A stretch of 64,000 nucleotides of DNA from an uncultured Roseburia sp. (GTDB taxonomy: Bacteria > Bacillota > Clostridia > Lachnospirales > Lachnospiraceae), in the NCBI GenBank assembly GCA_945787015.1, contig CALZGM010000009.1, forward strand, positions 38,896-102,895, in the 5' to 3' direction. Shown here piece by piece: positions 1-64,000 of the stretch. Numbering within the stretch: position 1 is the first letter of the stretch; each line of letters begins with the position of its first letter. Below the pieces are notes generated by a model. It searched no databases. It worked only from the letters and a program-made list of their open reading frames with translations, and was not told the DNA's origin. Both the position numbers and the translations under genes were made by a program.

Positions 1-16
1 TGGCGTATAAGATTTC

Positions 17-637
17 TTAGCTGCCAAAAAGTTGTGAATCTATTTTTGATAAAACGGTTGCAGGGAAAAGAGATTTTGTTAATTGTAAATCTTTTTTCTT
101 ATATGTTAACTGAGTATATTCTCGTTTGGTATTTTTCATTTTAAAAATAGCAAAAATTTTTCCGGGTGGGTACTGAGAGATATTTCGAATATCTTCACTC
201 AAAATAGTATTTGGTATGAAAAAATCGTTTTTTGAAATTAATCCGAGGCAAGCAGAGGTTGTTCCGGCTACTTTTTCAGTATAAAGCTCAAGATGTGGAC
301 CGGTATAGTTGCCTATCATACGGGCAGTTTGATCTATATTTACTATACTAGACAGAATCTTTAATTTTAATTCAGTGGTAAAAGGGCATTTAACAAAAAA
401 GTCATTCGGACTAAGCTTGTTATTTACTATTTTGTGATAAAATATATTTGCTGAAATTCCTGGACGTGGTACTAGACCTGTAAAGTGTAGAAAATTGTGA
501 GCACGGAAGCGAACTTCAGCAAATTCTACTTTGTTTTGTGCATTGTAATAGACAAACATAACTTGAGTGTTACAAAGATTTGTATCATATGTACAGGCGC
601 ACTTATGCACAATAGCAATAATTTCGTTTTTGGTCAT
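17..637 (-). CDS. Predicted PBECR4-type nuclease (candidate toxin)
   Basis: The 206-residue protein resembles, from memory of the family pattern, the PBECR4 domain (phage Barnase-EndoU-ColicinE5/D-RelE-like nuclease), a predicted RNase fold. The matching blocks are FLHFTGL near residue 49, a following AxxFYxKIxNxKLSxxDF stretch, ARMIGNY, LYTEK, ACLGL, and IPNTILSEDIR in the second half. It has no signal peptide or membrane segment, so it should be cytoplasmic. The ATG follows an AGGAG ribosome binding site. It is the only gene at this end of the window on the minus strand and is AT-richer than its neighbours. Upstream on the same strand lie a terminator-like hairpin, two tandem structured repeats and a promoter, an arrangement that suggests an RNA-controlled toxin. 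The family call is fairly good; the catalytic residues and the toxin role are inference. Confidence 0.62.
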   Translation of the reverse strand: MTKNEIIAIVHKCACTYDTNLCNTQVMFVYYNAQNKVEFAEVRFRAHNFLHFTGLVPRPGISANIFYHKIVNNKLSPNDFFVKCPFTTELKLKILSSIVNIDQTARMIGNYTGPHLELYTEKVAGTTSACLGLISKNDFFIPNTILSEDIRNISQYPPGKIFAIFKMKNTKREYTQLTYKKKDLQLTKSLFPATVLSKIDSQLFGS

Positions 638-670
638 GGGAAAACTCCTAATGATGTGAAATAGAATTTA

Positions 671-711
671 AAAGGAAGATTCACCCACCGCAGCGAATGT
701 AACCTTCCTTT
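671..711 (-). terminator. Terminator-like hairpin between the repeats and the nuclease gene
   Basis: Read on the minus strand, AAAGGAAG (711-704) pairs with CTTCCTTT (678-671). An inner ATTC/GAAT pairing (698-695 with 682-679) extends the stem. The 3' arm runs into only four T residues and then AAATTC, so termination would be leaky. It sits between the tandem repeats and the nuclease start, where type III toxin-antitoxin loci carry an attenuating terminator. Confidence 0.5.
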
Positions 712-720
712 CATGACTGA

Positions 721-820
721 TTTTTCTGTTGTCCGTCAACGAATCGGCACCCGTAGTCCGATAAGAATGCTGGTTTTTCTGTTGCCAGCCAACTGTTCAG
801 CACCCGTAGTCTGAGAAGAA
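721..820 (-). repeat. Two tandem 47-nt repeats with conserved hairpins
   Basis: Copies at 721-767 and 774-820 match at 38 of 47 positions, with a period of 53 nt. On the minus strand each copy can form a first hairpin with the invariant 12-nt core GACTACGGGTGC, and a second with stem GTTG/CAAC and a 5-nt loop, then AGAAAAA. One first-stem pair changes from G-C in one copy to A-U in the other, which is compensatory. Most other differences fall in loops or linkers. This points to selection on RNA structure. Confidence 0.85.
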
Positions 821-872
821 ATTCGGATTAATGTGTCAGCCCACAAATAGGCAATGCCTATCAACTACATAT

Positions 873-901
873 ATTATACATTTAAAAATTGAATTATGCA
901 A
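873..901 (-). promoter_or_regulatory. Predicted sigma-A promoter for the repeat RNA and nuclease
   Basis: On the minus strand a perfect TATAAT (878-873) lies 17 nt downstream of TTGCAT (901-896). The -35 box is weak but the spacing is ideal. The start point would be close to 866, just before the repeats. Confidence 0.6.
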
Positions 902-942
902 AGAGAAAAATGGGTTTGAAAAAAAGGGGGATTTTATAGATA

Positions 943-2280
943 ATGTATAAAAACATTTTTATTGAAGGAATACAGGGAACCGGAAAAACAACCTTGCTCC
1001 GTCTACTCGGACAGGCCCTGCCGGATTATCATGTGTACTGGGAGGGCGATTATTCCCCGGTAGAACTGGCATGGTGTACTTATATGACAGAGTCAGAGTA
1101 TGAAGCTGCACTGGTAAAATTTCCTGATTTAGCAGAAAAAATTCGGCAAGCCACGTATCAGGAAGACAGCCACTATATTGTTACATACACACGAATCTTA
1201 GCGGAACGCAGAGAGTTCTATGAGTATATGGAGCAGTATGAAATCTATAATGGCAGACGTCCATTGGAAGAATTTAAAACAATTTTGCTGAGGCGTTATG
1301 AGAACTTTAGTAGCGCGGGCAATGTGTTTGAATGCTCTTTCTTTCAAAATACGATGGAAGAACTGCTGCTTTATTATGACATGACGGAGCAGGAGATTCT
1401 GGATTTCTATGAGGAGCTGTTTGCCAAACTAAAAGAGAAAGAATTCGTGATGGTGTATCTGTGTTCCGAGCAGATTGAAGAAAATATTTTACAAATCAAA
1501 AAGGAACGTTCAGACGAAAACGGAGTGGAAATGTGGTATCCGCTGATGCTGCGTTATCTGAACGATACTCCATATGGGAAAAAACACCCTTTTGAAGGGG
1601 TGACAGATATGGCCGCGCATTTTAGGCGCCGCATGCAGATGGAACTTGCGGCAATTGAAAAAGTGTTAGGAAATCAGGCAATTGTGATACCAGCAAAGGA
1701 ATATCAGATAGAGGAACTGATAAGACAGATTCAAGGAGGAGAAATAATGAACGAGAAAATAGAAGTAAGAATCATTGACAAGGCGCATAGCGCAGATATT
1801 AACATTCCAAACCAGCCTTTTGAATTGTTTGGAAGAATGATTCCGTCCTATGTGAACGAGCAGTGGAGTTATACAACGGAGTTGTTTCCGGAGGTGAGCA
1901 CAATGTGTTTCCCGGATGAAAACTATGATTTTGACGCTCTTTCAGAAAATAGTGTGTTTATTGGTGCATATGAAGGAGAAAAGTGTATCGGATTAGCAAT
2001 CATGCAGCAGGAATGGTTTAAATACATGTATTTGTATGATTTAAAAGTGGATTCTGCTTATAGAGGGAAAAACGTTGGCGCGATGCTGATTGAAAAAGCA
2101 AAAGAAGTGGCAAAGGAAAATGGATATCAGGGTATTCATACGGTGGGACAGGACAATAACCTTGCGGCATGCAAGTTTTATATCAAATCCGGTTTTGTCA
2201 TTGGCGGTTTAGACACGAAGGTTTATCAGGGAACGAAACAGGAAGGTAAGAAAGATATTTTATTTTATTTGGATATCTGA
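943..2280 (+). CDS. P-loop nucleoside-kinase-like / GNAT acetyltransferase fusion
   Basis: This 445-residue protein has two halves. The N-terminal part (about residues 1-265) starts with a strand and a Walker A loop GIQGTGKTT at residues 9-17, followed by a mostly helical region, and resembles the deoxynucleoside/thymidylate kinase type of P-loop fold. The C-terminal part (from about residue 269) is a GNAT acetyltransferase, with the acetyl-CoA-binding turn RGKNVGAML near residues 375-383 and a terminal ACKFYIKSGF block. The domains join at an in-frame ATG preceded by a perfect AGGAGG site, so a free acetyltransferase may also be made. Substrates cannot be told. It heads the accessory stretch of small-enzyme genes. 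The start ATG has a GGGGG box at an unusually long spacing of 12 nt. Confidence 0.75.
   Translation: MYKNIFIEGIQGTGKTTLLRLLGQALPDYHVYWEGDYSPVELAWCTYMTESEYEAALVKFPDLAEKIRQATYQEDSHYIVTYTRILAERREFYEYMEQYEIYNGRRPLEEFKTILLRRYENFSSAGNVFECSFFQNTMEELLLYYDMTEQEILDFYEELFAKLKEKEFVMVYLCSEQIEENILQIKKERSDENGVEMWYPLMLRYLNDTPYGKKHPFEGVTDMAAHFRRRMQMELAAIEKVLGNQAIVIPAKEYQIEELIRQIQGGEIMNEKIEVRIIDKAHSADINIPNQPFELFGRMIPSYVNEQWSYTTELFPEVSTMCFPDENYDFDALSENSVFIGAYEGEKCIGLAIMQQEWFKYMYLYDLKVDSAYRGKNVGAMLIEKAKEVAKENGYQGIHTVGQDNNLAACKFYIKSGFVIGGLDTKVYQGTKQEGKKDILFYLDI
1734..1749 (+). promoter_or_regulatory. Internal ribosome binding site and ATG inside the fusion gene
   Basis: AGGAGG at 1734-1739 is followed after 7 nt by ATG at 1747-1749, in frame with the upstream kinase part. 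This is the best ribosome binding site in the gene and lies exactly at the domain border (residue 269). It probably directs synthesis of a separate acetyltransferase of about 177 residues, or is the relic of a second gene whose upstream stop codon was lost. Confidence 0.7.
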
Positions 2281-2301
2281 AGACAGAATTTGGAGTAAAA
2301 A

Positions 2302-2922
2302 ATGGATATAAAGATAGAAAGAATCAATGCGTATGATGACAGCAGATTTTCAGAAAAAGTCTTAAAGCAGCATGGCGCGTTTGTAATCAACGATACGATA
2401 CCTTGTGAGATTGAAATTGTCGGTAGTTGCGAAGCAGTTGTTCACGGCGAAGTACAGGAGTATCAGGATGCAGTGATTGAGGAGTTCCGTTTTTACGCAG
2501 AGCATATTTGCAAGTTTTATAATGAAGAGCAGAAACTGATAAAAGAATTTGAACCGGTGGAGACGTTTCGAATCCGCATTGAGGAGATACAGCCATCCCA
2601 GTTTTATGTGGATGAAGATAAAATCAAGGCGGTAAAGACCTTTATTACAAGTCAAAAGGACATCATCATTCCGGTAATGAAAGAAAACGGAAAATATATT
2701 TCACTGGATGGACATACAAGACTCGCAGCGGCTATTGAATTAGGGTATGATGAAGTCATAGCTTTTTACACAGAGGCAGGAGACTATATTTTTGACTTTG
2801 TAAATGAGGCAAAAAAGCGCGGTATACATACTCCATATGATTTGAAAAAGGTACCACACGAGGAATACGAGGTGGTGTGGAATCAGTTTTGCGACGAGTT
2901 TTTTAGTAGGAAGCAGGCTTGA
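2302..2922 (+). CDS. ParB/sulfiredoxin-like domain protein
   Basis: The 206-residue protein carries a ParB N-terminal (ParB/Srx) fold in its second half. It runs from RIRIEEIQPSQF near residue 92 to the nucleotide-binding-type motif SLDGHTRLAAA at about residues 134-144. The first 85 residues are an uncharacterised alpha/beta region. It lacks the helix-turn-helix and dimerisation parts of chromosome-partitioning ParB, so it is unlikely to segregate DNA. Stand-alone ParB-like domains can be CTPases, nucleases or small-molecule enzymes, and I cannot choose between these. It starts 21 nt after the fusion gene with a TTGGAG site and is probably in the same transcript. Confidence 0.7.
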   Translation: MDIKIERINAYDDSRFSEKVLKQHGAFVINDTIPCEIEIVGSCEAVVHGEVQEYQDAVIEEFRFYAEHICKFYNEEQKLIKEFEPVETFRIRIEEIQPSQFYVDEDKIKAVKTFITSQKDIIIPVMKENGKYISLDGHTRLAAAIELGYDEVIAFYTEAGDYIFDFVNEAKKRGIHTPYDLKKVPHEEYEVVWNQFCDEFFSRKQA

Positions 2923-2990
2923 CTTTTGATGAGAATATGAAGGTTGTCTGCGAAGAGTTTAAACTGGTTTATAAGCCGGAAAAAGAATAG
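2910..2990 (+). pseudogene. C-terminal gene remnant
   Basis: A short open frame overlaps the end of the ParB-like gene and reads ...FDENMKVVCEEFKLVYKPEKE before a stop at 2988-2990. It has no ribosome binding site and begins right after a stop codon. It looks like the preserved tail of a decayed gene rather than a functional peptide. The parent family is not recognisable. Confidence 0.3.
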
Positions 2991-3017
2991 TTAACAAAAT
3001 GAATGGAGGTAATGGTT

Positions 3018-3533
3018 ATGAAGGACGTATTTCTTGTATATGACAAAAGTTGTTTTTATGAAATTGTGATTTTGAATTACTTTATGCAATTTACGAATTG
3101 CGAGGTGCTTCTTTGCTCATTAGATGGCAAACCAATCCGGTCAATGGAAGGCTATTCGGTGAATGTGGATATGGCTGTAAGCGAACTCGATAAAAGCCAG
3201 ATTCGCAGCCTTATCATACCTGGTGGAAACGTGAAAAATATTAATAACGAAGAAGTGAGAGCACTTTTTAGAGAGGTAAAAGCACAAGGGAAATTAGTTG
3301 CAGGAATCTGTGCAGGCGTGGATTTGCTGGATGAGGCAGGAGTACTTTGTGATGTAAAATCAACACACTCTATCGATTTAGATATCGTAAGTGATAAAAA
3401 TGTAATTACCGCAAGGGCAAATGCTTATGTTGACTTTGCCGTAGAAGTGGCAAAAAAACTGGATTTGTTTGCCGACGAGGCAGATTTGCAGGAAACGATT
3501 GATTTTTGGAAATATCATAAACGGATGGAGTAA
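3018..3533 (+). CDS. DJ-1/PfpI family protein
   Basis: The 171-residue protein has the class I glutamine amidotransferase-like fold of DJ-1/PfpI/ThiJ proteins. After the first strand comes SLIIPGG near residue 65, then the nucleophile elbow AGICAGVDLL with the reactive cysteine at about residue 98. Family members act as glyoxalases, deglycases, chaperones or redox sensors, and no specific role is evident here. I chose the ATG at 3018 because the GGAGGT site at 3005-3010 stands 7 nt before it; the earlier in-frame ATG at 3003 overlaps that site. Confidence 0.8.
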   Translation: MKDVFLVYDKSCFYEIVILNYFMQFTNCEVLLCSLDGKPIRSMEGYSVNVDMAVSELDKSQIRSLIIPGGNVKNINNEEVRALFREVKAQGKLVAGICAGVDLLDEAGVLCDVKSTHSIDLDIVSDKNVITARANAYVDFAVEVAKKLDLFADEADLQETIDFWKYHKRME

Positions 3534-3541
3534 AAAAATCC

Positions 3542-4093
3542 ATGAAAATATGCTTAAGAGAGCGCACCGAAGAAACAGTTGCAATTTATTTTACAAAAGC
3601 ACAGGATGTGGAAATAAAAAAGGTTTTGCCACAAATTACGAGAACATTGGAGGAGACCTTAGAAGATTATCACAAGACACAGCTTCCAGATGCGACTAGT
3701 TATGGAAGAACGATTTATGCTGATGATATCTATGTAGGGGACATTTGGTGCTACGCAATCAATATGGATGAGGAACCGAATGCTATGTTAAGCTATTGCA
3801 TTTTTGAAAAAGAATATTGGGGACAGGGCGTAGCGACGAAGGCGGTGAAGTTATTTCTAGAGGAAATTTTAGAAAGATTTCATTTTATGACGATAGGCGC
3901 ATTTTCTTACACATCAAATCCGGCATCAATAAGAGTACTTGAGAAAAATGGATTTTTGATGCAGGAAGAGTTTGTTGAAGATGGGATACAGTCGCAGTAT
4001 TTTCAACGAAAATGCATGACTATGAGTGAGGATGTGCTTAAAAATATTTGTGAACATTACGGTATAGAAGACGTTTGCATTGGAAGCTTTTAA
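3542..4093 (+). CDS. GNAT acetyltransferase, RimJ/RimL-like
   Basis: The 183-residue protein is a GNAT-family acyltransferase of the RimJ/RimL type. The acetyl-CoA pyrophosphate loop is YWGQGVATKAV at about residues 91-101, and the typical end motif NPASIRVLEKNGF lies near residue 126. Members acetylate ribosomal protein N-termini, antibiotics or small amines, and the substrate cannot be read from sequence. It starts 8 nt after the DJ-1-like gene, with a GGAG box 11 nt before the ATG, so it is probably translated from the same message. Confidence 0.8.
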   Translation: MKICLRERTEETVAIYFTKAQDVEIKKVLPQITRTLEETLEDYHKTQLPDATSYGRTIYADDIYVGDIWCYAINMDEEPNAMLSYCIFEKEYWGQGVATKAVKLFLEEILERFHFMTIGAFSYTSNPASIRVLEKNGFLMQEEFVEDGIQSQYFQRKCMTMSEDVLKNICEHYGIEDVCIGSF

Positions 4094-4287
4094 AGTCCAT
4101 TTTTAAGTATTACATATTAAACGAAGTAGAAAAAAAGGTGTATAGGGACTATAAGAAGATCATTGATTTATGCTTTTATCCGAATGTGATGTTGTGGATA
4201 TATTTGATTGAAAATCATAAATATGAGGATAAAGTAATTCAGTTGATTCGGTTTTTGGCAAGAGATAAAGGACGGATAGAAAGCTGA
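4075..4287 (+). pseudogene. Short hypothetical ORF, probably a gene remnant
   Basis: A 70-residue frame begins inside the end of the upstream acetyltransferase gene and reads like the helical C-terminus of a larger protein (EKKVYRDYKKIID, LIRFLARDKG). No ribosome binding site precedes its ATG. It lies between the acetyltransferase and a clearly damaged gene, so decay is the likelier explanation. No family is recognised. Confidence 0.3.
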
Positions 4288-4323
4288 AGAGGGAATATTT
4301 ATGGAAGAAAAGGGAAGAAGTCT

Positions 4324-4613
4324 ATGGAACTAAAAAAGGTTGACTATAAAAACTTATGGCCGATTACAAAATTATCGGTGCAGGACTCCCAGAAGGAATT
4401 TGTGGCAACGAATACAGAAAGCATTTTGGAGGCATATGTCACAATCACATCCGGCGCGGTTGCGTTGCCATTCGGATTATATGAGAATGGCATCCTTGTT
4501 GGCTTTCTTACGAACCGGAAAATACCATGGCACGGCAGCTTTATCATTCGTTCGGATTCGAGGAGAACGGGGAAGTGTGTGATGGCGAAGTGGTTGCGGT
4601 ACGAAAGCTATAA
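4324..4613 (+). pseudogene. GNAT acetyltransferase with internal deletion
   Basis: The first 60 codons (MELKKVDYKNLWPITKL to LVGF) read like the N-terminus of a GNAT protein of about 150 residues. At about 4503-4506 the natural continuation shifts frame and reads SYEPENTMARQLYHSFGFEE...GEVVAVRKL, ending at TAA 4611-4613. That is the typical C-terminus of the same family. The middle part with the acetyl-CoA loop is missing, apparently by a deletion of about 200 bp that also broke the frame. The nominal open frame continues to 4626 with nonsense sequence. No active enzyme is expected. Confidence 0.75.
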
Positions 4614-4627
4614 GTGGGAGATTTAGG

Positions 4628-5392
4628 ATGAAGCATCTATACGGAGTAGAGACAAAGGAAGAATTGACTAAATATCAAAAATTTGTTGAGCGGATACAGC
4701 CCAGACTGGATGAATATCTTAAATTTCTTCAAACAGAATATGAAGTTCGTGACTTGCCAAGAACCATTTTGTGGACGGGAAAAGAAGCTGCGACAAGTCT
4801 GATTAGTGATATTCCGGTTCCGGCATATACCAATGAGTATCGTGTTGTTATGACGCCGGATATAGAAGCTTGGCGAAGTTTATACTTAAAACAATTGGAA
4901 GGTATAGAGAATCAGAAAGAAAACGAGGCGGCCCGCCAAAGCATTAAGGAATATTACCTTAAGGAACTGTCAGAAAACCATATCATGCAAATCCTTGGTC
5001 ATGAACTGGCACATCATAGCGAATGGTTCTTAGAGGATTTTGATTCGGCTCTTAGTGATGGTATTTGGTTTGAAGAGGGAATGGTTGAGTACATTAGCAG
5101 ACGCTATTTTTTGACAGAGGAAGAATTTGAACAGGAAGCATTTTATAATCAACAATTAGTAAACTTGTTGAAAGAAAAATATGGAACTCATTCGTTGGAG
5201 GAATTCGGACAGGCTACCTATGAAGGCGACTATGCAAGTATCTTTTTTGAATATTGGCGAAGCTTTCTGGCAGTCAAAAAAGTAATAGAAGATTATAATG
5301 GGAATATTCGGAAAGTTTTTCACTCCTATCATGAGTGGCATGAAAAAAATAACGGACAGACACTGGTAGAGTGGTTTCAGGTCTGTATCTAA
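4628..5392 (+). CDS. Putative zinc metallopeptidase-like protein
   Basis: The 254-residue protein contains an HExxH zinc motif, HELAHH, at about residues 125-130. A possible third ligand glutamate lies in WFEEGMVEYIS at about 147-157, as in gluzincins. The flanks are largely helical and no signal peptide or membrane segment is seen, so an exported protease is unlikely. It could be a cytoplasmic peptidase or a DUF-type zincin whose substrate is unknown. It sits between a broken acetyltransferase and a methyltransferase, which suggests a unit modifying or processing a peptide or drug, but this is only inference from neighbours. Confidence 0.6.
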   Translation: MKHLYGVETKEELTKYQKFVERIQPRLDEYLKFLQTEYEVRDLPRTILWTGKEAATSLISDIPVPAYTNEYRVVMTPDIEAWRSLYLKQLEGIENQKENEAARQSIKEYYLKELSENHIMQILGHELAHHSEWFLEDFDSALSDGIWFEEGMVEYISRRYFLTEEEFEQEAFYNQQLVNLLKEKYGTHSLEEFGQATYEGDYASIFFEYWRSFLAVKKVIEDYNGNIRKVFHSYHEWHEKNNGQTLVEWFQVCI

Positions 5393-5434
5393 TATTAAAA
5401 ATAAGCTTAATCAGCGAAGAATTGAGGAAGAATA

Positions 5435-6193
5435 ATGGAGATAGATTATACAAAAGTAAATTCAAATGCGATAACTAAATGGTGTGAAGAAGGCTGGGAA
5501 TGGGGAACGCCAATCAGTCATGAAGAATATGAAAAGGCAGTAGGAGGCGAGTGGAACGTGTTGCTGACACCGACAAAACCGGTTCCAAAGGAGTGGTTTT
5601 GCGAGATGAAAGGTGCAAAAGTGCTGGGACTGGCATCAGGCGGAGGCCAGCAGATGCTGATTTTTACGGCTCTTGGCGCGGAATGTACGATTTTAGATTA
5701 TTCAGATGCACAGCTTGCCAGTGAAAAAATGGTGGCAGAGCGTGAAGGATATGAAATCAAAATCGTGAAGGCAGATATGACGAAGCCGTTACCTTTTGAG
5801 AATGAAAGCTTTGATTTGATTTTTCACCCGGTTTCCAATTGCTATGTAGAGGAAGTGCTTCCGATTTGGAAGGAATGTTATCGTGTGTTGAAAAAAGGAG
5901 GCATTTTACTTGCCGGTCTTGATAATGGATTGAACTATATTTTTGATGAGGAAACGGAATCGGTATTAACCTATAAGCTGCCGTTTAATGCGCTGCGTGA
6001 TAAGGAAATGTATGAGCTTTCCCTAAAAAATGATTGGGGAATTCAGTTTTCTCATACCATTGAAGAACAAATCGGCGGCCAGCTTGCAGCAGGATTTTCC
6101 TTGGAAGGAATTTATGGCGATACCAATGGAGAAGGGAAACTGCATGAGTATAATGTGCCGACATTTTGGGCGACTAAGGCAGTAAAAAGGTAG
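5435..6193 (+). CDS. Class I SAM-dependent methyltransferase
   Basis: The 252-residue protein has the Rossmann-like methyltransferase core. Motif I, VLGLASGGGQQM, lies at about residues 63-74, an acidic strand end ILDYSDAQL follows, then a motif near residue 110 (VKADMTKPLPFENESFDLIFHPVSN) and the post-motif YRVLKKGGILLAG. It therefore binds S-adenosylmethionine, and the family (Methyltransf_11-like) modifies small molecules. The ATG follows a GAGGAAG site. It is the last gene of the accessory stretch. Confidence 0.85.
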   Translation: MEIDYTKVNSNAITKWCEEGWEWGTPISHEEYEKAVGGEWNVLLTPTKPVPKEWFCEMKGAKVLGLASGGGQQMLIFTALGAECTILDYSDAQLASEKMVAEREGYEIKIVKADMTKPLPFENESFDLIFHPVSNCYVEEVLPIWKECYRVLKKGGILLAGLDNGLNYIFDEETESVLTYKLPFNALRDKEMYELSLKNDWGIQFSHTIEEQIGGQLAAGFSLEGIYGDTNGEGKLHEYNVPTFWATKAVKR

Positions 6194-6348
6194 ACCTAAT
6201 AATTCTGAATGGAATGTCTGTTTAGTAAAAAAATTATGGGGCATTCTATTATGAGAAAAATTCTGAAAAAACACATGTCAGTTGAAAAGTCATACAAAAA
6301 ATATTATGATGAATTCAGGAAAAATTTGCAAAAAAAGGAAGGACGATT

Positions 6349-7899
6349 ATGGCACAGAATCATTTAGAAGAGTTTCGTGAGGACTTAAAAGAATTTCATG
6401 AGATGACGAGAAAGTTTTATAACAAAGAAATCACTGTTCCGGAATATAAATCTTTCTCCGGCGGTTTCGGAAGCTATGCGCAAAGAGGCGGAGAACGCAG
6501 CATGCTAAGACTGCGTTTGTCCGGTGGAGAAATTGACAAGGACAAGCTGCAGTTTATTGTAGAGAGCATGGAGAAATATCAAATCAGCATGGCGCATCTG
6601 ACCACTTGTCAGACCGTTCAGCTTCACAATCTGACAGAAAAAGAAGTTTGCGGGTTGATAGAAGAGGCATGGGAGCATGGCATCATCACCAGAGGCGGTG
6701 GCGGGGACTTCCCGAGAAACGTGATGTGTACTCCGCTTTCCGGTGTCGCAAAAGATGAGACCTTTGATGTCCTTCCTTATGCAAAAGAAGCGGCAGATTA
6801 TCTGCTCGGTTTTATTAAAAAAGTGAAATTGCCCAGAAAGCTTAAAGTTTGCTTTTCAAACAATGAAAAAAATGAACCGCATGCTACCTTCCGTGACCTT
6901 GGATTTGTGGCAAAGGACAACCATACCTTCGACGTTTATATCGCAGGCGGACTTGGAAACAAGCCAAAGTTTGGCGTAAAGGTTGCAGAAAATGTGGATC
7001 CTTCTAAAATTCTGTATTGTGTAAAGACAATGGTAGATGTATTTACTGAATATGGTAATTATACCAGCCGTGCGGCTTCCAGAACCAGATTTTTACAGGA
7101 TACGCTTGGGGTAGATGGCTTACAGAAGGTCTTCGCTGAGAAATTAGAGAAGAATCTTGCAGAGGAAAATTTAGATATTTCTGTAGAGGAAGTTGCAGTA
7201 ACAAAGACAGGGGAGGAGAGTACAGATGAGAATTTCCTTGGCAATGCAAGAGTGACAAAGCAGAAACAGTTTGGTCTGTATGCAGTTTCCTGTCATCCAA
7301 TCGGCGGTGTCATTGAAGATGATTTCTTCCGGAAATTATATGATGTAATTGCAGATATGGAGGAAGTAAAGCTTCGTTTGACCCCGGATCAGGGCTTATA
7401 TGTCATTAATCTGACAGAAGAAGAGGCAAAGAAAGTATTGGCGTTAACAGCAGATGAGAGCGGTACTGAATTTGAAAAATCTACCGCCTGCATTGGTGCA
7501 GATATCTGTCAGGTCGGAATCGGAAGATCGCAGGCAATGCTTGCTGCTTGTATTAAGAGAGTACGTGAGGAAAAACTTCCAAGTGATGCACTTCCGGCAA
7601 TTCACATTTCAGGATGCCCGTCTTCCTGTTCTGCTCATCAGACTGCTGTCATCGGGCTTCGCGGTGCCAAGAAGCAGACGGAAAATGGACCGAAGGATGC
7701 TTTCTTAGTGATGGAGAATGGCTGCGACAGAGCAGGCGAAGAACAGTTTGGTAATGAACTGGGAGTTATGACTGTGGAAGATATTCCTGAGTTTTTTGTA
7801 GAGCTTGGAAAGGCTGTGGCGGATAAGGGACTGTCATATTCAGAATTTAGAAAGCAGTATCCGGACATGCCTGCAAAGATTGCAGAGAAGTATATCTAA
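6349..7899 (+). CDS. Siroheme nitrite/sulfite reductase-type protein
   Basis: This 516-residue protein is a siroheme/4Fe-4S reductase. It has the two-fold arrangement of ferredoxin-like half-domains plus siroheme domains. The cluster and siroheme ligands are present: C381 and C387 (CX5C, ACIGADICQ), and C423 and C427 (CX3C, GCPSSCSAH). Such enzymes carry out the six-electron reduction of sulfite to sulfide or nitrite to ammonia in the cytoplasm. No reductase flavoprotein subunit, siroheme synthesis or sulfate-activation gene lies beside it, so electrons must come from elsewhere, for example ferredoxin. It has an AAGGAAGGA site and ends at a strong terminator, so it is probably monocistronic. 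Confidence 0.88.
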   Translation: MAQNHLEEFREDLKEFHEMTRKFYNKEITVPEYKSFSGGFGSYAQRGGERSMLRLRLSGGEIDKDKLQFIVESMEKYQISMAHLTTCQTVQLHNLTEKEVCGLIEEAWEHGIITRGGGGDFPRNVMCTPLSGVAKDETFDVLPYAKEAADYLLGFIKKVKLPRKLKVCFSNNEKNEPHATFRDLGFVAKDNHTFDVYIAGGLGNKPKFGVKVAENVDPSKILYCVKTMVDVFTEYGNYTSRAASRTRFLQDTLGVDGLQKVFAEKLEKNLAEENLDISVEEVAVTKTGEESTDENFLGNARVTKQKQFGLYAVSCHPIGGVIEDDFFRKLYDVIADMEEVKLRLTPDQGLYVINLTEEEAKKVLALTADESGTEFEKSTACIGADICQVGIGRSQAMLAACIKRVREEKLPSDALPAIHISGCPSSCSAHQTAVIGLRGAKKQTENGPKDAFLVMENGCDRAGEEQFGNELGVMTVEDIPEFFVELGKAVADKGLSYSEFRKQYPDMPAKIAEKYI

Positions 7900-7914
7900 A
7901 CATGACTTAAACAT

Positions 7915-7950
7915 AAAATGTGAGCTGATATTGTTTGGCTCACATTTTTT
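7915..7950 (+). terminator. Rho-independent terminator after the siroheme reductase
   Basis: An 11-bp stem AAAATGTGAGC / GCTCACATTTT (7915-7925 with 7938-7948) runs into a T tract. It closes the reductase transcript. Confidence 0.9.
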
Positions 7951-8033
7951 GTATGAGAGGAAAATAAAATAGTTGTAAGCATAGATTATAAAACTTAAAA
8001 GAAAATGTAATTAATGCAAGGACAAATGTACTG

Positions 8034-8062
8034 TTGAAACGGACATTTGGTTGTGTTATCCT
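8034..8062 (+). promoter_or_regulatory. Predicted sigma-A promoter of the symporter gene
   Basis: TTGAAA (8034-8039) and TATCCT (8057-8062) are separated by 17 nt, about 30 nt before the symporter start codon. Confidence 0.6.
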
Positions 8063-8092
8063 AGAACTATTCTATGAAAGAAAAGGTGCCTT

Positions 8093-9475
8093 ATGATGTT
8101 AAAAATGATTGATGACTTGGTATGGGGATTGCCCTTAATTGTGTTGATACTGGCGGTGGGTGTATTCCTGACGATTCGATTAAGGGGAATACAGATTTCC
8201 AAACTTCCGCTTGCGATAAAGCACATTATTGCGAATGAAAAAGATGGGCAGGACGGTGAAGTATCCAGCTTCGGTGCATTATGTATGGCACTTTCCGCAA
8301 CCATCGGAACCGGTAATATTGTAGGTGTTGCAACAGCACTTGTGGCAGGCGGACCGGGGGCATTGTTCTGGATGTGGGTGGCTGCATTTTTTGGAACCGC
8401 AACCAAGTATGCAGAATGTCTTTTGGCGATTAAATATCGAACGGTAGCAGCGGATGGGCACATTGTTGGCGGACCGTTTTATTACATAGAAAAAGGAATG
8501 GGGAAAAACTGGCGTTGGCTGGGAAAATTATTTGCTTTCTTCGGTGTGAGCGCCGGTTTGCTTGGAATCGGAACGTTTACACAGATTAACGGAATCACAA
8601 GTGCTGTTAATAACTTTTTTGACCCGGATAATCTGAATACGATTACCTTATTTGGAACAGAGTATTCGTGGTCAGTTGTAATATCCGGTTTGATTCTTAC
8701 TGCCTGCGCAGCACTCGTTATTATTGGCGGGGTGAAAAGAATTTCTTCCGTAGCACAGGTAATTGTGCCTTTTATGGCATTACTGTATATTGTGACAGTT
8801 CTCGGGATTCTTTTTACACATCTGTCTGAGATTCCGGCAGCATTTGTGATGATTGTAGAAAGTGCCTTTGGTCTGCGTGCAGCAGCAGGCGGAGCACTTG
8901 GAGCAGTTATGGTAGCAATGCAAAAGGGAATCGCCCGCGGTATTTTCTCAAACGAGGCAGGACTTGGTAGTGCACCGATTGCAGCAGCTTCCGTAAAAAC
9001 AAATGAGCCGGTTGCACAGGGCCTGGTATCAATGACCGGAACTATCATTGATACGTTAATTATTTGTACCTTAACCGGCCTTAGTATTGTGATTACGGAT
9101 ACCTGGAATATTGGTTTGGAAGGTGTGGCGGTTACGACAAAAGCTTTCCAGCTTGGCTTGCCATTCCCGGCAGAGGTGTCATCCTTTATTCTGATGATTT
9201 GTTTGATTTTCTTTGCATTTACGACTATTTTAGGATGGGATTATTATAGTGAGAAGTGTATGGAATACCTGGTTGGCGATAAGCCGCAGACACTAAAAAG
9301 CTTTCGTTGGCTCTATATACTGGCCATTTTTATCGGACCATACATGACTGTATCTGCGGTATGGACCATAGCAGATATTTTTAACGGCTTGATGGCATTT
9401 CCGAACCTGATTGCGCTGGCAGCATTAAGCGGAGTAGTGGTATCGGAGACGAAGAAATACTTTAAAAAACTGTAA
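8093..9475 (+). CDS. AGCS-family sodium:alanine/glycine symporter
   Basis: The 460-residue integral membrane protein belongs to the alanine or glycine:cation symporter family (AgcS/AlsT). It imports a small neutral amino acid with sodium. The signature GTGNIVGVATAL lies at about residues 71-82. Other family blocks are FGTATKYAE, GGPFYYIEKGMG, and ARGIFSNEAGLGSAPIAAA in the middle. Roughly ten hydrophobic segments follow. The length is normal. Two adjacent ATG codons (8093, 8096) follow the AAAGG site, and either could be used. It has its own promoter and a following terminator, so it is a single-gene unit. Confidence 0.9.
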   Translation: MMLKMIDDLVWGLPLIVLILAVGVFLTIRLRGIQISKLPLAIKHIIANEKDGQDGEVSSFGALCMALSATIGTGNIVGVATALVAGGPGALFWMWVAAFFGTATKYAECLLAIKYRTVAADGHIVGGPFYYIEKGMGKNWRWLGKLFAFFGVSAGLLGIGTFTQINGITSAVNNFFDPDNLNTITLFGTEYSWSVVISGLILTACAALVIIGGVKRISSVAQVIVPFMALLYIVTVLGILFTHLSEIPAAFVMIVESAFGLRAAAGGALGAVMVAMQKGIARGIFSNEAGLGSAPIAAASVKTNEPVAQGLVSMTGTIIDTLIICTLTGLSIVITDTWNIGLEGVAVTTKAFQLGLPFPAEVSSFILMICLIFFAFTTILGWDYYSEKCMEYLVGDKPQTLKSFRWLYILAIFIGPYMTVSAVWTIADIFNGLMAFPNLIALAALSGVVVSETKKYFKKL

Positions 9476-9485
9476 AAGTTTGAAT

Positions 9486-9516
9486 AAAATGCAGGGAAGA
9501 TATTTCCCTGTATTTT
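9486..9516 (+). terminator. Terminator after the symporter gene
   Basis: A 13-bp stem (9486-9498 with 9504-9516, one G-U pair) has a 5-nt loop and ends in TTTT. It separates the symporter from the next gene. Confidence 0.85.
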
Positions 9517-9545
9517 ACATTGCGGTACAATAAGGGAAGAAAAAG

Positions 9546-10442
9546 ATGAACTATAAATATAATACAAAAGTAAAAGAAAATGATGCCCTACGAGCATCCT
9601 TCAATGAACTAACACGAAAGACGTTTGGGTTTGACTTTGTGAACTGGTACGAAGCCGGACAATGGGGAGAGTTTTATATCCCCCATGTGCTGCTTGACGG
9701 TGACAAGGTTGTTTCTAACGTATCTGTAAACCTGATGCAGTTTGATGTAGCGGGTGTTAAGAAAAACTATATTCAGCTGGGAACTGTTATGACCGATGAA
9801 GCTTACAAGGGAAAAGGCTTAAACAGAGAGATAATGGAGCGTATTTTGGAGGAATATGCCGGAAAAGTGGATGGTATCTATCTGTTTGGAAATGACAGTG
9901 TTTTGCAGTATTATCCGAAGTTTGGTTTCAGACCATCAAAGGAATATGAATACTATCTGCCGGCTGACAGGTTGGAAGATGCAGCAGCGTATCAGCTGGA
10001 AAAAGTGGATATGCAGGATATGTTGCAGGTAGAAAAACTTTATGCAGCGATGTATGCATATAAAATAGTACCAGAGAGTGTCAATCAAAATGATGCAATG
10101 TATATGAATGAAAATGTGAACCTGTTCCAGTTTTGGCTTGGTGCCGGTTATGGAGATCATGTTTTCTATTTGCCGGAAATGGATGCTTATGCAATTGTGG
10201 ATACAGAGGGAGCGACCTTGCGTATTTGCCAGATTTTTGGAAAAGAAGAAGTGGATATCGCACGTCTGGCAAAAGCATTTGGAGCCAATGCAGAGGCAGT
10301 GCTTGGATATACACCGGTGCAGAAAGAAAAATTCCTCGTGAGAGAGCATAAGGAAGAAGATTGTACGTTATTTATTATGGGAGAAGATTTAAAGTGTGTG
10401 GAACGGGAAAAAATGATGTTTCCTGTACTGTCACATGCTTAA
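9546..10442 (+). CDS. GNAT acetyltransferase, two-part (Eis-like length)
   Basis: The 298-residue protein has an N-terminal GNAT domain with the acetyl-CoA motif YKGKGLNREIMERIL at about residues 89-103 and YYPKFGFRPS near 122. A second alpha/beta half of about 150 residues follows, a length usual for Eis-like and related acetyltransferases. The acceptor substrate is unknown. It starts close after the symporter terminator with a GGGAAGAAAA site, and its last codons overlap the leader of the next gene, so it is probably co-transcribed with the YbaK-like gene. Confidence 0.78.
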   Translation: MNYKYNTKVKENDALRASFNELTRKTFGFDFVNWYEAGQWGEFYIPHVLLDGDKVVSNVSVNLMQFDVAGVKKNYIQLGTVMTDEAYKGKGLNREIMERILEEYAGKVDGIYLFGNDSVLQYYPKFGFRPSKEYEYYLPADRLEDAAAYQLEKVDMQDMLQVEKLYAAMYAYKIVPESVNQNDAMYMNENVNLFQFWLGAGYGDHVFYLPEMDAYAIVDTEGATLRICQIFGKEEVDIARLAKAFGANAEAVLGYTPVQKEKFLVREHKEEDCTLFIMGEDLKCVEREKMMFPVLSHA

Positions 10443-10455
10443 AGGAGCTGCGTTT

Positions 10456-10932
10456 ATGAAAAAGCAAGAAAAAACCAATGTAATGAGAATTTTAGATCAG
10501 AAGAAAATACCATATGAGAGTTACACTTATGATTCTACCGAGGCAATTAGCGGTATGGAAGTAGCAACAGTACTTGGACAGAATCCCAAGCAGGTCTTTA
10601 AAACGCTAGTGACTGTCGGAGCGTCAAAGCGTAATTATGTCTTTGTGGTTCCGGTTTGCGGAGAGTTGAATTTAAAGAAGGCAGCGAAAGCCGTTGGTGA
10701 AAAAAGTATTGAGATGATTAAGTCAAAAGAACTCCTGCCATTGACAGGCTATATTCATGGCGGATGCTCACCAATCGGAATGAAGAAGTTTTTTACAACG
10801 ACCATTGATGCTTCTGCCAATGACTGTGATACCATTATTTTTAGCGGTGGAAAAATCGGTTATCAGGTAGAAGTGTCGTTAGAGGATTTGAGAAAAGTGA
10901 TTTCCTTTGAATTGCAGGATATTTGTGACTAA
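10456..10932 (+). CDS. ybaK: YbaK-type Cys-tRNA(Pro)/Cys-tRNA deacylase
   Basis: The 158-residue protein is a YbaK/EbsC-type trans-editing enzyme that hydrolyses mischarged Cys-tRNA(Pro) in the cytoplasm. The family features are the N-terminal helix (MRILDQKKIPYES), the catalytic-lysine strand (KQVFKTLV near residue 45) and the glycine-rich YIHGGCSPIGMKK block at about residues 97-109. I chose the ATG at 10456 because AAAGGAG stands 8 nt upstream; the ATG at 10435 lies inside the previous gene and lacks a site. Confidence 0.88.
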   Translation: MKKQEKTNVMRILDQKKIPYESYTYDSTEAISGMEVATVLGQNPKQVFKTLVTVGASKRNYVFVVPVCGELNLKKAAKAVGEKSIEMIKSKELLPLTGYIHGGCSPIGMKKFFTTTIDASANDCDTIIFSGGKIGYQVEVSLEDLRKVISFELQDICD

Positions 10933-10945
10933 ATTTGTAGGTGTC

Positions 10946-10975
10946 TTGCTAAATATTAAGAATATTGTGTATAAT
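10946..10975 (+). promoter_or_regulatory. Predicted promoter of the toxin-antitoxin pair
   Basis: TTGCTA (10946-10951) and a perfect TATAAT (10970-10975) are separated by 18 nt, about 30 nt before the antitoxin start. Confidence 0.65.
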
Positions 10976-11005
10976 TATAAAAAACGCGTAATAGGAGATG
11001 GGATT

Positions 11006-11200
11006 ATGGAAGAATGGAATGAGTTAGATTCAATGTGTGGTATAACAGATGATGAATTAACAGAGCGATTTAAAGAAGCAGTTCGCATAGAGAACGAAGT
11101 AAAAAAAATAAAGGGTGTTCCGATTGCTGGTTATGATGAGGAGAAAAAAACTGCGTATTTAGAATATCCGGATGGAAGGAGAAAATATGCAGCAAAATGA
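11006..11200 (+). CDS. Small putative antitoxin of a zeta-type pair
   Basis: This 64-residue acidic protein (MEEWNELDSMCGITDDELTE start, ending YPDGRRKYAAK) has no recognised domain but resembles the small partners encoded just before zeta/PezT-like kinases. Its ATG at 11006 follows AGGAG. The longer frame from 10907 overlaps the previous gene and the promoter, so I rejected it. Its last 14 nt overlap the kinase gene, which gives translational coupling, as in toxin-antitoxin operons. By analogy it would bind and block the kinase. The role is inferred from position. Confidence 0.65.
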   Translation: MEEWNELDSMCGITDDELTERFKEAVRIENEVKKIKGVPIAGYDEEKKTAYLEYPDGRRKYAAK

Positions 11201-11756
11201 AAAGCGTCCGGAAATTATTGTGTTTGCAGGACCAAATGGAAGTGGAAAATCAACGGTTACTAAATTAGCGAAGGTAATTGAACCATATATAAATGCAGAT
11301 GATATAAAACGAACGAATTATTGTAGTGATTTAGAAGCGGCACAATGGGCAGAAAAAATGCGTGAAGAGGCACTGGAAAAGCACCAGAGTTTTACGTTTG
11401 AAACAGTTTTATCTACAGAGAGAAACCTTAAATTGCTACAAAGGGCAAAAGAAAAAGGATATTTTATTCGATGCATTTATGTCCTTACATCAGATGTAAA
11501 CATTAATATTTTTCGAGTAGAATCAAGAGAAGCAGCTGGTGGACATGGAGTTCCGGAAGACAAAATACGATCCCGATATAAAAAAGCATTGGCATTGGTG
11601 CCGGAGTTGGTTTCAGTATGTGATGTTATGCATATTTACGATAATACAAAGATTCCATTTCGTATTTTTAAGAAGCGTAAAACAGAAGTATTCTATTGGG
11701 AAAATGAGTTATGGAATAAAGAAAAGATTATGGAACTTGTAGGATGCAAGTTGTAG
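11187..11756 (+). CDS. Zeta-toxin-like P-loop kinase
   Basis: The 189-residue protein is a P-loop kinase of the zeta-toxin/COG4185 type. The Walker A motif GPNGSGKST lies at residues 15-23. It is followed by the INADDIKR block, the FETVLST segment after a helical linker, and a conserved arginine-rich segment (RVESREAAGGHGVPEDKIRSRY) that in this family contributes to ATP handling. Zeta toxins phosphorylate UDP-N-acetylglucosamine and poison wall synthesis; whether this one does is not proven. The start at 11187 has AAGGAG 6-7 nt upstream and lies inside the antitoxin gene. It is followed at once by the M28 peptidase gene. Confidence 0.8.
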   Translation: MQQNEKRPEIIVFAGPNGSGKSTVTKLAKVIEPYINADDIKRTNYCSDLEAAQWAEKMREEALEKHQSFTFETVLSTERNLKLLQRAKEKGYFIRCIYVLTSDVNINIFRVESREAAGGHGVPEDKIRSRYKKALALVPELVSVCDVMHIYDNTKIPFRIFKKRKTEVFYWENELWNKEKIMELVGCKL

Positions 11757-11774
11757 ATGAGGAGCAGAAATGTT

Positions 11775-13010
11775 ATGACACAGGAAGCGATGCAAAAAAT
11801 TTTTGAAGACACTGCTTATGTACGCACGGGTGGCAGTAAAGAAGAACGAAAATGTGCTGAATATATAAAAGAACAGTGCAAGGCATTTGGACAGGAAGCG
11901 GTCATAGAGCCGTTTCAGGTAGATATGGCTACTATAAAAGAGGCCAGATTATTTATTGATGGAAAAGAGATTCCGTGCAAAGGCTATTTGTGTGCCGGAA
12001 ATGGAGAAGTGGAAGCACCGCTTTACTATTTGACGGCAGAAGACGAGCACTCGCTTAGAGAATGTAAGGGCAAAATCGTCATGATTGACGGTTATTTAAG
12101 ATACTGGATGTATCAGGATATGTTTAGGCATGGAGCCCTTGGGTTTATTACATATGACGGAAACGCCAATTATGTGGATGAAGATATCGACCAGAGAGAA
12201 TTGCGTTCATTTGTCAGCAAGGGGAATAAAATACCTGGTGTCAATATTAACGCAAAACAGGCAATTTCAATTATCAATAGTGATGCCAAAATGGCAAAAA
12301 TTGTTTTAAAACAGGATGAATATAAGGGAGAATCGAGGAATGTGATTTTGGATTTGCCGGGTGAAATAGATGAGACCATTGTGCTCACCGCACATTATGA
12401 CAGCACATCTTTATCGCAGGGAGCATATGACAATATGTCCGGCAGCGTAGGGCTACTAGCAATTGCGGAACAGTTTGCGAAAAAGCCTCATCGTTATGGT
12501 TTGCGTTTTATCTGGTGCGGTTCTGAGGAACGCGGTCTGCTTGGTTCAAAAGCATATGTGGCTGCCCATTCCTATAAAGAAGCGGAATGGAAAAAGATAG
12601 TATTAAATATTAACCTGGATATGATTGGCTGTATTATGGGAAAATTTATTGCTGTGTGTACCGCAGAAGAAATGCTGGTGCATTACCTTACCTATATGGG
12701 TATGGAAGAAGGCTTCGGAATGAATGTGTCACAGGAGGTTTATTCCAGTGATTCTACACCTTTTGCAGACAAAGGAGTGCCGGCTGTATCCTTCGCAAGA
12801 ATCGCACCGAATAATACGGCGACCATTCATAACAGTTATGATACCATGGATGTGATGAAAATGAGTCATATGGAAAAAGACGTGGAATTTATCAGCAAGT
12901 TTGTGGAGCGTATGGCAAATGCAGTGTGCTGCCCGGTTGGAAAAGAGATTCCGGACAACATGAAAGAAAAATTGGACATCTATTTATTGCGCAAACGCGA
13001 CAAAAAATAA
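11775..13010 (+). CDS. M28-family zinc metallopeptidase
   Basis: The 411-residue protein is an M28 aminopeptidase-type enzyme with an inserted PA-like domain at about residues 60-190. The di-zinc ligands and catalytic acids are visible: AHYDS (H207), AYDNMSG (aspartate near 222), CGSEERG (catalytic glutamate near 252), NLDMIG, and a late histidine in TIHNSYDT. It lacks a signal peptide, so it probably cleaves peptides inside the cell. I chose the ATG at 11775 because GAGGAG lies about 10 nt before it; the ATG at 11757 contains that site. It is followed after 12 nt by the LUD gene. Confidence 0.85.
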   Translation: MTQEAMQKIFEDTAYVRTGGSKEERKCAEYIKEQCKAFGQEAVIEPFQVDMATIKEARLFIDGKEIPCKGYLCAGNGEVEAPLYYLTAEDEHSLRECKGKIVMIDGYLRYWMYQDMFRHGALGFITYDGNANYVDEDIDQRELRSFVSKGNKIPGVNINAKQAISIINSDAKMAKIVLKQDEYKGESRNVILDLPGEIDETIVLTAHYDSTSLSQGAYDNMSGSVGLLAIAEQFAKKPHRYGLRFIWCGSEERGLLGSKAYVAAHSYKEAEWKKIVLNINLDMIGCIMGKFIAVCTAEEMLVHYLTYMGMEEGFGMNVSQEVYSSDSTPFADKGVPAVSFARIAPNNTATIHNSYDTMDVMKMSHMEKDVEFISKFVERMANAVCCPVGKEIPDNMKEKLDIYLLRKRDKK

Positions 13011-13022
13011 AGGAGAAAAGGT

Positions 13023-13655
13023 ATGCCAAAGAAACAATTTTACAGAAATCAAGCCGAAAGCATTATTAAAAAATTGGAACTCCGCAAAATGGAAGGCTAT
13101 TATTGCGAGACAAAGGAAGAAGCCAAAGCAAAATTTTTGGAATTGGTGGGAACGGATAGAAAAAGCATTTGCTATGGCGGCTCCATGACCATTGATGAAC
13201 TTGGATTAAAAGAAGCGGTAGAAGCAGCAGGACATGATCTGATTCGAAGAGAAAATTATCAGACGCCGGAAGAAAAGAAGGAATGTAAGGCAAAACAGGC
13301 GACAGCGGATATTTTTATGACAAGTACCAATGCTATCACTCTGGATGGAGAGCTTGTGAACATTGACGGAGCCGGCAGCAGAGTGTGGTTGATGATATAC
13401 GGACCGGAAACAGTTATTGTTGTTGCGGGAATGAATAAGGTTGTGACAGATGTGGAGAGTGGAATCGAACGCATTCGTAATTTCGCTGCACCGCCGAATA
13501 CGGTGAGACTGAACTGTGATACACCATGTGCTAAGACAGGAAGATGCGGTAATTGTTTAAACAATACCATATGTTGTACTACAACTGTAACCCGTGCGTC
13601 CAGAGTGCCGGGAAGAATCAAAGTCATTCTAGTGGGAGAAGAATTAGGATACTAA
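13023..13655 (+). CDS. LUD-domain (LutC/DUF162) protein
   Basis: The 210-residue protein belongs to the lactate-utilisation LUD/DUF162 family. Characteristic blocks are CYGGSMTIDELGL near residue 50, ADIFMTSTNAITLDGELVNIDGAGSR in the middle, and an end rich in cysteine (CDTPCAKTGRCGNCLNNTICC, about residues 164-184) that could bind a metal or cluster. LutC proteins work with LutA/LutB in L-lactate oxidation, but those partners are absent here and single LUD proteins have no agreed function. It begins with an AAAGGAG site 12 nt after the M28 gene. Confidence 0.82.
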   Translation: MPKKQFYRNQAESIIKKLELRKMEGYYCETKEEAKAKFLELVGTDRKSICYGGSMTIDELGLKEAVEAAGHDLIRRENYQTPEEKKECKAKQATADIFMTSTNAITLDGELVNIDGAGSRVWLMIYGPETVIVVAGMNKVVTDVESGIERIRNFAAPPNTVRLNCDTPCAKTGRCGNCLNNTICCTTTVTRASRVPGRIKVILVGEELGY

Positions 13656-13676
13656 AAGACACAGCTAGGGGATGTT

Positions 13677-14630
13677 ATGAGGAGACACAAAAGAATATGG
13701 ATTGTGCTGGCGGTGTCAGTAATTCTGTTTTTAAATGTACTTGGGGTGTATCTTTTGGGGCAGCCAAAGCCGATTCTCAAAAGGGCAGCAGTCTGCGTGG
13801 TAGAAACAATCGGAACGAGAGCCGCAACTAAGATAAAGCCACAGATAACGGAGCTGATAAATGTAATGGGGCTAAGCTATATTGAAAGATATGGCTTGGA
13901 GCATGTTGACAAACCTGAGGAACGAGATGATGAACAGGTACTGCAAAGGATTGCAGAGCTGGCTAAACAGTACGAACTTGTAAAACAGATTAATGAACAG
14001 CCCGAACTCTATTCAATGGAGATGCTTAAGAATTTGGCTAACAATCCCGAGATGGCGGCATATGTAATTGGCTCAGTCGTTGCAGACGGTAGTGCCAAGG
14101 GAGGATTTACTGACGAGGAACTGACGGAAGAATATCCGCTTCTGCTTCAATTTGATCCGAGGTGGGGGTATTTTGAATATGGCGGAAAAGAAATGGGTTT
14201 ATCCGGCTGTGGACCTACCTGCTTATCAATGGTGGTATTGGCACTGACAGATTACGAGGAGGTAACACCGGATAAAATAGCGAAATATAGTACGGAAAAA
14301 AAATACTATGTAGAAGGTGTAGGAACGGCATGGAAGCTTATGGATGAGGCACCTCTTTTATATGGGCTTACGGTGGAACATCCTGCTATGAAAGAAGAAA
14401 GCATGAAAGCGGCGCTTGATAAGGGGAAAATACTGATTTGTTCTGTGAGAAAAGGAGTATTTACTTCGGAGGGGCATTTTATTGTGATTTATGGATATGA
14501 TGATACAGGGTTTAAAGTAAATGACCCCAAATGTGTGGCGAGAAGCAGAAAAACATGGCAATTTAGTGAATTTGGGAAGCAGTTAAAGAGAATTTGGGCA
14601 ATCGGAGCAGAAAATCAAAAAAATAGCTAG
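13677..14630 (+). CDS. Membrane-anchored C39-like cysteine peptidase
   Basis: The 317-residue protein has a basic N-terminus followed by one hydrophobic segment (residues 7-27), so it is anchored or exported. A helical region follows, and from about residue 160 a papain-like C39_2 domain. The catalytic set is visible: C178 in GCGPTC, H267 in GHFIVIYG, and D283 in NDP. Such proteins are exported peptidases of Gram-positive bacteria whose substrates are mostly unknown. It follows the LUD gene by 21 nt. The next gene has its own promoter. Confidence 0.8.
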   Translation: MRRHKRIWIVLAVSVILFLNVLGVYLLGQPKPILKRAAVCVVETIGTRAATKIKPQITELINVMGLSYIERYGLEHVDKPEERDDEQVLQRIAELAKQYELVKQINEQPELYSMEMLKNLANNPEMAAYVIGSVVADGSAKGGFTDEELTEEYPLLLQFDPRWGYFEYGGKEMGLSGCGPTCLSMVVLALTDYEEVTPDKIAKYSTEKKYYVEGVGTAWKLMDEAPLLYGLTVEHPAMKEESMKAALDKGKILICSVRKGVFTSEGHFIVIYGYDDTGFKVNDPKCVARSRKTWQFSEFGKQLKRIWAIGAENQKNS

Positions 14631-14647
14631 TATTTTGAAAAACCATA

Positions 14648-14656
14648 TGCTATAAT
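14648..14656 (+). promoter_or_regulatory. Extended -10 promoter for tig
   Basis: TG-C-TATAAT (14648-14656) is a perfect extended -10 element, about 75 nt before the tig start codon. A -35 box is not obvious, as is usual for extended -10 promoters. Confidence 0.55.
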
Positions 14657-14732
14657 CTTTAAATGACTGTTTATACGCAATTTGTACATGGTTATTTCAT
14701 GAGATATATATTTAAGGAGGAAAATCGTTATA

Positions 14733-16064
14733 ATGAATGTACAGGTAGAAAATTTAGAAAAAAATATGGCGAAGCTTACTGTAGAGGTGCCGGCAGAAGA
14801 ATTAGAAAAGGCATTACAGGCAGCTTACATGAAGGAAAAGAATAAAATCAGTGTTCCTGGTTTCCGTAAGGGAAAAGTACCTCGCCAGATGATTGAAAAA
14901 ATGTATGGCGCAGCTATTTTCTATGAAGAAGCAGCGAACATTTTAATTCAGGATAATTACGCACAGGCTATGGATGAAAGCGGTGCTGATATCGTTTCAC
15001 GTCCGGTAATTGATGTTGTTCAGATTGAAGCAGGCAAGCCATTCATTTTTACAGCAGAAGTTGCAGTAAGACCGGAAGTAAAACTTGGTAAATACAAAGG
15101 TGTTCAGGTAACAAAGGTTGATACAACTGTAACAGATGAAGAAGTAGATAATGCAGTAGAAGCTGAGAGACAGAAAAATTCAAGAATGGTTAGTGTAACT
15201 GACAGAGCAGCTGCAAACGGTGATACAGCAGTGATCGACTACGAAGGTTCTGTAGATGGAGTTCCGTTTGAAGGCGGTAAGGCTGAAAATCACAGCTTAG
15301 AGTTAGGTTCTCATTCCTTCATTGATACCTTTGAAGATCAGATTGTTGGTCATAATGCAGGCGATGAATTCGATGTTAACGTGACATTCCCGGCAGAGTA
15401 CCATGCAGCTGAATTAGCTGGCAAGCCGGCTGTATTCAAAGTAAAATTACATGAAATCAAAGTGAAAGAACTTCCGGAATTAAACGATGAGTTTGCACAG
15501 GATGTATCCGAATTTGATACATTAGCTGAGTACAAGGAAGATGTTAGAAAGCATCTTGAAGTAGAAAAAGAAAACGAAGCAAAACGTACCAAAGAAGATG
15601 AAGCGATTACAAAGATTATCGAGAAGTCTGAGATGGAAATTCCGGAGGCGATGATTGAAACCCAGTGTGAAAATATGGTAAATGATTTTGCACAGAGAAT
15701 CGCACAGAGTGGTCTTACTATGGAACAGTATATGCAGTTCTCAGGTATGACCTTAGACAAATTAAAAGAGCAGGTTCGTCCGGAAGCAGAAATGCGTATT
15801 AAGAGCAGTCTTGTATTAGAGCAGATTGCAAAAGAGGAGAACATTGAAATCTCTGATGAAGAAGTTGATGCTGAAATCGAAAGAATGGCAGCACAGTATG
15901 GTATGGAAGCTGACAAGTTAAAAGAATACATGGGTGAGTCTGAAAAGACTTCCATGAAGAGAGATTTAGCAGTAACAAAAGCTGTTGACTTAATCATGGA
16001 GAACGTAAAAGAGAAGGCAAAAGCAAAATCTAAGAAGGAAAAAGAAGAAGCAACTGAAGAGTAA
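14733..16064 (+). CDS. tig: Trigger factor
   Basis: This 443-residue cytoplasmic chaperone binds nascent chains at the ribosome exit. The ribosome-binding signature [11 protein letters not shown] lies at about residues 43-53, the FKBP-like prolyl isomerase domain at about 155-240 ([19 protein letters not shown]), and the long helical C-terminal chaperone arms after that. It ends in a lysine/glutamate-rich tail. AAGGAGG precedes the ATG. It heads the conserved tig-clpP-clpX-lon-engB protein-quality block found in many Clostridia. Confidence 0.97.
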
Positions 16065-16089
16065 GACTTTTGCGGAAAAAGGATTGGAT

Positions 16090-16119
16090 ACAGACTGGCC
16101 TGCCTGGCCAGTCTGTTTT
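16090..16119 (+). terminator. Hairpin between tig and clpP
   Basis: A perfect 11-bp stem ACAGACTGGCC / GGCCAGTCTGT with a 5-nt loop is followed by TTTT. It is probably a partial terminator that lowers readthrough from tig into clpP. Confidence 0.75.
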
Positions 16120-16161
16120 AAGATTATGACTATAGTTAGAAGGGAAAAGGAGGATTTTTTT

Positions 16162-16743
16162 ATGAGTTTAGTACCTTATGTCATTGAGCAGACCAGCAGA
16201 GGAGAACGTAATTACGACATTTACTCACGATTATTGAAAGATCGTATCATTTTTCTTGGAGAAGAAGTAAATGAGACAACGGCAAGCCTTGTAGTAGCAC
16301 AGTTATTATTTTTAGAGTCTGAGGATCCGGGAAAAGATATTCATTTATATATTAATTCACCGGGAGGAATGGTAACAGCAGGTCTGGCGATTTATGATAC
16401 GATGCAGTATATCAAATGTGATGTCGAGACAATTTGTATCGGTATGGCAGCCAGCATGGGGGCGTTCCTTTTAGCAGGCGGTGCAAAAGGAAAACGTCTT
16501 GCACTTCCAAATGCTGAAATTATGATTCATCAGCCATCCGGTGGTGCAAAGGGCCAGGCAACAGAAATCCAGATTGCAGCAGAGAATATTTTAAAGACTA
16601 AGAAAAAACTGAATGAGATTCTTGCCGCAAATACCGGAAAACCATATGAAGTAATTGCAGCAGATACAGAGCGTGATTACTATATGAGTGCTTTGGAAGC
16701 AAAAGAATACGGTTTGATTGATAACGTTATTACAAGCCGTTAA
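16162..16743 (+). CDS. clpP: ATP-dependent Clp protease proteolytic subunit
   Basis: This 193-residue serine peptidase forms the double-ring chamber that ClpX feeds. The catalytic serine lies in GMAASMGA (about S98), the histidine in IMIHQPSGG (about 123) and the aspartate in DTERDYYMS (about 172). I chose the ATG at 16162 because it has the AAAAGGAGG site and gives the normal ClpP start SLVPYVIEQ; the frame extending to 16084 runs through the terminator hairpin. It is 26 nt ahead of clpX. Confidence 0.97.
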
Positions 16744-16769
16744 AAGAATTTATAGTATGGAGAACTAAA

Positions 16770-18032
16770 ATGGCAGGAAGAAATGACGACTTGTTTCGCT
16801 GCTCCTTCTGTGGAAAAACACAGGATCAGGTTCATAAGCTGATTGCAGGACCAAATGGGGCATATATTTGTGATGAGTGTGTAGATATTTGTGCTGAAAT
16901 CATTGAAGAAGAAATGGAAGAAGACCAAGGCAAAGGAACAAAGTCTGCCAAGGAAGAGATTAATCTGATTAAGCCGAAGGAAATGAAGGCATTTTTGGAT
17001 GAATATGTGATTGGTCAGGAACAGGCAAAAAAAGTATTGTCGGTAGCTGTTTATAATCACTATAAGAGAATCATGGCGGGAGATACCGGCGATGTGGAAT
17101 TGCAGAAAAGTAATATCTTAATGCTTGGCCCAACCGGTTCAGGTAAGACATTTCTGGCACAGACACTGGCTAAAATTTTGAATGTACCATTTGCAATTGC
17201 AGACGCAACTACATTGACGGAAGCAGGATATGTAGGAGAAGATGTAGAGAATATTCTTTTAAAACTGATTCAGGCAGCGGATTACGATATTGAACGTGCC
17301 CAGCATGGCATTATTTACATCGATGAGATTGATAAGATTTCAAAGAAGTCTGAGAACGTTTCAATTACCAGAGATGTTTCCGGTGAAGGTGTACAGCAGG
17401 CACTGTTAAAAATTTTAGAAGGTACTGTTGCCTCTGTTCCACCACAGGGTGGTAGAAAACATCCACAGCAGGAACTGATACCAATTGATACGACCAATAT
17501 TTTGTTTATTTGCGGTGGTGCCTTTGATGGTCTGGAAAAGATTATCGAGAAGCGGCTTGACAAGAAAACTATTGGCTTTAATGCGACAGTACAGGCAAAG
17601 GGCGAGATGAATGTGGGAGAAGCATTTAAACATGTTCTGCCACAGGATTTTATCAAGTTTGGGTTGATTCCGGAATTCATTGGACGTGTTCCGGTAACAG
17701 TAGCATTAGATATGCTGGATAAGGAGGCTCTTATCCGTATTTTAAAGGAGCCGAAGAATGCGCTGGCTAAGCAGTATATGAAGCTGTTTGAGCTGGATGG
17801 AGTGGCACTGGAGTTTGAAGAATCTGCATTGGAAACGATTGTAGACAAAGCCCTGGAGCGAAAGACCGGAGCAAGGGGTCTTCGTGCAATTATGGAAGCT
17901 GCTACTTTAGATTTGATGTATCAGATTCCTTCTGACGAATCAATCGCAAAGTGTGTGATTACAAAAGAAATGGTGGAAGATGCACTTGTGGTTGAAGATC
18001 AGGACATAAAAAAGATTGAAGCAAGTGAATAA
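16770..18032 (+). CDS. clpX: Clp protease ATP-binding subunit ClpX
   Basis: This 420-residue AAA+ unfoldase recognises tagged proteins and threads them into ClpP. The N-terminal zinc-binding domain has C11, C14, C34 and C37. The Walker A motif is GPTGSGKT at about residue 115, with Walker [10 protein letters not shown]. The ClpP-docking IGF loop is present as KKTIGFNA near residue 268. It is a complete, normal-length protein and follows clpP directly. Confidence 0.97.
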
Positions 18033-18061
18033 TAGAAAGTACACCTTATGAACTTTCTATT
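18031..18061 (+). terminator. Hairpin after clpX
   Basis: AATAGAAAGT (18031-18040) pairs with ACTTTCTATT (18052-18061) across an 11-nt loop. There is no strong T tract, so it is either a weak terminator or an mRNA-end hairpin. Confidence 0.4.
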
Positions 18062-18074
18062 ATTATGAAATGGG

Positions 18075-18100
18075 AGGAGTCTGCATGTTTGCAGGCTCCT
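18075..18100 (+). terminator. Second hairpin between clpX and lon
   Basis: AGGAGTCTGC pairs with GCAGGCTCCT (one G-U) around a 6-nt loop. It is followed by TTGTGT rather than a T run, so termination strength is uncertain. Confidence 0.45.
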
Positions 18101-18129
18101 TGTGTAAATAATGAAAAGTACATGGAGAA

Positions 18130-20451
18130 ATGATGGATACAATGATTAGAAAACTGCCTGCAGTAGCATTACGCGGGATGGTGATTCTGCCGGGAATGAT
18201 TGCGCATTTTGATGTAAGCCGTGAAAAATCAATTCGAGCGGTAGAAGAAAGTATGATGGACGAACAGCATATTTTTCTTGTGGCTCAGAAGGATGTAGAA
18301 CAAGAAGAACCGGGCATTGAGGATGTTTATAAAATTGGTACAATTGCGGAAGTGAAGCAAGTGATTAAGCTTCAGAATAAAGTTGTCCGTATTCTGGTAG
18401 AAGGCAAGGAAAGAGCAGAATTATCGGCATTTTTAGACTGCCCGGACTATCTGTATACAGAGGTAATCTGCTTTGATGAAGAAACAGAGGGTGAACTGCC
18501 TGAGGAAGTAAAAGAAGCCATGGTGCGCAGTGTGCAGGAAACGTTTGGAAGATATCTGACTGTAAATCCCAAGGTGGGGAAAGATCTGCAGCGGCATCTA
18601 AATGAAATGAATGATTTGAAAAAGCTGATGGATTTGCTGGCAAATAACCTTCCGGTGCATTATGAGGAAAAACAGAAAATTTTAGAAACAGTTTCCCTGA
18701 CAGAACGTTATGAAGTTTTGATGGCACTTTTACTTAAGGAAATTGAGGTTACTGCGATTAAAAATGATTTCCAGAAGAAAGTAAAAGAGCGCGTAGATAA
18801 AAATCAGAAAGAATATTTACTACGCGAGCAGATGAAGGTCATTCGCGAAGAACTGGGAGAAGATAATGCTGAGTCTGATGCAGATGCTTTTAAGGCCGCT
18901 TTAAAAAAACTGAAAGCGGATAAAGAAGTAAAGGATAAGATTAACAAAGAGATTGACCGCTTTAAAAATATTGCATCCAGTTCTTCGGAAAGCGCAGTAT
19001 CCAGAGGCTATATTGAAACATTATTAGAACTTCCTTGGGATAAGGCATCCAGAGATAATCGCGATATTAAAAATGCAGAACGCATTTTAGATGAGGACCA
19101 TTACGGACTGGAAAAGGTAAAAGAGCGCATGTTGGAGTTCCTTGCTGTTCGCAACTTGACCAGTAAAGGTGAAAGCCCAATTATCTGTCTTGTCGGACCG
19201 CCGGGAACCGGTAAAACGAGTATTGCACGTTCCGTTGCAAGAGCATTAGATAAAAAGTATGTGCGCATTTGTTTAGGAGGTGTCCGGGATGAGGCGGAGA
19301 TCCGTGGACACAGAAGGACTTATGTGGGCGCAATGCCGGGACGTATTGTAAACGGCTTAAAAAGTGCCGGTGTAAAGAATCCTCTTATGCTTTTGGATGA
19401 AATTGACAAGATGAGCGGAGATTTTAAAGGAGATCCTGCTTCAGCATTGCTTGAGGTGCTTGATTCGGAACAGAATAATAAGTTCCGCGACCACTACGTG
19501 GAGGTGCCGATAGATTTGTCTGAAGTATTGTTTATTGCAACCGCTAATTCTGTACAGAATATTCCAAGACCGCTTTTGGATCGTATGGAAGTGATTGAGG
19601 TATCCAGCTATACAGAGAATGAAAAGCTGCATATCGCAAAACGTCATTTACTTGGGAAACAGATGGCAAAAAATGGTCTAAAAGAGGGAGAACTTACCGT
19701 AAGTGATAAGGCGCTTGCCGCTATCATAAGCGGATATACGAGAGAAGCCGGTGTTCGTAATTTGGAACGAAAACTGGGAGAAATCTGCCGTAAAGCGGCA
19801 AGAGAAATTTACGAGGGCGAAAAGCAGAAAATTAAGGTGACGGAACAGAATCTTACGAAGTATCTTGGAAAAGTGAAGTACGATTTTGATAAGAAAAACG
19901 AGCAGGATGAAATTGGTGTTGTGCGTGGGCTTGCATGGACAAGTGTAGGCGGAGATACGTTAGAAATTGAAGTAAATATCATGCCGGGGAAGGGTGAGTT
20001 CCTACTCACAGGACAGCTTGGCGATGTGATGAAAGAATCTGCACAGGCCGGTATTTCTTACATTCGGTCTGTGAGTGAAAAATATCAGATTCCGAAGAAA
20101 TTTTTTCAGGAGCATGATATCCACATTCACATCCCGGAAGGCGCAGTCCCGAAAGATGGTCCATCTGCAGGTATTACGATGGCGACTGCTATGTTGTCCG
20201 CAATTATTAAAAAACCGGTAAGAGCAGATGTAGCCATGACAGGCGAGATTACACTGCGCGGACGGGTACTGCCAATCGGAGGCTTAAAGGAAAAAATCTT
20301 AGCAGCTAAAAATGCAGGAATTAAGACAGTCTGTATTCCACGAAAAAATGAAAAAGATGTAGATGAGATTGCAACTGAAATAAAAAAAGGTTTGGAAATT
20401 GTTTTTGTGGAGCAGATAGAGGATGTATTAAATGTTGCACTTGTGAAATGA
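18130..20451 (+). CDS. lon: ATP-dependent Lon protease
   Basis: The 773-residue cytoplasmic AAA+ protease has the substrate-binding LAN domain (residues 1-200), a helical linker, an ATPase domain with Walker A GPPGTGKTS near residue 357, and the C-terminal serine-lysine protease domain. The catalytic pair is S679 (DGPSAG) and K722 (LKEK), with the same spacing as in E. coli Lon. Three in-frame ATG codons (18130, 18133, 18142) follow GGAGA, so the exact start is uncertain by a few residues. It is followed by engB after about 40 nt. Confidence 0.97.
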   Translation: MMDTMIRKLPAVALRGMVILPGMIAHFDVSREKSIRAVEESMMDEQHIFLVAQKDVEQEEPGIEDVYKIGTIAEVKQVIKLQNKVVRILVEGKERAELSAFLDCPDYLYTEVICFDEETEGELPEEVKEAMVRSVQETFGRYLTVNPKVGKDLQRHLNEMNDLKKLMDLLANNLPVHYEEKQKILETVSLTERYEVLMALLLKEIEVTAIKNDFQKKVKERVDKNQKEYLLREQMKVIREELGEDNAESDADAFKAALKKLKADKEVKDKINKEIDRFKNIASSSSESAVSRGYIETLLELPWDKASRDNRDIKNAERILDEDHYGLEKVKERMLEFLAVRNLTSKGESPIICLVGPPGTGKTSIARSVARALDKKYVRICLGGVRDEAEIRGHRRTYVGAMPGRIVNGLKSAGVKNPLMLLDEIDKMSGDFKGDPASALLEVLDSEQNNKFRDHYVEVPIDLSEVLFIATANSVQNIPRPLLDRMEVIEVSSYTENEKLHIAKRHLLGKQMAKNGLKEGELTVSDKALAAIISGYTREAGVRNLERKLGEICRKAAREIYEGEKQKIKVTEQNLTKYLGKVKYDFDKKNEQDEIGVVRGLAWTSVGGDTLEIEVNIMPGKGEFLLTGQLGDVMKESAQAGISYIRSVSEKYQIPKKFFQEHDIHIHIPEGAVPKDGPSAGITMATAMLSAIIKKPVRADVAMTGEITLRGRVLPIGGLKEKILAAKNAGIKTVCIPRKNEKDVDEIATEIKKGLEIVFVEQIEDVLNVALVK

Positions 20452-20490
20452 GCACCAAAGTCGTATGATAATAATGTTAAGGAGCATATT

Positions 20491-21090
20491 ATGGTAATAA
20501 AAAATGTAAGCCTGGAAACTGTTTGCGGTATCACAAGTAAAATTCCGGATAATCTATATAATGAAGTAGCATTTGCCGGAAAGTCGAATGTGGGAAAGTC
20601 TTCGCTGATTAACGCACTGATGAACCGCAAATCTCTTGCCAGGACCTCGGCGCAGCCGGGAAAAACACAGACCATTAACTTTTACAATATCAATGATGCC
20701 ATGTATCTGGTAGATCTGCCGGGATACGGCTATGCCAAGGTGTCAGAGAGTGAAAAAGAAAAATGGGGAAAGATGATTGAAAAGTACTTAAAGACTTCAA
20801 AAAAATTAAAAGCGGTCTTTTTACTGATTGATATTCGCCATGACCCGTCTGCAAATGACAGAATGATGTATGAGTGGATGGATTATCAGGGATATGCACC
20901 CATTATTATCGCAACTAAGCTGGACAAGATAAAGCGAAGCCAGGTGCAGAAGAATATTAAGGCTATCAGAGAAGGATTAGGGGTAAAACCGGGAACGATT
21001 ATTATCCCATTTTCAGCAGAAACCAAGCAGGGAAGGGATGAAATCTGGGAGCTGATAGATTCCCTTGTTTTGCCGCAGGAAGAAGAATAG
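20491..21090 (+). CDS. engB: Ribosome biogenesis GTPase EngB/YsxC
   Basis: This 199-residue TRAFAC GTPase is needed for late 50S subunit assembly. GTPase motifs are G1 AGKSNVGKSS near residue 30, G2 threonine in RTSAQPGKTQT, G3 DLPGYG at about 73, and G4 TKLDK at about 145. It has AAGGAG before the ATG. The lon-engB order is conserved in Firmicutes, which supports the call. Confidence 0.96.
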   Translation: MVIKNVSLETVCGITSKIPDNLYNEVAFAGKSNVGKSSLINALMNRKSLARTSAQPGKTQTINFYNINDAMYLVDLPGYGYAKVSESEKEKWGKMIEKYLKTSKKLKAVFLLIDIRHDPSANDRMMYEWMDYQGYAPIIIATKLDKIKRSQVQKNIKAIREGLGVKPGTIIIPFSAETKQGRDEIWELIDSLVLPQEEE

Positions 21091-21107
21091 CGGGAGGAAA
21101 TGTACCG

Positions 21108-22577
21108 ATGAAGCAGTCAGAACAACGTAATTTGACAATGGTAATGGATTTGTACGAGCTTACAATGGCAAATGGTTATTTTAACGATGGTGATAAGGAA
21201 ACGAAGGTAGCTTTTGATGTATTCTACCGTAAGAATCCGGATAGAGGCGGTTTTGCTATTTTTGCCGGATTGGAGCAGATTATTGAATATATAGAAAATC
21301 TGCATTTCTCAGAAGAAGATGTTGCGTATTTGCGCTCTTTGAATACGTTTACGGAAGATTTCCTAACCTATTTAAAAACATTTTCTTTCCACGGCGATCT
21401 TTATGCATTTCCGGAAGGTACTATTATGTACCCGAATGAGCCGATTATTACTGTGGTGGCACCGCTTATTGATGCGCAGCTGGTAGAAACTGCTATTTTA
21501 GCATTGGTAAATCACCAGTCTTTAGTAGCAACAAAGACAAGAAGAATTGTAAAGGCTGCTGCCGGAAAAGCAGTGGCTGATTTTGGAGCCAGACGCGCCC
21601 ATAATATGGATGCGGCAGTATACGGAGCAAGAGCGGCTTATATCGGCGGTGCGGTTGGAACTGCTACCGTTTTGGCAGGCCAGATGTTTGATATTCCGGT
21701 AAGCGGGACTATGGCACACAGCTGGGTAATGTATTATCAGGACGAGTTTGAAGCCTTTAAACATTATGCAGAAAATTATCCGGATAATACCATATTATTA
21801 GTAGACACGTATGACACTTTAAAATCAGGTGTTCCAAATGCAATTCGTACAGCAAAAGAAGTATTGGAACCGATGGGAAAACGTTTAAAGGGAATTCGAA
21901 TTGACAGCGGTGACCTTGCGTATCTGTCAATTAAGGTTCGTGATATGCTGGATGAAGCCGGACTTACGGATTGTAAGATTACTGTTTCCAACAGTCTGGA
22001 TGAATACACGATTAATTCTTTAATTTCACAGAATGCTAAAATCGACAGCTATGGTGTGGGAGAACGTTTGATTACAGGCGCTTCCAGTGAATATTCTGAC
22101 GATACACTCTCACTCCTTGGAGCTGTATATAAGATTGCTGCAGTAGAAGAAAACGGTACATTTATGCCACGTATTAAAATTTCGGGAAATGTGGAAAAAA
22201 TCACAAATCCGGGATTGAAAAAGGTATATCGTGTATATGATGCAAAGGGAAAGGCTAGAGCAGATCTGATTGCAAAGGCAGAGGAAGAAATTGATATGAG
22301 TAAGGAATTCCGCTTTGTAGATCCCCAGATGCCTTGGAAAAATCAGTTTTTTGCGAATTGTACTGCAAAACCGCTTCAACAGAAGATTTTTGAAAATGGG
22401 AAAAAGGTATATAACCAGCCGACTCTGAAAGAAATCAGAGCTTACGTAGACAAACAGCTGCGTGAAGAAATCTGGGAAGAGGAACAACGTTTTTACAATC
22501 CACATAAGCACTATATGGATATGACCCCGGATTACTACGATATGAAAATGAGTCTGCTTCACGACTCGAGAAAATAA
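21108..22577 (+). CDS. pncB: Nicotinate phosphoribosyltransferase
   Basis: The 489-residue enzyme converts nicotinate and PRPP to nicotinate mononucleotide, the entry step of niacin salvage to NAD. Family blocks are DLYELTMANGYF at residues 14-25, the FGARRAHNMDAA block in the middle with the catalytic histidine, GTMAHSWVM, and the RIDSGDLAYLS phosphate-binding region. Length is normal for the long bacterial type. It starts 18 nt after engB with GGGAGG. A NiaR-type niacin regulator is encoded later in the window, but no NiaR-like site is seen directly before this gene. Confidence 0.95.
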   Translation: MKQSEQRNLTMVMDLYELTMANGYFNDGDKETKVAFDVFYRKNPDRGGFAIFAGLEQIIEYIENLHFSEEDVAYLRSLNTFTEDFLTYLKTFSFHGDLYAFPEGTIMYPNEPIITVVAPLIDAQLVETAILALVNHQSLVATKTRRIVKAAAGKAVADFGARRAHNMDAAVYGARAAYIGGAVGTATVLAGQMFDIPVSGTMAHSWVMYYQDEFEAFKHYAENYPDNTILLVDTYDTLKSGVPNAIRTAKEVLEPMGKRLKGIRIDSGDLAYLSIKVRDMLDEAGLTDCKITVSNSLDEYTINSLISQNAKIDSYGVGERLITGASSEYSDDTLSLLGAVYKIAAVEENGTFMPRIKISGNVEKITNPGLKKVYRVYDAKGKARADLIAKAEEEIDMSKEFRFVDPQMPWKNQFFANCTAKPLQQKIFENGKKVYNQPTLKEIRAYVDKQLREEIWEEEQRFYNPHKHYMDMTPDYYDMKMSLLHDSRK

Positions 22578-22586
22578 TTAAAAATA

Positions 22587-22783
22587 GAACTATTCAGAAC
22601 CCCTTAGAATAAGATAAGCAGAATCGTCATGCTTGCATGTAAGAGGCTGATTATCTTATTCGTAAGGTGGCTCGAATAGAGTCACCGCCCCATATATGAG
22701 CAAAAAGAAAGCTTCGAAGAAGCGGCAGGCCGGTAGACGGGCTGTTTTTGCGAATGTATGGGAGGGGTTTTGAATAGTTACAA
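22587..22783 (+). ncRNA. Multi-branched structured element before pyk
   Basis: A 16-bp closing stem (22588-22603 with 22764-22779, one G-U) encloses three further helices. These are an 11-bp stem 22607-22617/22651-22661, an 8-bp hairpin 22666-22673/22679-22686, and a long arm with CCCATA/TATGGG, GCAAAAA/TTTTTGC and GCTTC/GAAGC. It could be a structured leader RNA of pyk, a free small RNA, or a foldback mobile element. The outer sequences GAACTATTCA and TAGTTACAA recur at 62623-62658 around a small hairpin, which favours a mobile or dispersed family. Confidence 0.7.
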
Positions 22784-22808
22784 TAGAACAAAGAATGGAG
22801 ACTTGTAG

Positions 22809-24587
22809 ATGTTTAGAAAGACAAAAATTATTTGTACACTTGGACCGGCAACCGATAAAGGTGATGTATTAAAACAGCTAATTTTAGAAGGTATGAATGT
22901 TGCCCGTTTTAATTTCTCACATGGAAGCTATGAAGAGCAGAAAGGACGTTTAGAGCAACTTCGGAAATTACGCATCGAGTTAAAACGCCCGGTTGCTGCA
23001 CTGCTCGATACAAAAGGACCGGAAATCCGTTTACGGGATTTTGCAGATGGAAAAGTGGAGTTAAAGAGTGGGCAAACCTTTACACTCACCACAGAAGAAA
23101 TCTTGGGTGATGCAAATCGTGTTTCTATCACATATAAAAATCTGCCAAATGATGTCAAGGTAGGTGGGCACATTTTAATTGATGATGGTTTAATTGGTAT
23201 GGAAGTGATTTCTATGAAGCCGGTTGCCGGAGCGAAAGCAGATGCAGAAGGTCACCAGCCAATGGATATTGTCTGCCGCGTGTTAAATAGTGGTGTGATA
23301 TCCAATAAAAAAGGTGTGAATGTTCCAAATGTAGATCTTTCTATGCCATATATCAGTGAAAAAGATTATAATGATATTCTGTTTGGTATTGAAAATGATT
23401 ATGACTTTATTGCAGCCTCTTTTGTACGAACAGCAGATGATGTCCTTGCTATTCGTAAGATTTTAAAAGAAAAAGGCGGTAAGGATATTAAAATTATTGC
23501 CAAAATTGAAAATATGCAAGGTGTAAAAAATATAGATGAAATTATCCGTGTTTCTGATGGTATTATGGTTGCCCGTGGCGATATGGGTGTCGAAATTCCG
23601 TTGGAAGATGTTCCTGTGATGCAGAAAATGATTATTAAGAAAGTATTGGATGCAGGAAAAGTGGTTATTACAGCAACACAGATGCTTGACTCCATGATGA
23701 AGCATCCAAGACCAACCAGAGCAGAGTCAACGGATGTTGCTAATGCAATTTATGACGGAACAAGTGCTATCATGCTTTCAGGTGAGACGGCAGCAGGTAT
23801 GTATCCGGTAGAAGCATTAAAAACGATGGTGCGTATTGCGATGAGAACAGAGCAGGATATTAATTACTGGCAGCGTTTGCGAACCAGACATACGTTAAGC
23901 AATCCGGATATGACGAATGCGATTTCTCATGCAACCTGTACAATGGCAGAGGATTTAAATGCGGCTGCAATCATCACGGTCACAAAATCAGGACGTACCG
24001 CCCGTATGGTATCCAAGTACCGCCCAGCTACACCGATTATCTGCGGATGTCTGACAGAAAAGGTATACCGTCAGGCAGGTCTTTCCTGGGGTGTATTGCC
24101 ACTTTTATTGGAAGAGAAAGATAATGCGGAGGATTTGTTTGACTATGCAGTAGATGCAACGGAAAAAGCTGGTTTTATTTCCAAAGGGGATGTAGTAGTG
24201 TTAACAGCTGGTGTACCACTTGGGGTTTCCGGTACGACAAACCTGATTAAGGTACAGGTGGCTGGGCATATCTTAGTTCGCGGAAAGGGAATTAATAAGA
24301 AACGGGTTTCCGCAAATTTATGTGTTTGCCATGATGAGGATGATCTAAAACAATTCAAGTCCGGTGACATCATAGTTGCAAGGGATACGAACAACGGAAT
24401 GATGGAGCAAATCAGACAGGCAGCAGGGCTGATTGTTGAAACCGATGATGTGAACTGCCATGCAGCAATTGTAGGATTAAGCTTAGACATTCCGGTATTG
24501 GTTGGTTCTGAAAATGCTCTTGAAATCTTAAAATCCAGCTCTTTTGTAGAACTGGATGCGGAAAATGGAGTTGTAACTGCGAACTAG
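22809..24587 (+). CDS. pyk: Pyruvate kinase with C-terminal PEP-utiliser-like domain
   Basis: The 592-residue glycolytic enzyme makes pyruvate and ATP from phosphoenolpyruvate and ADP. It opens with KTKIICTLGPAT and carries the NFSHGS motif near residue 38, the active-site IIAKIEN lysine block near 227 and GDMGVEIP near 255. After about residue 475 comes an extra domain like the swivelling phosphohistidine domain of PEP-using enzymes (TDDVNCHAAIVG), as in Bacillus-type pyruvate kinases. The ATG follows GGAGA. The 5' region is occupied by the structured element at 22587-22783. Confidence 0.96.
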   Translation: MFRKTKIICTLGPATDKGDVLKQLILEGMNVARFNFSHGSYEEQKGRLEQLRKLRIELKRPVAALLDTKGPEIRLRDFADGKVELKSGQTFTLTTEEILGDANRVSITYKNLPNDVKVGGHILIDDGLIGMEVISMKPVAGAKADAEGHQPMDIVCRVLNSGVISNKKGVNVPNVDLSMPYISEKDYNDILFGIENDYDFIAASFVRTADDVLAIRKILKEKGGKDIKIIAKIENMQGVKNIDEIIRVSDGIMVARGDMGVEIPLEDVPVMQKMIIKKVLDAGKVVITATQMLDSMMKHPRPTRAESTDVANAIYDGTSAIMLSGETAAGMYPVEALKTMVRIAMRTEQDINYWQRLRTRHTLSNPDMTNAISHATCTMAEDLNAAAIITVTKSGRTARMVSKYRPATPIICGCLTEKVYRQAGLSWGVLPLLLEEKDNAEDLFDYAVDATEKAGFISKGDVVVLTAGVPLGVSGTTNLIKVQVAGHILVRGKGINKKRVSANLCVCHDEDDLKQFKSGDIIVARDTNNGMMEQIRQAAGLIVETDDVNCHAAIVGLSLDIPVLVGSENALEILKSSSFVELDAENGVVTAN

Positions 24588-24603
24588 AGAGGAGATGGGG
24601 AAT

Positions 24604-24741
24604 ATGACAGAAACAGGGTTATTGATTTTCTTAGGTTGCATTATTTTATTGGCGATTGTTGTAGTCGTTGCAGCGGTTGTTTCCTCTGTAACGGGCGCAG
24701 CAGCAGCTATTGTCGATGATGAAGACAGTGAAGAATTATAA
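24604..24741 (+). CDS. Small single-span membrane protein
   Basis: A 45-residue frame starts 16 nt after pyk with a GAGGAGATGGGG site and ends just before a strong terminator. It has one hydrophobic helix (LLIFLGCIILLAIVVVVAAVV) and a short acidic tail (DDEDSEEL). The good ribosome binding site, clean terminator and co-transcription with pyk support a real gene. No function is known to me. Too small for automatic callers with usual cut-offs. Confidence 0.65.
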   Translation: MTETGLLIFLGCIILLAIVVVVAAVVSSVTGAAAAIVDDEDSEEL

Positions 24742-24760
24742 TTAGTATAAGATAATCATT

Positions 24761-24796
24761 AAAATGCAGGTTGCAAATGCAACCTGCATTTTTTTA
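24761..24796 (+). terminator. Terminator of the pyk transcript
   Basis: A 14-bp stem (24761-24774 with 24779-24792) has a 4-nt loop and runs into seven T residues. It is one of the strongest in the window. Confidence 0.95.
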
Positions 24797-24857
24797 TACG
24801 CGTTCGGCAATACACGTTATTACTTCTAAAAAAAATATAAAATAAATGAAAAAGAGG

Positions 24858-24885
24858 TTGATTTTTAAGGTAAAGATAGTAAAAT
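24858..24885 (+). promoter_or_regulatory. Predicted promoter of the RND exporter operon
   Basis: TTGATT (24858-24863) and TAAAAT (24880-24885) are separated by 16 nt. The start point would fall at about 24892, immediately before a palindromic operator. Confidence 0.5.
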
Positions 24886-24893
24886 TAAAAATC

Positions 24894-24909
24894 GACCGGC
24901 TGGTCGGTC
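24894..24909 (+). promoter_or_regulatory. Candidate TetR-family operator
   Basis: GACCGGCTGGTCGGTC has 5-bp inverted half-sites (GACCG/CGGTC). It lies at the presumed transcription start of the exporter gene. The TetR-type regulator at the end of the same operon is the obvious candidate to bind it and repress its own operon. Confidence 0.6.
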
Positions 24910-24934
24910 AGTCTGATATGCAGGAGGAAAAAGC

Positions 24935-27900
24935 GTGTTTAGTAAGTTTAGTGTAAAGAAACCATACACCGTTTTTGTAGGTGTTGTACTGGTGATTGTT
25001 TTAGGTGTGGTATCTTTTACAAGAATGACCACGGATTTGCTGCCGGATATGAGCCTTCCATATGTGGTTGTAGTGACAACGGATATAGGGGCAAGTCCGG
25101 AGGAAGTGGAGAAGGATGTGACAGCGCCGATAGAAGCGGCCATGGCAACGACTTCAAATATTAAAAACGTGTCCTCCAGTTCTAGTGATAGCTATTCCAT
25201 GGTTATTTTAGAATATGAACAGAGTACGAACATGGATTCCATTATTATTGAAATTCAACAGTCGTTGGATCAGTTGCAGGGAAGTTTCCCGGATACAGCA
25301 GGTTCACCTATTATTATGCAGATTGATCCGGATATGATGCCGATTATGATTGCATCTGCTGATGTAGAGGGGATGAACCAGTCTGAGTTATCTATTTATG
25401 TGACAGATGAGTTAGTTCCTGCAATTGAAAGTATCGAAGGGGTAGCATCTGTAACTGCGACAGGTGTTCTGGATGAAGATATTCAGGTTACCTTGGAACA
25501 GGAAAAAATCGATCATTTAAATGAAAAGATTCTGGCAAAGCTTGAAGAACAGTTTGCTGACGCACAAAAAGAACTGGATGAAGGGGAAAAGAAAATCGAA
25601 GATGGCAAGGCGGCATTAGAAAAAGGGGCAGAAGAATTTGCAAATCAGATTTCTGAAGGATATAAAGAAATTATCAATAATAAAATAAACCTCTATGGGG
25701 CAGAACAGGAAATAAAATCCTCGTTGTCAGAATTGCAGAATATGCAAAAACTGCTGGGAGAGAACGGAGAGCAGCTTGAGGTGGCAATGGATGTGTTAGA
25801 GGCTGCCTATAACCGTGGATGCGAGCTGGAAGCGAAAATTGAGCGACTGGAAACCATACGGGCGGCTTATTATGCTGCTATTGAAAGGGAAATAGGGGAG
25901 TCAGGAACGATTCCTTCTGACAGCAGAAAAGCAGAGATTATGCAAGAGGTAAGCAACAATGAGTATTCAGATATTGCAACCCTTGAGAGCGACCTTTTAA
26001 ATGCAAGGCAGGAGCTGAATACGCTCAATGCCATCGTGGCATCTCAGTCATCAGCATTTGAAGAGTTTGGCATTACATTAACCGATTATAAGGATATTCC
26101 AAAAGCAATCGAAGCCGTAGGACAGGCATCCATCATGGTTTCTACGGGAGTTGCGCAGATTGAAGCGGCAAAGAGCCAGATTGCAGAGGGAAAGACAGCA
26201 CTTGACGATGCACTGGTTACATTAAATAAAACACAGATTCAGACGATTTTGCAGATGAGCCAGGGATATACAGAGCTTGCTGTTGCAGCGAGCCAGCTTG
26301 CAATGGGGCAGGCACAGCTTGATTCTGCAAAAGAAGAGGCAGTAAATTCTGCGGATTTGACAAAAATATTAACCATTGATACATTAAGAAGCCTGCTCAT
26401 GGCACAGAACTTTTCTATGCCTGCCGGCTACATTACAGAAGGAGACGAGAAGTACTTAGTACGCGTAGGGGACAAAATTACATCACCGGAAGCATTAAGA
26501 GATACGGTATTAATCGACCTAGGTATGGAGGGAATTGAACCAATTAAGCTTTCTGATGTGGCGACGGTAGAAATGATAGACAATACGGGTGAGTCCTACT
26601 CGAAGGTAAACGGGAACCCTGCCATTATGCTTTCTATTGAAAAACAGACCGGATATTCAACCGGTAATGTTACAGACAGTGTTTTAGAACGTTTTGAGTT
26701 TTTGGAATCTGAAAATGAAAAGCTGCGTTTTAGTGTCATGATGGATCAGGGAATCTATATCGATATGATTGTAGAATCCGTATTGGAAAATATGATATGG
26801 GGCGCCATTCTGGCAATCCTTGTGCTGATTGTTTTCTTAAAAGATTTCAGACCAACCATCGTAATTGCATGCTCGATTCCGTTAAGCGTCATTTTTGCGA
26901 TTGTATTGATGTATTTTTCGAATATTTCATTAAACATCATTTCATTATCCGGTCTGGCGCTGGGAATTGGTATGCTGGTAGATAACTCTATCGTAGTGAT
27001 TGAAAATATTTACCGGTACCGGAGTGAAGGATATTCCGTAAGAAAGGCAGCGGTAGAAGGAGCTTCCGAAGTAACGGGAGCGATTGTAGGCTCTACTATA
27101 ACGACGGTTTGTGTATTTGCTCCGATTGTATTTACGGAGGGAGTAACCAGACAGCTGTTTGTAGATATTGCATTAACGATTGCATTTACCCTGACAGCCA
27201 GCCTGCTTGTAGCGATGACTTTTGTTCCGATGATGGCATCAGTTACATTAAAGAAAACAAAAGAAATCAGCCACAATTTCTTGGATAAGATTACAGAGGC
27301 TTACGGATGGCTGCTTAAGAAGGCCTTAAAATGGAAGGGGCTTGTGTTTATTGCTGCAATCGGACTTTTAGTCATCAGCGCTGCTGCAGCTCTGTCAAGG
27401 GGATTTACTTTTATTGATATGGAAATGGAGTCAAATCAGCTGACAGTAACGGTAAGTGCAAAAGAGGATGAGATTTTAAAATTTGAGGAATTGACCAGCC
27501 TTTCCGATGAAGTCGTAACGCGTCTGTCAACAATCGAAGGAATTGATACCATCGGGGCAATGACAGGGGGAGGCTCTTTGATGATGGGAGGCTCGAGCGA
27601 GAGTGTTTCTATGTACATTACCTTAGAAGAAGGGACGGATGTAACAAATGAGGAAATCAGTAACCGTATTCAGGAATTAACTGCGGATATGGACTGTGAG
27701 GTAACGGTAGATAATTCTTCCAGTGACATGACAGCTATGCTTGGAAGCGGTATTACCGTACAAATCAGTGGACGTGATATGGAAAAGCTTCAAAATCTGG
27801 CAAAGGAAGTCGCAAAGATTGTTGCTTCCGTGGATGGAACAGTAGATGTTTCAGATGGATTAGAAGATACCACAGCATCCTTTACGATTTCTGTCGATAA

Positions 27901-28846
27901 GGATAAGGCAGCAGAGTATGGCATGACGGTTGCCCAGGTGTTCCAGCTGGTATATGAGAAAATGGCTTCCAGTACGACTGCAACCACAATTTCTACTGAT
28001 TTAAATGATTACGAAGTATATGTACAAAATGAAGAACAGGCAGATGTTACCTTATCTGACATTCGTGGTCTTAAGTTTACGTATACAGATAAAATAACAG
28101 GAGATGAGGAAGAGGTTTCGCTCTCTACGATTGCAAAATTTGTAGAAGGCAGATCCATGAATTCAATTAAACGTTCTGCTCAAAATCGTTATATCAGTGT
28201 GTCAGCAGGTATTGATGCCGAGCACAATGTAACCCTGGTAAGTAATGCAATTATGAATAAAATTAAGTTAATGGATATTCCGGCCGGTTATGAAATTAAG
28301 ATGACCGGTGAGGATGAAATGATTAATGAATCAATGGAACAGCTGGTATTGATGCTATTGCTGGCGGTAATTTTCATTTACCTGGTTATGGTAGCACAGT
28401 TTCAGTCACTGCTTTCTCCATTTATCATTATGTTTACGATTCCATTGGCATTTACAGGTGGCTTTGCAGCGCTTTATCTGACAGGAAAAGAAGTAAGTGT
28501 TGTTGCGATGATTGGCTTTATTATGCTGGCAGGCGTTATCGTTAATAACGGCATCGTACTGGTGGATTATATGAATCAGCTTCGCCGGAATGGTATGGAG
28601 AAGCGAGATGCAGTTGTCGAAGCGGGAAAAACCAGACTTCGTCCGGTACTAATGACAGCATTAACAACGATTCTAGCAATGTCTACAATGGCAATGGGAT
28701 TAGGAGGCGGATCAGAAATGATGCAGCCGATGGCAATTGTAGAGGTTGGAGGTCTGGTATATGGAACATTACTTACCCTTTTTGTGGTACCGTGTCTGTA
28801 TGATGCATTTAACCGGAATAAGAGCATGGTTGAGGAGGAATTGTAA
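24935..28846 (+). CDS. RND-family exporter with large coiled-coil insertion
   Basis: The 1303-residue protein is an AcrB/HAE1-type RND transporter driven by the proton gradient. It starts at GTG 24935 after AGGAGG. The N-terminal helix is followed by the first porter loop. The TM4 charge-relay motif is GIGMLVDNSIVVIEN near residue 680, and the second half repeats the layout with a matching VNNGIVLVDYMN block. Between the usual porter strands a helical segment of about 280 residues is inserted (about 195-472), rich in QxxLDEGxxxLE-type heptads. Gram-positive cells lack an outer-membrane channel, so the insert may span the wall or bind partners. The substrate is unknown. It overlaps the TetR gene by 1 nt. 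Confidence 0.9.
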   Translation: MFSKFSVKKPYTVFVGVVLVIVLGVVSFTRMTTDLLPDMSLPYVVVVTTDIGASPEEVEKDVTAPIEAAMATTSNIKNVSSSSSDSYSMVILEYEQSTNMDSIIIEIQQSLDQLQGSFPDTAGSPIIMQIDPDMMPIMIASADVEGMNQSELSIYVTDELVPAIESIEGVASVTATGVLDEDIQVTLEQEKIDHLNEKILAKLEEQFADAQKELDEGEKKIEDGKAALEKGAEEFANQISEGYKEIINNKINLYGAEQEIKSSLSELQNMQKLLGENGEQLEVAMDVLEAAYNRGCELEAKIERLETIRAAYYAAIEREIGESGTIPSDSRKAEIMQEVSNNEYSDIATLESDLLNARQELNTLNAIVASQSSAFEEFGITLTDYKDIPKAIEAVGQASIMVSTGVAQIEAAKSQIAEGKTALDDALVTLNKTQIQTILQMSQGYTELAVAASQLAMGQAQLDSAKEEAVNSADLTKILTIDTLRSLLMAQNFSMPAGYITEGDEKYLVRVGDKITSPEALRDTVLIDLGMEGIEPIKLSDVATVEMIDNTGESYSKVNGNPAIMLSIEKQTGYSTGNVTDSVLERFEFLESENEKLRFSVMMDQGIYIDMIVESVLENMIWGAILAILVLIVFLKDFRPTIVIACSIPLSVIFAIVLMYFSNISLNIISLSGLALGIGMLVDNSIVVIENIYRYRSEGYSVRKAAVEGASEVTGAIVGSTITTVCVFAPIVFTEGVTRQLFVDIALTIAFTLTASLLVAMTFVPMMASVTLKKTKEISHNFLDKITEAYGWLLKKALKWKGLVFIAAIGLLVISAAAALSRGFTFIDMEMESNQLTVTVSAKEDEILKFEELTSLSDEVVTRLSTIEGIDTIGAMTGGGSLMMGGSSESVSMYITLEEGTDVTNEEISNRIQELTADMDCEVTVDNSSSDMTAMLGSGITVQISGRDMEKLQNLAKEVAKIVASVDGTVDVSDGLEDTTASFTISVDKDKAAEYGMTVAQVFQLVYEKMASSTTATTISTDLNDYEVYVQNEEQADVTLSDIRGLKFTYTDKITGDEEEVSLSTIAKFVEGRSMNSIKRSAQNRYISVSAGIDAEHNVTLVSNAIMNKIKLMDIPAGYEIKMTGEDEMINESMEQLVLMLLLAVIFIYLVMVAQFQSLLSPFIIMFTIPLAFTGGFAALYLTGKEVSVVAMIGFIMLAGVIVNNGIVLVDYMNQLRRNGMEKRDAVVEAGKTRLRPVLMTALTTILAMSTMAMGLGGGSEMMQPMAIVEVGGLVYGTLLTLFVVPCLYDAFNRNKSMVEEEL

Positions 28847-29463
28847 TGGCTGCCAATTTATGGGAAGAAAAAACGTATCCGCCAAAGGTAATTGCGATGA
28901 ATGAAGCTGTGATTTCACTTTTGGCAGAGGGAAGAGAATTAGGTTCCCTTCGGGTGTCGGAGATTACGCAGCGTGCAGGCATCGGAAAAGGAACGGCATA
29001 TGAATATTTTAAAAGTAAGGCCGAAATTATTGTATCTGCAATGGAATACGATTTAGCCAAACAGATTGCAAGATTGGCGGAAATAGAAGAGAATGCCACA
29101 GGATTTCATGAGCGCCTGGAAGCTTTGATGAACTGGGTGGCAGAAAGCTTTCGTAAACATTCTGTTTTTACCTACGCGTTTCGACGTGATGAAGGAGTGC
29201 GGGAAATGTCCAAGGAATTGGAACCGGATGCTTGTCCATTTAGTGCTGGGAGAGCAGAAATCCATAAAATACTGGAACAGGTGCTTGTAATAGGAGAGCA
29301 GGAAGGGATTATAAAAAAGATGGACCATTATTTTGGATTTGTTGCTATTTATTCACAGCTAATGATTTTTTCAATGTATCTTGGAAATATGCAGACGGAG
29401 AATATAACAGAAGAAGAGGCAAGGGAGTTTGCAGTAAACAGTATTATAAAAATGCTAAATTAG
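28846..29463 (+). CDS. TetR/AcrR-family transcriptional regulator
   Basis: The 205-residue protein has the TetR N-terminal helix-turn-helix at about residues 10-57 (ITQRAGIGKGTAYEYF), and a helical ligand-sensing part after that. Its ATG overlaps the stop of the exporter gene (TAATG), so the two are translationally coupled and made together. It probably represses the operon through the palindrome at 24894-24909 and is released by an exported compound. This is inferred from layout, and is the usual logic for TetR-efflux pairs. Confidence 0.88.
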   Translation: MAANLWEEKTYPPKVIAMNEAVISLLAEGRELGSLRVSEITQRAGIGKGTAYEYFKSKAEIIVSAMEYDLAKQIARLAEIEENATGFHERLEALMNWVAESFRKHSVFTYAFRRDEGVREMSKELEPDACPFSAGRAEIHKILEQVLVIGEQEGIIKKMDHYFGFVAIYSQLMIFSMYLGNMQTENITEEEAREFAVNSIIKMLN

Positions 29464-29464
29464 C

Positions 29465-29493
29465 TTGACAAAATAAAAAATGGAACGTATCAT
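29465..29493 (+). promoter_or_regulatory. Promoter of the valS leader
   Basis: A consensus TTGACA (29465-29470) and TATCAT (29488-29493) are separated by 17 nt. The promoter starts immediately after the TetR stop codon and would give a transcript from about 29500. Confidence 0.8.
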
Positions 29494-29499
29494 AAGAGC

Positions 29500-29836
29500 A
29501 TCAAATAGTTCAATATTTGAAGAAAAAGGTTGTGAGAAAGAGGAGTACACATATACACTTGAAAGAGAAGGACATCCACCGGCTGAAAGATGTCTGCAGG
29601 AACAGGTATGTGGAAGGTAGCTTTTGAACCGCTTCGCTGAACCATTCAAAAGATTTGAATCAAGTAAGGGAAGACGTGTGGTTTACGTTAAAGAACCGCT
29701 GACTAGGACAGATAGTCCCGACAGGTAGTCTCGACAGGGATTTTGATGAATGTCTTGCTCAGACTGAGTGATAAACAAAGGTGGTACCGCGTTCATGCGC
29801 CCTTTGCAGGAAGTGTTTTCCTGCAAAGGGCTTTTT
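29500..29836 (+). ncRNA. T-box riboswitch controlling valS
   Basis: The leader has a long Stem I region, the invariant T-box sequence AAGGTGGTACCGCG at 29778-29791, and a terminator (29799-29812 with 29818-29831, then TTTTT). Uncharged tRNA(Val) should bind Stem I and the T-box, favouring the antiterminator and switching on valS. A GUA valine specifier in GAAGGTAGC near 29616-29624 is plausible, but I could not fold the stem to prove it. The 29464-29894 gap contains this leader only. Confidence 0.95.
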
Positions 29837-29894
29837 ATATTTCTTTTAGAAATATACTCCGCTTCAACCGAGAATAAAAAAGGAGAGAAAAACT

Positions 29895-32546
29895 ATGTGC
29901 AACAAATGTAAAGAACTTGCAAAAACCTATGACCCTAAGAGCATTGAAGACCGTCTTTACCAAAAATGGGAAGAAAACGGATATTTTCATGCCGAAGTAG
30001 ACCGCAGCAAAAAGCCGTTTACGATTGTGATGCCGCCACCAAATATTACAGGGCAGCTTCACATGGGACATGCATTAGATAATACCATGCAGGATATTCT
30101 TACAAGATATAAGAGAATGCAGGGATATTCCGCACTTTGGCTGCCTGGAACAGACCATGCATCCATTGCTACAGAGGCAAAGGTTGTTGAGAAAATCCGC
30201 GAGGAAGGGCTTACAAAAGAAGACTTAGGACGTGAAAAATTCCTTGACAGAGTTTGGGACTGGAAACGTGAGTACGGTGGACGTATTGTAAAGCAGCTTA
30301 AAAAACTTGGTTCATCAGCGGATTGGGACAGAGAAAGATTTACTATGGATGAAGGCTGTAATAAAGCGGTAAAGGAAGTCTTTGTAAATCTTTACAACAA
30401 GGGTCTTATTTATCGCGGCGAGAGAATTATTAACTGGTGCCCGCACTGCCTTACATCACTTTCCGATGCAGAGGTTGAATACGAGGATCAGAAAGGCCAT
30501 TTCTGGCATCTTCGTTATCCTTTGGCAGATGGCTCCGGCTATATTCAGATGGCTACAACCAGACCGGAAACCATGCTTGGAGATACTGCAGTAGCTGTAA
30601 ATCCAAAGGATGAAAGATACAAAGACTATATTGGTAAACTGGTTGATCTGCCAATTGTACACAGACAGATTCCAATTATTGCAGATGATTATGTAGACAT
30701 GGAATTTGGTACAGGTGTTGTAAAGATTACACCGGCACATGACCCGAACGATTTTGAGGTAGGACTTCGCCACAATCTTCCGGTTATTAACGTTCTTACT
30801 GAGGATGCTAAGATTGTAGATGACTATCCGGAATTTGCAGGTATGGACCGTTATGAAGCGAGAGAGGCAATTGTAAAAGCGCTAGATGCAGAAGGCGCTC
30901 TTGTAAAAATCGAAGAGTACTCACACAATGTAGGTACCTGCTACAGATGCCATACAACGGTTGAACCAAGAGTTTCAAAACAGTGGTTCGTAAAAATGGA
31001 AGAGCTTGCAAAACCTGCGATTGAAGCTGTTAAAAATGGGGAGACAAAATTCGTTCCGGAGCATTTTGATAAGACCTATTATCACTGGCTTGAAAATATC
31101 AGAGATTGGTGTATCAGCCGCCAGCTTTGGTGGGGACACAGAATACCGGCATTTTACTGTGATGATTGCGGTGAACTGGTAGTTACAAAAGAAAACACAT
31201 GTAACTGTCCGAAGTGTGGAAAGGAAATGAGACAGGATCCTGACACACTTGATACATGGTTTTCATCAGCACTTTGGCCGTTCTCAACTTTGGGCTGGCC
31301 GGAAAAAACAGAAGAGCTTGATTATTTCTATCCAACGAATGTCTTGGTAACCGGATACGATATTATTTTCTTCTGGGTAATCAGAATGATGTTCTCCGGT
31401 ATTGAGCACACAGGAAAAGCCCCGTTTGATACTGTTTTAATTCATGGGCTTGTTCGTGATTCGCAAGGACGTAAGATGAGTAAATCATTGGGAAATGGTA
31501 TCGACCCGCTTGAAGTAATTGATAAATACGGTGCAGACGCACTACGACTTACATTGATTACAGGAAACGCACCCGGAAATGACATGCGTTTCTACTGGGA
31601 AAGAGTAGAAGCTTCCAGAAACTTTGCAAATAAAGTATGGAACGCATCCCGTTTTATTATGATGAATCTGGATGGAGTAGATGTAAAAGAGCCTGGTACG
31701 GATGAACTTCATACTGCTGATAAGTGGATTCTTTCAAGAGTAAACACACTTGCAAAAGATGTAACCGAAAACATGGATAAGTATGAACTTGGAATCGCTG
31801 TACAAAAAGTTTATGACTTCATTTGGGATGAGTTCTGTGATTGGTACATTGAAATTGTAAAGGTTCGTACCTATAAAAAAGACGAGGATTTTGTATCTGC
31901 AAACGCAGCGTTGTGGACACTAAAAACAGTTCTTATCAATGCATTGAAACTGTTACATCCATATATGCCATTTATTACAGAGGAAATTTTCTGTACCCTT
32001 CAGTCTGAGGAAGATACAATCATGCTTTCAAAGTGGCCGGAATATAAGTCTGAGTGGGATTTTGCAGCAGAAGAAACTGCAATTGAGCATTGCAAGGATT
32101 TAGTAAAAGGAATCAGAAATGTTCGGACAGAGATGGATGTTCCACCTTCAAGAAAAGCAAAACTCTTTATTATCTCAGGTGATGCAGTAATTCGTGAGAT
32201 ATTTGAACAAAATAAAGAGGTTTATATAAATCTTACAGGTGCAAGCGAAATCGTGGTTCAAGCTGATAAAACAGGAATTGAAGAGGATGCAGTTTCTGTT
32301 GTAATCCCGGCAGCAACTCTTTATCTGCCACTGGAAGATTTGGTAGATTTTGAAAAAGAAAAAGAACGTCTTTTGAAGGAGGAGGCACGCTTAGAAAAAG
32401 AGCTGGCTCGTTCTAAGGGAATGCTTTCCAATGAAAGATTCTTAAGTAAAGCTCCGGCAGAGAAGGTTTTGGAAGAAAAAGAGAAACTTGCAAGCTATGA
32501 GCGAATGATGGCACAAGTAAAGGAACGTTTGGCACAAATGAAATAA
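29895..32546 (+). CDS. valS: Valyl-tRNA synthetase
   Basis: The 883-residue class I synthetase charges tRNA(Val). The HIGH motif appears as QLHMGHALD near residue 55 and the KMSKS loop as RKMSKSLGNG near residue 532. A zinc-binding segment with CDDCGELV and CNCPKCGKEM near residues 420-445 is present, as is the CP1 editing domain. The C-terminal coiled coil (DFEKEKERLLKEEARLEKEL) is typical of ValRS. It is a single gene under T-box control. Confidence 0.97.
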   Translation: MCNKCKELAKTYDPKSIEDRLYQKWEENGYFHAEVDRSKKPFTIVMPPPNITGQLHMGHALDNTMQDILTRYKRMQGYSALWLPGTDHASIATEAKVVEKIREEGLTKEDLGREKFLDRVWDWKREYGGRIVKQLKKLGSSADWDRERFTMDEGCNKAVKEVFVNLYNKGLIYRGERIINWCPHCLTSLSDAEVEYEDQKGHFWHLRYPLADGSGYIQMATTRPETMLGDTAVAVNPKDERYKDYIGKLVDLPIVHRQIPIIADDYVDMEFGTGVVKITPAHDPNDFEVGLRHNLPVINVLTEDAKIVDDYPEFAGMDRYEAREAIVKALDAEGALVKIEEYSHNVGTCYRCHTTVEPRVSKQWFVKMEELAKPAIEAVKNGETKFVPEHFDKTYYHWLENIRDWCISRQLWWGHRIPAFYCDDCGELVVTKENTCNCPKCGKEMRQDPDTLDTWFSSALWPFSTLGWPEKTEELDYFYPTNVLVTGYDIIFFWVIRMMFSGIEHTGKAPFDTVLIHGLVRDSQGRKMSKSLGNGIDPLEVIDKYGADALRLTLITGNAPGNDMRFYWERVEASRNFANKVWNASRFIMMNLDGVDVKEPGTDELHTADKWILSRVNTLAKDVTENMDKYELGIAVQKVYDFIWDEFCDWYIEIVKVRTYKKDEDFVSANAALWTLKTVLINALKLLHPYMPFITEEIFCTLQSEEDTIMLSKWPEYKSEWDFAAEETAIEHCKDLVKGIRNVRTEMDVPPSRKAKLFIISGDAVIREIFEQNKEVYINLTGASEIVVQADKTGIEEDAVSVVIPAATLYLPLEDLVDFEKEKERLLKEEARLEKELARSKGMLSNERFLSKAPAEKVLEEKEKLASYERMMAQVKERLAQMK

Positions 32547-32564
32547 TACCAAAAGAGGGAACTC

Positions 32565-32613
32565 CAGGGACGGTTCTTTTGTCTTGTTATGCAAGACAAA
32601 AGAACCGTCCCTG
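32565..32613. repeat. Dispersed palindrome, copy 1
   Basis: A perfect 22-bp inverted repeat (32565-32586 with 32592-32613) has a 5-nt loop and contains CAGGGACGGTTCTTTTGTC. The same 19 nt recur at 48424-48442. It follows valS and may act as its terminator. The sequence is of the REP type that in Clostridia is often mobilised by RAYT-like transposases, though none is seen here. Confidence 0.9.
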
Positions 32614-32718
32614 TTTTCGTGTAACAAAAGTGTAACAAAAAGACTTGAAAAAGTACGAAAGTACTAGTAAAATGATAGATAACAGTATGAATGACAATTA
32701 TCATTAGGAGAATTGCGT

Positions 32719-34104
32719 ATGCCAGAATCTGTCAATCAAAAACCAAATGTACGCTTAAGCCGTGATGAGTTGGAGGCTTTTTTACAGGTGTCGACTCCGG
32801 AGGATGACAAAAACTACACAATTGAGGAATTAAAAGGAATCCTGGAGCAGAACGGAGTGCGTTTTGGAATCCTTGAGACAGCATTGCAGGATATGGTGGA
32901 GAGCCAGCTCTATAACCAGCCAATTATGGTGGCAAAAGGGATTGCTCCGGTTGATGGAGTGGATGGCTATTATGAGTATATGTTTCAAAGTAACACGGAT
33001 AAAAAACCACAAATCAAGCCAAATGGTTCGGTAGACTATTGGTCTGTTAATAATATACAACCTGTGGAGGCAGGACAGGTAATCGCTGTTTATCATCCTC
33101 CGATTCAAGGAAAAGACGGAACCGGCGTAAAGGGAAATGTCATCTTTGCTAAGAGGGGAAAGGATCAACCTTTATTAAAAGGAAAAGGCTTTGAACGCAG
33201 CGCAGATGATTTAACCTATACTGCGAGCATTGATGGAAAGATTGAGATGCAGGGTGACCGAATCGTCATTCTTGCCATTCATGAAATAAGCGGTGACGCA
33301 GATATCTCCAGTGGAAATATCGACTTCCGCGGAGATGTGGTCGTTCATGGAAATGTGGAAAATGGTATTACGATAAAAGCAAGCGGTTCCATTACGGTTG
33401 ATGGAACGGTAGAAGCATGCACACTGATTGCCGGTAAAGATATTATTCTTAGAGGCGGTATGCTTGGCGGAAATAAATCTATGGTAAAGACAAAGGGCAG
33501 TATCTATGCGAAGTTCTTTGAAAATACAGTAATTGAGGTAGATGGTATCCTACAGGCGGATGTACTGATGAACTGTACGGTTAACTGTAAAGGACGTATT
33601 ATTTTAAAGGGAAATCACGCCAGCATTATCGGTGGAGAAATCCATGCAATACAGGGAGTTGAAACGTTTTGCATAGGAAATGATGCGGAAACAAAGACCT
33701 ATATTTATGCCGGTGCAGAAGAAGGTATGCAAAAGCGGGCTACCCAGTTGGAAAAGAAAATTTCTACTACAAAAGCAGAGATTACGAAGATTGAGCTCGG
33801 ATTGGAACAGTTTAAAGCGCTTGAAGAGGAGAAGGGAGTCAGCTATAGTAATGATCCAAGACGTATGGCATTACTTCGCATCAGAATCCGTGATGTGGCA
33901 ATGCTTGCAGAGGATGAAGCTGAATACAAAAAGCTGCAGGAACTATTAAGACGCGGTAAAGGTGCGTCTGTTAAGGTGCTGTCTACCATCTATCCGGGCG
34001 TGCAGATTAACATTGACGGTGAACGTATCAAGGTACAGAATGAAGCAACCAATGTAGAATTTTATCGTCTTGAGAATGTTATCCGTACCAGACCGGCAAG
34101 CTAA
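32719..34104 (+). CDS. DUF342/FapA-like protein
   Basis: The 461-residue protein belongs to the FapA/DUF342 family, with a beta-helix-like middle of repeated strands (residues 150-330, for example SGDADISSGNIDFRGDVVVHGNVENG) and a coiled coil after residue 340 (QLEKKISTTKAEITKIELGLE). Family members are cytoplasmic, may polymerise or scaffold, and some influence flagella or cell-surface processes; the exact job here is unknown. I used ATG 32719 with AGGAG 8 nt upstream. A TTG two codons earlier is possible. It ends at a strong terminator. Confidence 0.8.
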   Translation: MPESVNQKPNVRLSRDELEAFLQVSTPEDDKNYTIEELKGILEQNGVRFGILETALQDMVESQLYNQPIMVAKGIAPVDGVDGYYEYMFQSNTDKKPQIKPNGSVDYWSVNNIQPVEAGQVIAVYHPPIQGKDGTGVKGNVIFAKRGKDQPLLKGKGFERSADDLTYTASIDGKIEMQGDRIVILAIHEISGDADISSGNIDFRGDVVVHGNVENGITIKASGSITVDGTVEACTLIAGKDIILRGGMLGGNKSMVKTKGSIYAKFFENTVIEVDGILQADVLMNCTVNCKGRIILKGNHASIIGGEIHAIQGVETFCIGNDAETKTYIYAGAEEGMQKRATQLEKKISTTKAEITKIELGLEQFKALEEEKGVSYSNDPRRMALLRIRIRDVAMLAEDEAEYKKLQELLRRGKGASVKVLSTIYPGVQINIDGERIKVQNEATNVEFYRLENVIRTRPAS

Positions 34105-34168
34105 TGTCAAAAAAGCTTGTTTTATGCGATAAAATTGAGAAAAACTTAAGAGAAAATAACTTGATTAT

Positions 34169-34211
34169 CTCACCACTATATTATAATATTCTAATGTAGT
34201 GGTGAGTTTTG
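34169..34211 (+). terminator. Terminator after the FapA-like gene
   Basis: A 10-bp stem CTCACCACTA / TAGTGGTGAG (34169-34178 with 34197-34206) is extended by AT pairs and followed by TTTTG. The symmetric AT-rich sequence could also terminate minus-strand transcription. Confidence 0.85.
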
Positions 34212-34266
34212 TTATATATACCAAGAATCTGCAATCGGATATTGGTGAAAGGGAGAATAGAGCAGT

Positions 34267-34431
34267 ATGATTAATTTTGAGGAAGAATTAAAGAACTTTA
34301 AGCCAAGCCTTGAAGTAGAAGAGGCTGAACAGGCAATCTATAATCACGAATTAGTAGATATGACAGACATGATGCAGGAGATGCTCCGCGAGTTTAAGCA
34401 GGAGATGCAAATGTCGGGCAGAGAGGCATAA
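34267..34431 (+). CDS. Small acidic helical protein
   Basis: A 54-residue frame (MINFEEELKNFKPSLEVEEA start) has a GGGAG site before the ATG and ends 4 nt before the TPR protein gene. It is predicted helical, acidic and methionine-rich (DMTDMMQEMLREFKQEMQM). The tight spacing suggests that it acts with, or is regulated with, the downstream zinc-ribbon TPR protein. No known family is recognised. Confidence 0.65.
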   Translation: MINFEEELKNFKPSLEVEEAEQAIYNHELVDMTDMMQEMLREFKQEMQMSGREA

Positions 34432-34435
34432 GAGA

Positions 34436-35797
34436 ATGAAATGTTATAATTGTGGAACGCAGCTTAATGCGGGCGTGGTTTGTCCGGGCTGTGGTATGAA
34501 CGTTAGAATATATAAGAAGATTATTATGGCATCCAATGCCTACTATAATGTGGGCTTAGAAAAGGCGAATGTACGTGATTTGTCAGGGGCAATTGACAGT
34601 CTGAAAATCAGTCTGCGGTTTAATAAGATGAACACCGACGCCAGGAATCTGTTAGGTCTGGTATATTTTGAGATGGGAGAGACCGTTCTGGCTTTGACGG
34701 AATGGGTACTTAGCAAGAATTATCAGCCGGAGGATAATCGTGCTAGCCATTATCTGGATCAAATTCAGCATAATAAAGGAAGCCTGGATGCGATTAACCA
34801 GACGATTAAGAAATATAATCAGGCATTACTTTATTGTAAGCAAAACAGCAGGGATTTGGCAATTATTCAGTTAAAGAAGGTGCTGGCTTTAAATCCTAAA
34901 CTTGTTGCAGGACATCAGCTGTTGGCGCTGTTGTATATTCAGGAGGGCAAATTTGACCTTGCAAAGAAGTCCCTTCGTAATGCGGGTAAAATAGATGTAA
35001 ATAATAAGTTGACACTACGATATTTAAAGGAAGCAAACATTGGCTTGCGTGAGCAGAATCCGAATCGCAAACCAAAGAATGAAGAATTGATTTCTTATCA
35101 GAGTGGTAATGAAACCATTATCCAGCCAAAGTATTTAAAAGATACCTCGGCCTTTGGTACGATTGTCAACATGGTGATAGGCATCATAATCGGTGTTGCA
35201 ATTACATCATTTTTAGTAGTTCCCGGAGTTAGAAGTGTGGCACAGAGTGCTGCAAAGGCAGAGGTTTTAGAGGCGAATAATACAATCTCTTCTAAGAATC
35301 AGACGATTGCATCTTTAGAAGCCCAGATTGAAATGCTCTCCGGACAGATTACTGACATGCAGTTAGATGGTGAGAATACGGTTTCTCAGGTGAATAGTTA
35401 TGACCAGCTTCTTTATGCATATCTAAAGTATGAGGAAGGTGATATGGATATAGCGGGAGATGCTCTGGGAACTGTTGACGAGGAACATTTAAGTGAGAAT
35501 GCCCTACAGATTTATAAAACAATTTATGCAAAGGTAAATGAAGCATATTTGGAGAGTCTGTATACGGATGGGTACCTGGCATACAGCGAGGCGAGATATG
35601 AGGAAGCGATTGAGAATCTAAAAAAAGCGGTTGATCTGGATGAAACCTATCAAAACGGTGCAGCTCTTTATTATCTGGCTCAGGCATATCGTAAAAATAA
35701 TGATTTAGAGAGTGCAAAACCATATTATCAGAAGGTAATTGAACTTTATCCGGATACGGAACGCGCTGCAAATGCAAAGAGATACGTGCAGCAGTAA
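34436..35797 (+). CDS. Zinc-ribbon and TPR membrane protein
   Basis: The 453-residue protein begins with a zinc ribbon (CYNCG...CPGCG, residues 3-22) followed by TPR-like helical repeats (about 35-210). One hydrophobic helix lies near residues 245-265 (MVIGIIIGVAITSFLVV), then a short coiled coil, and another TPR set (about 330-450). It is therefore a single-span membrane protein with TPR domains on both sides, a scaffold-type layout. Function is unknown. It lies just before the sigma-F operon, but a terminator separates them. Confidence 0.75.
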   Translation: MKCYNCGTQLNAGVVCPGCGMNVRIYKKIIMASNAYYNVGLEKANVRDLSGAIDSLKISLRFNKMNTDARNLLGLVYFEMGETVLALTEWVLSKNYQPEDNRASHYLDQIQHNKGSLDAINQTIKKYNQALLYCKQNSRDLAIIQLKKVLALNPKLVAGHQLLALLYIQEGKFDLAKKSLRNAGKIDVNNKLTLRYLKEANIGLREQNPNRKPKNEELISYQSGNETIIQPKYLKDTSAFGTIVNMVIGIIIGVAITSFLVVPGVRSVAQSAAKAEVLEANNTISSKNQTIASLEAQIEMLSGQITDMQLDGENTVSQVNSYDQLLYAYLKYEEGDMDIAGDALGTVDEEHLSENALQIYKTIYAKVNEAYLESLYTDGYLAYSEARYEEAIENLKKAVDLDETYQNGAALYYLAQAYRKNNDLESAKPYYQKVIELYPDTERAANAKRYVQQ

Positions 35798-35816
35798 AAA
35801 AGAATAAGTTTACAAA

Positions 35817-35848
35817 AGACGTCAAAGGATATTTGGCGTCTTTTTTTT
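35817..35848 (+). terminator. Terminator before the spoIIA operon
   Basis: A 10-bp stem AGACGTCAAA / TTTGGCGTCT (one G-U pair) has a 5-nt loop and runs into eight T residues. Confidence 0.9.
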
Positions 35849-35879
35849 ACGCAAGTTGTGGAAAAGGAAGGTAAGACAA

Positions 35880-36203
35880 ATGCAGACAAAATATGAAGTG
35901 CAGGAACCGAATTTGATTGTATGGGTTCCACAAGAGTTAGACCATCATCATGCAGATATTCTGCGGGGGGAGGTGGAGCTGTTGCTTCACATTCATCGTA
36001 TCAGAAATCTGATATTTGATTTCTCGGAGACAGAATTTATGGACAGCTCCGGTATCGGTGTTCTAATCGGAAGAAGCCGTAACCTTGGTTACCAAAATGG
36101 TATCGTGTATGCGAGAAATCTGAATCAGCATGTGGAGAAAATATTTAAGGCTTCAGGTCTTGATAAAATAATTTATATAATTTCGGAGGAAACAAAGCAA
36201 TGA
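35880..36203 (+). CDS. spoIIAA: Anti-sigma F factor antagonist
   Basis: The 107-residue STAS-domain protein releases sigma-F from SpoIIAB when dephosphorylated, in the forespore. The phosphorylation site is in MDSSGIGVLIG at about residues 56-66. I used ATG 35880 after AAGGAAGG, which gives the usual length. The stop overlaps the spoIIAB start by 4 nt (ATGA). Confidence 0.95.
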   Translation: MQTKYEVQEPNLIVWVPQELDHHHADILRGEVELLLHIHRIRNLIFDFSETEFMDSSGIGVLIGRSRNLGYQNGIVYARNLNQHVEKIFKASGLDKIIYIISEETKQ

Positions 36204-36628
36204 AAACAAATCAGATGCAGTTGATTTTTGATGCGCGCTCCGTCAATGAGTGCTTTGCCAGGGTGGCTGTTGCAGCTTTTTTGACGGACTTGAATCCTAC
36301 GCTTGATGAACTGGCAGATATTAAAACAGCCGTTTCAGAGGCGGTTACAAATGCGATTATACACGGATATCAGTCGAAAGAGAACAAGGTACGTCTGTAT
36401 TGTACGGTCTGGGATAATAATGTGGAAATTATTGTGGAAGATGATGGGGTAGGAATAGCAGATGTAAAAAAAGCGATGGAGCCTTTTTATACAACAAAAC
36501 CAGAATTGGAACGTTCCGGCATGGGATTTGCATTTATGGATGCTTTTATGGATGAGCTGGAAGTGACGTCGAAACCGGGAGTGGGTACAAAAGTAGTGAT
36601 GAGAAAACGAATCGGAGCACAGGACTAA
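36200..36628 (+). CDS. spoIIAB: Anti-sigma F factor (serine kinase)
   Basis: This 142-residue GHKL-fold protein binds sigma-F and phosphorylates SpoIIAA with ATP. The N box is EAVTNAIIHGYQ near residue 50, the G1 box is EDDGVGIAD near residue 83 and the G2 box is GMGFAFM near residue 109. Length and order within the spoIIA operon are standard for spore-forming Firmicutes. Confidence 0.96.
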   Translation: MKTNQMQLIFDARSVNECFARVAVAAFLTDLNPTLDELADIKTAVSEAVTNAIIHGYQSKENKVRLYCTVWDNNVEIIVEDDGVGIADVKKAMEPFYTTKPELERSGMGFAFMDAFMDELEVTSKPGVGTKVVMRKRIGAQD

Positions 36629-36633
36629 AATCT

Positions 36634-37365
36634 ATGCGAGATATGTCTGAGCTTATTAAACGGGCACAGGAAGGAGATAAAAGTGCGTTAGACCAGATGA
36701 TTTCAGAAAATCTGGGACTTGTACATAGCATTGTGCGCAGGTTTGAGCACCGGGGATGCGACAGAGAAGAGCTTTTTCAGACCGGCTGTATCGGACTGAT
36801 AAAAGCAATTGAAAATTTTGATTTGTCCTTACAACTGGCATTTTCAACTTATGCGGTTCCGATGATTATGGGAGAAATCAGGCGTTTTCTAAGGGATGAT
36901 GGAATGGTGAAGGTAAGCAGAACCTTAAAGGAAAATGGTTATAAAATTAGTAAAGCCAGAGAACTGCTTGTAAGTGAATTGGGACGGGAACCAAGCCTAT
37001 TGGAAATAGAAGCGTTGACAGAATTGACAAAGGAAGAAATTGTGATGGCAATGGAAGCGAACCGTGAAGTGGAATCTATTTATCAGCCTGTCGCAGGTAC
37101 GGATGGGGATGAGATTTTGCTTGTGGATCAGTTGGGAAATACGTCAGGTATTTACGAAGAACCGGAAAAAGAAGCAGTGTTAAATGAAATACTGGTGGCG
37201 CAATTGATGGAGCTTTTAGATGAACGGGAGCAGCGGTTAATTAAGCTGCGCTATTTTGAAAATAAGACTCAGTGTGAAGTGGCGAAAATAATGGATATGT
37301 CGCAGGTGCAGGTCAGCCGGCTGGAGCGAAAAATACTACTGCGGCTGCGGGAAAAGTTGACGTGA
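36634..37365 (+). CDS. sigF: RNA polymerase sigma factor sigma-F
   Basis: The 243-residue forespore-specific sigma factor directs the first compartment-specific gene programme of sporulation. Region 2 carries FSTYAVPMIMGEIRRFLRDDGMVKVSR near residues 70-96, and region 4 ends in CEVAKIMDMSQVQVSRLERKIL near 213-234. It lies 5 nt after spoIIAB, completing the spoIIA operon. Its presence is firm evidence that the host can form endospores. Confidence 0.96.
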   Translation: MRDMSELIKRAQEGDKSALDQMISENLGLVHSIVRRFEHRGCDREELFQTGCIGLIKAIENFDLSLQLAFSTYAVPMIMGEIRRFLRDDGMVKVSRTLKENGYKISKARELLVSELGREPSLLEIEALTELTKEEIVMAMEANREVESIYQPVAGTDGDEILLVDQLGNTSGIYEEPEKEAVLNEILVAQLMELLDEREQRLIKLRYFENKTQCEVAKIMDMSQVQVSRLERKILLRLREKLT

Positions 37366-37475
37366 TTTTGTCTGTTTTTGCATAAAGTTTAGGGGAGGGT
37401 AGAAATGCAGCAAAAAAAAGTATAATATGTGGATAGAAAAAACAGAAATGATTTGAAGAGAGGAAAACACGGAAG

Positions 37476-38825
37476 ATGAAAACAGAACGTAGTGCAATGG
37501 ATTTGACGCAGGGAAAACCAATTAAACAGATTTTGTTATTTTCTATACCATTAGTCATGGGGACATTATTCCAGCAATTGTACAGTTTTGTGGATACCGT
37601 TATGGTTGGGAGACTCATTAGTACCAATGCATTGGCAGCAGTTGGTGCAGCATACTCCTTAAACTTCCTGACACTTGGTTTTGTACAGGGGGCCTGCGTG
37701 GGCTTTGGCATTCCGCTGGCGCAGAGTATCGGGGCAAAAGATGAAAAGGAATTTAAACGTTATTTTTGGAATGCCGGCTGGCTTTGTATCCTACTTGCGG
37801 TTGGAATGACCATAGTAACGACGCTTGCGGCGGAACCATTGCTTCGTATGGTTCAGACACCGGCGGATATTTTTGAACAGGCAGTTACCTATGTGAGAAT
37901 TATTTTTTTAGGGATTCCGGCAGCCATTCTTTATAACTTTAGTGCAAGTGCATTACGTGCAGTAGGAGATTCGAAGCATCCGTTTTATTTTTTAGTATTT
38001 TCCAGTTTCCTAAATATTGCATTGGACTATGTGTTTATTGTACCGATTCCTTTGGGGGTCGCCGGTGCGGCTTTGGCAACCGTATTAAGCCAATTGGTGA
38101 GTGGTTTATTAAACTTGGGCTGGCTGGTTCTTAAAACAGGATTTTTAAAAGAGAGCGGTGGACTAAAAGGGGTATCCGGCAGACATGTGAAACGGCTATG
38201 TATTGTCGGTTTCCCGATGGGATTTGAATATTCCATTTCTGCAATCGGTGCAATTGTGATGCAGAGTGCCATTAATTCCCTGGGCAGTATCGCTGTTGCA
38301 GGGCAGACTGCAGGCGAAAAAATCCGTCAGATGTTTACGCTTCCGATGGAAAGTGTCGGAATGGGAATGGCAACCTATGTGGGGCAAAATGACGGGGCAA
38401 AACGTTACGACCGCATCAAAGAAGGAATCTTCTCAGGACTTATCATTCAGTGGACCTATTGTATTGTTGTGTGGATTGTGATTTTCTTTGGGAAAGGAGC
38501 ATTTTCTACCCTTGTGCTTGGCGGCGAAGCAGTAGCTGAAACAGCACTTTCTATCCAATACCTGACACATATGAGCGCATTATTTTTTATTCATGGCGCC
38601 CTCATGATTATGCGAAATACCCTGCAAGGCATGGGCTACAGTACGCATGCGGTGCTTAGTGGCGTAGGAGAATTGATTGGACGAAGCGTAGGAGGATTTT
38701 TGGCAACTGCGTGGTTTGGATTCATCGGTATCTGTTACGCAAATCCACTAGCATGGGGCTTTGCACTGATTTATTGTACGATTATGGTGTGCTATTTTCT
38801 TAAAAAAAGATTGAAAAATAAATAA
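37476..38825 (+). CDS. MATE-family efflux transporter
   Basis: The 449-residue protein has about 12 membrane segments and the MATE layout of two homologous halves. It begins MDLTQGKPIKQILLFSIPLVMGTLFQQLYSFVDTVMVGRL, and MVGR is the MATE N-half signature. Such proteins export cationic drugs or metabolites with sodium or protons; the substrate is unknown. GAGAGG precedes the ATG. It is about 28% through the same type as the minus-strand MATE gene at 44285-45619, which shares the KGKPIK...FALPLFIGQLFQ start pattern, so the two are paralogues. Confidence 0.9.
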   Translation: MKTERSAMDLTQGKPIKQILLFSIPLVMGTLFQQLYSFVDTVMVGRLISTNALAAVGAAYSLNFLTLGFVQGACVGFGIPLAQSIGAKDEKEFKRYFWNAGWLCILLAVGMTIVTTLAAEPLLRMVQTPADIFEQAVTYVRIIFLGIPAAILYNFSASALRAVGDSKHPFYFLVFSSFLNIALDYVFIVPIPLGVAGAALATVLSQLVSGLLNLGWLVLKTGFLKESGGLKGVSGRHVKRLCIVGFPMGFEYSISAIGAIVMQSAINSLGSIAVAGQTAGEKIRQMFTLPMESVGMGMATYVGQNDGAKRYDRIKEGIFSGLIIQWTYCIVVWIVIFFGKGAFSTLVLGGEAVAETALSIQYLTHMSALFFIHGALMIMRNTLQGMGYSTHAVLSGVGELIGRSVGGFLATAWFGFIGICYANPLAWGFALIYCTIMVCYFLKKRLKNK

Positions 38826-38859
38826 AATGTGAAATTTTGAAAAAGAAATCTAAAAGCAA

Positions 38860-38888
38860 TTGACAAGTGAAAAATGTACCGATAAAGT
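38860..38888 (+). promoter_or_regulatory. Promoter of the first alarmone synthetase gene
   Basis: A consensus TTGACA (38860-38865) and TAAAGT (38883-38888) are separated by 17 nt. Confidence 0.75.
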
Positions 38889-38924
38889 TGAAGTGTAAAA
38901 AGAAATTTTATGGGGGTACAAAAG

Positions 38925-39722
38925 ATGTACATAAATGGTGTACTTGAACAAAGAAAAGACCAGTTGATTCGACAGAGTCTTCTGTCGGATGAATTTTTAG
39001 ATTTTGTAAAAAGAAACAATATTCCATTTGAGACACTGATTTCTTATTACCGTTGTGCAATCATGGAAGTAGAGACAAAATTTAAAGTATTAAATGAACA
39101 ATATGCACTGCGTTATGACAGAAATCCAATTGAAAGTATTAAATCCAGAGTAAAGTCTTACGATAGTTTGCTGAAAAAGATTCGAAAGAAAAATATACCA
39201 TTGACCTTAGAAGCCATTGAAGAACAGATTTGGGATGTGGCAGGAATTCGGGTCATCTGTTCTTTTCAGGATGACATTTATTTGCTGGCAGACTGCTTGC
39301 TGCAACAGGATGATATTAAGCTAATCGAGATTAAGGACTATATTAAGAATCCAAAGCCGAACGGTTATCGCAGCCTGCACTTGATTGTAGAAATTCCGAT
39401 TTTTTTGCAGGATGAGAAACGAAATGTAAAGGTAGAGGTGCAGCTTCGTACGATTGCGATGGACTCTTGGGCCAGCTTAGAGCATAAGCTGAAATATAAA
39501 AAGAATTTACCGGCGGAGCAGTTGGAAAAGATTTCAGATGAGTTAAAACATTGTGCTGATATCAGCGCAGAACTGGATGCCCGTATGCAGACAGTACGAA
39601 TGGATATTTATAAGGATGGAAATCCAACCAAATACGAGGATATGCCACTTAAGGTACCGAATTTGCCGGTAATGCCTCAGAATCCGTTGATGGGATTGTT
39701 GGGAGATAACCAGAAAAATTAG
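38925..39722 (+). CDS. Small alarmone (p)ppGpp synthetase, copy 1
   Basis: The 265-residue protein is a synthetase-only RelA/SpoT homologue of the RelQ/YjbM type. The core lies at about residues 85-210 and contains DVAGIRVICSF, KDYIKNPKPNGYRSLHL and VEVQLRTIAMDSWASLEHKL, with residues for ATP and GDP/GTP binding. There is no HD hydrolase domain and no regulatory C-terminus. I used ATG 38925, which has GGGGG about 8 nt before it; the ATG at 38910 overlaps that box. It stands directly before an ABC exporter pair, and a second copy lies at 58003. Confidence 0.88.
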   Translation: MYINGVLEQRKDQLIRQSLLSDEFLDFVKRNNIPFETLISYYRCAIMEVETKFKVLNEQYALRYDRNPIESIKSRVKSYDSLLKKIRKKNIPLTLEAIEEQIWDVAGIRVICSFQDDIYLLADCLLQQDDIKLIEIKDYIKNPKPNGYRSLHLIVEIPIFLQDEKRNVKVEVQLRTIAMDSWASLEHKLKYKKNLPAEQLEKISDELKHCADISAELDARMQTVRMDIYKDGNPTKYEDMPLKVPNLPVMPQNPLMGLLGDNQKN

Positions 39723-39734
39723 AGGGAGACCGGT

Positions 39735-40436
39735 ATGGCATTTATCGAGTTTATAAATATTTCAAAAGTATATCAGACAGGAGAAACCAGTATCAAAGCA
39801 CTGGATGAGGCCAGTTTTTTTGTGGAAAAGGGAGAATTGGCAGTTATTTTAGGTTCCTCCGGAGCGGGAAAGACAACTGCACTTAATATTTTAGGTGGAA
39901 TGGATGTGCCAACCAGCGGACAGATTCTTGTAGATGGAAATGACATTACAAAGTATAACAGAAAGCAGCTGGTAGGCTATCGCAGAACGGACATTGGTTT
40001 TGTGTTCCAGTTCTATAATCTGGTTCCCAATTTGACTGCATTAGAAAACGTGGAATTGGCAGTTCAGGTTTGTAAAGATGCGTTGGATGCTTCTGAGACC
40101 TTGAATAAGGTAGGACTTTCAGAGCGAAAAAATAACTTCCCGGCACAGCTTTCAGGAGGGGAGCAGCAGCGTGTATCCATTGCAAGAGCCCTGGCGAAGA
40201 ACCCTAAGCTTCTGCTTTGCGATGAGCCCACAGGTGCTCTGGATTATAATACGGGGAAGCAGATTTTGCAGTTGTTACAGGATACTTGTCGGAAAGAAAA
40301 TATTACGGTACTTTTGATTACACACAACTCAGCAATTGCACCAATGGCGGATCGTTTGATTCGATTTAAGAGCGGAAAGGTAATCGAGATGACGAAAAAT
40401 GATCATCCGATGTCAATTGCAGATATTGAGTGGTAA
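39735..40436 (+). CDS. ABC transporter ATPase (MacB/LolD-like)
   Basis: The 233-residue protein is an ABC ATPase of the MacB/FtsE-related export class. Walker A is GSSGAGKTT near residue 40, the signature is LSGGEQQR near 138 and Walker B is [12 protein letters not shown] near 158. It starts 12 nt after the synthetase gene and overlaps the leader of the permease gene, with which it forms one exporter. Confidence 0.93.
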
Positions 40437-40447
40437 CGAGGAGTGGA

Positions 40448-43400
40448 ATGAGAGCATATAGGAAGGATATCATTCGCTCGATTATAAAAGGACGGAAGCG
40501 CTTTTTTGCACTAATGATGATTACAGCACTTGGCGTTTGTATGTTAGGCGGCATAAAGGCGGGATGCGATGACTTAAGATATTCGGCGGATGCATTTTTT
40601 GATGAACAAAATTTATATGATATTTCCATTGTTTCTACGTTGGGATTAACGGAAGAAGACATTGATGCTGTTTCAAAACTGGAAGGGATAGAGGCAGTAG
40701 AAGGAGCCTACACGGAAGATGTGTACACCGAGCTTTCGGATGGTTCCAGAAAACAGGCAACCATGAAGGTTTTAAGCGAAAAGGGAATCAATGTTCCGTA
40801 TTTACTGGAAGGAGAAGTTCCGGATACTGCATCGGAAATTCTGGTGACCGAAAAGTATATCCATGAATCCGGAAATAAGATAGGGGACATTGTTTCTATC
40901 GAAGAAAAGACCGGTACAGAGGACGAAGAAGACCCTAATTTTGTCTTTCATCGTTTTGTAATATCCGGCGTAGCAATTGATGTAACCGATGTTAATAGCA
41001 CAGAAGGTGTGGTTGCATTTCGAAACAATGCTACAACAGATTATATCTTTTATGTATATAAAGATGCAGTAAACTCAGATATTTATACTGCAATGTATCT
41101 GACTTTGGAGGGGACAGATGAACTTGCATGTTACTCAGACGCATATGAGCAAAAAGTAGATGAAATTGTAACGCTGTTGGAAGATGAGATAAAAGAAGAC
41201 AGAGAGCGTGCCCGCTATGATAAGGTAACAGGGGATGCGCTAAAAGAAATCGCAGATGCAGAAGAAGAAATGTGGGAAGCTTTTGACGAGGCGGAAGAAG
41301 AAATTGCAGATGCGAAACAGAAAATCGAAGATGGCTGGATGGAAGTGGCGGATGGCGAGAAAGATTTGACCCAAGCAGAGCGTGATCTGATAAAGGGTGA
41401 GCGGGAGCTTTCTAAGAACGAGCGCAAATTGGATCGTGCAGAAGCGGAATATCAGGAAGGGTTATCTCAGTATGAGGATGCGAAAGCTCAGTTGGATGCA
41501 GGCGAAGAAGCATTGGATGATGCGGAGGCTACGCTAAATGAGTCGGAAAAGCAGTTGAATGAATCCGAAGCGCAGCTGGATGAGACATATCCGCAGATGA
41601 TTGCCTATATTGACAATCAGATTGTGCTGAAACAGATTGAAATTGCGGAGGCAGAGGCTTCCGGGGCAAGTCAGGAAAAAATTGATGCATTAAATACAGA
41701 ACTTACACAATTGCAGGAGTCAAGAGCTTCCATGATAGAAGAGGAAGCAAATGCCAGAGAAGAAATTGCAAACGGCCGGACGGAAATTGCAAAAGGCCGT
41801 GAAGAGATTAAGAAAAAAAGAGCAGAACTGGCAGACGGACGTGCGGAATTGGCGGAAGCAAAGGCTGAAATTGATGATGCCAGAAAACAGCTGGATGATG
41901 GCTGGGCAGGACTGGAAAAAGGCTGGGATGATTTAACGACTGGTGAACAGAAACTTTATGATGGTCGTGATGAAATTGAGAGTGCAAAAAAAGAACTGGA
42001 AGACGGCCAACTGGAATTAGAGGAACAGGTTGCAGAATTTGAAGCGGAAAAGGCAGATGCCTTAGAAGAAATTGTGGATGCGAAGCAGAAGGTTGCGGAC
42101 TTAAAGATGACCGAGTGGTATATCACTACAAGAACTTCTTTGGGAGGATATAGCACGATTAAAACGGATGCAGACTGCATTGAGGCAATTGGGAACGCGT
42201 TTCCGATTCTGTTTCTTACAATTGCTATTTTAATCAGCCTTACTACAATGAGCCGTATGATTGAAGAAGAACGGGGACTGATTGGAACCTATAAAGCACT
42301 GGGCTTTTTTGACAACGAGATTCGCCGAAAGTACATGATATATGCTTTGATTGCCTGTATCATGGGCGGTATCTTAGGGGATATTTTAGGATACATCGTA
42401 TTACCGGAGATTTTGTTTTATGTATTTAGTGTCATGTATCAGCTGCCGACGTATATTCTGGGATTTAATTATCTCTATGGAATTGGCGGAATCATCCTGT
42501 TTATTGTGGGAATTGTAGGAGCAGCATATCTGTCATGCAATTCTGTTTTAAAAGGAATGCCGGCGATGCTGATGCGGCCGAAGGCACCAAGCCATGGCTC
42601 AAGAGTGCTTTTGGAACGGATTACACCGGTTTGGAGCAAATTGTCATTTTTGAATAAGGTAACAGCGCGAAATCTGTTCCGATACAAAAAGCGTTTGTTT
42701 ATGACGCTCTTTGGTATTGCAGGATGTATGGCATTATTGCTTGCAGGGTTTACCATTAAGGATACAGTTACGGGACTGATGCCGCTTCAGTATGAGGAGA
42801 CTTATCGTTATGATGCTATCGTGATTGCAGAGGATAATGATAAGATGCTGACCTATTTGGAAGAGGAACCAATCGTTCGTAAGTATCTGAATATGATGAT
42901 TACAAACGTAAAGATTATTGTAGAAAACGGGAAAGAAGAGACCGTTCAGCTGGTGATTATTCCGGAGGATGAAAAGATTTCGCAGTTCATTCGTCTGTAT
43001 GATGAAGAGGGCGAGCGGGTAAAACTGGCAGATGACGATGTATTTATAACAAAAAATTTAAGTATGGTAGTCGGATTTGAAGAGGAAGATTTTGTGATTC
43101 TTCAGACACTTGATTTAGAGCAGGCTGATGTAGAAGTGACAAAGATTGTCATGAATTATCTGGGAAATAGTGTTTACATGACGCAGTCCATGTATGAAGA
43201 ATGCTTTGATGCTGCCTTTGAACCGAATGCAGCCTATATTCTCTTAAGGGGGGATTGCCCGGGACAGGATGCCTTTTTGGATGAAATGGAAGAAAAAGAC
43301 GGAATTCTTTCTGCAATGGGACGAAGAAATATGCAGGAGGGCTTTGACGGAGCGTTCCGAATTATTAATCTGGTTGTGTATATTATTATTGTTTTGGCAG

Positions 43401-43765
43401 CTGCGTTGGCGTTTGTCGTATTGTTTACTTTGGCAGCGACCAATATTTCAGAACGTGAAAGGGAACTTGCAACCATTAAGGTTTTGGGCTTTTTCGATGC
43501 AGAAGTGCATGCCTATGTAAATAAAGAAACCCTGATTTTGACCGGACTTGGTATTTTGCTTGGTATGCCGCTTGGTAAGATGCTGGGAATCTGGCTGATG
43601 GCAGTTCTTGAAATGCCATCAATATATTTCTATCCAAATCTTTACCCGAAAAGTTATTTGTATGCAGCAGCCCTGTCGATTAGTTTTGCATTCATTGTAA
43701 ATTTGATGACAAATAAGACGTTGAGCAAAATTGATCCGGTGGAAGCACTTAAGAGTGTAGAGTAG
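40448..43765 (+). CDS. FtsX-like ABC permease with coiled-coil insertion
   Basis: The 1105-residue permease has an N-terminal membrane helix, an extracellular MacB-like periplasmic-core region, and two FtsX-type membrane blocks (near residues 585-700 and 970-1090). A long helical heptad-rich insertion lies at about 250-550 (AEEEMWEAFDEAEEEIADAKQKIEDG and similar runs). Similar inserts occur in other large Firmicute FtsX permeases. I used ATG 40448 after GAGGAG; a GTG at 40430 is in frame but lies over the previous gene. The substrate is unknown; peptide or lipid handling is possible. Confidence 0.88.
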   Translation: MRAYRKDIIRSIIKGRKRFFALMMITALGVCMLGGIKAGCDDLRYSADAFFDEQNLYDISIVSTLGLTEEDIDAVSKLEGIEAVEGAYTEDVYTELSDGSRKQATMKVLSEKGINVPYLLEGEVPDTASEILVTEKYIHESGNKIGDIVSIEEKTGTEDEEDPNFVFHRFVISGVAIDVTDVNSTEGVVAFRNNATTDYIFYVYKDAVNSDIYTAMYLTLEGTDELACYSDAYEQKVDEIVTLLEDEIKEDRERARYDKVTGDALKEIADAEEEMWEAFDEAEEEIADAKQKIEDGWMEVADGEKDLTQAERDLIKGERELSKNERKLDRAEAEYQEGLSQYEDAKAQLDAGEEALDDAEATLNESEKQLNESEAQLDETYPQMIAYIDNQIVLKQIEIAEAEASGASQEKIDALNTELTQLQESRASMIEEEANAREEIANGRTEIAKGREEIKKKRAELADGRAELAEAKAEIDDARKQLDDGWAGLEKGWDDLTTGEQKLYDGRDEIESAKKELEDGQLELEEQVAEFEAEKADALEEIVDAKQKVADLKMTEWYITTRTSLGGYSTIKTDADCIEAIGNAFPILFLTIAILISLTTMSRMIEEERGLIGTYKALGFFDNEIRRKYMIYALIACIMGGILGDILGYIVLPEILFYVFSVMYQLPTYILGFNYLYGIGGIILFIVGIVGAAYLSCNSVLKGMPAMLMRPKAPSHGSRVLLERITPVWSKLSFLNKVTARNLFRYKKRLFMTLFGIAGCMALLLAGFTIKDTVTGLMPLQYEETYRYDAIVIAEDNDKMLTYLEEEPIVRKYLNMMITNVKIIVENGKEETVQLVIIPEDEKISQFIRLYDEEGERVKLADDDVFITKNLSMVVGFEEEDFVILQTLDLEQADVEVTKIVMNYLGNSVYMTQSMYEECFDAAFEPNAAYILLRGDCPGQDAFLDEMEEKDGILSAMGRRNMQEGFDGAFRIINLVVYIIIVLAAALAFVVLFTLAATNISERERELATIKVLGFFDAEVHAYVNKETLILTGLGILLGMPLGKMLGIWLMAVLEMPSIYFYPNLYPKSYLYAAALSISFAFIVNLMTNKTLSKIDPVEALKSVE

Positions 43766-43768
43766 AAA

Positions 43769-44283
43769 AAGAGGGCTTCTTTTATTCTATATAATTAGAT
43801 TTTTGAGAAGGAAAAGAGGTTATCTATGTAACGAATTTGTGCTCATGAAAAAAGCGTGAAATATCACTTCTCTTTCTCTGAAAATAGGATGATTTATGTT
43901 CGCTAAAGGTTTGACAAAAATAAAATGTCATCCGTATAGATACGGACATCTCCTTTTGCAACTTCCTTAGAAACGCTTGCAGGCTCATTTGGGCAAAACG
44001 TAATCCGGCGGACGACACCCATTTTCGGGAGCCGGATTTTATATCGATTTTGTCAAAATGAGCCTATTAGCGGTTCTTAGGAAGTTGCAACGGGATGTTC
44101 GTACTATACGGATGACATTTTCGATTTTTGTCAAAGCCGTTAGCGGACACAAAACTTTATTTCAGAGAAAGAGAAGGACATTTCTACGCTTTTTTCAAAG
44201 AGCACAAATTTCATTTACATAGATAACCTCTTTTTCTTTCAAAAATTCTAACAGTATAAAATAAAAAGAAGCCGTCTTCTTCT
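43769..44283. repeat. Giant imperfect palindrome between convergent genes
   Basis: Nearly the whole gap is one inverted repeat. Left arm about 43769-44010 matches the reverse complement of right arm about 44032-44283, with a short central spacer. Matching blocks include AATCCGGC/GCCGGATT (innermost), TTGCAACTTCCT/AGGAAGTTGCAA, the ATGTCATCCGTATA block and its complement, AGGTTATCTATGTAA/TTACATAGATAACCT, and GGCTTCTTTT/AAAAGAAGCC (outermost). I estimate 80-85 percent identity by eye. It fills the 519-nt gap, holds no gene, and could act as a two-way terminator. Confidence 0.9.
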
Positions 44284-44284
44284 A

Positions 44285-45619
44285 CTATGCACGATCTTCT
44301 TTGCGAAGCACCGGATTCCTAACGGTGTTCACTACAAGTGGAATCACCATAATAAACCATGCAATCGGTTCTGACACAATAATTCCCCAGTAGCCAATTG
44401 CCGGTGCCAAAAGGAAGGCTGCTGCGACTTTGGTAAGCAGCTCTAAAGCACTGGAAAATACGGGTGTTTTACTGTCACCGAAGCCCTGCATGGCGTTACG
44501 AAACAGGCAGATGACACTCGGGACAAAATAGAATATAGTGTTTACCTTTAAGTAAAGAGTGGCAGTTTCAATGATTTCGCGCTGATTTGTAGCGGTGATG
44601 GCACGAATCAGCTGCGGCGCAAGGGTATAGGTAATGAGGATAACACAGACAGACCATCCCCAGGTCAGAAACAGTGTATCACGCAAGCCTTTTTTGATGC
44701 GGGAGTATTTCCCGGCTCCTAAGTTTTGACCGCAAAAAGTAGCTAAGGTAGCACCTAAAACACTCCAAGGCATCATAAAGATGGAAGAGGCCTTACGGGC
44801 TGCCGAATGGGCAACAATGATATTGGTACCAAAAGAATTAATGGCCGTCTGTAAAGAAAAGGTGCCAAGCTGTACAAAGGCAGACATAAATGCCATTGAA
44901 AATCCGGTGGAGAGCAGTCGTTTGTAAAGTTCTTTATCCGGAGTAAAGTCTTCTTTGGAAAGCTTTAACTGCGGATATTTGATTCGCATATAAAGAAAGC
45001 AAAGAACTGCGGATAATGCCTGGGAGAAAACGGTTGCAAGGGAGGCACCGGCTACACCCATATGGAGATACAAAATAAAACTATAGTCTAAGAAAATATT
45101 TAATAGTGTAGAAAGAATTAAAAACAAAAGTGGGGTAAAACTGTCACCCATAGAACGCAAAATGGTTGCACAAATATGATAAAAGGTGGCAGTAAGTAAG
45201 CCGGCAAGAATAATGCTGATATAAGCTCTTGCGCTTGGCAGTAATGCTGTAGAAATATTTAAAAAATGTAAAATCGGTGAAAGAAAACCGAGGCTTAGGA
45301 TACTCACAAAAACTGCCGCAAAGGAGCCAAAAAGCAGGGTGCTTCCTATTGCTTTCTTTAGATTGCGTTCGTTTCCGGCACCGAAACAGGTGGCAATGAC
45401 AATTCCGAACCCATTTAAAATCCCCATTAAAAGGCTCATTAACAAATCACTTAAGGTAGAAGTAGCACCAACTGCAGCAAGTGCGCTTTCTCCTAAGGTT
45501 TCTCCTACAATTCGGGTATCTACTAAGCTATAACATAACTGAAATAACTGCCCAATGAAAAGAGGAAGGGCAAACTGTAAGATAAGTTTAATGGGTTTTC
45601 CTTTTGTTAGGTTTTTCAT
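44285..45619 (-). CDS. MATE-family efflux transporter (minus strand)
   Basis: The 444-residue protein has about 12 hydrophobic segments and MATE family features (LFIGQLFQLCYSLVDTRIVGE near the N-terminus). It probably exports drugs or metabolites in exchange for ions. It is transcribed toward the giant palindrome and the ABC operon, and divergently from clpB. GGAGG stands before the ATG on the minus strand. It resembles the MATE gene at 37476-38825 but is clearly a diverged paralogue. Confidence 0.9.
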   Translation of the reverse strand: MKNLTKGKPIKLILQFALPLFIGQLFQLCYSLVDTRIVGETLGESALAAVGATSTLSDLLMSLLMGILNGFGIVIATCFGAGNERNLKKAIGSTLLFGSFAAVFVSILSLGFLSPILHFLNISTALLPSARAYISIILAGLLTATFYHICATILRSMGDSFTPLLFLILSTLLNIFLDYSFILYLHMGVAGASLATVFSQALSAVLCFLYMRIKYPQLKLSKEDFTPDKELYKRLLSTGFSMAFMSAFVQLGTFSLQTAINSFGTNIIVAHSAARKASSIFMMPWSVLGATLATFCGQNLGAGKYSRIKKGLRDTLFLTWGWSVCVILITYTLAPQLIRAITATNQREIIETATLYLKVNTIFYFVPSVICLFRNAMQGFGDSKTPVFSSALELLTKVAAAFLLAPAIGYWGIIVSEPIAWFIMVIPLVVNTVRNPVLRKEDRA

Positions 45620-45710
45620 ATTCTATGCCTCCATTGATACTACCATGTAATATATCAAGTTGTAGGAATTTAGACAAGAGAAAGATGTTTATAATTTTTT
45701 TAGAAACAAA

Positions 45711-45737
45711 TTAGCACTCACCTCTTTACAGTGCTAA
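45711..45737 (+). promoter_or_regulatory. CIRCE operator for HrcA
   Basis: TTAGCACTC (45711-45719), 9 nt, CAGTGCTAA (45729-45737). The right arm differs from the consensus GAGTGCTAA by one base. The palindrome lies shortly after a TATAAT at 45690-45695, so HrcA binding would repress clpB until heat shock. Confidence 0.93.
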
Positions 45738-45832
45738 TAATTTGTGCTATAACTCAAATTGTAACGAGGGATGAGCTAGCTGCTTACAGTACATACTTAA
45801 AAAAGCAGCGTTTTTGAAAGGGAGGTAACGCT

Positions 45833-48415
45833 ATGAACATTCAAAAATTTACACAAAAGTCTGTAGAAGCAATCAATGACTGTGAAAAGCTTGCCTACGA
45901 ATATGGCAATCAGGAGATTGAACAGGAGCATTTGCTGGTAGCATTGCTTCAGCAGGAAGACGGACTGATTTTAAAACTGATAGAAAAAATGGAAATCCAA
46001 AAAGAACATTTTTTGGATAATGCAATTCGTCATTTGAAAGCCCGTGTAAAGGTATCAGGTGGGCAGGTTTTTGTCGGACAGGACTTAAATAAGGTGCTCA
46101 TTCATGCAGAAGACGAAGCAAAGCAGATGGGGGATGAATATGTTTCTGTCGAGCATCTATTCCTCTGCTTATTGAAATATCCAAATAAGGCCATGAAGGA
46201 AATCTTTAAGGAATACGGTATTACCAGGGACCGTTTCTTAAAGGCACTTTCTACGGTACGTGGTAATCAGAGGGTGACTTCCGATAACCCGGAAGCTACC
46301 TATGATACGTTGGAAAAATACGGCTATGATATGGTAGAGCGTGCACGTAACCAAAAACTGGACCCAGTCATCGGACGTGATGCCGAAATCCGAAATGTGA
46401 TACGTATCTTATCCAGAAAAACAAAGAACAATCCGGTGTTAATCGGTGAACCCGGTGTTGGTAAAACAGCAGCAGTAGAAGGTTTGGCACAGCGAATTGT
46501 CCGAGGAGATGTGCCGGAGGGATTAAAGGATAAGAAGCTGTTTGCACTGGATATGGGTGCACTTGTGGCAGGTGCAAAATATCGTGGTGAATTTGAGGAA
46601 CGTTTAAAAGCCGTTCTTGACGATATTAAAAATTCCGATGGACAGATTATTCTTTTCATCGATGAACTTCATACGATCGTTGGCGCCGGTAAAACGGATG
46701 GCGCCATGGATGCCGGCCAACTGTTAAAGCCAATGCTTGCCCGTGGAGAACTGCATTGTATCGGTGCGACAACCTTAGACGAGTATCGTGAATACATTGA
46801 AAAGGATGCAGCCTTAGAGCGAAGATTTCAGCCGGTTATGGTGGATGAACCGACCGTGGAAGATACGATTTCCATCTTACGAGGCTTAAAGGAGCGCTAT
46901 GAGGTATTCCATGGCGTAAAAATCACCGACGGTGCTCTGGTTTCGGCAGCCGTACTTTCAAACCGTTATATTACGGATCGTTTTTTGCCGGATAAGGCCA
47001 TTGACCTTGTGGATGAAGCCTGCGCTCTGATTAAAACAGAACTGGATTCCATGCCGACAGAATTGGACGAATTGAACCGTCGTATTATGCAGATGGAGAT
47101 TGAAGAGACTGCGCTGAAAAAGGAGACCGATCGTCTCAGTCAGGAACGTCTTGCTAATCTGCAAAAGGAACTGGCAGAATTAAAGGATAACTTCAATACC
47201 CAGAAGGCACAATGGGAAAACGAAAAAAAATCTGTCGAGCGTGTGCAAAAATTACGTGAAGATATTGAAACTGTAAAAAACGAGATTAAGACGGCTCAGC
47301 AGAATTATGATTTGGAGAAAGCAGCAGAACTGCAGTATGGCAAGCTGCCACAGTTGACAAAACAGCTGGAAATCGAAGAAGAGGCTGTAAAGAACCGTGA
47401 TTTGTCACTGGTACATGAGAATGTCAGCGAGGAAGAAATTGCTAAGATTATTTCCCGCTGGACCGGAATTCCGGTTGCAAAATTAACCGAGAGTGAACGG
47501 AATAAGACCCTGCATCTGGATGAAGAATTACACAAACGTGTCATCGGACAGGATGAGGGTGTTACAAAGGTAACAGAAGCTATTATTCGTTCTAAGGCGG
47601 GTATTAAGGACCCGAGCAAGCCAATCGGTTCTTTCCTATTCTTAGGACCTACCGGTGTCGGTAAAACCGAGCTTGCAAAAGCTTTAGCAGCAAGCCTATT
47701 TGATGATGAGGCGAACATGGTGCGGCTTGATATGAGTGAATATATGGAGAAGTATTCCGTATCCCGATTAATCGGAGCACCTCCGGGATATGTAGGCTAT
47801 GACGAAGGCGGACAGCTGACCGAGGCAGTTCGTAGAAAACCATATTCCGTTGTCCTTTTTGATGAGGTGGAAAAAGCACATCCGGATGTATTCAACGTTT
47901 TACTACAGGTGTTGGATGATGGACGTATTACGGACTCACAGGGACGTACCGTAGACTTTAAAAATACCATTATCATTATGACATCCAACTTAGGCTCTGC
48001 TCATCTGCTGGAGGGAATTGATGAGAATGGTGAGATTAACCCAGCCTGTGAAGAGGCAGTGATGAATGAGCTGCGTGGACACTTCCGTCCGGAGTTTTTG
48101 AACCGTCTGGATGAGATTATTATGTTCAAACCTCTGACCAAGGATAACATTGGAAATATTATTTCGTTGCTGCTACAGGATTTGAATAAGCGACTTTCCG
48201 ACAGGGAGATAACGGTAGAACTTTCTGATTCTGCAAAACAGTTTATTATCGACCGCGGATATGACCCAATCTATGGTGCGAGACCGCTAAAGCGTTTCCT
48301 GCAAAAGCATGTGGAAACCTTATCTGCAAAACTGATTCTGGCAGACGAAGTAAGAGAAGGAGATACCATTTTAATTGATGTCGACGGGGATAAGTTGGCG
48401 GCACGCGTGAAATAA
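45833..48415 (+). CDS. clpB: ATP-dependent disaggregase ClpB
   Basis: This 860-residue AAA+ chaperone rescues aggregated proteins with DnaK. It has the Clp N-domain (about 1-145), first ATPase with Walker [10 protein letters not shown] near residue 206, the long coiled-coil middle domain (about 410-520), and the second ATPase with GPTGVGKTE near residue 609. The CIRCE element at 45711 places it under HrcA control. The unusual feature is only this clear operator; the protein itself is normal in length. Confidence 0.96.
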
Positions 48416-48423
48416 CAGATTAG

Positions 48424-48470
48424 CAGGGACGGTTCTTTTGTCACGGAAATCATGGCAAAAGGACCGTCCT
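48424..48470. repeat. Dispersed palindrome, copy 2
   Basis: It starts with CAGGGACGGTTCTTTTGTC, identical over 19 nt to the copy at 32565. A second arm, GGCAAAAGGACCGTCC, pairs with the first, with two G-U pairs, to form a 16-bp stem. It lies directly after clpB and may terminate it. Confidence 0.85.
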
Positions 48471-48549
48471 TTATGCATATGAACCCTATATTCTTTTGAA
48501 AAAATGTGGTACAATATTCAAATAAGAATGTAAAGGGGTATCAGCATAT

Positions 48550-49362
48550 ATGAAAAATGAAAAACGGATGATACAGGTTTTTCTAAAAATAGAAGAAAAT
48601 TACTGGCTATCCATCATAAGAAGAGGGCTTATCATGTTAATACCTATTATTATGGTGGGTGGAATCGCTCATGCGATTCATTATTTCCCAAATGATATGG
48701 TGAATTACCTGATTACGGTACGGTTTGCATGGATTGGGGAATTGTGTGAACTGTTATATCAGGCGACCTTCGGTTTGTTTTCTCTTATTCTGACCACAAC
48801 GATAGCAATTAGCTATGCAACGGAACAAAATGAAACACCGGACAAGATTTTTTCCTATGCAGTTACAGCAATTGCCTGTTTTGGTACGCAGATTGCAGTA
48901 GTAGAAGAGAAGCATCTGCGGGAAATACTTGGAAATCAGGGGTGCTTTGTTGCAATGCTGGTGGGACTGTTAGCAAGTGTATTGTACAGGCGGTTTACCA
49001 AAATAAAAAAAATTTCCTTAAGCAGATTTACCTCCGGAATGGATGCGATTCTTTCCAATGCCATTTCCGGGATTATTCCAATGATTCTTACGGTAGGATT
49101 CTTTGCTCTGCTTGAAACCGGTGTGAATCTCTTAACAGGCGGCGAGGATATTCATACCAATACGACAAATCAGAAAATTGTATCATCGATAATAGAGCTT
49201 AGCAAAAAGCTGGGCATTAAGGTGGTTGCAGAGGTGGTTGAGACCACGGAACAATGTGCACAGTTAAAGTTTTTAGGATGTGACTGGTATCAAGGGTATT
49301 TATTTGGAAAACCAATGCCGTTAGAGGAATTTATAGAAGTAGTAAAAATCGGGAAAAAATGA
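48550..49362 (+). pseudogene. Deleted EIIC-EAL membrane protein gene
   Basis: The 270-residue frame joins a PTS EIIC-like membrane N-terminus (residues 1-215, several hydrophobic helices) to the last about 55 residues of an EAL domain (KVVAEVVETTEQ, FLGCDWYQGYLFGKPM). The junction is at about residues 215-222, and the EAL motif, DDFGTG loop and metal ligands are all absent. A full EIIC-EAL protein would be much longer, so an in-frame deletion of the middle is the simplest reading. The product cannot hydrolyse cyclic di-GMP and probably has no EIIC function either. A normal ribosome binding site remains. Confidence 0.7.
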
Positions 49363-49370
49363 TTTTCACA

Positions 49371-49399
49371 TTGCAACGATGAATAGAAAACGATATAAT
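49371..49399 (+). promoter_or_regulatory. Promoter of trpS
   Basis: TTGCAA (49371-49376) and TATAAT (49394-49399) are separated by 17 nt, upstream of trpS. No T-box lies in the short leader. Confidence 0.75.
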
Positions 49400-49460
49400 A
49401 AAACACAGAGTGCAGGCACGTTTTGCTGCTTTATAGGAAATAGAAATGGGAGATTTTATC

Positions 49461-50546
49461 ATGGCAGAGAATAAAAAGATTATTTTGACAGGTGACAGAC
49501 CGACAGGAAAGCTTCATATCGGACATTATGTCGGTTCTTTAAAGAGAAGAGTAGAATTACAGAATTCAGGAGAATTTGATGAAATTTACATCATGCTTGC
49601 CGACGCGCAGGCGCTTACGGATAATGCAGATAACCCTGCAAAGATTCGTGACAATATCATGGAGGTCGCTCTGGATTATTTGTCAGTTGGAATTGATCCG
49701 GCGAAGTCCAATATTTTCATTCAGTCCCATGTGGCTGAATTAACAGAGCTGAGTTTTTACTATATGAATCTGGTTACGGTGTCACGTTTACAACGTAATC
49801 CTACGGTAAAAGCAGAGATTCAGATGCGTAATTTTGAGACAAGCATTCCGGTTGGTTTCTTTACCTATCCAATCAGCCAGGCGGCAGATATTACCGCATT
49901 CAAAGCAACGGTAGTTCCGGTTGGAGAAGACCAGATGCCGATGTTAGAGCAGACGAAGGAAATCGTACACAAATTTAATGCAGTATATGGGGAGACTTTG
50001 GTAGATCCACAGATTCTGCTCCCTTCCAATAAAGCATGCTTAAGACTTCCGGGAACCGACGGAAAGGCAAAAATGAGCAAATCATTAGGCAATGCCATTT
50101 ATCTTGCGGATACCGAAGCTGACGTGAAGAAAAAAGTAATGTCTATGTTTACCGATCCGGACCATATCCGTGTAGAGGACCCGGGAAAATTAGAAGGAAA
50201 TACGGTATTTACTTACCTTGATGCATTCTGTAATGAAGATCATTTTGCAGAATACCTTCCGGATTATGCAAATCTTGACGAGTTAAAGGCACATTATCAG
50301 AGAGGCGGACTTGGAGATGTCAAGGTGAAGAAGTTCTTAAATAATGTGCTTCAGGAAGAACTTTCTCCAATTCGTGCAAGACGTGCCGAATATGAAAAGA
50401 ATATTGAAGCAGTATATGAAATATTAAAGAAGGGCAGCGAAGCAGCATCTGCAAAGGCAGCGGAGACTTTACGTGAGGTAAAGGCAGCCATGAAGATTAA
50501 CTATTTTGATGACCCGACTTTTTTAGAAGAACAGAAGAGGAAATAA
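49461..50546 (+). CDS. trpS: Tryptophanyl-tRNA synthetase
   Basis: This 361-residue class I synthetase charges tRNA(Trp). The HIGH motif is KLHIGHYVGSL near residues 17-27 and the KMSKS loop is KAKMSKSLGN near 203. I chose the ATG at 49461 because TGGGAG lies 8 nt before it; the ATG at 49446 overlaps this box. It is followed at once by dnaE, with one nucleotide between the stop and the dnaE ATG. Confidence 0.96.
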   Translation: MAENKKIILTGDRPTGKLHIGHYVGSLKRRVELQNSGEFDEIYIMLADAQALTDNADNPAKIRDNIMEVALDYLSVGIDPAKSNIFIQSHVAELTELSFYYMNLVTVSRLQRNPTVKAEIQMRNFETSIPVGFFTYPISQAADITAFKATVVPVGEDQMPMLEQTKEIVHKFNAVYGETLVDPQILLPSNKACLRLPGTDGKAKMSKSLGNAIYLADTEADVKKKVMSMFTDPDHIRVEDPGKLEGNTVFTYLDAFCNEDHFAEYLPDYANLDELKAHYQRGGLGDVKVKKFLNNVLQEELSPIRARRAEYEKNIEAVYEILKKGSEAASAKAAETLREVKAAMKINYFDDPTFLEEQKRK

Positions 50547-50547
50547 T

Positions 50548-53500
50548 ATGTCATTTACACATTTACATGTTCATACGGAGTTTTCCCTTTTGGATGGCTC
50601 TAACAAGATAAAAGAATATGTGAACCGAGTGAAAGAACTCGGAATGAATAGCGCCGCGATTACTGATCACGGCGTTATGTATGGTGTCATTGATTTTTAT
50701 AAGGCAGCAAATGCGGCGGGAATTAATCCGATTTTAGGCTGTGAAGTCTATGTGGCTCCGAATTCCCGGTTTGACCGCGAGGCATCCCACGGGGACGACC
50801 GGTATTACCATCTGGTGCTTTTAGCAGAGAACAATAAAGGCTATCAGAATCTGATGAAAATTGTGTCTAAGGGGTTTGTAGATGGCTATTATTATAAACC
50901 ACGGGTAGATATGGAGGTTTTAGAAACCTACCATGAGGGGATTATTGCGCTTAGTGCCTGTCTTGCCGGAGAAGTACAGCGTTATCTGGTGCGGGGCATG
51001 TATGAAGAAGCAAGAGAAGTCGCTTTTAAATATGAAAAATGCTTTGGCAAAGGAAACTTCTTCCTGGAATTACAGGACCACGGCATCCCGGAGCAAAAGA
51101 CTGTAAATGCCCAGCTTTTACGTCTGAGTGAAGAAACAGGAATAGAACTGGTAGCAACCAATGATGTTCACTATACCTATGCAGAGGATGCAGAGGCACA
51201 TGATATTCTGCTTTGCATTCAAACCGGTAAAAAATTGTCAGATGAGAACCGTATGCGTTATGAGGGAGGGCAGTACTATGTAAAGTCCGAGGACGAAATG
51301 CGAAAGCTTTTCCCATATGCAGCTCAGGCGATTGACAATACACAAAAAATTGCGGACCGGTGTCATGTGGAAATTGAGTTCGGCGTAACCAAACTGCCAC
51401 ATTTTGATGTGCCGGAAGGCTACGATTCCTGGACTTACTTAAATAAGCTTTGCCATGAAGGCTTGGTGCGCAGATACCCGGATAGACATGAAGAATTAGC
51501 ACCGAAGCTGGATTACGAGCTTAACGTTATCAGGAATATGGGGTATGTAGATTACTTCCTTATCGTATGGGATTTTATCAATTATGCAAGAACCCATGGG
51601 ATTCCGGTGGGACCGGGACGTGGTAGTGCAGCAGGAAGTTTGGTTTCCTATACCACAGGAATCACGAATATTGATCCTATCCGTTATAACCTCCTTTTCG
51701 AACGGTTTTTAAATCCGGAACGAGTGACCATGCCGGATATTGATATTGACTTTTGCTACGAGAGACGTGGTGAAGTCATTGATTATGTCATTGAAAAATA
51801 CGGTAAAGATTGTGTAACACAGATTATTACCTTTGGTACACTGCTTGCAAAAGGAGTCATCCGTGATGTTGGGCGAGTTATGGATTTGCCGTATAGTTTT
51901 TGCGATACCATTGCAAAAATGATACCAAATGAACTTGGAATCACGATTGACAAAGCCCTTGTTATGAATCCGGAGCTTCGTGCCATGTACGAATCGGATG
52001 AAACGGTTAAGACATTAATTGACATGTCAAAACGCTTGGAAGGTCTGCCGAGACACAGTTCCATGCATGCGGCAGGCGTGGTAATTTCGCAGAAAGCGAT
52101 GGATGAATATGTGCCATTGTCAAGAGCATCGGATGGTACGTTAACAACACAGTTTATTATGACCACAATTGAGGAATTGGGATTGCTTAAGATGGATTTC
52201 CTAGGTCTTCGAACGTTGACTGTGATTAAAAATGCAGTGGATTTGGTGGAAAAGAATCATGGAATAAAAATTGATGTGGACAACATTGATTATGATGACA
52301 AGAAAGTTTTAGACTCTATTGGAACCGGAAAATGTGACGGAGTGTTCCAGCTAGAAAGTGCCGGTATGAAGAATTTCATGAAGGAGTTAAAGCCTCAGAG
52401 TTTAGAGGATGTCATTGCGGGAATTTCTTTGTACCGCCCGGGTCCAATGGATTTTATTCCTAAATATATTAAAGGAAAAAATGAACCGGAAAGTATTACG
52501 TATGTCTGCAAGGAACTGGAACCGATTTTGGAGCCGACTTATGGCTGTATCGTGTATCAGGAGCAGGTAATGCAGATTGTACAGGATCTTGCGGGTTATA
52601 CCATGGGACAGGCAGATAATATCCGCCGTGCCATGAGTAAAAAGAAGCAGTATGTCATTGACGCAGAACGTCAGAACTTTGTTTATGGAAATGAAGAGCA
52701 GGGAATCAAAGGCTGTATCGCGAATGGTATCAGCGAAGATGCCGCGAATCAGATTTATGATTCTATGGTAGATTTTGCCAAGTATGCGTTTAATAAATCC
52801 CACGCAGCGGCTTATGCAGTCGTTGCATATCAGACAGCTTATTTGAAATACTATTATCCGGTAGAGTTTATGGCGGCACTTATGACCTCCGTTATTGATA
52901 ATACAAAGAAGGTGTCGGAATATATTTATAGCTGCAGACAGATGGGAATTCCGGTGCTGCCGCCTGATATTAATGAAGGGGAAGGCGTTTTTTCTGCGGT
53001 TAATGGGAATATCCGTTATGGTATGTATGCAATCAAGAGTATAGGACGCCCGGTGGTAGACACGATATTGGAAGAACGCCATGCAAATGGGGAATATAAG
53101 ACCCTCCAGAGTTTTCTGGAGCGTGTTGCAAGCCGTGAGGTAAATAAGCGCGCGGTAGAAAACCTGATTAAAGCCGGAGCATGTGACGGGTTAGACGGAA
53201 ACCGCCAGCAGATGATGAATGTATATGCAGTGGTGATGGATAATCTGGCAAGTGAGAAGAAAAAGTCCATGTCCGGACAAATGACGTTGTTTGACTTCGC
53301 ATCTGAGGAGGATAAAAAGAACTACGAAATTAAATTTCCGCAAATGGAAGAATACAGCAAGGAAATCAAGCTTGGATTTGAAAAGGAAGTACTCGGTATC
53401 TACTTAAGCGGTCATCCGTTGGAGGATTACGAAGAAAAATGGCGGAAGAATATTTCTGCGGTGACAACGGACTTCCTTTTGGATGAAGAGACGAACGAGG

Positions 53501-54021
53501 TAAAAGTAAAGGATAATGAGGTGGTTGTGGTCGGCGGTATGATTACGGAAAAGACCATAAAATATACCAAGAATAATAAAACGATGGCTTTTATCACGTT
53601 GGAGGATTTGGTTGGAACCGTAGAAGTCATTATTTTCCCGAAGGATTATGAAAAATACCATCATCTGTTGAATGAGGATGAAAAAGTATTTATCCGGGGA
53701 CGTGCGAATGTCGAAGAGGATAAAGATGGTAAAATTATTTGCGAGCAGATTTATTCCTTTGATGATACGAAGCGGGAATTGTGGCTGCAGTTTGAAACGA
53801 AGGAAGCCTTTGAAGAGAAGGAGCAGCAGCTGTATGAAATGCTTCATGATTCTGACGGAAAGGATTCCGTTGTGATTTATATTTCTTCCATAAAAGCTAT
53901 GAAAAAGCTGCCGGAAAGCCAGAATGTATGTGCAGATACGGTGATTGTGAACATTTTAACTAACTTTTTGGGCAAAAACAACGTAAAAGTTGTAGAAAAG
54001 AATATTGAAAAGAAGCGATAA
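50548..54021 (+). CDS. dnaE: DNA polymerase III alpha subunit, DnaE type
   Basis: This 1157-residue enzyme is a replicative-type polymerase III alpha subunit. An N-terminal PHP domain begins with HLHVHTEFSLLDG (residues 5-17). The polymerase palm carries the catalytic acidic motif MPDIDIDF near residue 393, and the VVIFPKDYEKY OB-fold region lies near the C-terminus. There is no proofreading domain, in contrast to PolC. It starts one nucleotide after trpS, so the two are in one transcript. Confidence 0.96.
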   Translation: MSFTHLHVHTEFSLLDGSNKIKEYVNRVKELGMNSAAITDHGVMYGVIDFYKAANAAGINPILGCEVYVAPNSRFDREASHGDDRYYHLVLLAENNKGYQNLMKIVSKGFVDGYYYKPRVDMEVLETYHEGIIALSACLAGEVQRYLVRGMYEEAREVAFKYEKCFGKGNFFLELQDHGIPEQKTVNAQLLRLSEETGIELVATNDVHYTYAEDAEAHDILLCIQTGKKLSDENRMRYEGGQYYVKSEDEMRKLFPYAAQAIDNTQKIADRCHVEIEFGVTKLPHFDVPEGYDSWTYLNKLCHEGLVRRYPDRHEELAPKLDYELNVIRNMGYVDYFLIVWDFINYARTHGIPVGPGRGSAAGSLVSYTTGITNIDPIRYNLLFERFLNPERVTMPDIDIDFCYERRGEVIDYVIEKYGKDCVTQIITFGTLLAKGVIRDVGRVMDLPYSFCDTIAKMIPNELGITIDKALVMNPELRAMYESDETVKTLIDMSKRLEGLPRHSSMHAAGVVISQKAMDEYVPLSRASDGTLTTQFIMTTIEELGLLKMDFLGLRTLTVIKNAVDLVEKNHGIKIDVDNIDYDDKKVLDSIGTGKCDGVFQLESAGMKNFMKELKPQSLEDVIAGISLYRPGPMDFIPKYIKGKNEPESITYVCKELEPILEPTYGCIVYQEQVMQIVQDLAGYTMGQADNIRRAMSKKKQYVIDAERQNFVYGNEEQGIKGCIANGISEDAANQIYDSMVDFAKYAFNKSHAAAYAVVAYQTAYLKYYYPVEFMAALMTSVIDNTKKVSEYIYSCRQMGIPVLPPDINEGEGVFSAVNGNIRYGMYAIKSIGRPVVDTILEERHANGEYKTLQSFLERVASREVNKRAVENLIKAGACDGLDGNRQQMMNVYAVVMDNLASEKKKSMSGQMTLFDFASEEDKKNYEIKFPQMEEYSKEIKLGFEKEVLGIYLSGHPLEDYEEKWRKNISAVTTDFLLDEETNEVKVKDNEVVVVGGMITEKTIKYTKNNKTMAFITLEDLVGTVEVIIFPKDYEKYHHLLNEDEKVFIRGRANVEEDKDGKIICEQIYSFDDTKRELWLQFETKEAFEEKEQQLYEMLHDSDGKDSVVIYISSIKAMKKLPESQNVCADTVIVNILTNFLGKNNVKVVEKNIEKKR

Positions 54022-54090
54022 ACCGATTAAAATAGGATACTAGAGATATTGTAACGGGAAATACATGGTATCTTTCAGGAGGAAGAAAAG

Positions 54091-55065
54091 ATGGCAAAGG
54101 AAATAAAAACAATTGGTGTTCTTACAAGCGGTGGAGATGCACCGGGAATGAACGCAGCAATTCGTGCAGTTGTTCGTGAAGCAATTGCAAAAGGATTGAA
54201 GGTAAAAGGGATTAAAAGAGGATATGCAGGTCTTCTGGCGGAAGAAATTGTTGACATGGAAGCAAAGGATGTTTCTGATATTATTCAGCGTGGCGGTACG
54301 ATTTTACAGACAGCCCGTTGTATGGAATTTACGACACCGGAGGGACAGAAAAAAGGTGCCGAGATTTGTAAAAAGCATGGCATCGATGGCGTTGTTGTAA
54401 TCGGTGGTGACGGTTCCTTTAAAGGAGCACAGAAATTAGCTGCTTTAGGTGTGAATACAATCGGACTTCCGGGAACCATTGACTTGGATATTGCTTGTAC
54501 CGAGTACACAATCGGTTTTGATACAGCTGTTAATACCGCTATGGAAGCAATTGATAAGGTTCGTGATACGTCTACTTCACATGAGAGATGCTCCATTATT
54601 GAGGTTATGGGGCGTGGTGCGGGTCACATTGCTTTGTGGTGTGGTATTGCAAATGGTGCAGAAGATATTCTGCTGCCGGAAAAATATGATTATGATGAGC
54701 AGAAGCTGGTGAACAACATTATCGAGAAACGTCAGCGAGGCAAAAAGCATCATATTATTATTAATGCAGAGGGTATCGGACATTCCGCAAGTATGGCAAA
54801 ACGTATTGAAGCAGCGACCGGTGTTGAGACACGTGCTACCATCTTAGGACACATGCAGCGTGGAGGAAGCCCGACCTGTAAGGACCGTGTATATGCATCT
54901 ACGATGGGTGCACTGGCTGTGGACCTTTTGTGTGAAGGAAAGTCAAATCGTGTAGTTGCGTATAGTCATGGAGATTTTGTTGATTACGATATTGATGAAG
55001 CACTTGCAATGCAGAAGGGTATTTCAGAATATCAGTATGAGGTTTGCTATAACCTTTCTAAATAA
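54091..55065 (+). CDS. pfkA: ATP-dependent 6-phosphofructokinase
   Basis: The 324-residue glycolytic enzyme phosphorylates fructose-6-phosphate. It has the GVLTSGGDAPGMNAAIRAV start, the GGDGSFKGA nucleotide loop near residue 107 and PGTIDLDIACTEYTIGFDTA near residue 127. The glycine before TID is the ATP-type residue, where the pyrophosphate type has lysine, so an ATP enzyme is indicated. One change is seen: the usual TIDND asparagine is leucine, with both aspartates kept. AGGAGG precedes the ATG. Confidence 0.93.
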   Translation: MAKEIKTIGVLTSGGDAPGMNAAIRAVVREAIAKGLKVKGIKRGYAGLLAEEIVDMEAKDVSDIIQRGGTILQTARCMEFTTPEGQKKGAEICKKHGIDGVVVIGGDGSFKGAQKLAALGVNTIGLPGTIDLDIACTEYTIGFDTAVNTAMEAIDKVRDTSTSHERCSIIEVMGRGAGHIALWCGIANGAEDILLPEKYDYDEQKLVNNIIEKRQRGKKHHIIINAEGIGHSASMAKRIEAATGVETRATILGHMQRGGSPTCKDRVYASTMGALAVDLLCEGKSNRVVAYSHGDFVDYDIDEALAMQKGISEYQYEVCYNLSK

Positions 55066-55077
55066 TAGGAAAAAATG

Positions 55078-55109
55078 AACTCCACGGATTGTTTTTCGTG
55101 GAGTTTTTT
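55078..55109 (+). terminator. Terminator after pfkA
   Basis: A 9-bp stem AACTCCACG / CGTGGAGTT (55078-55086 with 55097-55105) is followed by a T tract. Confidence 0.9.
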
Positions 55110-55156
55110 ACTGTGCACCTAGCGGCGCACATTTTATCAATAAAAAGGAGACACTC

Positions 55157-55930
55157 ATGATAACAAGTGCAGGCAACCAGCAGATGAAAAATCTGGCACT
55201 TCTGATGAAGAAGGCAAAGGCAAGAAACGAACAGGGAATTTTTGTGGTAGAAGGCAGAAAGATGGCGGAAGAGATACCGCACGGGTGGTTTAAAAAGACC
55301 TATGTGTCAGAAAGTTTTGAAAGAGAAAATGCGCTTTTCCTGAAAGACAAAGACTATGAAGTTGTGTCAGACGCTGTATTTAAGGCAGTTTCAGATACGC
55401 AGACACCACAGGGAATCTTATGTCTGGTAAAAAAACCTTCCTATCAGCTGAACGATTTACTGGTAGATAAGAATCCACATTTATTGATTGTGGAAAGCAT
55501 TCAGGATCCGGGTAATTTAGGGACTATGCTTCGAACCGGAGAGGGTGCAGGAATAAGCGGTGTGATTATGAATCAGTCTACCGTGGACTTGTTTAATCCA
55601 AAGACCATTCGTTCTACCATGGGAAGCATTTACCGTGTACCATTCTATGTGGCTGCTGATTTGGAACAGACCATTTTAGAATTAAAGGAACAGGGGATTA
55701 AGGTATATGCTGCTCACTTAAAGGGAACGCTTTGCTATGATGAACCGGATTACAGAGGACCAAGCGCGTTTTTGATTGGTAATGAGGGAAATGGTTTGTC
55801 AGATGCGGTGGCAGGTTGTGCGGACACCTATATTAAAATTCCGATGCAGGGGCAGGTGGAGTCCTTAAATGCAGCGATTTCAGCCGCTCTTTTGATGTAT
55901 GAGACAAGCCGTCAAAGACGTCTTGGATAA
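55157..55930 (+). CDS. TrmH/SpoU-family RNA 2'-O-methyltransferase
   Basis: The 257-residue protein is a SPOUT-class RNA methyltransferase with an N-terminal L7Ae-like substrate-binding part and a knotted C-terminal catalytic domain. Motifs are QDPGNLGTMLRTGEGAG near residue 116, LIGNEGNGLSD near 211, and the knot sequence IPMQGQVESLNAAISAAL near 230. It uses S-adenosylmethionine to methylate rRNA or tRNA; the target base cannot be assigned. It has a strong AAAAGGAG site. Confidence 0.92.
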   Translation: MITSAGNQQMKNLALLMKKAKARNEQGIFVVEGRKMAEEIPHGWFKKTYVSESFERENALFLKDKDYEVVSDAVFKAVSDTQTPQGILCLVKKPSYQLNDLLVDKNPHLLIVESIQDPGNLGTMLRTGEGAGISGVIMNQSTVDLFNPKTIRSTMGSIYRVPFYVAADLEQTILELKEQGIKVYAAHLKGTLCYDEPDYRGPSAFLIGNEGNGLSDAVAGCADTYIKIPMQGQVESLNAAISAALLMYETSRQRRLG

Positions 55931-55960
55931 GAAAGTAGAAAGTGAGTTTGAGGGGGATTT

Positions 55961-56224
55961 ATGCGGATTTGGTTTAAAATGATAAAGGATAATCATTTGT
56001 TGCGGGATATTACGATAACAGATGAATCGGAGGATACAAGAACACATAAGATTTTTCGGGCGTTAGAAGAAGCATGTTATGAGTTTGATTTAGGCAGACC
56101 AATCTGGTTAGAAAAAAATGTGAATGAATTTAAACAACATGCCAAAACGAAATTCTATGGGGAATGCTTTGTAGAAACGATTGAATTTGATTTTTTGGAA
56201 ATGCAGGTAATAGAAGAGGATTAG
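55961..56224 (+). CDS. Conserved-looking small hypothetical protein
   Basis: The 87-residue protein (MRIWFKMIKDNHLLRDITI start) has no motif I recognise. It is soluble, slightly acidic, and contains FRALEEACYEFDLGRPIWLEKN in the middle. It lies 30 nt after the rRNA methyltransferase gene and 10 nt before niaR, so it is probably co-transcribed with them. A GAGGGGG box precedes its ATG. It looks like a real housekeeping-context gene of unknown role. Confidence 0.7.
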   Translation: MRIWFKMIKDNHLLRDITITDESEDTRTHKIFRALEEACYEFDLGRPIWLEKNVNEFKQHAKTKFYGECFVETIEFDFLEMQVIEED

Positions 56225-56234
56225 GAGGTATGGC

Positions 56235-56750
56235 ATGGAAGGAGAAAAGAGAAGAGAACAATTGATAGTTCTTTTAGAGAGGAGCAGTCAACCGATTTCA
56301 GGAACAGATTTAGCAAAACGATTAGGAGTCAGCCGTCAGGTGATTGTTCAGGACATCGCTTTGCTTCGTGCGACGAATAAAAATATTTTAAGTACAAACA
56401 AAGGCTATGTGCTATATGCACCGGAACCAAAGAACCGATATGTGAAAAGGAGCTTCGCAGTCAGCCATACCAAAGATCAGATACGAGATGAACTATATAC
56501 CATTGTGGATTATGGCGGACGTGTACTGGACGTGGTGGTAGCACATGATATTTATGGGCAGATTATGGTGGATCTGATTTTAAATAATCGTCTGGATGTG
56601 GATGAATTTGTGGAGCGAATCGAAAAGAGTAAAAGCCGTCCGTTAAATGTACTGACAGATGGGGAGCACTGGCATACTGTAGAAGCAGAATCGGAACGGG
56701 CGTTAGAAAAAATCGAAGAAAAATTAAAAGAAAAAGGATACTTGCGTTAA
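56235..56750 (+). CDS. niaR: NiaR-type niacin-responsive repressor
   Basis: The 171-residue protein has an N-terminal HTH_11 helix-turn-helix (about 18-50, GTDLAKRLGVSRQVIVQDIALLR) and a C-terminal 3H domain. The latter carries conserved histidines in AVSHTKDQI, VVAHDIYGQ and DGEHWHTV. NiaR (YrxA) represses NAD synthesis and niacin uptake genes when nicotinate is present. A candidate operator lies about 34 nt downstream, before the next gene. It ends 83 nt before the PfoR-like gene. Confidence 0.88.
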   Translation: MEGEKRREQLIVLLERSSQPISGTDLAKRLGVSRQVIVQDIALLRATNKNILSTNKGYVLYAPEPKNRYVKRSFAVSHTKDQIRDELYTIVDYGGRVLDVVVAHDIYGQIMVDLILNNRLDVDEFVERIEKSKSRPLNVLTDGEHWHTVEAESERALEKIEEKLKEKGYLR

Positions 56751-56783
56751 TAAGAAGAGAGTGTTATACTGAAAAGCAACTGT

Positions 56784-56804
56784 AAAGACAAGTGACAAGA
56801 CAGT
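56784..56804 (+). promoter_or_regulatory. Candidate NiaR operator
   Basis: The reverse complement reads ACTGTCTTGTCACTTGTCTTT, similar in type to known NiaR/YrxA sites built around TGTCTTGACA. It lies shortly after a TATACT at 56765-56770, so bound repressor would block transcription of the downstream gene. The match is by eye only. Confidence 0.45.
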
Positions 56805-56833
56805 GAAAAACCGTAAGGAAAGTTGGAGGAATT

Positions 56834-57895
56834 ATGGAAAAGTTTAAGGAATTCTTGAAACGGAAAGATATTGAAATTTCAGTAAAACGCTACTTTATTG
56901 ACGCATTGGGTGCTATGGCACAGGGGCTGTTTGCTTCACTTTTGATTGGCACGATTGTCAGTACCTTAGGTACCCAGTTGGGAATTGAAATTTTAGTTAC
57001 TGTAGGAAATTACGCAAAGGCAGCGGTAGGACCGGCTATGGCGATTGCAATCGGTTTTGCATTAAAGGCATCACCGCTGGTTTTGTTTTCTCTGGTAGCA
57101 GTTGGCGCGGCAGCAAATGAACTTGGCGGTGCAGGTGGTCCACTTGCAGTGCTTGTGGTAGCTATTTTTGCAGCAGAGTTTGGAAAAATGGTTTCGAAAG
57201 AGACAAAAATCGACATAATAGTCACACCATTTGTAACTATATTTATAGGTGTAGCGCTATCTTTATGGTGGGCACCGGCAATTGGAGCCGCTGCAAGCAC
57301 ATTTGGCAGCGCTATTATGTGGGCAACAGAGCAACAGCCATTCGTAATGGGCATCGTGGTATCTGTAATTGTTGGTATCGCATTAACACTTCCAATCAGC
57401 AGTGCAGCAATTTGTGCGGCATTGGGGTTAACCGGACTGGCCGGAGGTGCAGCAGTAGCAGGCTGTTGTGCGCAGATGGTGGGATTTGCTGTTTTAAGCT
57501 TTAAGGAAAATAAATGGGGTGGCCTTTTTGCACAGGGAATCGGTACTTCCATGCTTCAAATGGGAAATATTGTAAAAAATCCGAAAATCTGGCTTCCGGC
57601 AATTCTTACCTCAGCAATTACGGGACCGATAGCAACCTGCATTTTTAAAATGGAAATGAATGGTGCAGCCGTTTCTTCCGGAATGGGAACCTGTGGTTTG
57701 GTAGGTCAGATTGGTGTCTATACCGGGTGGCTTAATGATATTGCTGCCGGCACGAAAACAGCTATCACAGCAATGGATTGGCTGGGAATGCTTCTTATCT
57801 GTTTTATTTTACCGGGAGTTCTTTGCTTCCTGTTTGGTCTCATCTTCCGCAAAATCGGTTGGATTAAAGAAAACGATTTGAAGCTGGACCTGTAA
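56834..57895 (+). CDS. PfoR-like EIIC_2-family membrane protein
   Basis: The 353-residue protein has about 9-10 hydrophobic segments and glycine/alanine-rich loops (GAAANELGGAGGPLAVLVV, GLTGLAGGAAVAGC). It resembles the PTS_EIIC_2 family that contains PfoR of Clostridium perfringens. It lacks PTS phosphorylation domains and other PTS parts are not nearby, so sugar phosphotransfer is unlikely. Position after niaR and a NiaR-like operator raise the idea of a niacin transporter. This is inference; the family function is not settled. Confidence 0.7.
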   Translation: MEKFKEFLKRKDIEISVKRYFIDALGAMAQGLFASLLIGTIVSTLGTQLGIEILVTVGNYAKAAVGPAMAIAIGFALKASPLVLFSLVAVGAAANELGGAGGPLAVLVVAIFAAEFGKMVSKETKIDIIVTPFVTIFIGVALSLWWAPAIGAAASTFGSAIMWATEQQPFVMGIVVSVIVGIALTLPISSAAICAALGLTGLAGGAAVAGCCAQMVGFAVLSFKENKWGGLFAQGIGTSMLQMGNIVKNPKIWLPAILTSAITGPIATCIFKMEMNGAAVSSGMGTCGLVGQIGVYTGWLNDIAAGTKTAITAMDWLGMLLICFILPGVLCFLFGLIFRKIGWIKENDLKLDL

Positions 57896-57958
57896 AAGCA
57901 GCTTAAGAAAAATTTTAGAAAGAATATCTTCTGAAATGCCCACATAAGAATAGAAGTA

Positions 57959-57967
57959 TGCTATAAT
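57959..57967 (+). promoter_or_regulatory. Extended -10 promoter of the second synthetase gene
   Basis: TG-C-TATAAT (57959-57967) is a perfect extended -10 element, 35-40 nt before the start codon. Confidence 0.6.
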
Positions 57968-58002
57968 GGATACGGAAATAGGAAGGTACATTTCAGAAAG
58001 GT

Positions 58003-58674
58003 ATGGGTCGATATATGGAACATATAGTTCCCATGGATGAGGGGATTGAAAGCTGGAATACTACGATATTTTTATATAACTCAGCATTAAAAGAAGTAAA
58101 AACAAAGGTTGAAATTTTAAATGATGAATTTCAGCAGGTGCATCAATACAATCCGATTGAATATGTGAAAGCACGTATCAAGACACCGGAGAGTATCGTA
58201 AAGAAGTTAAAGCGGTACGGTAAAGAGACATCCATTGAAAATATGATTAATTACATAAATGATATTGCAGGAATTCGAATTGTCTGTTCCTTTACCTCAG
58301 ATATTTATAAGCTGGCAGAGATGATTGGCAAACAAAAGGATTTGACAGTAGTATCTGTAAAGGACTATATTAAAAATCCAAAAGAGAGTGGATATAAAAG
58401 CTATCATATGCTTGTGACAATTCCGATTTTTATGTCTGACCGAACTGTGAATACAAAGGTTGAGATTCAGATACGAACAATGGCTATGGATTTCTGGGCA
58501 AGCCTGGAACATAAAATATACTATAAGTTTGAAGGCAATGCACCGGATTACATAAGCCGTGACTTAAGAGAGTGCTCCGAAATTGTATCTATGCTGGATG
58601 CAAAAATGCTTCAGCTGAATGAGGCTATTTTGGAAGCGAAGGCAGCGCAGGAGGAAAATACAGGTGCAATATAG
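58003..58674 (+). CDS. Small alarmone (p)ppGpp synthetase, copy 2
   Basis: The 223-residue protein is a second synthetase-only RelA/SpoT homologue. Family blocks are DIAGIRIVCSF near residue 87, KDYIKNPKESGYKSYHM near 120 and VEIQIRTMAMDFWASLEHK near 152. No HD domain is present. It is shorter than the copy at 38925 and overlaps the EAL gene by 11 nt, so the two are coupled. Start is either 58003 or the ATG at 58015; the ribosome binding site is not clear. The two copies in this window are paralogues. Confidence 0.86.
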   Translation: MGRYMEHIVPMDEGIESWNTTIFLYNSALKEVKTKVEILNDEFQQVHQYNPIEYVKARIKTPESIVKKLKRYGKETSIENMINYINDIAGIRIVCSFTSDIYKLAEMIGKQKDLTVVSVKDYIKNPKESGYKSYHMLVTIPIFMSDRTVNTKVEIQIRTMAMDFWASLEHKIYYKFEGNAPDYISRDLRECSEIVSMLDAKMLQLNEAILEAKAAQEENTGAI

Positions 58675-60601
58675 GTACGAGTATGAAATTGCAGCATTTC
58701 TTTTATTGATAATTATTTTTTTACATTATCTTTTTGTGCGCCAGTTTCCGACGAAAAAGGCACACATATTTATGGCTGTATTAGGGGCTAGTATCTTGGA
58801 ATGCGCCTTTAACATTGCATCTTCAATTGGATTGGCAAACCCAGAATTCGTTCCGCAAAGTGTGAACGAATTATTGGCGTTTGCCTTTTTTGTGTCAGAG
58901 GGACTGGTATCGTATCTGCTATTCCGTTACATATTACTAATCTGTTCTTTTGAGCCAAAGCATCAAAAAGTAGCATTGGCATTTGCCAATGTTCCATTTG
59001 TATTCTTTGAACTTATGGTAGTATTAACACCATTTATCGGATTCTTCTATTACTTTGAAGATAATTGCTACTATCAGGGATTTGGAGCCAACTTTGGATA
59101 TTTTTATATCGGATATTTTTTCCTGCTGAATGTTACTGTTGTCATGATTCAGTCAAAAAAGGTATCCTTCCGATTGAAAGGCATATTAATGTTTTACAGT
59201 ATGGTTGCTATTTCGGCTATCATGATTCAGTTTATATACAGGGAACTTATTTTAACGAGTGCAGGAAATGCAATTATTTTGTTCCTGTTGTATCTTTCGA
59301 TGCAAAATCCCAGTGAACATTTTGATTCTCTGACAGGAACAGGTAATGCAAATGCATTAAAAATGCAGTTACAGCAGTGGATGGAAATAAAAAATCATTT
59401 TTCTGTATATTCTATTGATATAATGAACTTTCACCGCTTACAGACTCTTTTTGGGGAAGAAAATTCGGAAATTCTATTGGAAGAAATCGGAAAATATCTG
59501 ACGAATAGTTTCGGACGTTTTCGTGTTTTCCATTACAGGGATGAGAGCTTTGAAGTGATTGTGCCGGAAGCGAAGAAAGAGGAAGAGGTATTAAAAAATC
59601 TTAAGGAACGTTTTGCAGATGTCTGGAAAGTTCAGAAAAACTATTTTTACGTAGAAGTACTGATTTGTATTCAGCAGTATCCACTCCATTTCAGGGAAGT
59701 GCCGGAGTTTTTTGCTATGCAGGCATACATGCTGGAGACGGCAAAAGAACAAAGCGAGCGTGTGGTGAAAATGGATGAGGAACTGCTTTCGAAATACAAC
59801 CGTCGAAAACAGGTGGAGCTGGCATTAAAGCGCGCAGTTGAAAACCGAAAGCTGGAGGTTTATTTCCAACCGATTTATTCTTTGAAGGAAAGAAGGGTTG
59901 TGTCACTGGAAGCACTTACGCGTATGAATGATGAGATTTTAGGCTTCGTACCACCGGATGAATTTATTTCGTTGGCAGAAAAAGACGGAAGTATTATTCA
60001 GATTGGGGAAATTGTGCTGGAGGAATGCTGCCGTTTCTTATCAAAGCATATTTTAGCAAATGATTCTCTTGGAATTCGTACGATTCAGGTGAATGTATCG
60101 GTTGCACAATGCATGCAGCAGAACCTGAAAGAAAAAATCATACCGGTTTTGAACAAATATCACATTCCGCCTTCTATGATTACGTTGGAAATTACGGAAA
60201 GTACGGAAATTCAGGCAACGGATTTGATGCTGCGTCAGATGGAGGCACTGAATGAACTTGGAATTGAGTTTGCAGCAGATGATTATGGGACAGGCAATTC
60301 AAACTTCTCCTATTTAGTAAAATTCCCATTCCGGGAAATTAAGATTGATAAGACGATGACCTGGGCATATTTTGAAAATGAAACAGCCCGTATCATTCTT
60401 GAAAACGAAATCCGTACGATGGAAAAGCTGGGTATTTCCGTTGTCGTGGAAGGAATTGAGACGAAAGAACAGAGCGATGCGATGGAGGCTATCGGTATCA
60501 AATATATACAGGGATATTATTACGGCAAACCAATGCCGGAAAAAGACTGCCTGTTCTTTTTACGCAGATCTGCGCAGAATGAAGAGGATTACGGAAGGTA
60601 A
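58664..60601 (+). CDS. Membrane EAL-domain cyclic di-GMP phosphodiesterase with degenerate GGDEF
   Basis: The 645-residue protein has an N-terminal membrane region of about six to seven helices (residues 5-220), a GGDEF-like domain whose active loop is replaced by YRDES, and an EAL domain. The EAL part is complete: EALTR near residue 410, NVSVAQ, LEITEST, the ADDYGTG metal loop, IKIDKTM and VVEGIETKEQ. It should therefore degrade, not make, cyclic di-GMP. I used GTG 58664 after AGGAGG (9 nt); it gives an 11-nt overlap with the synthetase gene. Confidence 0.87.
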   Translation: MQYRYEYEIAAFLLLIIIFLHYLFVRQFPTKKAHIFMAVLGASILECAFNIASSIGLANPEFVPQSVNELLAFAFFVSEGLVSYLLFRYILLICSFEPKHQKVALAFANVPFVFFELMVVLTPFIGFFYYFEDNCYYQGFGANFGYFYIGYFFLLNVTVVMIQSKKVSFRLKGILMFYSMVAISAIMIQFIYRELILTSAGNAIILFLLYLSMQNPSEHFDSLTGTGNANALKMQLQQWMEIKNHFSVYSIDIMNFHRLQTLFGEENSEILLEEIGKYLTNSFGRFRVFHYRDESFEVIVPEAKKEEEVLKNLKERFADVWKVQKNYFYVEVLICIQQYPLHFREVPEFFAMQAYMLETAKEQSERVVKMDEELLSKYNRRKQVELALKRAVENRKLEVYFQPIYSLKERRVVSLEALTRMNDEILGFVPPDEFISLAEKDGSIIQIGEIVLEECCRFLSKHILANDSLGIRTIQVNVSVAQCMQQNLKEKIIPVLNKYHIPPSMITLEITESTEIQATDLMLRQMEALNELGIEFAADDYGTGNSNFSYLVKFPFREIKIDKTMTWAYFENETARIILENEIRTMEKLGISVVVEGIETKEQSDAMEAIGIKYIQGYYYGKPMPEKDCLFFLRRSAQNEEDYGR

Positions 60602-60606
60602 GTTGT

Positions 60607-62499
60607 ATGAATATTATTAATTTGACAAATATCACAAAGTCTTATACGGAAAGGAAGCTTTTTGAGAAAGCTTCTTTCTATTTGCAGGAAAATGAGAAGG
60701 TAGGGATTATCGGTATCAATGGAACCGGAAAATCTACCCTCTTAAAAATCATTGCGGGAATCGAAGAACCGGATGACGGAAGCGTGATTCGAGCAAATCA
60801 TGTGGTGACCCATTATCTTCCGCAGAATCCGGAATTTGATTCGGATATGACGGTGATTGAGGCAGTACTTTCACAGACGAAGGAGACGAAAGCCCAGAAC
60901 TGGAATCTGGAAAGTGATGCGAAGTCCATGATGACAAGACTTGGTATCACGGACTTTTCACAGAAGGTGGGCGAGCTTTCCGGCGGACAAAGAAAACGTC
61001 TGGCACTTGTGGCAGCGCTTGTGATTCCCTGTGATGTGTTGCTTTTAGACGAGCCGACCAACCATTTGGATGCCGCAATGTCTGACTGGCTAGAGGAAAC
61101 GTTACGGAAATGGCGTGGCACATTGGTTATGGTGACACATGACCGCTACTTTTTAGATAGTGTCTGCAACCGCATTATTGAGGTAGACAGAGGAAGTATC
61201 TATAGCTATGATACAAATTATTCCGGTTATCTGGAACGCAAAGCAGAGCGGGAGGATATTGCGCAGGCAAGTGAGCGGAAACGTCAGTCTATTTTGCGAA
61301 AGGAATTAGAATGGGTAAGGCGTGGGGCAAGAGCCCGCACCACAAAGCAAAAAGCCAGATTACAGCGCTATGAGGATTTGAAAAATCAGACCGTCTTAGA
61401 GGCGGATGGCAGTGTGGAAATGCACTCGGTTTCTACTCGCATGGGCAAAACCACAGTGGAACTAGAGCATATTTCTAAAGCTTATGGAGATAAGGTATTA
61501 CTGGATGATTTTAGTTACATTTTCTTAAAGAACGACCGAATTGGTTTCGTAGGACCAAACGGAAGCGGCAAGACGACTTTAATGAAAATGATAACCGGCG
61601 CTCTTTCACCTGACAGCGGTGCAATAACCATTGGCCAGACCATTAAGATTGGCTATTATACGCAGGAATTCGAGCAGGATGAAAAGGCAGGGATTGCCTA
61701 CATGGACCCGAATGAGAAGGTCATTGATTATATTAAAAATACAGCAGAATATGTCCGTACGCAAGAGGGACTGGTGTCAGCATCTTCTATGCTGGAACGT
61801 TTTTTATTTCCTGCATCGATGCAACACAGTACGCTTGGAAAATTATCCGGTGGCGAAAAACGCCGTCTGAATCTGCTGCGTGTGTTGATGGAGTCACCAA
61901 ATGTGCTTGTCCTTGATGAGCCGACCAATGATTTGGATACAAAGACACTGACTATTTTAGAGGATTATCTGGACAATTATGACGGAATTGTGATTACGGT
62001 TTCCCATGACCGGTATTTTTTAGACCGCGTGGTACGCAGAATTTTTGCATTCGAGGGAAAAGGAAAGCTGCGTCAGTATGAAGGTGGATATACAGAGTAT
62101 ATAAACCGGGTTAGAGAGGAAGGCGGTTTAGAGGATGTAGCTACCGGTTCCGGTCTGGGCGGCACCGGGGCAGGCAAAAAGGCGGCCGGGGCAGAGCAGA
62201 CTTTGGCAGGCACGGATACACCGGGACGAAAGCAGGATTCCAGAGCTACATGGAAGCAGGAGAAGAAGCTTAAGTTCTCTTACAAAGAAGAACGGGAATA
62301 TGCGACCATTGAGTCTGATATTGAAGTACTGGAAAAGAAATTAGAGGAACTGGATATGAAAATGCTTGAGGTGGCCAGTGATTTCGGCAAGCTGAATGCA
62401 CTGACGAAGGAAAAAGAAGAAGTGGAAGCACAGCTTTTAGAAAAGATGGAGCGCTGGGAGTATCTTGAAGATCTGGCAGAAAAGATTGCGAATCAGTAA
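60607..62499 (+). CDS. ABC-F family ATPase
   Basis: The 630-residue cytoplasmic protein has two ABC ATPase domains joined by a helical linker, each with Walker A (GINGTGKST near residue 37; GPNGSGKTT near 318) and signatures LSGGQRKR and LSGGEKRR. It has no membrane segments. Near residues 515-545 is a low-complexity linker rich in Gly/Ala/Thr, then a C-terminal coiled coil. ABC-F proteins act at the ribosome in translation or antibiotic protection; the subtype is not clear. GTAAGTTG precedes the start. Confidence 0.92.
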   Translation: MNIINLTNITKSYTERKLFEKASFYLQENEKVGIIGINGTGKSTLLKIIAGIEEPDDGSVIRANHVVTHYLPQNPEFDSDMTVIEAVLSQTKETKAQNWNLESDAKSMMTRLGITDFSQKVGELSGGQRKRLALVAALVIPCDVLLLDEPTNHLDAAMSDWLEETLRKWRGTLVMVTHDRYFLDSVCNRIIEVDRGSIYSYDTNYSGYLERKAEREDIAQASERKRQSILRKELEWVRRGARARTTKQKARLQRYEDLKNQTVLEADGSVEMHSVSTRMGKTTVELEHISKAYGDKVLLDDFSYIFLKNDRIGFVGPNGSGKTTLMKMITGALSPDSGAITIGQTIKIGYYTQEFEQDEKAGIAYMDPNEKVIDYIKNTAEYVRTQEGLVSASSMLERFLFPASMQHSTLGKLSGGEKRRLNLLRVLMESPNVLVLDEPTNDLDTKTLTILEDYLDNYDGIVITVSHDRYFLDRVVRRIFAFEGKGKLRQYEGGYTEYINRVREEGGLEDVATGSGLGGTGAGKKAAGAEQTLAGTDTPGRKQDSRATWKQEKKLKFSYKEEREYATIESDIEVLEKKLEELDMKMLEVASDFGKLNALTKEKEEVEAQLLEKMERWEYLEDLAEKIANQ

Positions 62500-62509
62500 G
62501 GAGAAAACA

Positions 62510-62590
62510 ATGTTTGAAAGTTTATTCAGAACTAAAATTACCGAAACAAGTGATGTGAAAAAGCGAAATAGCATACTTTTGAGAGGTTAG
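62510..62590 (+). other. Short possible ORF after the ABC-F gene
   Basis: A 26-codon frame (MFESLFRTKITETSDVKKRNS start) has AAGGAG about 6 nt upstream. It is probably a gene remnant or leader; no family is seen. Confidence 0.3.
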
Positions 62591-62840
62591 CTTTTTATGC
62601 AGATGAAACAATCGCTAATCCTGAACTATTCACCGTTGTACGGTGAAAGTAGTTACAAGTCACATAGTTACTGCATTTAAGAAAAATTAGTTGGCGTGAA
62701 CTGTCGTATTATGTTATTATTCAGTTGAGTACAGCAGATGTGATTTAGACACGTGTTGTTCATTAAGGGAACATAATTGTCAAAATAATTATAGAGATAG
62801 AAACATGTGAAACTACCTGAAAAGACTTCGAGGTTAAGTT
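62591..62840. other. Intergenic stretch before the HD-GYP gene
   Basis: Apart from the hairpin TTCACCGT/ACGGTGAA at 62629-62647, this gap contains only AT-rich sequence, and I see no gene in it. The hairpin is bounded by GAACTATTCA (62623-62632) and TAGTTACAA (62650-62658), the same outer words as the element at 22587-22783. A promoter for the HD-GYP gene is not obvious. Confidence 0.5.
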
Positions 62841-63920
62841 ATGATAAAAGTAATTGAGTGTAGTGGAAAGGATGTACCATTTGGTTCTTATTTAGAGCAT
62901 GACATAACTTCAAAAAATGATGTATTATTACTTAAAAAGGGTACAGTGGTTGATAGTCGTGTGAAAGGACTATTGAATAATTATAATGGAATCATTAAAG
63001 TAAGTGTTGAAATAAGCGATAAGGTAAAAGATGCGATTGAATTAGGTAAAACGGTTGAAAGTGATAATTCGTTAGTCCTTGATGATACTATAAAGGAGAG
63101 AACTCTTAAAGGGGTAGAATATATGTATTCAATAGCAGATTCAAAGGATACTGCTATAGTTGCAAGGGATACTTCTACTATTTTATTGAATACAGTAAAA
63201 AGAAGTTCAGCAATAAATATCTCATTAAAGGATTTAAAAGTAAGTGATGATTATACTTTTAAGCATTGTGTAGATGTTGCTACAATGGCTATACTTGTAG
63301 GTCAGAGTTTAGGACTAAGACAATCAGATATTTCAGATGCAGCTACAGCAGGAATTTTGCATGATTTAGGTAAGACAAAAATACCTGATGAAATATTGAA
63401 TAAACCGGGGAGACTTACTGATGAAGAATTTAATATAATAAAACAGCATCCGGTATATGGTTATGGCTTGATTGAGAAGAGTAGAGATGTGTCAGAAAAT
63501 GTAAAAAGGGGTATTTTAATGCATCATGAAAAGGTTGATGGTACTGGTTATCCTTTACGAATTACATCTGAAAAGATAGGTTTAATAGGCAAGCTTTTAG
63601 CTGTTGTTGATGTATATGATGCTCTTGTAACTAAAAGACCATATAGAGATGATATGATTGAGCCTGCAACAGCAATTGAAATGATGCTTAGTATGGGTAA
63701 TCAATTTGATGCTGAATTTCTCCGTAGTTTTCTTCAATGTGTAATTTTATATCCAATAGGTTCTAGTTTAATGCTAAGCAATAAAAAAGTATATACAGTT
63801 GTTGCACAGAATATAGGTTACCCCTTAAGACCCGTTGTCAGTGACGTTATAACAGGTGAAAAATTAAATCTGTTAACTGATAGTAATTGTTTATCATTAA
63901 CTATCGTGGCAGGAGTTTAG
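62841..63920 (+). CDS. HD-GYP domain phosphodiesterase
   Basis: The 359-residue protein has an N-terminal 100-residue domain of unknown type and a complete HD-GYP domain. The HD pair is H174-D175 (GILHDLGKTKIP), and the GYP loop is HHEKVDGTGYP near residues 228-238, followed by VVDVYDAL. Such enzymes hydrolyse cyclic di-GMP to GMP. The codon choice is AT-richer than the upstream genes, so the region may have a different origin. The ATG follows a weak AGGTTAAG box. Confidence 0.88.
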   Translation: MIKVIECSGKDVPFGSYLEHDITSKNDVLLLKKGTVVDSRVKGLLNNYNGIIKVSVEISDKVKDAIELGKTVESDNSLVLDDTIKERTLKGVEYMYSIADSKDTAIVARDTSTILLNTVKRSSAINISLKDLKVSDDYTFKHCVDVATMAILVGQSLGLRQSDISDAATAGILHDLGKTKIPDEILNKPGRLTDEEFNIIKQHPVYGYGLIEKSRDVSENVKRGILMHHEKVDGTGYPLRITSEKIGLIGKLLAVVDVYDALVTKRPYRDDMIEPATAIEMMLSMGNQFDAEFLRSFLQCVILYPIGSSLMLSNKKVYTVVAQNIGYPLRPVVSDVITGEKLNLLTDSNCLSLTIVAGV

Positions 63921-63933
63921 GAGTGATTTAAAG

Positions 63934-64000
63934 ATGAAGAAGAATGGGGTATTTAGTCCAAAATTTGGATTTATTGTTTCGTATATTGAGGAAGAGAGAA
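63934..64000 (+). CDS. Partial gene at window end
   Basis: An ATG at 63934 with AGGAG about 10 nt upstream opens a frame (MKKNGVFSPKFGFIVSYIEE) that runs off the window. The visible 22 residues do not allow an assignment. It is 13 nt after the HD-GYP gene and probably co-transcribed. Confidence 0.55.
   Translation, partial: MKKNGVFSPKFGFIVSYIEEER

Follow-up and report, generated by a model that had tools for sequence, protein, structure and literature searches.

We describe a locus from an uncultured Roseburia sp. that is probably a type III-like toxin-antitoxin module, with a toxin lacking any sequence match to ToxN or CptN. It lies in the first 0.9 kb of the window, by which we mean the whole 64-kb stretch of DNA analysed, and comprises a gene for a PBECR4 nuclease, the predicted toxin, behind a pseudoknotted two-unit repeat RNA, the predicted antitoxin. 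The initial annotation had suggested that the locus is type III-like and that its toxin is of a new kind. That reading is now supported by the assignment of the protein to PBECR4, the recurrence of the layout at the relative L009, covariation within the RNA, the association of nearly all near-full-length PBECR4 genes with an upstream RNA (54/56), the tracking of toxin clades by RNA classes, an asymmetry between toxins and RNAs that occur alone, and the precedent of AbiF; the comparative predictions examined came out in its favour.

Type III loci are recognized by tandem RNA repeats and a terminator ahead of the toxin gene, by a pseudoknotted RNA and by an endoribonuclease as toxin (excerpts of PMC5086642). 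Sequence and consensus scans reveal, in the window, a single predicted transcription unit on the minus strand in which promoter, RNA repeats, terminator and toxin gene follow one another in the same orientation, confirming the order first described (promoter-like site, two tandem repeats, terminator-like hairpin, ribosome binding site, nuclease gene). In the direction of transcription, the features are:

897..902, minus strand: -35-like hexamer TTTGCA (consensus scan)
873..878, minus strand: -10 hexamer TATAAT, 18-nt spacer (consensus scan)
847..861, minus strand: 5' leader hairpin ATAGGCATTGCCTAT (sequence and fold; by eye, like hairpins 5' of H0 in relatives)
715..845, minus strand: two-unit repeat RNA of class A, predicted antitoxin (R1 match and covariation), containing the next nine features
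832..845, minus strand: hairpin H0, loop GGCTGA pairing with the 3' end at 715-720 (alignment and covariation)
824..827, minus strand: segment S1 (TCCG), pairing with the H2 loop, reciprocally between units (covariation; same-unit pairing unsupported)
797..814, minus strand: variable hairpin of unit 1 (TCAG/CTGA), containing GACTACGGGTGC (sequence)
781..793, minus strand: hairpin H1 of unit 1, GTTG-GCTGG-CAAC (alignment and covariation)
774..780, minus strand: A-rich linker of unit 1 (conserved in alignment A2)
769..773, minus strand: segment S2 (CCAGC), pairing with the H1 loop (covariation)
744..761, minus strand: variable hairpin of unit 2 (TCGG/CCGA) (sequence)
728..740, minus strand: hairpin H2 of unit 2, GTTG-ACGGA-CAAC (alignment and covariation)
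715..720, minus strand: 3' segment S0 (TCAGTC), pairing with the H0 loop and closing the RNA (double changes in five of six pairs)
664..710, minus strand: terminator-like hairpin with a weak U-tract, the long hairpin at 672-710 (sequence, fold, scan of the inner part)
645..649, minus strand: ribosome binding site AGGAG, before the ATG at 637 (sequence)
17..637, minus strand: PBECR4 nuclease gene, 206 aa, predicted toxin (Pfam PF18813, 6.1e-32; model pLDDT 96.7)

The promoter-like sequence TTTGCA-18-TATAAT (902-873, minus strand) agrees with the consensus at 10 of 12 positions, a match to the consensus and not to a transcript, and the same 401-nt stretch holds six promoter-like sites against 1.3 expected from shuffles; transcription is predicted to start at about 866 on the minus strand. 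A single terminator-like site was called inside the hairpin, at 699-682 (0.4 expected), and the hairpin at 664..710 may act as a leaky terminator. By eye, the same layout is found at class A relatives.

The open reading frame at 17-637 (minus strand) matches Pfam family PF18813 (PBECR4) over residues 9-182, with 111.9 bits against a cut-off of 27 and an E value of 6.1e-32, in keeping with its earlier description as a predicted RNase of this family, which Pfam groups with predicted RNases. Scanned against Pfam to E 10, the protein yielded besides PBECR4 just one viral family, below threshold, and none above it. A profile of 45 PBECR4 proteins, searched against PDB sequences to E 10, matched two ribosomal proteins only, leaving solved ToxN and CptN unmatched. 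The predicted structure (pLDDT 96.7) has no clear match in the PDB; ToxN is not among the fold matches listed for it, which excludes nothing. PADLOC and NCBIfam gave no match for the locus, and PHROGs two weak ones. H51 and G54 are conserved in 45/45 PBECR4 proteins and position 144 is S or T in all 45, while a K/R column holds in 43 of the 45, the window row reading M there. The conserved residues may have a catalytic role.

Two direct repeats make up the body of the window RNA, at 717-767 and 770-820. They are 51 nt each and 80% identical, with a period of 53 nt; the length of 47 nt given in the initial annotation thus needs correction. The compensatory change it reported between them is present, one repeat pairing TCAG with CTGA and the other TCGG with CCGA. 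The supposedly invariant GACTACGGGTGC core, on the other hand, proved to sit in the loop of a variable hairpin, where L009 has GACTTCGGGTGC and further homologues have other letters, and we rejected this 12-nt core as a marker of the family. Its exact form occurs in the window's own genome just in the two repeats, with five one-mismatch singles elsewhere (four for a reversed-pattern control). A blind stem test found at least four pairs in the variable hairpins of 37 of 38 units, but also in 86% of shuffles, so that it does not discriminate. What is conserved in class A RNAs lies elsewhere: the GUUG[N5]CAAC hairpin, the A-rich linker and segments of 4-6 nt that pair with hairpin loops. Folded alone and without pseudoknots, the window RNA is modestly better than its shuffles (z -1.83). 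Rfam returned nothing for it to E 5, and it does not reach the gathering score of the drum model RF02958. Our covariance model R1 has its sole match to E 1 in the 64-kb window at 715-845 (105 bits, the window RNA being among the 19 source sequences of the model), and this is also the single copy in the genome.

R1, a covariance model of the kind the initial annotation had proposed to build, derives from alignment A2, comprising 19 class A RNAs aligned by sequence alone, with the variant or weak members L043, L046, L044 and L053 left out. The alignment shows a pseudoknotted, covarying RNA with three hairpins whose loops find their partners outside the hairpin: that of H0 pairs with the 3' end, that of H1 with the segment lying between the two units, and that of H2 with the segment ahead of unit 1. 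Standard pairs fill 98.6% of the 494 cells of the pseudoknot pairing against 88.1% in shuffles, and 15 of its 26 pairs contain double changes, with 51 double-changed cells against 11.8 in shuffles (0/500). Counts of further pair types in A2 are not raised over shuffles (66/500). When partners are slid, pairing falls to 27-54%. The reciprocal arrangement, S1 with H2 and S2 with H1, is 99.3% paired, with 31 double-changed cells; pairing within the same unit, S1 with H1 and S2 with H2, was rejected, being 73.7% paired without covariation. The two units are thus tied to each other.

The same pairing holds in 12 RNAs outside the model. A second alignment, A4, contains these and one more, 13 in all, eight being solitary RNAs and one a phage RNA; L134 (three units), L138, L140 and the later solitary ones L144-L150 were left out. 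It is 96.2% paired, with 35 double-changed cells (0/500 shuffles). The phage RNA is the class A RNA of Erysipelothrix phage phi1605 (R1 69.9 bits), whose PBECR4 protein is 35% identical and whose gene is interrupted, in the record, by an in-frame stop. In the solitary RNA L137, H1 and H2 appear decayed. Variation in build was also seen: in L043 and L046 a longer, different stretch replaces unit 1, with H0, the last unit and S0 kept (by eye), and L134 (G111:C7), which lies beside a PBECR4 remnant, has three units, so that the number of units varies.

A scan of genome contigs returned two relatives; L002 and L003, which were the locus itself again, were dropped before counting. The expectation that repeats would be kept upstream of close homologues held for one of them: L009, from a Blautia MAG and 55% identical, shares both repeats, the hairpin and the gene. 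The sole exception is L010, where 240 nt of upstream sequence contain no RNA; its gene, however, is truncated. Of 397 genomes in the family, 72 carry PBECR4, as do 4 of 398 in a phylum-wide sample, these four including the window's own genome and one already found. The initial annotation had advised a search for upstream tandem repeats at PBECR4 genes of Lachnospiraceae, and the outcome for upstream RNAs was in its favour. We defined genes as near-full-length when a single frame spans profile position 10 or lower to 145 or higher of 184 (n=56). Directly upstream of 54 of the 56 lies an RNA, recognized at 40 by model (one sub-threshold) and at 14 by eye. By class, these are 19 of class A (model R1), 21 of drum, 6 of B, 4 of D, 2 of E and 2 of F, the last three classes being groupings made by eye (D loosely). 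The two genes without a recognized RNA are the shortened L010 and L071, which is unclassified. A further 24 loci, fragments or genes with later starts, divide into 14 with RNA and 10 without. Read by eye, the stretches upstream of other PBECR4 genes likewise combine promoter-like sequence and an RNA that looks structured with a terminator-like hairpin and a ribosome binding site.

The most frequent class is the Rfam family drum, the subject of a 2017 NAR paper that reportedly defined it; it is present at 28 of 80 tallied PBECR4 loci, including L075, whose 37.8 bits fall short of the gathering score (43). Class B consists of 32-nt tandem H-type pseudoknots with A-rich linkers, and its 11 units are 94.3% paired, with 13 double-changed cells (0/500). 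In classes A and B, covariation between hairpin loop and tail points to an RNA folded as an H-type pseudoknot, which is a comparative finding and not a structural one. Tandem repeats are present in the window, class A and class B, whereas drum is a single, unrepeated RNA. A tandem-repeat score of at least 15 was reached by 27 of 74 stretches upstream of PBECR4 against 6 of 144 upstream of other genes, a score that misses drum-class loci because drum has no repeats; four of these six, from their coordinates, overlap a PBECR4 RNA itself from a divergent neighbour. Three single-protein queries against the viral_contigs collection, the drum-clade query against the phage collection and the class B query against the plasmid collection found no relatives. 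A plasmid locus of L. gasseri (one of three records), the Butyrivibrio plasmid locus L142 and L091 had no R1 or Rfam match. Structured-looking stretches with terminator-like hairpins were seen upstream of PBECR4 in L091 (2050-2300, minus strand) and L142 (2240-2480, plus strand), and these are possibly further RNA classes.

The six RNA classes track the clades of the toxin. The tree, made from 58 PBECR4 proteins, sets each of drum, B, D, E and F on one side of a branch (97/90 for drum, 100/100 for B), while class A is not one clade and requires three changes. The eight RNA labels need seven changes on the tree, the least possible, against a mean of 30.3 when shuffled, a comparison made among sampled sequences that are related. 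The labels for A and drum came from the models; the remaining ones were assigned by reading, in advance of the tree.

The RNAs were also sought without regard to the gene. In 397 genomes of one family, R1 finds 43 places in 37 genomes, with neighbours judged by the family-wide PBECR4 search and a profile search of the flanks. The proposed tie of the repeat to such genes stands in part: 27 of the 43 have a PBECR4 gene or remnant next to them (the remnant at L138 resting on a weak profile match, E 0.05, and reading by eye), and at G302 another gene separates RNA and remnant, but 15 of the 43 are alone in these one-family genomes. Among the solitary RNAs, 7 of 15 are low-scoring or variant forms (31-68 bits), and the other 8 were aligned. 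One solitary class A RNA, L136 (G311:C34), is followed at about 230-960 nt past its start by a RelB/DinJ-like antitoxin gene and a PIN-like toxin gene (by eye). Searched for in 200 genomes, drum was found at 18 places, spread over 16 genomes; 15 of these places are directly upstream of a PBECR4 match and three (L098, L099, L104) are without PBECR4. Drum lies upstream of PBECR4 also at L090, in another family of the phylum. Among plasmids, the drum-clade protein query matches 22 records, 19 of them Enterococcus. At all five plasmid loci examined out of the 22 (four Enterococcus, one Streptococcus suis), drum is directly upstream above its gathering score, although L160 resembles L161 there and L162 resembles L164, leaving about three independent cases. 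In L162 (E. faecalis plasmid pEFM9-2; 1978-2883), the drum-PBECR4 module has as its neighbour a gene whose annotation is AbiH family. RNA without toxin is thus not rare (15/43 for class A, 3/18 for drum), whereas near-full-length toxin without a recognized RNA is almost absent (2/56), which is the pattern that an antidote predicts.

Three other explanations may be weighed against these distributions. Lying between a promoter-like and a terminator-like sequence of one transcript, the RNA could be a cis-acting leader only, riboswitch-like or an attenuator, sensing a signal and setting read-through without acting directly on the protein, and the RNA of AbiF acts partly in this manner (excerpts of PMC12373285). 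We regard this as unlikely, since RNA classes of dissimilar sequence stand before genes of a single family, in step with its clades, and since class A RNAs are retained where the gene is absent: of the 15 solitary ones, 8 were aligned in the set that keeps 96.2% pairing and several are followed, by eye, by terminator-like hairpins. The close association and shared descent of RNA and nuclease, together with Pfam's placement of PBECR4 among predicted RNases, would also suit an RNA that works together with the nuclease in a defence ribonucleoprotein, as its guide, cofactor or recognition element and not as its inhibitor. No spacer-like guide segment is visible by eye, however, the variable parts being short hairpins, and RNAs that persist without the nuclease fit an antidote better than a cofactor, making this quite improbable. 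That the RNA is a separate small RNA or selfish repeat element, a neighbour by chance, is highly improbable, although PBECR4 is absent near 15 of the 43 class A places and 3 of the 18 for drum, in view of the 27 class A places beside a gene or remnant and one more split from its remnant by another gene, the 15 of 18 drum places directly upstream of PBECR4, the RNA at 54 of 56 near-full-length genes and the single copy in the window's genome.

The type III-like reading also finds parallels in known systems. Akin to ToxIN, CptIN and TenpIN, the locus has a single promoter, tandem repeats and a terminator before the toxin gene, H-type pseudoknots with an A-rich stretch and a predicted endoribonuclease, and its two-unit RNA recalls the 2:2 ring of CptIN (excerpts of PMC5086642 and PMC4627078). 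It differs in that the toxin matches neither solved ToxN or CptN nor any Pfam family other than PBECR4 above threshold, and in that pairing between the units is reciprocal and the transcript is closed by a third hairpin loop, paired with its 3' end, with no Rfam match. AbiF (Abi_2) with RCd22 (RF03085) offers a precedent for the toxin: a non-ToxN toxin behind a two-motif structured RNA, a terminator and a SigA promoter, with a known Rfam motif upstream, was shown to be type III-like (excerpts of PMC12373285). Thus, a non-ToxN toxin can be silenced by RNA, and an Rfam motif can prove to be an antitoxin. The toxin of AbiF, in contrast to that of the window, is Abi_2/Cas13-related, and RF03085 is unmatched in the window. 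AvcID, with a deaminase as toxin, is a further type III case (PMC10511110). Drum RNAs occupy the same place in the same layout, immediately before PBECR4 genes that belong to another clade, but drum is one structure of about 112 nt and the window RNA two tandem units. Finally, the PBECR nucleases of polyvalent proteins belong to the same named group of predicted RNases, from phages and mobile elements; they are domains of large proteins or solo, whereas the window protein is a solo protein behind an RNA, and the terms pbecr4 and noncoding are absent from the excerpted text (PMC5512222).

Among the matches listed in our literature search, whose scope was papers other than the one defining drum, no report ties PBECR4 or drum to a toxin-antitoxin system. 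In their excerpted texts, PMC8040213 mentions only ToxN-linked RNAs, PMC11980606 contains no PBECR, PMC9403866 has PBECR3 only, and PMC11974997 and PMC7657543 mention drum just for its K-turn and helix extension.

In the mechanism that we propose, the single promoter would give rise to an abundant short RNA, ending mostly at the hairpin at 672-710, while some read-through would supply PBECR4 mRNA. The hairpin loop of each unit pairs with the single-stranded segment of the other and the third loop with the 3' end, producing a closed, pseudo-twofold pseudoknot. This RNA would bind PBECR4, a predicted metal-independent endoribonuclease, and obstruct the active site; each RNA would probably take up about two nuclease molecules, possibly after cleavage in the A-rich linkers, which are candidate processing sites. 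Upon a fall in the RNA, through phage takeover or loss of the element, freed PBECR4 would cut RNA and growth would stop; the module may thereby serve phage defence or the maintenance of an element. On a broader view, PBECR4 could be the common toxin of a type III-like superfamily whose RNA partner was repeatedly replaced or remodelled, with drum, an orphan family, as an antitoxin, class A as a preassembled two-unit ring that reciprocal pairing closes within a single transcript, and solitary RNAs as antidotes to phage or plasmid PBECR4. We advance this tentatively, as something conceivable that falls a little short of probable.

The chromosomal surroundings indicate that the stretch is variable. 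The next gene, on the opposite strand, is a GNAT gene (943-2280). A genome of the same genus has its homologue (83% identical, residues 2-273) with neither PBECR4 nor RNA beside it, an R1 search at that locus finding nothing, and the DNA match to this genome starts at window position 949; by eye, the gene next to the homologue there resembles one about 3 kb away in the window genome. Elsewhere in the window, on the plus strand, lie a Zeta_toxin-family gene (11172-11756; Pfam 7.9e-13), preceded by a 97-aa open reading frame without a Pfam match that could be a candidate antitoxin, and a 254-aa open reading frame (4628-5392) with a HELAHH motif, metallopeptidase-like by eye and without a Pfam match at 0.001.

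If the type III-like reading is correct, type III toxin-antitoxin systems would gain a new toxin family, and the drum RNA a partner and a directly testable role. One nuclease family with several RNA folds would constitute a natural series that may show how an RNA recognizes and silences an RNase, and in what way such partnerships co-evolve and give way to others. The presence of these modules in Lachnospiraceae genomes, in Enterococcus and Streptococcus plasmids and in an Erysipelothrix phage hints at a part in phage defence or in the maintenance of mobile elements.
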